The translations under genes were made by a program, and so were the position numbers. From SAR202 cluster bacterium (GTDB taxonomy: Bacteria; Chloroflexota; Dehalococcoidia; Lucifugimonadales; UBA6952): a stretch of DNA of 34,078 nucleotides. Positions 1 through 34,078 of the stretch are shown piece by piece (the stretch's first letter is position 1; the number at the start of each line of letters is the position of its first letter). The notes under the pieces are model-generated. The model was given only the letters and a program-made list of their open reading frames with translations, was not told the origin of the DNA and did not search any database. The stretch is taken from positions 1 to 34,078 of the forward strand of contig VFGE01000035.1 of assembly GCA_009392515.1 (NCBI GenBank), written 5' to 3'.

Positions 1-518
1 GTCATTTTTCTATAATTCATCGTTATCATCCACATTTATACTTCAATGGTAAATATATACGTTATACAGGTGCTATGTTAATAGAAAATGAAACAATGTG
101 GATGAGTGATGGCCCAGAGGAACGTTTAACAATGTCTAGTTCCGTTCGGTGGTGTCCAAAGAATGCAGATGTATTAATTGGAGGCTTAGGGTTAGGTATT
201 GTGCCACGATGGTTGGAACAAAAAGCTAATTCTATAACGATAGTTGAATTTTCAAGAGATGTAATTAATCTTGTTTATGATTATATTAAAACACCTAAGA
301 TGAAAATAATTCATGATGATATAAATAATTATTTAGATAAAACAGAAGAGAAATTTGATTTTGTATATATAGATACCTGGCCAGACTTAGATGCCAGCCG
401 ATTAGAAGAAATTATTTATCTGAAAAGATTATCAAAAAATGTTTTAAAAAACGAAAACAGTCGTGTAATTTGTTGGGGTGAAAATGTTGTCAGGAAGGCA
501 GCAACTCAGTCTAATTAG
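1..518 (+). CDS. Spermidine-synthase-like methyltransferase-fold protein, 5' end outside window
   Basis: The reading frame is open from base 3 to the stop at 516-518, with no stop upstream of the first internal ATG at 75. The true start therefore probably lies before the window and this is the C-terminal part. A Rossmann nucleotide-binding loop is visible (VLIGGLGLGIVPRWL), followed by an acidic strand end (TIVEFS) and a FDFVYIDTW strand. These are typical of the spermidine synthase/SAM methyltransferase fold. The residues that define true aminopropyltransferases cannot be judged from this fragment, so substrate is unknown. The last 8 bases overlap the convergent selenoprotein gene. An unrelated class I methyltransferase is the main alternative. 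Confidence 0.7.
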   Translation, partial: HFSIIHRYHPHLYFNGKYIRYTGAMLIENETMWMSDGPEERLTMSSSVRWCPKNADVLIGGLGLGIVPRWLEQKANSITIVEFSRDVINLVYDYIKTPKMKIIHDDINNYLDKTEEKFDFVYIDTWPDLDASRLEEIIYLKRLSKNVLKNENSRVICWGENVVRKAATQSN

Positions 519-1407
519 TGTTTTTGCGCTCTGATTGCCTAGCTCGTCGTATTTCTCCTGCTCGTGCAAGAATATCTCTATTAGATTCATTTACTTCCAT
601 ATAATTTTTTCGCCATTCATGAGTATGCCAAGTATAGGGTGTTTGTATAGTTGTTCTAGGAAACTTAGCTTCATCTATAAGTGTTAATGCCATTTTGGTA
701 GTTTCAATTTGCATTGCTGAGTCATATGGCAGTCCAACAGGATTACCCAGAGGAAAATCCGAAAATATAAATCTTGGGACCCCACATTGTTCTACTATGT
801 CTCTTGCTGATCCTATTATTACCGTAGGAATACCATTTTCTTCGAGATATCTTGCAACCAAACTCACGGTTTGGTGACAAACAGGTCACAGAGGAACTAA
901 GAGTGCAACATCTACTAAATCTTTTTGCATATAATCTAATATTTCAGGGGCCACATTTTGATTAGTTTTCCTTTGAGAATAATCGGTAGGAGCACCATAA
1001 AAATTCCTTGAAATTGACTTTATTACCTTTTCTTTTACAAGGGTTTTAAGATGGTCTAATGGGAAAAAACTTCCTAAGTCATGGGTATGGGTTGCTTTTT
1101 TATCCCATGATCTATCCATAGTGTATAGGGCGGGAGGTGTGGGAGACGTTGAGAATTTATAGCTTGACCCAATTTGTAATATGCCTGGATCAAAATCAAT
1201 GGATATATTTGGATTTGGTAAAGATGCAGTCGTGACAAGTCCAACATTACACTCTGATAAAGGTTTAGTTAGTTTTGTAAAAGGTACTTTTTCATTTACC
1301 GCCCATCGATATGGAATTTCATATCCTTGCGCTGCATAGAAATGTCGTGACTTATCAATATATGAAACAGCTAACCTATATGCGGGATTAAATTGCTCTT
1401 TGTTCAT
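511..1407 (-). CDS. GrdB/PrdB-like reductase, selenoprotein with in-frame UGA
   Basis: Two minus-strand ORFs (886-1407 and 511-867) are one gene interrupted by an in-frame TGA at 888-886. Read through as selenocysteine it gives 298 residues with Sec at about 174. The context is ALLVPL-U-PVCHQTVSLVARYL, giving a U-x-x-C-H motif like that of the Sec-containing subunit B of glycine/sarcosine/betaine reductase and D-proline reductase PrdB. The following segment (GIPTVIIGSARDIVEQCGVPR) matches the PrdB layout, including a second Cys. The upstream part carries an FYGAPTDYSQRKT segment and the downstream part an Arg-rich tail. A SECIS-like hairpin follows the UGA. Family members reduce amino-acid-derived C-N bonds using thioredoxin, but the substrate here is unknown, and no GrdA, GrdC or PrdA partner is nearby. 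The gene starts 4 bp after the amidohydrolase gene, suggesting one transcript. The alternative, a nonsense pseudogene, is unlikely because both halves are intact and a tRNA-Sec lies in the window. Confidence 0.88.
851..881 (-). promoter_or_regulatory. SECIS-like stem-loop for UGA recoding
   Basis: On the minus strand a 17-nt upper stem-loop CCAAACCGTGAGTTTGG (874-858) has six perfect pairs and loop CGUGA, which contains the G-U expected in bacterial SECIS loops. It extends with A875-U857, a C/U mismatch, then five more pairs (881-877 with 855-851, two of them G-U). Exactly 11 nt separate the UGA from the upper stem-loop, the spacing known for the minimal E. coli element. The hairpin lies inside the coding sequence, as bacterial SECIS elements do, and would be bound by SelB. 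Confidence 0.75.
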
Positions 1408-1411
1408 AGTA

Positions 1412-2380
1412 TTAATCTAACCCATATAGTTCTTTAATTTCAGGTACATCATAAAGTTTAAGTGCATTTATGGCATTTTTCCAACAGATTTTATCCAATA
1501 CTTCTTCTTTCCAAGGAAGTGAGAAAAAGAAATTAGTGTAGTTTGTTAGGTTTAATAAAGGATATGCGCTACCAAAAATAAACCTATCTGAAATTCCCCA
1601 AGAACTGTTTACTGCTTTAACCCAATCTTCTGTGCCTAACATAGTTAAATATGCATCAGGAGATACGTATATATTATCTCTTCTCATACTCGCTATAGTA
1701 ATAATTTCTCGTATATAAGGATAATGGCCATGCCCACAAATTATGGTAAGATCTGGGAAATCATGTGCTACTTGGTCAATGTATTTAGGATGGGCATAGT
1801 CGATATTCAATCCACCCAATGGTCCGGATGTTTGAGGACTAATTGCAATATCTAAATCAAGGCATTTTTGATATATAGGGTAAAGACGTGGATCTGCTAA
1901 ATTATCAGCATAATTTGGGCCTCTACCAGGCTCAATAAATACAACTTTAAATCCTAATTTTTTACAACGTTCAATTTCTTCTAATGGGTCATGAAAAACA
2001 CCCCAAGCATCAATTCCAGCACATGCTACAAACCTAGCAGGATTTTCTTTCTGGATTTGTGCCTGCTCATCATTAGAAGTTGTTCGTTCAGGGAATACGC
2101 TGTGTCCTAGAGTCATACCTTTATTCATTCCGGATACTGATACAGCTGTTGTGACACCTGCCTCATCAAGATCTCGAAAGAATGATTCTATAGAACCATC
2201 CTTAAATGCATTGATAGAATCATAAGCTCCACTGTGTTGGGTGCGCTGTCTGAAATAGTCTGATTGTGAAGCAGTTGTTAATCTACATCGCATATCAATA
2301 ATTTTTGGTCTTTCAGATTTAGGTAGCATATTTGTTCCACCACCCATATCTTGGAATGCTAAAGTATTTTCATTTACCAT
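1412..2380 (-). CDS. Amidohydrolase_2-fold protein lacking canonical metal ligands
   Basis: A 322-residue TIM-barrel protein of the amidohydrolase_2 (COG2159) type, shown by GFKVVFIEPGRGPNYADN, DPRLYPIYQKC, HDFPDLTIICGHGHYPYI and a C-terminal GSAYPLL. The usual N-terminal HxH is DMRCRLT and the usual GSDYP aspartate is alanine, so two metal sites are missing. A subfamily with FRVRPP-like and GSAYP motifs is known to me, so this looks like a conserved variant rather than decay. I chose the ATG at 2380 because AAGGTGG sits 7 nt upstream; a GTG at 2389 would add three residues. It lies immediately upstream of the selenoprotein gene and may act on the same substrate or be its partner (inference). 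Confidence 0.8.
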   Translation of the reverse strand: MVNENTLAFQDMGGGTNMLPKSERPKIIDMRCRLTTASQSDYFRQRTQHSGAYDSINAFKDGSIESFFRDLDEAGVTTAVSVSGMNKGMTLGHSVFPERTTSNDEQAQIQKENPARFVACAGIDAWGVFHDPLEEIERCKKLGFKVVFIEPGRGPNYADNLADPRLYPIYQKCLDLDIAISPQTSGPLGGLNIDYAHPKYIDQVAHDFPDLTIICGHGHYPYIREIITIASMRRDNIYVSPDAYLTMLGTEDWVKAVNSSWGISDRFIFGSAYPLLNLTNYTNFFFSLPWKEEVLDKICWKNAINALKLYDVPEIKELYGLD

Positions 2381-2492
2381 TTTCCCCACCTTGCCATATT
2401 TATGAATAAATTTATATTACAGTGATACAGAATCTAGGTACAAGCATAAAAGTCATTCTAATTTACGGGATAAATAAACCTCATATTCAATC

Positions 2493-2522
2493 TTGTTATT
2501 AGCAGGCTAGATCAGCTATAAT
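2493..2522 (+). promoter_or_regulatory. Sigma70-type promoter for fumarase gene
   Basis: TTGTTA (2493-2498), an 18-nt spacer and a consensus TATAAT (2517-2522) lie 37 bp before the fumC start codon, in the spacer between the divergent amidohydrolase and fumarase genes. Confidence 0.6.
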
Positions 2523-2558
2523 TTTATAGTTTTAATCAATAATATTGCGGAGAATAAA

Positions 2559-3974
2559 ATGAGTGATAAAAAAAGAATAGAACGCGACTCAATGGGTGAG
2601 ATGGAAGTTAATGCAGATGCATATTATGGAGCTTCTACACAACGAGCAGTTCTCAATTTTCCAATTAGTACTTTAAGATTTTCTAAAGAATTTAATGGTA
2701 ATTTGGCTTTGATTAAAAAAGTGGCAGCAGAGACAAATATTGAATTGGGATTACTTGATGAAAAATTAGGAAAGGCAATAATTTCTTCTGCTGATGAAGT
2801 TATAGAAGGTAAGTTTGAAGATCATTTTGTTGTAGATATTTTCCAAACTGGTTCAGGAACTTCTACAAATATGAATGCTAATGAGGTTATAGCTAATCGT
2901 TCTGCAGAAATACTTGGTGCCGAACGGGGATCAAGGGGTTTAGTTCATCCAAATGATCATGTGAATATGGGGCAATCATCCAATGATGTTATCCCCACAG
3001 CTATTCATATAACCGCAGCTGCGGTTATATCCCATTCATTAATCCCTGCTTTAGAAAAATTATCTATTGTCTTGAAAGAAAAAAGTATAGAATTTTTCGA
3101 TATTATAAAAACAGGAAGAACTCACTTGCAAGATGCAACTCCGATACGTTTAGGACAAGAATTTGATGGATATGCAGGACAAGCAGACAGATCGATAAAA
3201 CGATTACAACATGCTTTATCAGAATTATGCGAAGTAGCTATAGGAGGAACAGCAGTTGGTACAGGAGTAAACACTCATCCAGAATTTGCTAGTTTAATAA
3301 CTCAAAAGCTCAGTAAGTATTTAAATTTAGATATCCGTGAAACGAGTAATCATTTTCAGTCACAAAGTACTCTGGATAATATGGTTGAAGCAAGTGGAGT
3401 TACTAAAACTATTGCAGTTAGTTTATTGAAAATTGCAAATGATATACGTTGGTTAGGTTCTGGGCCAAGAGCAGGGTTTGCTGAAATTGCTTTACCAGAA
3501 GTACAACCTGGTAGTTCTATTATGCCTGGAAAAGTGAATCCAGTTATTCCTGAGTCTGTTTGTCAGGTTGCTGCTCAAGTTATTGGGAATGATACATCCG
3601 TAACTATTGCTGGTCAGTCTGGAAACTTTGAAATAAATGTGATGATGCCAGTTGCTGCGTATAATTTAATTCAATCTGTTACTTTATTAGCTTCAGTTAT
3701 TGATAATTTTGTCGAGCAATGTCTACGAGGTATTAAAGCAACATCTGCAGGTCCTGATATGGTTGAAAAGGGTTTGGCAATATGCACAGGATTAGTACCT
3801 AGAATTGGTTACGATGCTTCTGCAAATATTGCTAAAGAAGCAGAAAAAACAGGTAAAACAGTAAGGGAAGTGGCTAAAGAACAGACAGATTTAACAGATG
3901 AAGAACTTCAAGAACTTTTAGACCCTTTTAAGATGACTGAACCTGGTATCACAGGTGCACCTTCTGGAGGGTAA
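2559..3974 (+). CDS. fumC: Class II fumarate hydratase
   Basis: Catalyses the reversible hydration of fumarate to L-malate in the TCA cycle, as a cytoplasmic homotetramer without an iron-sulfur cluster. The 471-residue length is normal for the family. Visible landmarks are FQTGSGTSTNMNANEV (about residues 95-110), NMGQSSNDVIPT (about 136-147), GRTHLQDATP with its conserved His (about 186-195) and the superfamily signature GSSIMPGKVNP (about 318-328), which carries the catalytic mobile-loop serine. The start is supported by GGAG 8 nt upstream. It appears monocistronic with its own promoter and converges with the small membrane gene that follows ftsH. Aspartase is the main alternative in this superfamily, but the sequence reads as FumC throughout. 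Confidence 0.95.
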   Translation: MSDKKRIERDSMGEMEVNADAYYGASTQRAVLNFPISTLRFSKEFNGNLALIKKVAAETNIELGLLDEKLGKAIISSADEVIEGKFEDHFVVDIFQTGSGTSTNMNANEVIANRSAEILGAERGSRGLVHPNDHVNMGQSSNDVIPTAIHITAAAVISHSLIPALEKLSIVLKEKSIEFFDIIKTGRTHLQDATPIRLGQEFDGYAGQADRSIKRLQHALSELCEVAIGGTAVGTGVNTHPEFASLITQKLSKYLNLDIRETSNHFQSQSTLDNMVEASGVTKTIAVSLLKIANDIRWLGSGPRAGFAEIALPEVQPGSSIMPGKVNPVIPESVCQVAAQVIGNDTSVTIAGQSGNFEINVMMPVAAYNLIQSVTLLASVIDNFVEQCLRGIKATSAGPDMVEKGLAICTGLVPRIGYDASANIAKEAEKTGKTVREVAKEQTDLTDEELQELLDPFKMTEPGITGAPSGG

Positions 3975-3985
3975 TAAAACATAAT

Positions 3986-4273
3986 TCAATTCAATGAAAT
4001 TAAATTTATTGGACTGGTATAAAATATTATAAAATTAATGATAAACCACGAAAATATAACAACAAATTGATACCTTGTTTTAATTCTTTGTTTTATTTGG
4101 ATTCCGATGATCGGAATAGCTATCAGTAATGGCCACATAATTGGTAGGTAGAAAAACAATTTAGGAAAAGAGTATATACCTAATAATACTATTAAAGAAA
4201 ATCCGATTAATAATTGATCTTTAATCGATGGAAGATATTCTTTCCAATTATATAAGTTTATCCATTTATTCAT
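3986..4273 (-). CDS. Small membrane protein, translationally coupled to ftsH
   Basis: A 95-residue protein with about three hydrophobic segments (roughly 20-36, 40-57 and 68-86) joined by a basic loop, KQRIKTR. I recognise no family. Its ATG overlaps the ftsH stop as ATGAATAA (8-bp overlap), which argues for translational coupling and against a spurious frame. It could be an FtsH-associated membrane protein, but nothing in the sequence shows this beyond position. Confidence 0.6.
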   Translation of the reverse strand: MNKWINLYNWKEYLPSIKDQLLIGFSLIVLLGIYSFPKLFFYLPIMWPLLIAIPIIGIQIKQRIKTRYQFVVIFSWFIINFIIFYTSPINLISLN

Positions 4274-6113
4274 TTGGTTGATGAGTTACCTCAGATTCAA
4301 TAGGAGGAGCTTCTGAGTCTAATAGAGTTATCAACTCTTCACCCTCAACTGTTTCGTGAGTTAATAAATGTCGTGCTAACTGTACCAGCTTTGCACGATG
4401 CTTACTTATCATATTATGAGCAAGGTCATATGCTTCTGTAACTAAAGCTTTTACTTCTTCATCAATTTGTTGAGCAATATTGTCGCTATAATCTCTTTGT
4501 TCACTTATTTGTCTACCAAGAAATACCATTTCTTCTCTTTCGCCAAATGTTCTGGGGCCTAGATTTTCGCTCATTCCATAGCGTACAACCATATTACGTG
4601 CCATTCTTGTTGCATTTTCAAGGTCATTGCTAGCTCCGGTAGTAATTTTTTCAAATATTATTTGCTCAGCAACTCGACCCCCCATGGCCATGGCCATCAT
4701 ACTTTTAAATTGCTCTAAACTGTACATATGGCGATCTTCAGCTGGTATAGATTTAGTATAACCGCCAGCCATTCCTCTCGATACGATTGATACCTTCTGA
4801 ACTGGATCACAATCTGGTAGCATATGCCCAACAATTGTATGCCCAGCTTCGTGGTATGCTGTTATTTCTCGTTCTAAATGACTAATTATCCTACTTTTTC
4901 TTTCAGGCCCTAGTAAGACCCTATCTATAGATTCACCAAATTCATCAAATGTGATCGATGTTTTTTTTCGCCTTGCAGCTAAAATTGCAGCTTCGTTGAC
5001 TAAGTTAGCTAAATCAGCGCCACTAAATCCAGGCGTTTCTTTTGCCACGACCTCAAGGTTAACATTATCATCAATGGGTTTTCCTTGAGAGTGAACTTTT
5101 AATATTGCCTGACGACCACTAATATCGGGTAAATCTAGAGTTACCCGACGATCAAATCGACCAGGTCGTAATAAAGCAGGGTCTAGGATATCAGGTCTAT
5201 TTGTAGCTGCAATAACGATTACATTACTTGTAGAATCAAACCCATCAATTTCAACAAGAATTTGATTTAGAGTTTGTTCTCTTTCGTCATGGCCACCACC
5301 TAAACCTGCTCCACGGTGTCGTCCAACTGCATCAATTTCGTCAACAAAAACTATAGAAGGTGAATTCTTTTTTGCTTGATCAAATAAATCTCTAACTCTT
5401 GCCGCTCCAACTCCAACAAACATTTCCACAAATTCACTACCGCTAATTGAAAAGAAAGGAACCCCTGCTTCTCCTGCTACTGCTTTGGCTAAAAGGGTTT
5501 TACCTGTACCAGGAGGACCGACTAGGAGTACACCTCTAGGAATCTTTGCTCCTAGTGATAAGAATCTTTCAGCGTGTTTTAAAAATTCAACTACTTCTTC
5601 TAACTCAAGCTTGGCTTCATCAGCTCCAGCAACGTCATCAAATGTAACTCCAGGTTTATTACCAAGCGAAACTCTTGCGCGGCTTCTTCCGAAGCTCATG
5701 GCTTGAGAACCTGTTCCTTGTGCTTGTCTCATCATGAATAAAAGGATTGCACCAAAGAATATTAACGGGAGAAAGTTTACTATTATACCTAGAAAATTAG
5801 ATACGCCACTTGCTCCTTTAACTGTTATTTTCACTGTATTTGTGACTCCGGCATTCTGTAATATGTCTACCATACTAGAATCAGATTCTTTTCTGGAAGT
5901 AAATCTTTGTGGAGGGTAATCGTTGGTGGTTATAGTAAGATTATTTCCATCTACAGTTATATTTTCAACTCTATCATCTTGCGCTAGAGAAATTACTTCA
6001 GTAATTGCAATTTCTGATGAGGATTGATTTGATACCATAAGGTAAAAAACACCAATTACTATGAGCGCTATTCCTAAATATGCTCCAGTATTTTTGAGAA
6101 AACCTGATCCCAT
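4266..6113 (-). CDS. ftsH: ATP-dependent zinc metalloprotease FtsH
   Basis: Membrane-anchored hexameric AAA+ protease that degrades misfolded membrane proteins and regulatory proteins. The 615 residues show TM1 (about 11-28), an extracytoplasmic domain, TM2 (about 107-128), Walker A GPPGTGKT (199-206), Walker B VFVDEID (about 255-261), the second region of homology [20 protein letters not shown] (about 303-322), and the zinc site HEAGH (421-425) with a downstream acidic ligand region [12 protein letters not shown]. All catalytic features are intact. The start has GGGAG 5 nt upstream. It is the first gene of a two-gene unit with the small membrane protein. The C-terminal tail is acidic and Glu-rich, as is common in the family. 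Confidence 0.97.
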
Positions 6114-6313
6114 TTATACTCCCATTCATTTGAAAAGATTTAGATACACCAATTAGTGCCATATTTTCTGGATTAGTGTATAATCATATTTTATACTATG
6201 TAATAGTTAAAATAAAGTGAGAAGTATTTTATTCCTAAACTACGCTAATTGCAATTGATTCAAATTTTATTTTATAAATAGTATGTATATATTGTGACTG
6301 GAGGGTTTATATT

Positions 6314-7126
6314 TTGGGTGAGGTTTCTAATAATACTTTACAAGCTGTAATGTTTGATTATTTACAATCACAAAAAAGTGGAACTGTGGCTGAATCAGAG
6401 AATGCGATGGGTCTTCTTTTGAGATGGTTTGGTGAAGATAGGGATATTACTGAATTAAGTCCAGTCCAAATAGAAGAATACTGCTCTAGTATAAATGATA
6501 ATAATGTTGACTCTAGTGCAACTATGAAGAGTTTGAAAAAGTTTTTTTCAACATTATATAAGAATGAAATAATTACTTTAGATTTATCCAGATATATAAA
6601 AATCCGTAAAAGAAAAACAACAATTGCTTCTACTGGACAAGGTCATGAAGAACAATTTGATATGTTAACTCAGGAAGGCTGGAATAAACTAGAGCAAGAA
6701 GTAGAAGATTTGAGACTAAGACGTGAAGATATTGCAGAGGATATACGGAAAGCTGCTGCAACAGGTGATTTCAGTGAAAATGCTCCTTTGGATGCAGCAA
6801 GAGAAGCACAAGGGAAAAATGAAGGAAGAATTCGGGAAATAGAAGAGACTTTAAAAAAATCTCGAGTTATGGACTCTAAAAGTATTAAAAGAAGAGGTAA
6901 ATCAGCTGCATTTGTCGGTTCTACTATCGTTATAAAGAACAGGACTACTAATAAGCAAAATTCATATATGTTAGTAGAATCTAGTGAATCCAACCCTAAA
7001 GAAGGCAAATTATCGATTCAGTCTCCAATTGGAAGAGCTATATATGGTATGCCTGCAGGATCTGAGGTGGAAATTCAGCTTCCTAATGGAGAGGCTAACT
7101 TATTTTATTTATCTAGTATCAAATAA
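6314..7126 (+). CDS. GreA/GreB-type transcription factor with N-terminal integrase-like core-binding domain
   Basis: The 270 residues have two parts. Residues about 1-100 (FDYLQSQKSGT..., LLLRWFGEDRDITELSPVQIEEYC, MKSLKKFFSTLYKNEIIT) resemble the SAM-like core-binding domain of tyrosine recombinases. No catalytic recombinase domain follows. Residues about 115-270 are a full GreA: a coiled coil with the acidic tip GDFSENAPLDAAREAQ, then the FKBP-like C-terminal domain ending GSEVEIQLPNGEANLFYLSSI. GreA factors rescue backtracked RNA polymerase by stimulating transcript cleavage. The start is TTG, fixed by GGAGGG at 6300-6305. The next gene begins 9 bp downstream. I believe such fusions occur in Chloroflexota, but this needs a search. 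Confidence 0.85.
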   Translation: MGEVSNNTLQAVMFDYLQSQKSGTVAESENAMGLLLRWFGEDRDITELSPVQIEEYCSSINDNNVDSSATMKSLKKFFSTLYKNEIITLDLSRYIKIRKRKTTIASTGQGHEEQFDMLTQEGWNKLEQEVEDLRLRREDIAEDIRKAAATGDFSENAPLDAAREAQGKNEGRIREIEETLKKSRVMDSKSIKRRGKSAAFVGSTIVIKNRTTNKQNSYMLVESSESNPKEGKLSIQSPIGRAIYGMPAGSEVEIQLPNGEANLFYLSSIK

Positions 7127-7135
7127 ATCTATTGT

Positions 7136-8197
7136 ATGAATACTTATTCAATTGCAGTCATTCCTGGGGACGGTATAGGTTCTGAAGTTATTAATGAAGG
7201 AATCAAGGTTCTTAAATTATTAGAAGAACAGGAAGAGATCAATTTTCATTTCGATTATTTTGATTGGGGTTCCGACTATTATCGTCAAAATGGATTAATG
7301 ATGCCAGAAAATGGCTTAGAATCATTAAAGAATTTCGATGCAATATATTTTGGTGCAGTGGGTGACCCTGAAATTCCAGATCATATCACATTGAATGGTT
7401 TATTAATACCTATGAGAAAAGGTTTAGATCAATACGTATGTCTTAGACCAAATATTTTGTTCCCAGGTGTTGTCTCGCCACTTGTAAACCCCAACGTCGA
7501 TTTAGTCGTGGTAAGAGAAAATACTGAAGGAGAATATGCCTCAGTGGGAGGGAATTTTAAACCAGATACTGAGGATGAAGTTGCAATCCAAACTGCAATC
7601 TTTACCAGAAAAGGAACTGAACGAATAATTAGATATGCTTTCGAGGTTGCAATTTCAAGATCTAAAACACCTAAGTTAACTTCTGTGACTAAATCTAATG
7701 CACAAAGATATGGTATGGTTTTTTGGGATAAGGTATTTCAAGAAGTTGCATCTGAATATCCAAATGTTGAAACAGAATCGTTGTTGGTTGATGCCGCATG
7801 TATGGATTTGATACGTAGACCATCAGAGTTTGATGTAATTGTTGGTAGTAATTTATTTGGGGATATTTTATCCGATATAGCTGCTGTAATTACTGGTAGT
7901 ATGGGTTTAGCTCCTAGTGCAAATATTAACCCAGAAAAACAGTTTCCTTCCCTATTTGAACCAGTACACGGAAGTGCACCTGATATTGTGGGTAAAAATA
8001 TATCAAATCCTATAGCTGCTGTATTATCTGCAGGTATGATGCTTAGGCATTTAGGTGAATCAGAATTAGATGAAAAAATAATTAGATCAGTATACCAGCT
8101 CATTGAAGATAAAAAAGTGCTAACTCCTGATCTTGGAGGAACAGCATCTACACAACAATTAGGTGATGAATTAGTTTCAATTTTATCTAGAATTTAA
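7136..8197 (+). CDS. Tartrate/D-malate dehydrogenase-like decarboxylating dehydrogenase
   Basis: A 353-residue member of the isocitrate/isopropylmalate dehydrogenase superfamily. It opens with AVIPGDGIGSEV and has HITLNGLLIPMRKGLDQYVCLRPN, the pattern of the tartrate dehydrogenase/D-malate dehydrogenase branch (TtuC/DmlA). It also shows VVRENTEGEYASVGG, the metal-binding DAACMDLIRRPSEFDVIVGSNLFGDILSD and the NAD-binding EPVHGSAPDI. Family enzymes oxidise and decarboxylate D-malate, tartrate or related 2-hydroxy acids with NAD and a divalent metal. There is no clear ribosome binding site, so translation may couple to the gene 9 bp upstream. The 3' end overlaps the convergent aminopeptidase gene by 15 bp. 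Isopropylmalate dehydrogenase is the alternative, but the branch motifs and the lack of leu genes argue against it. Confidence 0.87.
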   Translation: MNTYSIAVIPGDGIGSEVINEGIKVLKLLEEQEEINFHFDYFDWGSDYYRQNGLMMPENGLESLKNFDAIYFGAVGDPEIPDHITLNGLLIPMRKGLDQYVCLRPNILFPGVVSPLVNPNVDLVVVRENTEGEYASVGGNFKPDTEDEVAIQTAIFTRKGTERIIRYAFEVAISRSKTPKLTSVTKSNAQRYGMVFWDKVFQEVASEYPNVETESLLVDAACMDLIRRPSEFDVIVGSNLFGDILSDIAAVITGSMGLAPSANINPEKQFPSLFEPVHGSAPDIVGKNISNPIAAVLSAGMMLRHLGESELDEKIIRSVYQLIEDKKVLTPDLGGTASTQQLGDELVSILSRI

Positions 8198-10759
8198 CAA
8201 TGACTCAATTTCATCAATATGGTGTTCAAGCCAAGCTATATTTGCATCTATTCTCTCTAAAGACTGTTGAAGAGTTCTATACGCTGATTCAATAGGGTGA
8301 TCATTAAAAAATCCTTCAACATTATCATAATCTGATTGTGTAAGTAAGTTTCCGGTAATTCCGACAAGTCGCATCATAGCAAATCCACCAGACCCATATC
8401 GTTCGTCTAGTAGATCCCAGTTTGATTTGATAAAGTTCCATGTAGCTTCTGCACCGTTATTTCTATTAACTGACATTAGTGATAACAAAGAGACAGTATC
8501 TTGTGTACGAATTTCATCACTGATACTTAGTTGCAATGTTTTATTGAATAACTCATCATTTTCAACTCTACATAGAGAGGCATACAATCGTAGTTTTTCT
8601 TCTTGTAGCTGTTCTTTTCTCGCTCTATCTAGTATTAGGTTATAAATACTTTTATCTCCGGTTTGTGCAGATAAATTGTATACAATAGAACGTAGCTCAG
8701 GTGCCAAAGAAATTTTGTTAGAAAAAAATTGCTCTAATAATTCGATTGATTTGTTAATGGTATCTTTGTCTCCAAAACTTCCAAGTGAAGAGAGAATAGT
8801 GGTACGTAATAAAGATTCTAAATGACCTTCATTTGGGCTTACTTCCCATCCGAGTTTTTGCCCGATTGGTTTTAGGGTTTCGACACACATATTTCTATAG
8901 ATCTTCCCCAATTTTGTTTTTCTCAGAAGTAAATCTATGGATCGCATGTTATTAGTTAAATCGCTCCAAACTCCAAAATCTTTTTCATTGTTATAGGCTT
9001 TAATTAATTCTAAAAAGACCGTAGCACTAATTTTGCGTGCTTTTGCTAATGCATAAGCATCAGATTGTATTGATAATCGATCTGTTGGTTTTAATAGCTG
9101 TTTATTTATCAATTCTGACAAGTTTTTCCAGTGTTCCTTAGGATAATTAACTCTATAGAAACCAGCAGTGTCATAGTTAACTTTCATGAAACCATTGTTT
9201 GTATCAGTTGGGGCATCAATGGTAGTTGAAGTTGAATTAAGTATAAAAGAGTTTACGTTATCCATATTTTTACCACTTACAATTGATATTGGTACTAACC
9301 ATGTATCTGGTAATTTGGTTTTATTTGAATAGAGAAATCGTTCTTGATTTAAATTCAATTTAGAATCTGATTCCCATGTAAGATTTATGACTGGATATCC
9401 AGTTTGTTTTGTCCAACTTGCCATCATTGGTATAATTTCTGTTTCTGAAGCTTCTTGGATACACTCCCATAAATTGTTACCTTCAGCATTAGAGTATTTA
9501 TATAGTTGCATATATTTTCTTAAACCATCTCGAAACTTGTCTTCACCTACGTAAGTTTCAAGCATACGTATTATTGAGGCGCCTTTGCTGTAGCTTATTG
9601 CATCGAATAATTGGTTTATTTCTGAAGGATTATTGACTGCTTGAACAATTGGGTGTGAATTTTCAAGGCCATCTAAGGATAAGCCGGAGTTATAATCTGT
9701 ATAGATAAATTGTGTCCACATATTCCATTCAGGAAATAAATGATCGATTGCTTTTGTGGCCATCCAGGATGCAAAGCTTTCATTGAGCCATAAATCATTC
9801 CACCATTTCATAGTCACTAAGTCACCAAACCACATATGTGCCATTTCGTGTGCTACAATTTCAGCTATTCGTTGTTTTGTTGCTGGTGCAGAGTTATTTT
9901 TATCAAAAAGTAATGCTACCTCTCTATAAGTAATTGCACCCCAATTTTCCATAGCTCCTGCTGCAAAATCAGGAATCGCTAAGTGGTCGAGTTTTGGTAA
10001 AGGATAATCAATTTGGAAGTATTCGTTATAGTATTCAAGTAAATCTTTAGCTACTTCAAGTGCAAATTCTCCATGTATGACATTATGTTTTGTTGCCCAT
10101 ATATTAATTTCAACGTTATTTTCAGCTATTGTTGTGCATTTATCGAGATCGCCAATGATAAAGGCTAGTAAATAGGTAGACATAATTGGTGTTTTATCAA
10201 AATATACTTTCTTGTAACTATTTTCAGAAACCTCTTCTTTTGTTATTGGCATATTGGAAATAGCTTCCATATCTTCTGGAACATTTAAGACTATTTCAAA
10301 TGTACTTTTAATTTCTGGTTCATCCCAACAAGGGAAAGCCCTTCTGGCGTCAGTTGGTTCAAATTGAGTACACGCCATAATTTTCTTATTTCCCTTTTCA
10401 TCTTCATATGTACTTCGATAAAAACCATGCAGTCTGTCATTCAAAATTCCTGTAAATTCGACCGATAGCGAAGCTTTCGATTCATTGATAGTTTTATCAA
10501 AATTTACTGTTACTTGTTCTTTGTCTTCATTGTATTTGAAGTCGATGGATGACAATGTTTCTGAGTCTGTAGAAATAGAAGAACTTATTAAGTCTAATTC
10601 AATTGCATTCATCGTAATTTGATTGGTAGGCTCAGATAAGGACAGTTCTATTATTACTTTGCCCTTAAAGGTCATAGTATCAAAATCAGGTGTTAGAGAT
10701 AAATTATAATTAGTAGGTATTATTTTATTGGATAGTTGATATTCGTTAATGGTAGTCAT
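8183..10759 (-). CDS. pepN: M1 family aminopeptidase
   Basis: An 858-residue zinc aminopeptidase that removes N-terminal residues from peptides. It shows the exopeptidase motif GAMENWGAITYRE (about residues 264-276), the zinc site HEMAHMWFGD plus LNESFASW about 18 residues on, and a C-terminal ERAP1-like helical domain. There is no signal peptide, so it is likely cytoplasmic. The start is supported by AAGGAC upstream. The response regulator gene ends 24 bp before it on the same strand, suggesting cotranscription. The length and C-terminal domain fit the tricorn-interacting-factor/ERAP group better than E. coli PepN itself, so the symbol is used in the broad sense. Confidence 0.93.
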   Translation of the reverse strand: MTTINEYQLSNKIIPTNYNLSLTPDFDTMTFKGKVIIELSLSEPTNQITMNAIELDLISSSISTDSETLSSIDFKYNEDKEQVTVNFDKTINESKASLSVEFTGILNDRLHGFYRSTYEDEKGNKKIMACTQFEPTDARRAFPCWDEPEIKSTFEIVLNVPEDMEAISNMPITKEEVSENSYKKVYFDKTPIMSTYLLAFIIGDLDKCTTIAENNVEINIWATKHNVIHGEFALEVAKDLLEYYNEYFQIDYPLPKLDHLAIPDFAAGAMENWGAITYREVALLFDKNNSAPATKQRIAEIVAHEMAHMWFGDLVTMKWWNDLWLNESFASWMATKAIDHLFPEWNMWTQFIYTDYNSGLSLDGLENSHPIVQAVNNPSEINQLFDAISYSKGASIIRMLETYVGEDKFRDGLRKYMQLYKYSNAEGNNLWECIQEASETEIIPMMASWTKQTGYPVINLTWESDSKLNLNQERFLYSNKTKLPDTWLVPISIVSGKNMDNVNSFILNSTSTTIDAPTDTNNGFMKVNYDTAGFYRVNYPKEHWKNLSELINKQLLKPTDRLSIQSDAYALAKARKISATVFLELIKAYNNEKDFGVWSDLTNNMRSIDLLLRKTKLGKIYRNMCVETLKPIGQKLGWEVSPNEGHLESLLRTTILSSLGSFGDKDTINKSIELLEQFFSNKISLAPELRSIVYNLSAQTGDKSIYNLILDRARKEQLQEEKLRLYASLCRVENDELFNKTLQLSISDEIRTQDTVSLLSLMSVNRNNGAEATWNFIKSNWDLLDERYGSGGFAMMRLVGITGNLLTQSDYDNVEGFFNDHPIESAYRTLQQSLERIDANIAWLEHHIDEIESLLNSR

Positions 10760-10783
10760 TTTTGTCCTTTTAATTTATTTAAT

Positions 10784-11476
10784 CTATCGTGATATTACTA
10801 ATTTATAGCCTTGGCCTCTTTCGGTGACTATAATTTTTGGTTTTGTTGGGTCTCGCTCTATTTTTTGTCTGAGGTGTTGAATATGTATTTTAGGTAAGTA
10901 TTTTGTATCTAAGTATTGTTGACCCCATACTTTATCTAAGAGTTGTTCACTAGATAAAGGGCGTCCAAGATTTTTAATCAAGTGGAAAAGGATATTATAT
11001 TCAATATAGGTTAATTTTGCTTGTTTTCCTCGAACTTTCACTTCTTTTGATTCAAATTCGACTGTTAAATCTTTTGTTTCAAAAGGGGTATCATTTTGAG
11101 ATAATGGAAGTGTTCGACTTCTTCTTATAACTGCTTGAATTCTAGCCAAAAATTGTATATAACTGAACGGTTTAATAATCCAATCATCTGCTCCCCATTC
11201 GAGTCCTTTTACAACACTTCTATCATCGCTATTATTAGAAAGCATGATAATTGGAACTTCTGAAAAGTATCTAATTTCTTTACATAAGTAAAAGCCATTT
11301 TCTTCTTTTGGTGCAAGATCAATAATTACGAGATCAGGTAATGTGTTTTTAATAAGTCTAATTGTATCATCTTGGGCAGTAGTTAAAGTAACTATAGCCT
11401 CAGGCCATCTAGTTTTAATGCATGTAGATATTTCTTCTGGGTCTTCTGAATGCCCATCTACGATTATTACTTTCAT
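10784..11476 (-). CDS. OmpR/PhoB-type response regulator
   Basis: A 230-residue regulator with an N-terminal receiver domain (about 1-120) and a C-terminal winged-helix DNA-binding domain (about 135-230, ending KIHIQHLRQKIERDP...VTERGQGYKLV). The phosphoacceptor is probably the Asp in LVIIDLAPKEENG and the conserved Lys is in IIKPFS. The usual acidic pair near the N-terminus (VDD) reads VDGHSED, so one magnesium-binding acidic residue is shifted or missing. No histidine kinase is adjacent, making it an orphan. It is divergent from the acyl-CoA ligase operon and cotranscribed with the aminopeptidase, so either could be a target, which the sequence cannot decide. Confidence 0.9.
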   Translation of the reverse strand: MKVIIVDGHSEDPEEISTCIKTRWPEAIVTLTTAQDDTIRLIKNTLPDLVIIDLAPKEENGFYLCKEIRYFSEVPIIMLSNNSDDRSVVKGLEWGADDWIIKPFSYIQFLARIQAVIRRSRTLPLSQNDTPFETKDLTVEFESKEVKVRGKQAKLTYIEYNILFHLIKNLGRPLSSEQLLDKVWGQQYLDTKYLPKIHIQHLRQKIERDPTKPKIIVTERGQGYKLVISR

Positions 11477-11547
11477 TTGTTAAATATCCCAAAATTTACT
11501 TAAATTACCAAGAATAATTGCAGCTTTAGTTGCGACAGTGGAAATAG

Positions 11548-11562
11548 AGTATATCATATACT
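11548..11562. promoter_or_regulatory. Perfect 15-bp palindrome, possible operator
   Basis: AGTATATCATATACT is a 7+1+7 perfect inverted repeat between the divergent response regulator and acyl-CoA ligase genes. It touches the -35 region of the predicted ligase promoter, a position typical of a repressor or activator site. Confidence 0.4.
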
Positions 11563-11589
11563 GAGAAAGGTTCCAAATCATGGTACAAT
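11561..11589 (+). promoter_or_regulatory. Extended -10 promoter for acyl-CoA ligase operon
   Basis: TGGTACAAT (11581-11589) is an extended -10 element (TGn plus TACAAT). A weak -35 CTGAGA (11561-11566) lies 17 nt upstream. Transcription would begin near 11596, which favours the ATG at 11624 over the GTG at 11600. Confidence 0.5.
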
Positions 11590-11623
11590 TGCTTTTCTAG
11601 TGAAAAAATATTTGGGAGAGATT

Positions 11624-13141
11624 ATGAATGAGATAAATAGTGCTAATATTCTAATGGATGTGATTGCCAATGCTAAACAAGACAACATAGCCCTTAAAAC
11701 TCCAGAAGGTATTGTTTTAACTTATGCTAATATTTTAAACCAAATTAATAGAATAAATAATCAGTTGCAAAATGTTGGCGTGGCTCCTGGTGATCGTGTA
11801 GCAATGATTTTACCTAATGCTATAGAAACAGTTATATGCTTTATTTCTGCTGCATCAGTAGGCACTGCTGCGCCTTTAAATCCCGGATATAAGCGTGATG
11901 AATTAGAATTTTATTTAGATGATACAGACGCTAAAGTCGTGATTGTTCCTGAAGATTTTGATCATTCTAATTTAGATTTTTTAAGTAGTGATGTAAAAGT
12001 AGCAACAGTGCTTGTAACAGATCAAGGAGAAGTATCTTTAAAAGATATAGATGACACGTCTTCCTCTGGTAATTATGCTTCTTCAGATGATGTTGCGTTG
12101 GTTTTGCATACTAGTGGAACTACAAGCAGACCCAAAAGAGTTCCATTAAAACATAGTAATTTATTATCATCAATTTCAAATATAGCTGATACATATAATT
12201 TAAATAACAGTGACGTTTCATTATGCGTTATGCCTTTATTTCACGTACATGGTTTAGTCGCGTCATTACTTTCAACATTAGCTACAAGCGGTACAGTTGT
12301 AATACCTTCGGGATTTAATCCTTTAAGAATGAATCAATGGATTACTGATTTTAATGTTACATGGTATACAGCAGTTCCAACCATGCATCAAACTTTTGTT
12401 AATAGAATTAAGAGTCAAAACAAAGGAGAAGACGCTCAAATAAATTCTGAATTGCGATTTATCAGATCATGTAGTTCTTCCTTAGCCCCAATATTAATGG
12501 ACGACTTGGAATCTATTTTTCAGGTACCTGTATTAGAGGCATATGGAATGACTGAAGCATCTCATCAAATGTCATCAAATCCATTACCTCCAAGCGATAG
12601 ACTTCCTGGCTCAGTAGGTACTCCTACTGGTATAGAAATTGCCATAATGGATGAAGAAGGTAACTTACTCGAGAATCATGAGCTTGGCGAAGTTGTAATT
12701 AAAGGTAAAAATGTAATTGATGCATATGAAGATAATCCTGAAGCTAATAGCACCGCTTTTACTAATGGATGGTTTAGGACTGGTGATCAGGGAGTGATAG
12801 ATGATAATGGTTATTTAAGTCTAACTGGGAGATTAAAGGAATTAATAAATAGAAGTGGCGAAAAAATTTCACCAAGAGAAATTGATGAAGCGTTAATGGA
12901 TCATCCTAAAGTTGCCGAGGCAGTAGCATTTGGTGCTCCTAGTGCTGTTCATGGAGAAGAGCCTTCAGCAGCAGTTGTAGTAAGTGGGGAAGTTACAGAA
13001 CAAGAATTAATTTCTTTTGTTCGTGAAAAGTTAGCTAATTTTAAATGTCCTCGAAGAATATATATCGTTGAATCAATCCCACGAACAGCAACAGGTAAAA
13101 TTCAACGTCGTTTGGTAGCAGAAGAATTAGCGTCATCGTAA
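11624..13141 (+). CDS. AMP-dependent acyl-CoA synthetase, oxalate-CoA ligase-like
   Basis: Activates a carboxylic acid to an acyl-adenylate and then to the CoA thioester. Adenylation motifs are HTSGTTSRPKRVPLKHSNL, EAYGMTEASHQM, GWFRTGDQGVID, LKELINRSGEKISPREID and the C-terminal PRTATGKIQRR with the catalytic Lys. The run GMTEASHQMSSNPLPP resembles the AAE3/oxalyl-CoA synthetase branch, so oxalate or a similar short dicarboxylate is a reasonable guess. I place the start at the ATG at 11624 because GGGAG lies 5 nt before it; the open frame extends eight codons further to a GTG. The product is 505 residues. It is the first gene of a plus-strand run with ketopantoate reductase, an MGMT-like protein and a cupin. 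Confidence 0.88.
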   Translation: MNEINSANILMDVIANAKQDNIALKTPEGIVLTYANILNQINRINNQLQNVGVAPGDRVAMILPNAIETVICFISAASVGTAAPLNPGYKRDELEFYLDDTDAKVVIVPEDFDHSNLDFLSSDVKVATVLVTDQGEVSLKDIDDTSSSGNYASSDDVALVLHTSGTTSRPKRVPLKHSNLLSSISNIADTYNLNNSDVSLCVMPLFHVHGLVASLLSTLATSGTVVIPSGFNPLRMNQWITDFNVTWYTAVPTMHQTFVNRIKSQNKGEDAQINSELRFIRSCSSSLAPILMDDLESIFQVPVLEAYGMTEASHQMSSNPLPPSDRLPGSVGTPTGIEIAIMDEEGNLLENHELGEVVIKGKNVIDAYEDNPEANSTAFTNGWFRTGDQGVIDDNGYLSLTGRLKELINRSGEKISPREIDEALMDHPKVAEAVAFGAPSAVHGEEPSAAVVVSGEVTEQELISFVREKLANFKCPRRIYIVESIPRTATGKIQRRLVAEELASS

Positions 13142-13160
13142 GACTTTAAGGAAGACAAAT

Positions 13161-14138
13161 ATGAAGATTGCTATATATGGAGCTGGCGCTATAGGTGCCT
13201 TATTAGGAGCTAAACTTCATCTTAGTGGTGAAGATGTGACATTAATTGCTAGAGGCCCTCATTTACAAGCAATGCAAAAATCTGGTGTAACGGTTATTGA
13301 ATCTGGAGAAACGTATATTTCACATCCTTCATTAGCTGAAAATCCTAAGGATATTGGACCTGTTGATTATCTTTTTATTACTGTTAAAACCAATGGACTG
13401 GAAGCAATTGCGGAAAATATACCCTATCTCTGTGATGAAAATACTGCTGTAGTAACTGCGCAAAATGGTATTCCGTGGTGGTATTTTTATGGTTTAGATA
13501 CTAAATTTAAAAATACGAAACTTAATTCCTTGGATCCAAAAAATATTATTGAATCAAATATAGAAAATAAGAGCATAATAGGATGTATTGTATATCCTTC
13601 AGCAATTATTTCTGAGCCAGGTGTTGTAACACACCTTGAAGGGGATAGATTTTCTTTAGGTGAACCTGACGGGAGTATTTCTGAAAGATGCAAAACCCTT
13701 TCAACAGCATTAATTAAAGCAGGATTTAAAAGTCCAGTTAGACCCAATTTACGGAACGAAATATGGGTTAAATTAATGGGAAATATTGCAATGAATCCTA
13801 TCAGCATGATTACAAAAGGTAGTTTGAAAGATATTACAGAGAATGAGATAACGAAAGATTTTGCTCGAAATGTCATGCTTGAAGCAGAATCTGTGGCAAC
13901 AGCGTTAGGCGTTAAAATGCAAGTTAGTGTAGATCAGAGATTAGAAGGCGCTAAAAGTGTAGGCGAGCATAAAACATCAATGTTACAAGATTACGAACAA
14001 GGTCGACCAATTGAATTAGAAAGTATTATTGGTTCGGTTGTAGAACTTGCAGATATTTTACATATAAAGGTTCCCAATATAAAAACTCTATACGGAATTT
14101 CAAAAATGCTTGCCATAAAGTCTGGAATTTATAAGTAA
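13161..14138 (+). CDS. 2-dehydropantoate 2-reductase family protein
   Basis: A 325-residue NADP-dependent reductase of the ApbA/PanE family. It shows the N-terminal Rossmann motif IYGAGAIGALLGAKL, the segment VKTNGLEAIAENI and the C-terminal helical domain with LRNEIWVKLMGNIAMNP (catalytic Lys region) and a GRPIELESIIGSVVELA segment. True PanE makes pantoate for CoA synthesis. Paralogues act on other 2-oxo acids, and an adjacent CoA ligase makes either possible. No other pan genes are in the window. The start has GGAAG upstream and lies 19 bp after the ligase stop. Confidence 0.88.
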   Translation: MKIAIYGAGAIGALLGAKLHLSGEDVTLIARGPHLQAMQKSGVTVIESGETYISHPSLAENPKDIGPVDYLFITVKTNGLEAIAENIPYLCDENTAVVTAQNGIPWWYFYGLDTKFKNTKLNSLDPKNIIESNIENKSIIGCIVYPSAIISEPGVVTHLEGDRFSLGEPDGSISERCKTLSTALIKAGFKSPVRPNLRNEIWVKLMGNIAMNPISMITKGSLKDITENEITKDFARNVMLEAESVATALGVKMQVSVDQRLEGAKSVGEHKTSMLQDYEQGRPIELESIIGSVVELADILHIKVPNIKTLYGISKMLAIKSGIYK

Positions 14139-14153
14139 TTGGAAGTTAATTCC

Positions 14154-14570
14154 ATGGTTAAAAAATCGAGTTATGAAAAAATTAATTCCAAACAAGATTT
14201 ACCCAAAGTAAAGGATGCTCCTATAATTTGGGGCGGTGGATCTATGGCGATACCTAATCCTATCGATATAAAAAAAATTATAGATATGATCCCAATGGGA
14301 GAAATTATGACTTTAAATGCGATTAGAGATCAATTGTCAGTTGAATATGGAACAGATATAACATGCCCGATGACTACAGCTATTTTTATCAATCTCATAG
14401 CAAAGTCATATGACGAAGGTGATATTACGTCACCATATTGGCGAGTCGTGAAAAATAAAGGTGAATTGAATAGTAAATTTCCTGGAGGAATTGAAGGTCA
14501 TTTAAATTTTTTAGTTTCTGAAGGAATTACTGTTCAAGAAATAAAGGGTAAATATTATGCAAAAATATAA
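14154..14570 (+). CDS. MGMT-like DNA-binding-domain protein without the alkyl-acceptor cysteine
   Basis: A 138-residue protein whose C-terminal two thirds follow the DNA-binding domain of O6-methylguanine methyltransferases: MGEIMTLNAIRDQL, CPMTTAIFINLIAK, then PYWRVVKNKGELNSKFPGGIEGHLNFLVSEG. The catalytic PCHR box is PYWR, so it cannot be a classical methyltransferase. It resembles a family usually annotated only as MGMT family protein, and may bind DNA or have been recruited for another role. GGAAG 8 nt upstream favours the ATG at 14154; an open TTG at 14139 would overlap the upstream stop region. Confidence 0.75.
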   Translation: MVKKSSYEKINSKQDLPKVKDAPIIWGGGSMAIPNPIDIKKIIDMIPMGEIMTLNAIRDQLSVEYGTDITCPMTTAIFINLIAKSYDEGDITSPYWRVVKNKGELNSKFPGGIEGHLNFLVSEGITVQEIKGKYYAKI

Positions 14571-14593
14571 ATATTCAATATGTGAGGATATAT

Positions 14594-15100
14594 ATGGAAA
14601 AAAATGATCAAATTAACAAATTTGTTGAATTTTCAAAAGAAATTATTAAAACCGAAGGAATCAATGAAGAAACTTTATCAAAAATTTCTAAAGAATTATC
14701 CAAGCTTTCTAATATTGAAGATTTATTTAGGTTTGGTAATCATCGTGGAAGAGGTGCAAATGCAGCTGAATCGTATGTATTGTACGAAGATGCAGATCCC
14801 CATGGCCCAGTTCTCCAATTAGCAAAATTTGATGGACCTACTGCGATTCACAATCATGGAAGCTGGGGTGCTTTGTGTGGTTATATCCGTGAACAGTTTT
14901 ACACACAATGGGCTGTTGAAGATGCTGATCCACAAAAGGTAACTCAGACACTTGATACAATTATACGACCTGGAGATTATGTTTATTGGCCTGATGTTCC
15001 AAATGATATACATAAACAAATACCTGTTGAAGATGATGCTTGGGTAATTATTTATATGGGACGAAATGCATTTGATACTGAAAGAATCGTATATGATTAA
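14594..15100 (+). CDS. Cupin-type metalloprotein, cysteine-dioxygenase-like fold
   Basis: A 168-residue double-stranded beta-helix protein. FDGPTAIHNHGSWGALCGY supplies two His of a metal site and PDVPNDIHKQIP a third, giving the 3-His pattern of cysteine/3-mercaptopropionate dioxygenase relatives (predicted metal-dependent cupins). The GDYVYWP and GRNAFDTERI segments are typical of this group. The substrate is unknown. The start ATG at 14594 is preceded by GAGG at 6 nt; a GTG at 14582 would place that site inside the gene. It is last in the CoA-ligase run and overlaps the convergent FKBP gene by 4 bp. Confidence 0.75.
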   Translation: MEKNDQINKFVEFSKEIIKTEGINEETLSKISKELSKLSNIEDLFRFGNHRGRGANAAESYVLYEDADPHGPVLQLAKFDGPTAIHNHGSWGALCGYIREQFYTQWAVEDADPQKVTQTLDTIIRPGDYVYWPDVPNDIHKQIPVEDDAWVIIYMGRNAFDTERIVYD

Positions 15101-15705
15101 GGATTTATATCTACAAGTGTTAATTCGAAAATTAGCACTTTACCAGCAAGTTCATGATTTGCATCTAAAGTAATATGCTCATCAGTTATTTCATAAATTA
15201 CTACAATTTGTCCATTTTGTAATTGTAGTTTTGCACCTACTCCCATACCTGGAGGTAACGGTTCTGCAGGAGTTTTGATTAATAGAGCTTCCGTCCATTC
15301 ACCGTAGGCATCCTCTGGTTCTAAGCGTATAGTTTTTGTTTCTCCTATAACAAGAGATTTAACGCCTTCCTCAAATCCTTTGATAACCTGTTCTGTTCCT
15401 ATGACAAATTCTAAAGGTTCTCTGTCAATAGAAGAATCAAATTGTTCACCGTTTTCTAATGTTCCGGTGTAATGAACAAGGACTGTATCAGCTGTTTGTG
15501 GATTTTGACCTAATTTTTCTGGACTCATAGTTGGTGTTGCTGTTGGTAAAGGCGTTGCTGTTGGTGTATTAATTATAATAGGTGATGTGTGTTTAGAACC
15601 ATCAGCAGAATTTAGTAGATCTTCTTGTGTACCTGGTCTTGAACAACTTACAGTTAAAATAAATATTGTTAAAACCAAAAAGAGAGAAGATAAATACATT
15701 CTCAT
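15097..15705 (-). CDS. FKBP-type peptidyl-prolyl isomerase, lipoprotein
   Basis: A 202-residue exported protein: a hydrophobic signal segment (about 3-19), a lipobox ending LTVSC with acylated Cys at about 21, a Pro/Thr-rich linker (TPTATPLPTATPTMSP), then an FKBP domain with VLVHYTGTLENGEQFDSS and VIKGFEEGVKSL. An inserted region GEWTEALLIKTPAEPLPPGMGVGAKLQL resembles the insert-in-flap of SlyD-type FKBPs. It should catalyse prolyl isomerisation and chaperone proteins on the outer face of the membrane. It sits just downstream of the two highly expressed-looking binding lipoproteins, which could be clients (inference). Confidence 0.9.
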   Translation of the reverse strand: MRMYLSSLFLVLTIFILTVSCSRPGTQEDLLNSADGSKHTSPIIINTPTATPLPTATPTMSPEKLGQNPQTADTVLVHYTGTLENGEQFDSSIDREPLEFVIGTEQVIKGFEEGVKSLVIGETKTIRLEPEDAYGEWTEALLIKTPAEPLPPGMGVGAKLQLQNGQIVVIYEITDEHITLDANHELAGKVLIFELTLVDINP

Positions 15706-15725
15706 TATTTTATAATCCTTTCAAT

Positions 15726-15742
15726 CTATAGTAATACTATAG
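15726..15742. promoter_or_regulatory. Perfect 17-bp palindrome upstream of the FKBP gene
   Basis: CTATAGTAATACTATAG is an 8+1+8 inverted repeat ending about 20 bp before the FKBP start codon, where it would overlap a -10 or transcription start region. It looks like an operator; no regulator can be named. Confidence 0.4.
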
Positions 15743-15770
15743 AGAAAAAAGACATTACATACAAGTTAAT

Positions 15771-15807
15771 AAAAAAAGAGGCCTGGATTTCCAGGCCTCT
15801 TTTTTTA
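15771..15807 (-). terminator. Rho-independent terminator of the first binding-protein gene
   Basis: A GC-rich perfect stem AGAGGCCTGG/CCAGGCCTCT with a 4-nt loop is flanked by A and T runs on both sides, extending the stem by A-T pairs. It lies 20 bp after the stop codon of the minus-strand gene 15827-17656 and could also work on the other strand. Confidence 0.9.
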
Positions 15808-15826
15808 ACGTCGTATTTGTTACAAA

Positions 15827-17656
15827 TTAAACGTCAGTTCTCCAAACATGTTCTCTCTTAGGCCACATATACTGTTGTCCTAAAGGAACGGTAATGTTCT
15901 GGATTTCAGTATAGTATGAGCTTCGTCCATTTTGTACTCCGAGAGGAGCAGATGGCAGGTCAGCGAGAATAATATCTTCCAGTTCAAGTCCTCGAGCTTT
16001 TCGAGTTGCAGAATCTGGAGATGCTGCGAGTTCGAGATATTTAGCGTCAACAACTTCACTGCTGTATCCGAGCCAGTTTCTTGAACCACCTGTTAGGAAG
16101 TAACTTCCGAACATTTCTTCTGGAGTATTGGTTGTCTGGCAGAAGTAGTATGACCAAATCTCATAGTTCAAGTTTTGAGCTAATGGGAATAACTGAGATG
16201 CTTGCATCAAGTCAATAGTAACATCGATACCGATCTTAGCTAATTCACCAGCTACGTATTCACCCTGTCGAGCATATGCTGAAGTATCTCTTACTAACAT
16301 AGTGAGGGATAATCCATCAGGGAACTCTTGGGCAACAAGTTGCTTAGCTTGTTCTATCTCAGCTGCTTTAGCGTCGCCTTTAGCCCAACCTTCCATCTTT
16401 GCAACTTCACTTGGAGGTCGTCCCCAGGTAGTTTCATCAAGATAAACTGTTGGTGTCCATCGGTCTTCACCAAAGTGAACAACTTCAGCATAACCCCAAC
16501 GGTCGACTGCCAAGTTAACAGCTCTTCTGAGGTTATCGTTGTCAAATGGAGGCTTAGTAGCATTCATATTGACACCTTGTGGTCGACAAGTGGTTGTGAA
16601 ACCAATCCAGTCGATCTTACCCTCAGCTTTTGCCTTGTTATACAGATCATTATTGTCTGGTGAAGGCATAGTTCGGCTGACTTCAACCTGTCTGGTTAAG
16701 AAAGCTGACTGAGCAACTTCAGATGATCGAATCAACTGAATTTCCCATTCATCTAAGTATGGGAGACCAGCTCTGAAGTAGTCAGGATCTTTTTCATAAA
16801 TCCATGTGGAACCTCTTTCAAAGCTCTTGAGCTTATAAGGTCCTGAACCATAGGATCGTTCGTTTAACATTTCTCTTGTTGTACCGTCAGGCATAATACC
16901 TGAGAATCCAATTGCGAGAATATCAATAAGACCAGCGAATGGTTGAACGAGATGGAAACTTACTTGTTGTCCATCTGAACTCATACCCAAGTCATCACGA
17001 TCAATATCAACGAACTCTTTCATCCAACCTGAACGTGCTGATACCACACCATCAACGAGACCCATGATTTTTTCCATGCTGTACTCAACGTCTTTACCAG
17101 TCATTGTAGTACCGTCTCTAGGTCCGGCTATACCGTTAATATTGGAATGATACTTTACATTATCATGTAATGTGAAAGTCCAAGTTTTACCATCATCACT
17201 GATGGTCCACTCTTTAGCTGCGTCAGGTGCGATAACACCTGCGTCTGGACTCCATACCAAACTGCTGTACATTTTAGCGTTATGCTGAACGAATACAGAA
17301 GATGTGGCGTTATGGACGTCGAAACTGACAGGGTCTCTAGAACCTGTTGAAATTACTCTACCACCTGACTTAGGTTGAACACTAGGTTTAGGGGCAGGAG
17401 CAGCTTCTGTGGTTGCTTCTGGTTTTGCTGTTGCGGTTTCAGAACTGCTTGCTGTAGAAGCTGTAGAACTACTAGTAGAACTACTGCTACTTGTTGAAGC
17501 GGTACTGGTACTACTAGATGTAGAAGCTGTGCTTTCGGCTGCCGTAGAAGTTGTTTCTTCTTCGTCGTCACCACCACAAGCTACAGCTACTATCATAGAG
17601 ATAGCAACAACTGTGCCAAGCAACAATCTAGGCGTAAGCCAAGACTTATGTGACAT
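15827..17656 (-). CDS. ABC transporter substrate-binding lipoprotein, family 5 (copy A)
   Basis: A 609-residue lipoprotein. Signal peptide about 1-26 with lipobox IVAVACGG (Cys about 27), an acidic stretch DDEEETT, a long Ser/Thr/Ala linker (about 35-75), then an SBP_bac_5 (DppA/OppA-like) domain from VISTGSRDPVSFDVHN. A transporter of peptides or similar solutes would receive the ligand, but no permease or ATPase genes are in the window. The ribosome site AAGGAGGTGAT complements the 16S tail almost completely, and the gene looks more GC-rich than its neighbours, both suggesting high expression. From SVQPKSGG to the C-terminus it is identical to copy B apart from the last residue (Val here, Ala there). 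Confidence 0.94.
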   Translation of the reverse strand: MSHKSWLTPRLLLGTVVAISMIVAVACGGDDEEETTSTAAESTASTSSSTSTASTSSSSSTSSSTASTASSSETATAKPEATTEAAPAPKPSVQPKSGGRVISTGSRDPVSFDVHNATSSVFVQHNAKMYSSLVWSPDAGVIAPDAAKEWTISDDGKTWTFTLHDNVKYHSNINGIAGPRDGTTMTGKDVEYSMEKIMGLVDGVVSARSGWMKEFVDIDRDDLGMSSDGQQVSFHLVQPFAGLIDILAIGFSGIMPDGTTREMLNERSYGSGPYKLKSFERGSTWIYEKDPDYFRAGLPYLDEWEIQLIRSSEVAQSAFLTRQVEVSRTMPSPDNNDLYNKAKAEGKIDWIGFTTTCRPQGVNMNATKPPFDNDNLRRAVNLAVDRWGYAEVVHFGEDRWTPTVYLDETTWGRPPSEVAKMEGWAKGDAKAAEIEQAKQLVAQEFPDGLSLTMLVRDTSAYARQGEYVAGELAKIGIDVTIDLMQASQLFPLAQNLNYEIWSYYFCQTTNTPEEMFGSYFLTGGSRNWLGYSSEVVDAKYLELAASPDSATRKARGLELEDIILADLPSAPLGVQNGRSSYYTEIQNITVPLGQQYMWPKREHVWRTDV

Positions 17657-17692
17657 ACATCACCTCCTTTATTTTTTGTATATACGAAATAT

Positions 17693-17753
17693 ATATACCA
17701 TCACTACTAATAACCGATGGCTACTAGTAGCGACGGTTTATCTTGGATTTGGT
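17693..17753 (-). repeat. Long leader hairpin / inverted-repeat element upstream of copy A
   Basis: On the minus strand, arms at 17736-17721 and 17713-17698 pair over 16 bp including four G-U pairs. Two further G-C pairs close a 3-nt loop (AUC), and outer pairs continue to about 17741/17693 with one mismatch. The G-U pairs exist only in minus-strand RNA, suggesting selection on a transcript upstream of the copy A gene. A 29-bp stretch at 17721-17749 recurs inverted at 19978-20006. Confidence 0.6.
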
Positions 17754-18016
17754 TTATTTTATACTAAAGTCAAGAAATGTCAATAAATTTATTACGATTA
17801 ACGGAATAAAGTAATAATATATTACTGAATTACATTTATTATATATTAAAAAGTGTAAAAAAATGGAATTTAGATCAAAAAAATATAATGAAATGAATTG
17901 TGAAATATCGATTTTTTACGATATCTACAAAATGAATACTAATATATGAATAAAAAAGTATATTAAATGTTCTGAATTTGGATTTTTTAGTAATGATGTA
18001 TTGATGGAAATTAAAT

Positions 18017-18048
18017 AAAAAAAGAGGCCTGGATTTCCAGGCCTCTTT
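18017..18048 (-). terminator. Rho-independent terminator of the second binding-protein gene
   Basis: The same stem AGAGGCCTGG/CCAGGCCTCT and loop as the terminator at 15771-15807. Here only the minus-strand side keeps a long U run (A-run at 18017-18023 on the plus strand), so it is directional for the gene 18073-19896. Confidence 0.9.
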
Positions 18049-18072
18049 CATTAACGTCAAATTTATTACAAA

Positions 18073-19896
18073 TTAAGCGTCAGTTCTCCAAACATGTTCT
18101 CTCTTAGGCCACATATACTGTTGTCCTAAAGGAACGGTAATGTTCTGGATTTCAGTATAGTATGAGCTTCGTCCATTTTGTACTCCGAGAGGAGCAGATG
18201 GCAGGTCAGCGAGAATAATATCTTCCAGTTCAAGTCCTCGAGCTTTTCGAGTTGCAGAATCTGGAGATGCTGCGAGTTCGAGATATTTAGCGTCAACAAC
18301 TTCACTGCTGTATCCGAGCCAGTTTCTTGAACCACCTGTTAGGAAGTAACTTCCGAACATTTCTTCTGGAGTATTGGTTGTCTGGCAGAAGTAGTATGAC
18401 CAAATCTCATAGTTCAAGTTTTGAGCTAATGGGAATAACTGAGATGCTTGCATCAAGTCAATAGTAACATCGATACCGATCTTAGCTAATTCACCAGCTA
18501 CGTATTCACCCTGTCGAGCATATGCTGAAGTATCTCTTACTAACATAGTGAGGGATAATCCATCAGGGAACTCTTGGGCAACAAGTTGCTTAGCTTGTTC
18601 TATCTCAGCTGCTTTAGCGTCGCCTTTAGCCCAACCTTCCATCTTTGCAACTTCACTTGGAGGTCGTCCCCAGGTAGTTTCATCAAGATAAACTGTTGGT
18701 GTCCATCGGTCTTCACCAAAGTGAACAACTTCAGCATAACCCCAACGGTCGACTGCCAAGTTAACAGCTCTTCTGAGGTTATCGTTGTCAAATGGAGGCT
18801 TAGTAGCATTCATATTGACACCTTGTGGTCGACAAGTGGTTGTGAAACCAATCCAGTCGATCTTACCCTCAGCTTTTGCCTTGTTATACAGATCATTATT
18901 GTCTGGTGAAGGCATAGTTCGGCTGACTTCAACCTGTCTGGTTAAGAAAGCTGACTGAGCAACTTCAGATGATCGAATCAACTGAATTTCCCATTCATCT
19001 AAGTATGGGAGACCAGCTCTGAAGTAGTCAGGATCTTTTTCATAAATCCATGTGGAACCTCTTTCAAAGCTCTTGAGCTTATAAGGTCCTGAACCATAGG
19101 ATCGTTCGTTTAACATTTCTCTTGTTGTACCGTCAGGCATAATACCTGAGAATCCAATTGCGAGAATATCAATAAGACCAGCGAATGGTTGAACGAGATG
19201 GAAACTTACTTGTTGTCCATCTGAACTCATACCCAAGTCATCACGATCAATATCAACGAACTCTTTCATCCAACCTGAACGTGCTGATACCACACCATCA
19301 ACGAGACCCATGATTTTTTCCATGCTGTACTCAACGTCTTTACCAGTCATTGTAGTACCGTCTCTAGGTCCGGCTATACCGTTAATATTGGAATGATACT
19401 TTACATTATCATGTAATGTGAAAGTCCAAGTTTTACCATCATCACTGATGGTCCACTCTTTAGCTGCGTCAGGTGCGATAACACCTGCGTCTGGACTCCA
19501 TACCAAACTGCTGTACATTTTAGCGTTATGCTGAACGAATACAGAAGATGTGGCGTTATGGACGTCGAAACTGACAGGGTCTCTAGAACCTGTTGAAATT
19601 ACTCTACCACCTGACTTAGGTTGAACACTAGGCTCAGCGGCAGGAGCAGCTTCTGTGGTTGCTTCTGGTTTAGCAGCTGCGGTTTCAGAACTACTTGCTG
19701 TAGAACTAGTTGTACTACTTGCTGTAGAAGTAGTTGAGCTACTTGTAGAAGCGGTGCTGGCGGTGCTTTCAGTAGATGAGGATGTAGAAGTAGTTTCTTC
19801 TTCATCGTCACCACCACAAGCTACAGCTACTATCATAGAGATAGCAACAACTGTGCCGAGCAGGAATCTAGGCGTAAGCCAAGACTTATGTGACAT
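18073..19896 (-). CDS. ABC transporter substrate-binding lipoprotein, family 5 (copy B)
   Basis: The tandem paralogue of 15827-17656: 607 residues with the same signal peptide and lipobox (VACGG) and the same SBP_bac_5 domain. The Ser/Thr linker differs in order and length (by two residues), and AAEP replaces APKP just after it. Downstream of the linker every stretch I compared is base-identical at an offset of 2246 bp, until the final codon. The ribosome binding site (GGAGGTGAT) is kept but the promoter region beyond it is unrelated to copy A, so the copies may respond to different signals. Function as in copy A: capture of peptides or similar solutes outside the membrane. The transport partners are not in the window. 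Confidence 0.94.
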   Translation of the reverse strand: MSHKSWLTPRFLLGTVVAISMIVAVACGGDDEEETTSTSSSTESTASTASTSSSTTSTASSTTSSTASSSETAAAKPEATTEAAPAAEPSVQPKSGGRVISTGSRDPVSFDVHNATSSVFVQHNAKMYSSLVWSPDAGVIAPDAAKEWTISDDGKTWTFTLHDNVKYHSNINGIAGPRDGTTMTGKDVEYSMEKIMGLVDGVVSARSGWMKEFVDIDRDDLGMSSDGQQVSFHLVQPFAGLIDILAIGFSGIMPDGTTREMLNERSYGSGPYKLKSFERGSTWIYEKDPDYFRAGLPYLDEWEIQLIRSSEVAQSAFLTRQVEVSRTMPSPDNNDLYNKAKAEGKIDWIGFTTTCRPQGVNMNATKPPFDNDNLRRAVNLAVDRWGYAEVVHFGEDRWTPTVYLDETTWGRPPSEVAKMEGWAKGDAKAAEIEQAKQLVAQEFPDGLSLTMLVRDTSAYARQGEYVAGELAKIGIDVTIDLMQASQLFPLAQNLNYEIWSYYFCQTTNTPEEMFGSYFLTGGSRNWLGYSSEVVDAKYLELAASPDSATRKARGLELEDIILADLPSAPLGVQNGRSSYYTEIQNITVPLGQQYMWPKREHVWRTDA

Positions 19897-19927
19897 ACAT
19901 CACCTCCGTTCCCTATATATATGCCCC

Positions 19928-19956
19928 AATCTGGGACAATAATAAAAATCTGGGTC
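19928..19956. repeat. Direct repeat upstream of copy B
   Basis: AATCTGGGAC (19928-19937) and AATCTGGGTC (19947-19956) are near-identical 10-mers 19 bp apart, close to two helical turns, about 30-60 bp before the copy B start. They could be a tandem regulator site. Confidence 0.35.
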
Positions 19957-19977
19957 TAAAGTGATGTAACAATTACC

Positions 19978-20006
19978 AATCCAAGATAAACCGTCGCCAC
20001 TAATAG
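19978..20006 (+). repeat. Inverted copy of the 17721-17749 element upstream of copy B
   Basis: CCAAGATAAACCGTCG followed by CACTAATAG matches the reverse complement of the copy A leader with about two differences in 29 bases. Here only one arm is present, so no hairpin forms. It begins about 80 bp upstream of the copy B start codon. Confidence 0.6.
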
Positions 20007-20093
20007 ACTCAGTGAATTCGTAACATAATAGTTAAAGAAATATTAATTGTCAATTAAAAATAAGTACATTTTTAGTAAATATGGGCATGCAAT

Positions 20094-22976
20094 TTATATA
20101 ATATGGGAATCCATGAATTCTATTAGATGAATTGTTTTCCTTCCTGTGCCGTCTTGGATTTGCTGAGAACACGAAATTCCGGTGGTTACAATGGTTGATT
20201 CAGGATTATTTCTAATTGTAGGAAAAAGTCTATGTTCTCCAATTTTCATGGATGTATCATAATGTTCTTTTTCGAATCCAAAAGATCCAGCCATACCGCA
20301 GCAGCCCGAATCTAATTCTTGTATTGTTAGTTCTGGGATTAGACGAAGGCAAGATTCTAGGCTTTTTGATCCTACTAGAGCTTTTTGATGACAATGAGTT
20401 TGGAAAAAAACTGAAGAAGAGTCAGATTTAAATTCAAGGTTTGTATTATTGAGGTCTAAGGAGGAGAAAAATTCATCAAACAAATAAGTATTATTTGCTA
20501 CTATTAAAGCCTTTTCATCTGTTATTAATTCAGGGTATTCATCTCTAAGAGTAAGTATGCAACTAGGTTCTATTCCTATTATAGGAATACCTTTTTCAGC
20601 AAAAGGTATTAGTTTGTTAATATTTTCTAAGGCCAAATCTTTTGCTTTACCCAATTCTCCTTTTGATACCATTGTTCGCCCGCAACATTCATTTTCTGCA
20701 AGAGATACTTTATAACCAGCTTTTTCAAGGATATTAATAGCAGAAATACCTACGTTTACTTGATTGTAGTCAGTAAACGTATCGTGGAAAAATACAATTT
20801 CTTTTTGTGAAGTTGAATCTTTGTTTAGTGAGGTATGTTTTTTAAACCATTTCGGAAATGTTATTCTGTTTATTTTGGGCAATGTTCTTCTTCTGTCTAT
20901 CCCTAGAATTGTATCAGCAAGCCATTTCGTTACGGTCAGAGAGGTAATAAAGTTGTACAAAGGTCTTATTTTTGAATTTATTTTATTTAAAGAATTGACT
21001 CTTGAAAATAATTTAGATCTCAGAGGCATTTTATGATTTTTATAATAGTTGTATAAAAACTCGTATTTTATTTTAGCCATATCTACATTAGAAGGACATT
21101 CTGCTTTACATCCTTTGCATTCCAAACAAAGATCCATTACGTCATGTAGACCTTTACTAGCAAATGTTTCAGTTGGGATTTTACCTGATAGAACAGATCT
21201 TAAAGCATTTGCTCGACCTCTAGTTGAATGTTTTTCTTCTCTTGTTGCCATGTAAGAAGGACACATAGTGCCAGTTAGATGTTTACGGCATTCTCCGACA
21301 CCATTACACATTTCTACAGCTCTGGAAAATCCTCCATCTTTACTGAAATCTAATAATGTGTCTGGTTCTTTCGATTTATAAGAAGGGCTTAGCCGTAGGT
21401 TTTCAGTCATTGGAGGAGTATTAATTATTTTTCCTGGGTTTAATATATTGTCGGGGTCAAATGTAGATTTTACGTCTTTAAAAGCTTGATATAAGGTAGG
21501 TCCGAGCATTTTTTCAGTCCATACCCCGCGTACAATGCCATCCCCATGTTCTCCACTGAGTGATCCATTAAATTCAAGTACGAGATCACTTATTTCTTCA
21601 GAAATAGTAACTAAATCTTGTAAACCGGATTCAGTTTTTATATTAATCATTGGTCGTATATGCAAACACCCAACACTAGCGTGTCCATAATATCCTGCAG
21701 TTGTATTATGACTACGCACAATACTATCGAATCGGCGTACATATTCAGGTAATTTTTCTGGAGATACTGCAGTGTCTTCTACAAAAGGCAAGGGTTTTGA
21801 ATCACCTTTAACACTCATTAGAAGCCCTAGACCTGCAGCTCTCAAAGCCCATGCTTTTTTTTGTTCAGCAGCAGTTAGAGCTTTTATAGATGCATATGAA
21901 AGATTTTTCTGTTGTAATGCTAAATTCATTTTATCAATTTTTGATTCAATTTCTTTCATATCATTGCCAAAAAATTCTACTAGTAAAATTGCTTCTGGAT
22001 CTCCTTCAACAAAACTTTGTTGGTTTGCAAATCCCAATGATTCTTTACTTCTATCAAGAATCATTTTATCGACTAATTCAATAGCTGATGGCCCGTGTTC
22101 AAGTATCATTACAGTTGCTTCCATAGATCTAAACAAATCTGCAAAATGTACTACTGCCAATCCAACATGTGTAGGGATTGGTTCTAATTTGACCTTTGCT
22201 GCTGTTATTGTGCCTAAAGTGCCTTCAGATCCAACAATCATCCTAGACATATTTACAGGACCCCCATCATTAAGGAAATCTAGGTTATATCCTGAAACTC
22301 TTCTTTGTATTTTGGGATATCGAAAATCGAGCTCTTTTTGATGTTGTTTAGCTAACTTTAGGGTTTCAGAATAAATTCGTTTTTCCAATGAATTGGACTG
22401 TGAATCTAAAATATTTTCAAGTTTTGCACCTTCTACATCCTGAAAATGAACTTGTTCAGCATTTGATAAAATTACATCAAGCTCAAGAACTTGATCTGAA
22501 GTCTTTCCGTATACCACAGAATGAGCTCCACATGAATTATTCCCTAAAGATCCACCTATAGTTGCTCGACTTTTTGTTGTAGGGTCAGGGGTATAATATA
22601 GTCCATAGGGTTTGAGGTGAGCATTGAATTCATCTATAGTAATTCCTGGTTGTACAATTGCCCAGCGTTCTTCAGGATTTACCGTTAGAACCTTATTCAT
22701 ATATTTTGTAAAATCTATAACTATACCGTGGTTTACTGTTTGTCCTGCAAGACTAGTTCCACCTCCACGTGGTAGAAATATAGTTTTACTTTCTGAGCAT
22801 ATGCGAATAATTTCTGCTACATCTTCAGCATTTTTTGGTAGTGCTATACCTAATGGTTCCATTTGATAAATAGAAGCATCAGTACTATACATCCATTTTG
22901 AGTATGAGTCAGATTTAACATCACCTAAAATAGATTTTTTGATTTCATTATTAATATCGAGTGATAGATTTATCAT
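20094..22976 (-). CDS. FAD-linked D-2-hydroxyacid dehydrogenase fused to Fe-S and CCG domains
   Basis: A 960-residue flavoprotein. The N-terminal half (about 1-480) is a GlcD/D-lactate dehydrogenase type FAD domain: FLPRGGGTSLAGQTVN, PDPTTKSRATIGGSLGNNSCGAHS, and the C-terminal GEHGDG and DPDNILNPGKI motifs. It continues with a 4Fe-4S ferredoxin region (CNGVGECRKHLTGTMCPSYMATREEKHSTRGRAN, then CLECKGCKAECPSNVDMAKIK) and two CCG cysteine-rich repeats (ENECCGRTM and LDSGCCGMAGSFGFE). This architecture matches YdiJ-type enzymes, which oxidise D-lactate or D-2-hydroxyglutarate and pass electrons to the membrane chain. The upstream start has no clear ribosome site. It is isolated between the lipoprotein pair and trxA, which is divergent. 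Confidence 0.92.
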   Translation of the reverse strand: MINLSLDINNEIKKSILGDVKSDSYSKWMYSTDASIYQMEPLGIALPKNAEDVAEIIRICSESKTIFLPRGGGTSLAGQTVNHGIVIDFTKYMNKVLTVNPEERWAIVQPGITIDEFNAHLKPYGLYYTPDPTTKSRATIGGSLGNNSCGAHSVVYGKTSDQVLELDVILSNAEQVHFQDVEGAKLENILDSQSNSLEKRIYSETLKLAKQHQKELDFRYPKIQRRVSGYNLDFLNDGGPVNMSRMIVGSEGTLGTITAAKVKLEPIPTHVGLAVVHFADLFRSMEATVMILEHGPSAIELVDKMILDRSKESLGFANQQSFVEGDPEAILLVEFFGNDMKEIESKIDKMNLALQQKNLSYASIKALTAAEQKKAWALRAAGLGLLMSVKGDSKPLPFVEDTAVSPEKLPEYVRRFDSIVRSHNTTAGYYGHASVGCLHIRPMINIKTESGLQDLVTISEEISDLVLEFNGSLSGEHGDGIVRGVWTEKMLGPTLYQAFKDVKSTFDPDNILNPGKIINTPPMTENLRLSPSYKSKEPDTLLDFSKDGGFSRAVEMCNGVGECRKHLTGTMCPSYMATREEKHSTRGRANALRSVLSGKIPTETFASKGLHDVMDLCLECKGCKAECPSNVDMAKIKYEFLYNYYKNHKMPLRSKLFSRVNSLNKINSKIRPLYNFITSLTVTKWLADTILGIDRRRTLPKINRITFPKWFKKHTSLNKDSTSQKEIVFFHDTFTDYNQVNVGISAINILEKAGYKVSLAENECCGRTMVSKGELGKAKDLALENINKLIPFAEKGIPIIGIEPSCILTLRDEYPELITDEKALIVANNTYLFDEFFSSLDLNNTNLEFKSDSSSVFFQTHCHQKALVGSKSLESCLRLIPELTIQELDSGCCGMAGSFGFEKEHYDTSMKIGEHRLFPTIRNNPESTIVTTGISCSQQIQDGTGRKTIHLIEFMDSHII

Positions 22977-23086
22977 ACAAATATTTGTTTCACACCAATT
23001 AAAAAATCAAAATTATTATAACAGCTTTAAGATGTCATAATATTTTAATTATATCCTAATTCTTTTTATTTATGTTCATATTTTGT

Positions 23087-23115
23087 TTGACCATTATAGT
23101 TAGTAATATTAAACT
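23087..23115 (+). promoter_or_regulatory. Sigma70-type promoter for trxA-selC
   Basis: TTGACC (23087-23092), a 17-nt spacer and TAAACT (23110-23115) lie 46 bp before the trxA start, in the 185-bp region shared with the divergent FAD oxidase gene. Nothing else is visible in that region. Confidence 0.6.
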
Positions 23116-23161
23116 ATCTATAAAGTAGCGTTTATTTATTCAATTTTTTAGGAGAAAAAAG

Positions 23162-23485
23162 ATGGCACACCCTGAACCAGTTACTGATGGTGATTTTAAA
23201 GAAAAAGTAATCGACTCAAGTACACCTGTACTTGTCGACTTCTGGGCTGATTGGTGTGGACCATGCAAGATGGTAGCACCAATTGTTGATGAACTTGCAG
23301 AAGAATTTGATGGAAAAGTTAAGTTTGCAAAGGTAGATGTTGATACCAATCCGCAAACTTCTCTTAGCTTTGGGATTCGTAGTATACCTTCCTTATTAGT
23401 TTTCAAAGATGGAAAGGTTGTTGATCAAGTTGTCGGTGCTGTACCGAAAGCTGTACTTAAGAAGCGTTTAGAAGAAGCTTTATAA
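23162..23485 (+). CDS. trxA: Thioredoxin
   Basis: A 107-residue, full-length cytoplasmic thioredoxin with the redox site WADWCGPCK (Cys at about 36 and 39), the buried Asp region VLVDFWA, and the cis-proline loop IRSIPSLLVF. It reduces protein disulfides and supplies electrons to reductases. AGGAG lies upstream of the ATG. The tRNA-Sec gene starts 25 bp after its stop on the same strand with no terminator between, so cotranscription is likely. Because classical glycine reductase takes electrons from thioredoxin, this product is a candidate donor for the selenoprotein at 511-1407 (inference). Confidence 0.96.
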   Translation: MAHPEPVTDGDFKEKVIDSSTPVLVDFWADWCGPCKMVAPIVDELAEEFDGKVKFAKVDVDTNPQTSLSFGIRSIPSLLVFKDGKVVDQVVGAVPKAVLKKRLEEAL

Positions 23486-23510
23486 TCGATAATTCTTACA
23501 ATTGCCATTT

Positions 23511-23608
23511 GGGAGTGGATGGGGCCCGGTGGCTTCTGCGGACTTCAACTCCGTTGTCTTGACGGCTTCCCGTTGAGAGGTGGGTTCGACTCCCTCGCAC
23601 TCCCGCCA
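23511..23608 (+). tRNA. selC: tRNA-Sec (anticodon UCA)
   Basis: A 98-nt tRNA with encoded CCA. Features of bacterial tRNA-Sec are all present: the acceptor starts GGGAGTG and pairs with CACTCCC; a 6-bp D stem GGGGCC/GGCTTC closes a CGGT loop; the anticodon stem GCGGA/TCCGT encloses CTTCAAC with anticodon TCA; the long variable arm CTTGACGG/CCGTTGAG has an 8-bp stem; the T loop is TTCGACT and the discriminator is G. The eighth acceptor pair (G/G) and one T-stem pair (T/T) are mismatched. It decodes UGA as selenocysteine with SelB. An open reading frame runs through it but is not coding. Confidence 0.95.
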
Positions 23609-23638
23609 ATTTGTTCAGGCTCTAGAATTTGGAGAAGA

Positions 23639-24169
23639 ATGAAACCACTAAATGAACTCGGTCAAAAGATAAGTATTATTGGTACTAGTAATAGTGGGAA
23701 ATCCACTTTAGCACAGTATTTGGCGAAAAAATTAAAAGTTCCATGTTACCATTTGGATCAATTAGCATTTCATCCGAATACTAACTGGGTAAGACGTCCT
23801 AGTGAAGAGTTTATACAAGATCATAATAAGCTGTTAAGTGGTGAAAGTTGGATTATAGAAGGTAATTATAGTTCTTGCATGAAAGAAAGATTTGATAAAT
23901 CAGATTCTGTTATTTGGTTGGATTCTTCAGTTATATCATGTGTTTATCGCTATGTAGCAAGGGCAATTAAAAATGATTCAAGTCGTCCAGGACGTTTGGA
24001 TGGAGCAACAAAAGAATTCAATTTCGATATGATTACACATATACTTTTTACCTATCCGAAATTAAGAAAAAAGTATTCTGATTTGTTATTATCTGCTAAT
24101 GTGTCTCCGTTAATTATTAGTTCTATGAAAAAATTGAATAAGTATTACAAAAAATGGGAACTCTGTTAA
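23639..24169 (+). CDS. P-loop kinase, FlaR-like (adenylate-kinase-related)
   Basis: A 176-residue nucleotide-binding protein with Walker A IIGTSNSGKSTLAQ (about 13-26), then YHLDQLAFHPNTNW and SWIIEGNYSSCM. This order is typical of proteins annotated DNA topology modulation protein FlaR or adenylate-kinase-like. The actual substrate is unknown. The frame remains open upstream through the tRNA, but the ATG at 23639 with GGAG 4 nt before it is the real start. It follows tRNA-Sec by 30 bp and overlaps the next gene by one base (TAATG). A role in selenium metabolism is conceivable from position only. Confidence 0.8.
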   Translation: MKPLNELGQKISIIGTSNSGKSTLAQYLAKKLKVPCYHLDQLAFHPNTNWVRRPSEEFIQDHNKLLSGESWIIEGNYSSCMKERFDKSDSVIWLDSSVISCVYRYVARAIKNDSSRPGRLDGATKEFNFDMITHILFTYPKLRKKYSDLLLSANVSPLIISSMKKLNKYYKKWELC

Positions 24170-24654
24170 TGAAGAAGACTATATATTATTCTGAACGACA
24201 AAGGTTTAATCAATGGTGGGTTTGGGGTAGTGCATTTTTGGGACCAGTTTTGTTATTTTTACCATTGTTAGGATTAATTCTTTCTGGCGCATCTTATATT
24301 GTACTGCTATTAATTTTTATTTTGACATTTTGGTTACCTATTTTTCTATACTGTATACATTTAGATACAGAAGTAAATGAATATGGTGTATCCGTTAAAT
24401 TTAGATTTTTTCATAGAAGTTGGGTTGAGTTTAGATTTCATGAAATTGAATCTGTAGAAGCTTGTACTTATAAACCGATAAAACATTATGGTGGATGGGG
24501 TATCCGATATGGACTCAAAGGAAAAGCATACAATGTTAGTGGTAATGAAGGGGTTCTAATTAACTTTAAAGATGGAACAAATATATTGATAGGGTCTTCT
24601 AATCATGAAGCCTTACAATTAGCAATACACGAAAGGTTAAATACTAACTTTTAA
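24169..24654 (+). CDS. Membrane protein, DUF6141-like
   Basis: A 161-residue protein with two adjacent hydrophobic segments (about 18-40 and 43-63) and a C-terminal cytoplasmic domain ending HYGGWGIRYGLKGKAYNVSGNEGVLINFKDGTNILIGSSNHEALQLAI. The end resembles PH-like/DUF6141 proteins; function unknown. I place the start at the ATG that overlaps the kinase stop (TAATG); an in-frame ATG at 24154 would add five residues. It overlaps the convergent transporter gene by 11 bp. Confidence 0.65.
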   Translation: MKKTIYYSERQRFNQWWVWGSAFLGPVLLFLPLLGLILSGASYIVLLLIFILTFWLPIFLYCIHLDTEVNEYGVSVKFRFFHRSWVEFRFHEIESVEACTYKPIKHYGGWGIRYGLKGKAYNVSGNEGVLINFKDGTNILIGSSNHEALQLAIHERLNTNF

Positions 24655-25942
24655 AATCCCATAAAGGTTTAAATATAAATATACCTACAATAAATAGAGT
24701 AAAAGTTATTGTTCCGCCAATTAGTATCGCTATATCAGCACCGTAAAACTGTGCAATACTGCCAGCAATTAGAGCACCTACCGGCATCAAACCGTGGTCT
24801 AGCATATAAATACTCATAACTCTGCCTCTCATAGAATTTGGGGTAATAGTCTGAATAATTGTATTGTTCGTTGAATGATAGATCATTTGAAACGCACCTT
24901 GAAATATTATTACTATCATTGAAAATATTAATAATTTAGTTTGTGAAAAAACAATTAATGATAATCCAGCCAAAATACCGATAGCAAATAGCATCTTTCC
25001 CTTATGCGTGAAATTACCAAGACTAGCTAAAACTAATGTTCCAATAAATGCGCCTAGACCCATGGAAGATAAAATGTATCCCAGTCCATTGGCATCTACC
25101 TCTAATATATCCTTGGAGAAAACAGGCATTAGGCTTTGTGTAAATGGCATCATAAAAATTGAGGGAACTAGAGCCAAGAGAACTAAGGCTAGAGTAGTTT
25201 TTTCTTTAACAACATATCGTATACCTTCAATTAAATCCTCGGCAAATGAATGATTGGATAATTCTATTATGTTGTTATCGGGTATTTTTATAGGAATAAC
25301 AATCAAAGTTACGAGAAAAAATGATATAGCTTGAATAAAAAAATTAGTTGCTGGGCCAACAGCTACAATTAATATACCACCAACAGCTGGACCAAGCATT
25401 CTCGTTATATTAAACGCAGCAGAGTTAAGCGCAATTGCATTCATAAGATCTTTTTGTGGTACTAAGTTTGGAACTAATGCCTGACGCACTGGATTACCAG
25501 ATGCCCAACCCGCTCCACTCAGCATTGAAAATACAAATATGTGCCATGTTTGAAGATTGCCAGAATATATGAGTAAGGCAAATGACAGACCCAGAAGAGA
25601 TAATAAAAGGTGTACAGCTATCAATAACCTTTTTCTGTCCATTCTATCGGTGATAACTCCTGCAATAGGACCCATAAAAAGGAAAGGCAAAGCCCTTATA
25701 CCAGTTACTGCACCTGTTAAGAAAGCAGAATTAGTGTATTCATAGGCTAACCATCCTAAAGTTACTTGTTGTATCCAATTACCAGCAGATGTGAAAAATG
25801 TACTTGTTATAAGGAATCGAAAATCGTGATATTGCAAGGATGTAAAGGTATGAAATTTAAACCTAGACTTTTTATTAAGATTTTCGATTTTATTTAGCGA
25901 ATTACGACTCAATTTATAGTTACCTTTACGAAATAGTTGCAT
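24644..25942 (-). CDS. MFS transporter, EntS-like exporter
   Basis: A 432-residue integral membrane protein with about 12 hydrophobic segments. It carries the MFS loop 2-3 motif as GPIAGVITDRMDRKRLL and, in the second half, GLGAFIGTLVLASLG and NSMRGRVMSIYMLDHG. These match the MFS_3/EntS group of small-molecule, drug or siderophore exporters. Substrate unknown. The frame is open to a TTG at 25978, but the ATG at 25942 leaves a basic cytoplasmic tail before the first helix; neither has a clear ribosome site. It is divergent from the SDR gene. Confidence 0.85.
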   Translation of the reverse strand: MQLFRKGNYKLSRNSLNKIENLNKKSRFKFHTFTSLQYHDFRFLITSTFFTSAGNWIQQVTLGWLAYEYTNSAFLTGAVTGIRALPFLFMGPIAGVITDRMDRKRLLIAVHLLLSLLGLSFALLIYSGNLQTWHIFVFSMLSGAGWASGNPVRQALVPNLVPQKDLMNAIALNSAAFNITRMLGPAVGGILIVAVGPATNFFIQAISFFLVTLIVIPIKIPDNNIIELSNHSFAEDLIEGIRYVVKEKTTLALVLLALVPSIFMMPFTQSLMPVFSKDILEVDANGLGYILSSMGLGAFIGTLVLASLGNFTHKGKMLFAIGILAGLSLIVFSQTKLLIFSMIVIIFQGAFQMIYHSTNNTIIQTITPNSMRGRVMSIYMLDHGLMPVGALIAGSIAQFYGADIAILIGGTITFTLFIVGIFIFKPLWDFKS

Positions 25943-26048
25943 AATTAAAATAAAATGTAAATCAAATATCTGTTTCAAAAAACATTGTATGAAAAATTTT
26001 GCTAATATTTATATAATTTCATTTATTTAAATGCTAGGTAGGTAAATC

Positions 26049-26819
26049 ATGTCTATAAAAGGTAAAACAGCCTTGGTAACAGGTTCTAGTAGGAGCCTAG
26101 GAAAATCAATTGCAATAGCATTAGCAAAAAACGGCGCAAATGTTGTTATTAATCATCGCGATAGTGAAAGTGAAGCTATTGAGGTTTCTAAAGAAATTGA
26201 AGATCTTGGTGTTAAATCTTTAGTAGTTCAAGCAGAGGTGTCAAATAAAGATGATGTTTTAAAAATGTCAGAATTAGTCCATGAGAAGTTTGGTGGAGTC
26301 GATATATTGGTAAACAATGTGGGTACAAGTGCAATGGTGCCATTTTTGGATATGACAGATGAAGATTGGCATCAAATAATAGGTATTAATTTGCATAGTT
26401 TTTTTTATTGTACACAAACCTTTATAAGACATATGGTTAAAAACCAATGGGGTAGGATAATTAATATTACTGGACATGCATCATTGAGAGGTAGTCCATT
26501 TGCAGCCCATACTGTTGCAGGTAAAGGTGGTGCAGTTGGTTTTACTAGGTCTATAGCAACTGAATTTGCTGATCAAGGAATTACCTGTAATAACGTAGCT
26601 CCTGGTCATATGGATACACCGCCAAGACGACCGTACTATACCCAACTTAAGGAAGAAGTAGGACAGGAATGGTACGGAGGATGGATTTCAAAAATTCCTA
26701 TGAAAAAATTAGGTGATCCTGATGAATTTGGAGCATTATGTGCCTTTTTAGCTTCAGAAGATGCATCGTATATTACTGGTCAAATGTTTCTTGTGAATGG
26801 CGGAATAATGTATTCTTAA
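26049..26819 (+). CDS. Short-chain dehydrogenase/reductase lacking catalytic Ser and Tyr
   Basis: A 256-residue SDR with cofactor motif TGSSRSLGKSIA (about 11-22), NNVGTS (NNAG equivalent) and the C-terminal ITGQMFLVNGG. Aligned to FabG, the usual serine (INITS) is Gly and the usual YxxSK is TVAGK, so the catalytic Tyr is Thr and only the Lys remains. The fold and NAD(P) site look intact, so it may bind a cofactor and act by another mechanism, or be a non-catalytic partner. It is divergent from the transporter and converges, with a 5-bp gap, on the methylisocitrate-lyase-like gene. Confidence 0.88.
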   Translation: MSIKGKTALVTGSSRSLGKSIAIALAKNGANVVINHRDSESEAIEVSKEIEDLGVKSLVVQAEVSNKDDVLKMSELVHEKFGGVDILVNNVGTSAMVPFLDMTDEDWHQIIGINLHSFFYCTQTFIRHMVKNQWGRIINITGHASLRGSPFAAHTVAGKGGAVGFTRSIATEFADQGITCNNVAPGHMDTPPRRPYYTQLKEEVGQEWYGGWISKIPMKKLGDPDEFGALCAFLASEDASYITGQMFLVNGGIMYS

Positions 26820-26824
26820 ATTCA

Positions 26825-27727
26825 TTAATTATGGGCATAGCGTTCTTCTAACTCATTAAGCATATCTATTCCAGTAAGACTATTAATTTCTTCAAACGAT
26901 GATACTAAATCTGGTCGTTCGATAAGAGATTTTGTTTGTATAGATTCTTTTAAGATACCCAAAGCTGTTTTCATACCAGTAAGTGCTGCGCCTGTAAGTA
27001 GCCTTGGATAAATTACTGCGGATATTCCTATGTTCTCTAATTCTTGGGCTGAAATTAAAGGAGTTGTAGACCTTGATCTAATGCCAAATCCCATATTAAT
27101 TGCTAATGGTTTAGATATATTATTCACAACTTTCTCCATATCTTTCAAAGATAATAGAGCATCTGCAAATAAGAGATCAGATCCAACACTTTCAAATGCT
27201 TTTAGACGATTGATAACCTCATCGATACCGTCAGTTGCGAAAGAATCTGTACGTGACATGATAACGAAATTGGGGTCTTCACGCGCTTCAACTGCAGAAC
27301 GAATCTTTTGGGTAGCTTCTTCTCTACTTATAACGTTTTTACCCTTCATATGTCCACACCTCTTGGGCCATACTTGATCTTCAATCATAATTCCTGATAC
27401 ACCTGATTGTTCAAATTGTTTGACCGTAAAGTGAACATTAACTGCATTACCGTAACCAGTATCAGCATCAGCTTGTAAAGGAATAGTTGTACAATTTACC
27501 ATTGCTCTTGACCGAGAAAGGTTTTCTTCAAGTCCCATTACCCCGACATCAGACATTCCGAGTGCACTTTCACTTAAACCTGCTCCTGAAATAAATCCAG
27601 ATTCAAATCCCAGATGTTCTACTAATCTAGCACTGAATCCATCATAAACTCCAGGACCAATAAGTATATCTTTCGATTCAAGTAATTTCTTATATTGTTT
27701 TCTTTTCGTGGTAGCTGCAGAGTCCAT
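26825..27727 (-). CDS. Isocitrate lyase/PEP mutase family enzyme, 2-methylisocitrate lyase-like
   Basis: A 300-residue TIM-barrel enzyme with VYDGFSARLVEHLGF, the metal-binding DADTGYGN, and the loop IEDQVWPKRCGHMKGK, which carries the catalytic Cys of lyases (KKCGH type). The family includes 2-methylisocitrate lyase, oxaloacetate decarboxylase and phosphonate C-P enzymes; the Cys points to C-C lyase activity. No prpC or prpD is in the window, so methylcitrate-cycle assignment is doubtful. It is the last gene of a minus-strand run starting at the antiporter. AAGGAA precedes the start. Confidence 0.88.
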   Translation of the reverse strand: MDSAATTKRKQYKKLLESKDILIGPGVYDGFSARLVEHLGFESGFISGAGLSESALGMSDVGVMGLEENLSRSRAMVNCTTIPLQADADTGYGNAVNVHFTVKQFEQSGVSGIMIEDQVWPKRCGHMKGKNVISREEATQKIRSAVEAREDPNFVIMSRTDSFATDGIDEVINRLKAFESVGSDLLFADALLSLKDMEKVVNNISKPLAINMGFGIRSRSTTPLISAQELENIGISAVIYPRLLTGAALTGMKTALGILKESIQTKSLIERPDLVSSFEEINSLTGIDMLNELEERYAHN

Positions 27728-27744
27728 AAGTATTTCCTTTATAT

Positions 27745-28722
27745 TTAATTTTCGTAACTTTTAGCCACTCCTAGTGGAGCTTTGCCCTCATGGACACTTT
27801 TTATATTACTGTAAGCAAACTCAGCTCTTCTAAACCATGTATCCCATGTAGTTCCTGCACTATGAGGAGTAACTATTGTGTTGTCTAATTGCAGTAAAGG
27901 ATTATCTTTTTCTACAGGTTCAGTGTTCATTACATCTAACCCTGCTCCAGCAATGGTATTATTTTGTAATGCTTTGATGAGGTCAGGTTCATTTACAACT
28001 GGTCCACGACTAGTATTTATCAAAATTGCAGAACTTTTCATTAATGATAATTGCTGAGTATTTATTATTCCTTTAGTTTCGTTCGTTAAAGGTGTATGTA
28101 GTGAAATTATATCGGATGTTTTAAATAATTCTTCAAGTTCTACGTAAGATAAATTTAGATTTTCCTCCTCTTTTTCAGACAAACGATATTTATCATGATA
28201 TTGAACAATGCAATCAAATCCTTGAACACGTTTAGCAACTTTTTTCCCTATATTTCCAATACCGAAAATTCCTACTTTTTTATTTGCCATTTCATAGGTA
28301 TTAAAACCATCAACAACACCTCTCCAATTACCTTCTCGTACACCTTTATCACTTAAAGTAAGTTTTTTATATAGAGCCAACATAAGTAACACTGCATGAT
28401 CTGCGACTGCCCAAGAATTTGCTCCACCGTTATTTGCACAGGAAATATTCAATTCTGCTAATAATTCAAAATTCATGCGATCGTACCCAGCACTCAAAAG
28501 TTGTATAAGTTTGAGGTTTTTTGCAGATTTAATCAGAGAATCTGGGAGAGCAATACCATAACCTATTATAAATTCAGTATCTTCAACAATTTTATGAGTG
28601 TTCTCGCTATCAATACCCTCGTTAATAATAGTTGTTTCAAAACCTTCTGGAGTGTATGTTGCTATCACTTCAGCCAGATGTTTTGGTAGATTTGTAATAA
28701 AAACAATTTTGATTTTACTCAT
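27745..28722 (-). CDS. D-2-hydroxyacid dehydrogenase
   Basis: A 325-residue NAD(P)-dependent dehydrogenase of the phosphoglycerate/glyoxylate/hydroxypyruvate group. It has the cofactor loop GIFGIGNIGKKVAKRV, the catalytic Arg in LINTSRGPVVNEPDL, the Glu in GLDVMNTEPVE and the His in TIVTPHSAGTTWDTW. It interconverts 2-oxo acids and D-2-hydroxy acids. GGAG 5 nt before the ATG at 28722 fixes the start; an in-frame ATG at 28737 would precede that site. It sits between the DapA-like and lyase genes of the same run, suggesting it feeds or drains a shared 2-oxo-acid intermediate (inference). Confidence 0.9.
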   Translation of the reverse strand: MSKIKIVFITNLPKHLAEVIATYTPEGFETTIINEGIDSENTHKIVEDTEFIIGYGIALPDSLIKSAKNLKLIQLLSAGYDRMNFELLAELNISCANNGGANSWAVADHAVLLMLALYKKLTLSDKGVREGNWRGVVDGFNTYEMANKKVGIFGIGNIGKKVAKRVQGFDCIVQYHDKYRLSEKEEENLNLSYVELEELFKTSDIISLHTPLTNETKGIINTQQLSLMKSSAILINTSRGPVVNEPDLIKALQNNTIAGAGLDVMNTEPVEKDNPLLQLDNTIVTPHSAGTTWDTWFRRAEFAYSNIKSVHEGKAPLGVAKSYEN

Positions 28723-28750
28723 AGTGTCTCCGTTCACTTTTCTTGTTTTA

Positions 28751-29644
28751 TTAGTACGGTACTTCTAGTTTTGTAAGTAAATCATGAAATTCATCTTTAG
28801 TTTCTTGGCTTAATTCCGGGCCAGGATGTCTAACTCTATAGCTACTTATCAAACCACGATTATGAAGTGCATATTTTCGTATTGATATACCTATTCCTTC
28901 TTGAAACTCAAATAATAGCATTGGTAAATATTTAAAAAATATACTTTCAGCTTCTTGCAAATTACCATTAGCTACATTTGTATAAATATCGACCAGAACT
29001 TCTGGGTAAGCAAATCCAGTCATTGCACCAGAGGAGCCTCGATTCAATTCGTCTAATAAAAATACTCCACCTAATCCACCAAAAATAGATAACTTATCAC
29101 CAGTTAAATTTCTTATAGCAGTAATTTTGCTTGGGGTAGGAGGGTCTTCAAGTTTAAGGTAAATTACTTGGGGAATTTTTTCAGCCAATTGTGATATAAA
29201 CTGGGGAGGCATATGAACCCCAGAAGTTTGAGGATAATCTTGAACTACAATAGGAATATCTATGCAATCAGCAATTTTTTCATAATGATTTAATAAAGAG
29301 CCTAAGTTAGGTTTCCCCATAGGAGGAGCAGAAATCATAACCGCAGATGCACCTAGGTTTTCAGCCTCTTGGCTATACTTTATAGCTGCTTTAGTACTTG
29401 CTGCAGTTGTCCCAACAGTAACAGACAAACCATTTGCTTTCTCAATGACTTCTCTTGTTATAATTTGTCTTTCTTCATCTGTCAGGCGAGCTGATTCACC
29501 TGTAACTCCTAGTACTACGACGCCTTCACATCGAGAAGAATGTGCTTTTTGCATAAGGTTTGAAATTGAATTTACATCTACTTCTTCATTATCTAAAAAT
29601 GGAGTTGCAAGCATCCAATGTACACCGGTAAATGTTTTAGTCAT
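28751..29644 (-). CDS. DapA/N-acetylneuraminate-lyase family aldolase
   Basis: A 297-residue class I aldolase-type TIM barrel. It shows GVTGESARLTDEE (the GTTGE phosphate/carboxylate-binding equivalent), the Tyr in IVVQDYPQTSG and the Schiff-base Lys in VIYLKLEDPPTPSK. The family adds pyruvate to, or cleaves it from, aldehydes and sugar acids, or dehydrates sugar acids. No lysine biosynthesis genes flank it, so a catabolic lyase role is likelier than dihydrodipicolinate synthase. AAGGAG precedes the ATG. The neighbours are an epimerase-like VOC protein and a D-2-hydroxyacid dehydrogenase. Confidence 0.88.
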   Translation of the reverse strand: MTKTFTGVHWMLATPFLDNEEVDVNSISNLMQKAHSSRCEGVVVLGVTGESARLTDEERQIITREVIEKANGLSVTVGTTAASTKAAIKYSQEAENLGASAVMISAPPMGKPNLGSLLNHYEKIADCIDIPIVVQDYPQTSGVHMPPQFISQLAEKIPQVIYLKLEDPPTPSKITAIRNLTGDKLSIFGGLGGVFLLDELNRGSSGAMTGFAYPEVLVDIYTNVANGNLQEAESIFFKYLPMLLFEFQEGIGISIRKYALHNRGLISSYRVRHPGPELSQETKDEFHDLLTKLEVPY

Positions 29645-29669
29645 AAAATGCTCCTTTTACTGTTGTATA

Positions 29670-30059
29670 TTATTTTTCAACAATTTGGATAAGAACACCA
29701 TTTGTTGATTTAGGATGCAAAAATACCTGTCCTTTAGGATTATCAGCGCCAATTAATTGTACTCCGTTAGATTCCAATTCCTTTATCGATTGTTCTATAT
29801 TTTCAACAGCCAAAGCAACTAGATGTACACCTTCCCCTGATCTTTCAATCTTACGTCCAACCGGGGTTTCTGGACCAAGTGGTTCAACAAGTTCAATATG
29901 AGTACCATTTCCAAGATTGAAAAAAGCTTGTTTAATGCCAAGTTTTTCAGACACATCTGTACGTTCTAGCTCCATACCCATTCCATTTTGATAATTTGAA
30001 ATGCCTTGGTTTAAATCTTTGACCGCAATAACAATATGATCAATCCATTTATAGTCCAT
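29670..30059 (-). CDS. VOC-family protein, methylmalonyl-CoA epimerase-like
   Basis: A 129-residue vicinal-oxygen-chelate protein with WIDHIVIAVKDLNQ (metal His), GTHIELVEPLGPETPVGRKIE, and GEGVHLVALAVENIE (second His). The order is that of methylmalonyl-CoA epimerases, but the C-terminal GVLIELVQ-type Glu is Gln here (NGVLIQIVEK), so one metal/acid ligand is changed. A lyase or isomerase on a different substrate is possible. AGGAG precedes the start. No methylmalonyl-CoA mutase is in the window. Confidence 0.82.
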   Translation of the reverse strand: MDYKWIDHIVIAVKDLNQGISNYQNGMGMELERTDVSEKLGIKQAFFNLGNGTHIELVEPLGPETPVGRKIERSGEGVHLVALAVENIEQSIKELESNGVQLIGADNPKGQVFLHPKSTNGVLIQIVEK

Positions 30060-30079
30060 AATTTATCTCCTGTTTTATA

Positions 30080-31324
30080 TTATTTTTTTATTCCATCTTG
30101 GTTGTTTTTAAATAATCTAGGTAGGATGATAGAAGCAATAATCGTCGTAGACATTGTCATAATTACTGAAACACCGAATAGATCTGTACCAATTATTCCT
30201 TTTGATAAACCTATACCAGCAATAATTAATGCTATTTCACCTCTAGGTATCATACCTACACCTATTCTGAGAGAACCTATTCTATTGAAACCAGAGAAAA
30301 AGGCAGGAATTCCACTACCTATTAATTTGTCGAGTGTAGCAGTTAGAGATAAAACAATACCAAACACTAAAACAGGAGTACTGATAGCTGAAAGATCTAC
30401 CATCATACCCATTACAACAAAAAATACTGGTACTAATAGGTTGTAAATATTATGTAATTGATGTTCTATTTCATGTTTAATTTTTGAATTAGACATTCCT
30501 AATCCAAAAGAATAAGCACCGATAATCATTGCGAGGCCAAAATGTTCAGCCAGTGCTGCACAAATAAGTGCTAATCCTAATGGTATAGCTACCAAGGCTC
30601 CCTCTGTATTAAATCCAGAAATAAACCTAGAAAGAGGACTTGATAAAAGGAAACTTAAAGCAGTTATTGCTAGCCAAATTCCAACAGCTTGTACAGCTAT
30701 GATTAAGATATTTGAAGATGAAATAGTTTGGGTTTCATTTAAACTTATAACTATTGCTAAAACCAATATTCCGAAAACGTCATCGAATACTGCAGCAGCT
30801 AAGATAGTAATACCTTCAGCACCATCTAACTTTCCGAGGTCTTTAAGAATACGTGCAGTAATCCCAATTGATGTTGCAGTCAATATCGATCCTATAAATA
30901 AAGCTTGTATACTCATAAAGGACTCTGCAAATCCAAACAATACAGTTAAGCTTGCTCCTACTGTAAAGGGAACAGCTACTCCACCAATTGCAATAAAAAA
31001 AGACTTTCTTGCATATTTGAGAAATTGTTCTAGGTTTGTTTCTATACCAACGACAAACATGAGGACCAATGATGCAACCTGACCAAGAAAATTTATTTCT
31101 GGAGGTATTTCATGACCATGGTCTCCAGGAAATAACGGGCCAAAAGAACCTAATGCTATTGCTCCTAAGGCAAATGGTCCAATGATAACTCCTGCAAATA
31201 GTTCACCAAGAACAGGTGGGACTTTTATATATCTTACTGCTATTTCAGCAGCTGATTTTGCTACAATAAATATGATTGCTAGTTGTAACATTAACTGAAT
31301 AATATGTTCTGCGTGACCTTCCAT
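30080..31324 (-). CDS. CPA2-family cation:proton antiporter
   Basis: A 414-residue membrane protein with about 12 hydrophobic segments. VPPVLGELFAGVIIGPFALG near the N-terminus and AAAVFDDVFGILVLAIV in the middle are CPA2 hallmarks. The Asp-Asp pair in FDDV is the ion-binding motif of electrogenic NapA-type Na+/H+ antiporters rather than the Gln-Asp of Kef. There is no C-terminal TrkA-N domain. It is first in the minus-strand run, 20 bp before the VOC gene, and follows tRNA-Arg by 36 bp. Confidence 0.88.
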   Translation of the reverse strand: MEGHAEHIIQLMLQLAIIFIVAKSAAEIAVRYIKVPPVLGELFAGVIIGPFALGAIALGSFGPLFPGDHGHEIPPEINFLGQVASLVLMFVVGIETNLEQFLKYARKSFFIAIGGVAVPFTVGASLTVLFGFAESFMSIQALFIGSILTATSIGITARILKDLGKLDGAEGITILAAAVFDDVFGILVLAIVISLNETQTISSSNILIIAVQAVGIWLAITALSFLLSSPLSRFISGFNTEGALVAIPLGLALICAALAEHFGLAMIIGAYSFGLGMSNSKIKHEIEHQLHNIYNLLVPVFFVVMGMMVDLSAISTPVLVFGIVLSLTATLDKLIGSGIPAFFSGFNRIGSLRIGVGMIPRGEIALIIAGIGLSKGIIGTDLFGVSVIMTMSTTIIASIILPRLFKNNQDGIKK

Positions 31325-31360
31325 AAATTCAAAACTCCATTAAATAAATTATAGTTGTTA

Positions 31361-31436
31361 TGGCACGCCTGGAGGGATTCGAACCCACGACACTCGGTTC
31401 CGAAGACCGATGCTCTATCCACTGAGCTACAGGCGC
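31361..31436 (-). tRNA. tRNA-Arg (anticodon UCG)
   Basis: A 76-nt cloverleaf on the minus strand: acceptor GCGCCTG/CAGGCGT (first pair G-U), D arm TAGCTCAGTGGATAGAGCA, anticodon loop CTTCGGA with anticodon TCG, T arm GTGGGTTCGAATCCC, discriminator G and encoded CCA. It reads CGN arginine codons. Confidence 0.95.
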
Positions 31437-31649
31437 TTATTCAGCACATTTTATATTTAAAATGACCTAATTACAATGATCTAACCATTGATAGAAATCT
31501 TCATTTATTCTCCGTATAACAGTTTGTATAACAATATTGACTAAAAAGGATCATAGAAATTCTTCACGATTTATAAAACCTTGACTAATAGAATCCGATA
31601 GAACACTTCTTATAATATATTTATATAATTACTAGTTAATTAATAGAAT

Positions 31650-31898
31650 CTATGAATATATAACTACAGAATATATAAACCATATAAATCCTAATCCAAA
31701 AAATGGTATAGCGTAATTATTTCCCAAGATGACCAATACTATAGGACATACAACTGAACAAAATATAGCGGCTGCAGCGATTGGTGGAATCGAAAATGCC
31801 ATAGCCATACCCCACAACAACATCACATTAACTATTAGGGTTTTAATCCAGCTTTTTTGAGATATAGCGTCCTGTAATTCATTAATTAAATTCTTCAT
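31650..31898 (-). CDS. Hypothetical small membrane protein
   Basis: 82 residues with two or three hydrophobic segments (about 20-36, 38-58 and 63-81) after a polar N-terminus. I recognise no family, and there is no clear ribosome binding site. The region between it and tRNA-Arg (31437-31649) is AT-rich and I see no gene there. Confidence 0.45.
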   Translation of the reverse strand: MKNLINELQDAISQKSWIKTLIVNVMLLWGMAMAFSIPPIAAAAIFCSVVCPIVLVILGNNYAIPFFGLGFIWFIYSVVIYS

Positions 31899-31958
31899 CC
31901 AGAAATTTTATCACAATTTACATGAGGGTGAGCCTAATGGACTGTTAAACATAGTTTA

Positions 31959-32786
31959 TTATGTTAATGTTCCAGCTAAAAGAATAGTTGCGTATATGAG
32001 TTTAAATGCACTAACAAAATCATCAGATTCGTATGATATAGTTTTGCGATTCTCACGTTGTATTTCTGGAATATAACAGGCAAGATCTGCCATCAGGTCA
32101 TTTGAAAATTCAACAGATAGTTTAACATTTTCATAAATCTTAGGTTTGAAAATAGAATAATTTTCCAGACATTCTTTTGAACTTTTTTTTATCAGTTCAC
32201 AAGCATTTTGAGGAGATAATGAAATAGCAGAATGTGTGCTAATTGCTTCTTTAATAGATACACCAATTATATTTGGTACAGTTTTTTTAGCTTCTCTAAT
32301 TATATCTGTATCACCACTAATCAGGCCGATTGGTACATTATATTGACCTGCAATTCCAAGATTTAAATCAAATTCACTTGCAGGTATATTATTAATAAAG
32401 ATATTTTGTATGACACTAGACCCACGAATTGTATGACTTAGTACTCCAGGTTCGCCTGGCCTATTGTGATAACCAATACAAAGTGCAATATCAATGTTTT
32501 GATCTGCACCTTCCATCATGCAGAGAGGTCTAGGAGCTCCAGTAATCAATTCAGCTCTAGGATCTATTAGATCAGGCAGTAAATTTCTAAATGATCCATG
32601 GCTATCAGCTATGAGGACTCTATCGGCACCACCTTCAAAACATCCCTCAATAGCTGCATTTCCTTCGAGAGTCATAATATTTCGCATATGTTGATAGTCT
32701 TGACCTCGGTATCTATTTGTTTGATCAGTATCTACAATACCACTTATACCTTCCATATCTATTGAGATGAGTGCAGAAATTGTCAT
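31959..32786 (-). CDS. M55 family D-aminopeptidase, DppA-like
   Basis: A 275-residue zinc peptidase of the DppA (D-aminopeptidase) family. It shows ISIDMEGISGI (metal Asp and Glu), LIADSHGSFRN (His), ALCIGYHNRPG (His) and GVLSHTIRG, whose His is the proposed catalytic residue. It cleaves N-terminal D-amino acids such as D-Ala from peptides, in the cytoplasm, usually as a decamer. GGGAGG precedes the start. With the oligopeptide-type binding proteins it fits peptide or cell-wall-fragment scavenging (inference). Confidence 0.9.
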   Translation of the reverse strand: MTISALISIDMEGISGIVDTDQTNRYRGQDYQHMRNIMTLEGNAAIEGCFEGGADRVLIADSHGSFRNLLPDLIDPRAELITGAPRPLCMMEGADQNIDIALCIGYHNRPGEPGVLSHTIRGSSVIQNIFINNIPASEFDLNLGIAGQYNVPIGLISGDTDIIREAKKTVPNIIGVSIKEAISTHSAISLSPQNACELIKKSSKECLENYSIFKPKIYENVKLSVEFSNDLMADLACYIPEIQRENRKTISYESDDFVSAFKLIYATILLAGTLT

Positions 32787-32863
32787 ATCAATCCTCCCGA
32801 ATATGTTTTATATTTATGTAGAATATAGAAAATTTACTTAAAATCAATATGTTAGGTACACAT

Positions 32864-33277
32864 ATGGCAAAAATGGATCAGAACGAAATAGAACAATTTT
32901 TAAAACAACCATATATAGCGCATCTTACAGTTTTAGATGAATCCAACAATCCATTCCCAGTGCCAATTTGGTTCAAATATGAAGATGGTAATTTATGGTT
33001 AATAAGCAATATTAAATCCAAAAAAATCCAACATATTGAAAAAAATCCAAACGTTTCATTATCTATTGCTAATAGTGCAAGGCCATATCAATACGTAATA
33101 TTTAATGGGATTGCTGAGATTAGTGATCCAGCTGATTCCAATAAAATAATTCAGGTTTGTACTAAGTATGATGGTGAAATTGAGGGGAAGAAATTTGCCC
33201 AACTGTTAATGGAAAGTCGTCATACAATTATTATCAACATTAAAATCACTAAAACAAATGCTTGGATAGATAGATAA
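32864..33277 (+). CDS. FMN/F420 split-barrel (PPOX class) protein
   Basis: A 137-residue split beta-barrel protein of the pyridoxamine-phosphate-oxidase-like group: YIAHLTVLDESNNPFPVPIWFKYEDGNLWLISNIKSKKIQHIEKNPNVSLSI. These bind FMN, F420 or haem and have diverse redox roles; the exact one is not evident. I favour the ATG at 32864 (AGGT upstream) over the in-frame ATG at 32849. It converges on the hydrolase gene with a 3-bp gap. Confidence 0.8.
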   Translation: MAKMDQNEIEQFLKQPYIAHLTVLDESNNPFPVPIWFKYEDGNLWLISNIKSKKIQHIEKNPNVSLSIANSARPYQYVIFNGIAEISDPADSNKIIQVCTKYDGEIEGKKFAQLLMESRHTIIINIKITKTNAWIDR

Positions 33278-33280
33278 ATT

Positions 33281-34078
33281 CTAATCTGGATTACAAAAGG
33301 ATCTAATCGATTCTATTGTTTTGTCCCAATACATTAAGGCATGTCCAGCGTTAGGTATTGTTACTAATTGCGAATTTGGAATTTGTTCAGAAAGTTCCTT
33401 GCCAAGAGGGTATGGTACCTGATTATCTGAATCTCCATGTATAACAAGGGTTGGTATAGTTATTTCGTTTAGTCTGGAAGATAAGTCTGAATCTGCATAT
33501 GCAAATTGATTTCGTAATATACCCATAGCATATATCGCTTTTTCATTATCTGTTAAAGAACTTGTAAGTTGTTTAATCTCTTGATTTCTTGTAGCAACAA
33601 TAGATTTTCTTTCCTCAGGAATCGGACCAGATCCCTCTGGTGGTAAATATAAAGATAATAACGATGGTTCGTTTCGTAGAATATCGAAAGCCTTATCTGG
33701 GCCAAGATCGTTTAGAGTTTTATGACGACTTTTTAATTCTATACAAGCCTTCGTTCTATATTTATTTTTCCAAAGTCTAGAACTGGTATTAACTAATATT
33801 AATTTATCGACATCATTCTGAAAATTCAGAGTATAATTTAAAGATATTGGTCCTCCAGCAGATGATCCAATAATTGTAGGTTTATTTAGGTCTAGATGTA
33901 AAATAAGTTCTCGTAAATCAGTTGTAAGCATATCAAGAGAATGAATTTCATTTGGATAACTTGATCTACCTGCAGAACGACGATCATAAGTAATGATGGT
34001 GTTACTTTCACTTAAACTAGGAACCCATGAATCATCTCTTGGCATTACGGTAGAATCCGCACCACCATAACCACCATG
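33281..34078 (-). CDS. Alpha/beta hydrolase, 5' end outside window
   Basis: The frame is open from the window edge: residues HGGYGGADSTV precede the first internal Met and form the oxyanion-hole motif of alpha/beta hydrolases. The catalytic triad is visible as Ser in IIGSSAGGP, Asp in VIHGDSDNQVP and His in NAGHALMYW. YDRRSAGRSSYP is the typical loop before the nucleophile. Esterase, epoxide hydrolase and C-C hydrolase roles cannot be separated. The N-terminus is missing because the window ends. Confidence 0.88.
   Translation of the reverse strand, partial: HGGYGGADSTVMPRDDSWVPSLSESNTIITYDRRSAGRSSYPNEIHSLDMLTTDLRELILHLDLNKPTIIGSSAGGPISLNYTLNFQNDVDKLILVNTSSRLWKNKYRTKACIELKSRHKTLNDLGPDKAFDILRNEPSLLSLYLPPEGSGPIPEERKSIVATRNQEIKQLTSSLTDNEKAIYAMGILRNQFAYADSDLSSRLNEITIPTLVIHGDSDNQVPYPLGKELSEQIPNSQLVTIPNAGHALMYWDKTIESIRSFCNPD

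Follow-up and report, generated by a model that had tools for sequence, protein, structure and literature searches.

A gene on the minus strand of a SAR202 cluster bacterium contig probably encodes a selenoprotein that is a stand-alone relative of PrdB and GrdB, and that may act as a selenocysteine (Sec)/Cys reductase in the breakdown of organic compounds. This is the best overall explanation, with a probability of roughly 0.7. Its firmest part is the selenoprotein itself: comparison of homologues makes it almost certain that the UGA at codon 174 is read as Sec, by means of a hairpin and of SelA, SelB, SelD and tRNA-Sec.

Standard gene calling in this stretch of 34,078 nucleotides (the window) gives two open reading frames (ORFs), one of 173 aa (1407..886, minus strand) and one of 118 aa (867..511, minus strand), which share one frame and are separated by a TGA at 888-886. 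If the TGA is translated as Sec, the product is a protein of 298 aa with the site LUPVCHQT, in which Sec is residue 174. The original prediction had joined the two ORFs through the TGA at a UxxCH site, and had expected gene callers to fragment the gene. Both points are borne out by the 298-codon frame and the two called ORFs. The prediction was also correct in its coordinates, in the motif and in the number of the Sec residue. The relevant features are as follows.

511..1407, minus strand: Sec-containing PrdB-like gene, 298 aa, with a TAG stop at 513-511
886..888, minus strand: TGA codon read as Sec174 of the UPVC motif, as judged by TGA/Cys conservation in homologues
854..878, minus strand: bacterial SECIS hairpin, with lower pairs 877-878/854-855, upper stem 869-875/857-863 and loop CGUGA at 864-868
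1412..2389, minus strand: Amidohydro_2 gene (PF04909), 4 bp upstream of the Sec gene
23511..23604, plus strand: tRNA-Sec gene with anticodon UCA, within the window (ARAGORN puts its end at 23608)

Decoding of the in-frame UGA

The 16 nearest homologues (47-90% identity) all carry TGA at the Sec174 codon, and the frame is open on both sides. They come from Dehalococcoidia, Acidimicrobiia, delta-type lineages (Syntrophales, Smithella, Desulfobacteraceae) and Gammaproteobacteria. A homologue is also present in 110 of 197 relatives of the host genome; among the matches listed in these relatives, 150/150 have the in-frame TGA at the Sec codon, and a few contain a further stop as well. Substitutions relative to the 90% identical homologue (L014, from another species of the genus) are mostly in the third codon position, with counts of 18/7/64 for the three positions before the TGA and 10/4/36 after it.

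The check suggested for residue 174, the presence of Sec or Cys in homologues, gave both. Four Gammaproteobacterial homologues of about 41% identity, drawn from 369 sampled genomes of the class to which one Gammaproteobacterial carrier belongs, have Cys exactly at the Sec174 position, in the motif NCP(V/I)CHQS. In a tree with a midpoint root only, the Cys forms cluster together (100/98), next to the Sec clade (100/97), and the wider relatives are all Sec. Since the Cys group sits among wider relatives that all have Sec, a Sec-to-Cys replacement is favoured and would be the simplest reading of the tree.

The predicted SECIS-like hairpin follows the UGA with pairs at 11-12/34-35 and 14-20/26-32, counted from the U of UGA, and the G and U of its CGUGA loop are loop positions 2-3. 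Folding of the single sequence shows nothing unusual (z -0.41), and the case for the hairpin is comparative. In a gap-free alignment of 34 sequences, 92.5% of the SECIS cells are paired (77.7 in shuffles), and 38 cells are double changes, as opposed to 10.2 in shuffles, with 0/500 shuffles as high. The covariation score is 0.411 compared to 0.141 for shuffled alignments, pairing drops to 26-37% on sliding by 1-3 columns, and the same stem is recovered unprompted by RNAalifold. The Thr-Val-Ser codons of the loop are fixed in the nearest clade (ACC 13/13, GTG 14/14, AGT 14/14), and most surrounding codons are variable. Covariation and the frozen loop codons thus support the hairpin. In the Cys homologues, a small control (n=4), the upper stem retains 4, 4, 4 and 6 of 7 pairs, versus 5-7 (mostly 6-7) in the Sec genes, and the loop is altered in three of the four; the hairpin appears largely decayed in these genes.

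The selA, selB and selD genes, on which the prediction depended, are all found in the host genome (1.55 Mb, 98% complete), and their products score above the cut-offs. The gene for the host SelD (L034, G000:C37:32659-33585) contains a single in-frame TGA, and SelD too is probably a selenoprotein. The tRNA-Sec gene immediately follows a thioredoxin gene (23162-23485). A mechanical ORF, 23519-24169, has its called start inside the tRNA-Sec gene, which probably means that it really begins further downstream.

Family, gene surroundings and possible chemistry

Kinship with GrdB and PrdB, also part of the original prediction, is supported by profile searches. The NCBIfam PrdB model (TIGR04483) matches residues 40-261 with E 5.3e-28 and 98.1 bits, short of its equivalog cut-off of 300. 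The GrdH, GrdF and GrdB models match with E 3e-10 to 7e-6 (GrdH 2.8e-10) at 25-40 bits, compared with cut-offs of 600-800, and the score for Pfam GRDB is just below the cut-off. The profile homology is significant and spans the UxxC site, here and in six relatives, as expected for members of the PrdB/GrdB superfamily. Other clades of the PrdB-like family reach 154-199 bits to PrdB, also below 300. Because they score higher, the clade of the 298-aa protein, which is marked by an invariant WDKKATHT block and also has an invariant DFPLGNP block, appears to be among the more divergent of the family. U/C174, P175, C177, R186 and E189 are invariant across 22 diverse members.

The host carries a second, distant Sec-containing PrdB-like gene (L067 7971-8948, minus strand, on contig G000:C39) of 29% identity, located beside an FAA_hydrolase gene; at 178 bits, this paralogue is closer to PrdB than the 298-aa protein. 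A further Sec-containing PrdB-like gene is found directly beside a SelO gene in a Gammaproteobacterial genome (L107 7285-9959, plus strand). No relative of the Sec protein was found in phage and viral collections.

The predicted structure is alpha/beta (pLDDT 83, pTM 0.85), and the model suggests a Rossmann-like fold with Sec174 between strand 167-171 and the start of helix 175-190. A Foldseek search of the PDB with this model gave no significant match (best E 0.025), and phmmer and hmmsearch found no relative among PDB sequences. VIA-align returned only common Rossmann/periplasmic-binding-like arrangements (Z <=8.6), and no function was drawn from them.

The upstream Amidohydro_2 gene is kin to BB4693 (PDB 3irs) and, weakly, to a lignin-biphenyl meta-cleavage hydrolase. 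Its order with the Sec gene is kept in L014, and the two are probably in the same operon. In Syntrophales the neighbours are genes for an enoyl-CoA hydratase, thiolase-like, acetate--CoA ligase-like and flavin proteins, in Gammaproteobacteria the neighbour is an alpha/beta hydrolase, and a zinc alcohol dehydrogenase is frequently found close to the distant Chloroflexota members. An FAA hydrolase lies beside one Cys homologue, as it does beside the C39 copy. A conserved neighbour was sought as a clue to the substrate, and none is common across phyla, the zinc alcohol dehydrogenase and the amidohydrolase each being clade-specific. What the neighbours have in common is a role in degrading organic compounds, though no single pathway emerges; since they come from degradation pathways, the Sec protein is placed in the catabolism of organic compounds.

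Elsewhere in the window, two SBP_bac_5 genes for extracellular solute-binding proteins (15827-17656 and 18073-19896, minus strand) stand in tandem and are nearly identical, and a further gene encodes a GreA-type elongation factor (6314-7126, plus strand) whose N-terminal extension, about 115 residues long, has no Pfam match.

The hairpin, together with the genome's own SelB, SelA, SelD and tRNA-Sec, almost certainly directs the ribosome to insert Sec at codon 174. In the proposed mechanism, the Sec174 selenolate would attack a small substrate at an electrophilic carbon, and a leaving group would be expelled. The resulting selenium adduct, or a selenenylsulfide, could then be resolved by Cys177 of the UPVC motif, and the Sec/Cys site would be recycled by a reductant of the thioredoxin type. 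The UGA decoding and the conserved UPxC pair are demonstrated by comparison between genomes. The chemistry (selenolate attack, resolution by Cys177 and recycling by thiols) we infer from the superfamily, and the balance tips slightly in its favour.

The protein might instead be a general thiol-redox selenoprotein that reduces disulfides or peroxides via UxxC and cleaves no substrate, its homology to PrdB reflecting a common scaffold only. UxxC is the common motif of thiol-redox selenoproteins (PMC2398784), and varied neighbours are to be expected for a general redox protein. However, most of the neighbours are catabolic despite their variety, the fold is predicted to be Rossmann-like and not thioredoxin-like, and the many invariant clade residues beyond UxxC, such as those of WDKKATHT and DFPLGNP, suggest a specific substrate pocket. 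This explanation is unlikely, although it deserves some weight.

The missing partner subunit

D-proline and glycine-type reductases need a GrdE/PrdA-type subunit (PMC10838667). A search for this family (PF09338) gave no match in the host genome (G000, 98% complete), none in the genomes that carry the 16 nearest homologues, and none in 96 of the 110 homologue-carrying relatives, several of the searched genomes being incomplete. As a positive control, the same search finds the family in 16 of the 197 relatives. Where a PF09338 gene directly adjoins a match, as it does in G090, G127 and G182, the match is weak (E about 1e-5 to 1e-6) and probably a real GrdB; in G004 the PF09338 gene is about 3 kb from a stronger match. 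Most of the strong homologues appear to be orphans without a partner, and none was found for the C39 paralogue either. Selenoprotein A (PF04723) had no match in the host genome, and the control genomes gave none either. The gene had been placed outside a recognisable glycine or proline reductase operon, and indeed no prd or grd operon lies near 511..1407 (minus strand). The selenoprotein, its kinship, the SECIS element and the lack of an operon all stand from the original prediction, while the reductase activity comes from analogy.

Given that PF09338 was not found in the host, in the 16 homologue genomes or in 96/110 relatives, the 298-aa protein does not appear, from sequence, to be a canonical D-proline or glycine reductase. 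That it is nevertheless a true subunit of a D-proline or a glycine/sarcosine/betaine reductase, with its partner encoded elsewhere or missing from the assembly, would agree with PrdB as the best NCBIfam match. Yet this is very improbable: the score is 98 bits and the cut-off 300, no such operon lies nearby, and the partner family, detectable in other relatives, was not found in G000 or the 16 nearest homologue genomes. Least probable of all, at practically nil, is a pseudogene, a sequencing error or two separate genes with the TGA as a real stop, which would fit the two called ORFs and the ordinary single-sequence hairpin energy, but which is already refuted by the homologues: the TGA and the protein identity on either side are kept in 16 genomes of several phyla, TGA is present in 150/150 among the matches listed, Cys can take its place, the hairpin covaries, and the genome has the full Sec machinery.

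For the stand-alone selenoprotein, the lack of a GrdE/PrdA-type partner makes it improbable that the substrate is an amine activated as a Schiff base. We tentatively consider a substrate that would lose something other than a simple amine (halide, quaternary amine, oxygen or sulfur) a better candidate than D-proline or glycine. More generally, one may speculate that, in marine and sediment bacteria, PrdB-like selenoenzymes of a widespread clade act alone, with no pyruvoyl subunit, and reductively cleave a non-amine bond (e.g., carbon-halogen, C-O or C-S) in the breakdown of organic matter. Against stand-alone action, there could be a partner too divergent for PF09338 to recognise, or its role could be filled by an unrelated protein; moreover, the C39 paralogue is nearer to PrdB yet also partnerless, and the precedent FarB retains FarE. 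Against a single pathway, the neighbours differ between phyla.

Comparison with known systems

Sec-containing 'PrdB' was reported in 2005 (42 genes, Sargasso Sea; PMC1088965) and in 2008 (235 genes in GOS, with 110 Cys homologues; PMC2398784), so the PrdB-like family is already known; it is among the most abundant marine selenoprotein families. The description of the gene as hidden therefore holds for 1407..511 (minus strand) in the raw sequence, but not for the family. What the present analysis adds is the orphan state without a partner, which is absent from the survey accounts as far as their available text goes; neither genome context nor a missing partner is reported there. A literature search on SAR202 with selenoproteins, selenocysteine or selenium found nothing relevant. 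D-proline reduction has been credited to the ocean 'PrdB'. If most carriers are partnerless, as in the genomes compared here, many of them would have been misassigned, and there would be a selenium-dependent reaction, common in marine and sediment bacteria, that is yet to be identified. The Sec-to-Cys swap in one clade would offer a natural comparison for the benefit of selenium.

PrdB of D-proline reductase (TIGR04483) resembles the 298-aa protein in its homology over residues 40-261, in having Sec in UxxC and in its similar length. The differences are the score (98 bits versus 300), the failure to find PrdA/GrdE (PF09338) in the host or in the 16 nearest homologue genomes, and the absence of a prd operon. 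GrdB, GrdF and GrdH of the glycine, sarcosine and betaine reductases share UxxC and a weaker homology in the Sec region; in contrast to them, the 298-aa protein is about 130 residues shorter than the models, scores far below the cut-offs, and has no GrdE found with it. FarB, a GrdB-like Sec protein, is proposed to cleave C-F, and its partner FarE is without pyruvoyl cysteines (PMC10838667). By this description, the fluoroacetate reductase candidate FarB/FarE is similar in its GrdB-like Sec protein, its proposed non-amine substrate and its lack of a pyruvoyl group, but it keeps a GrdE-like subunit, FarE. The marine 'PrdB' of the Sargasso Sea and GOS, as described in the available text of the surveys (PMC1088965, PMC2398784), is alike in having Sec and UxxC, in being named PrdB by homology, in its abundance in the surface ocean and in having some Cys homologues.
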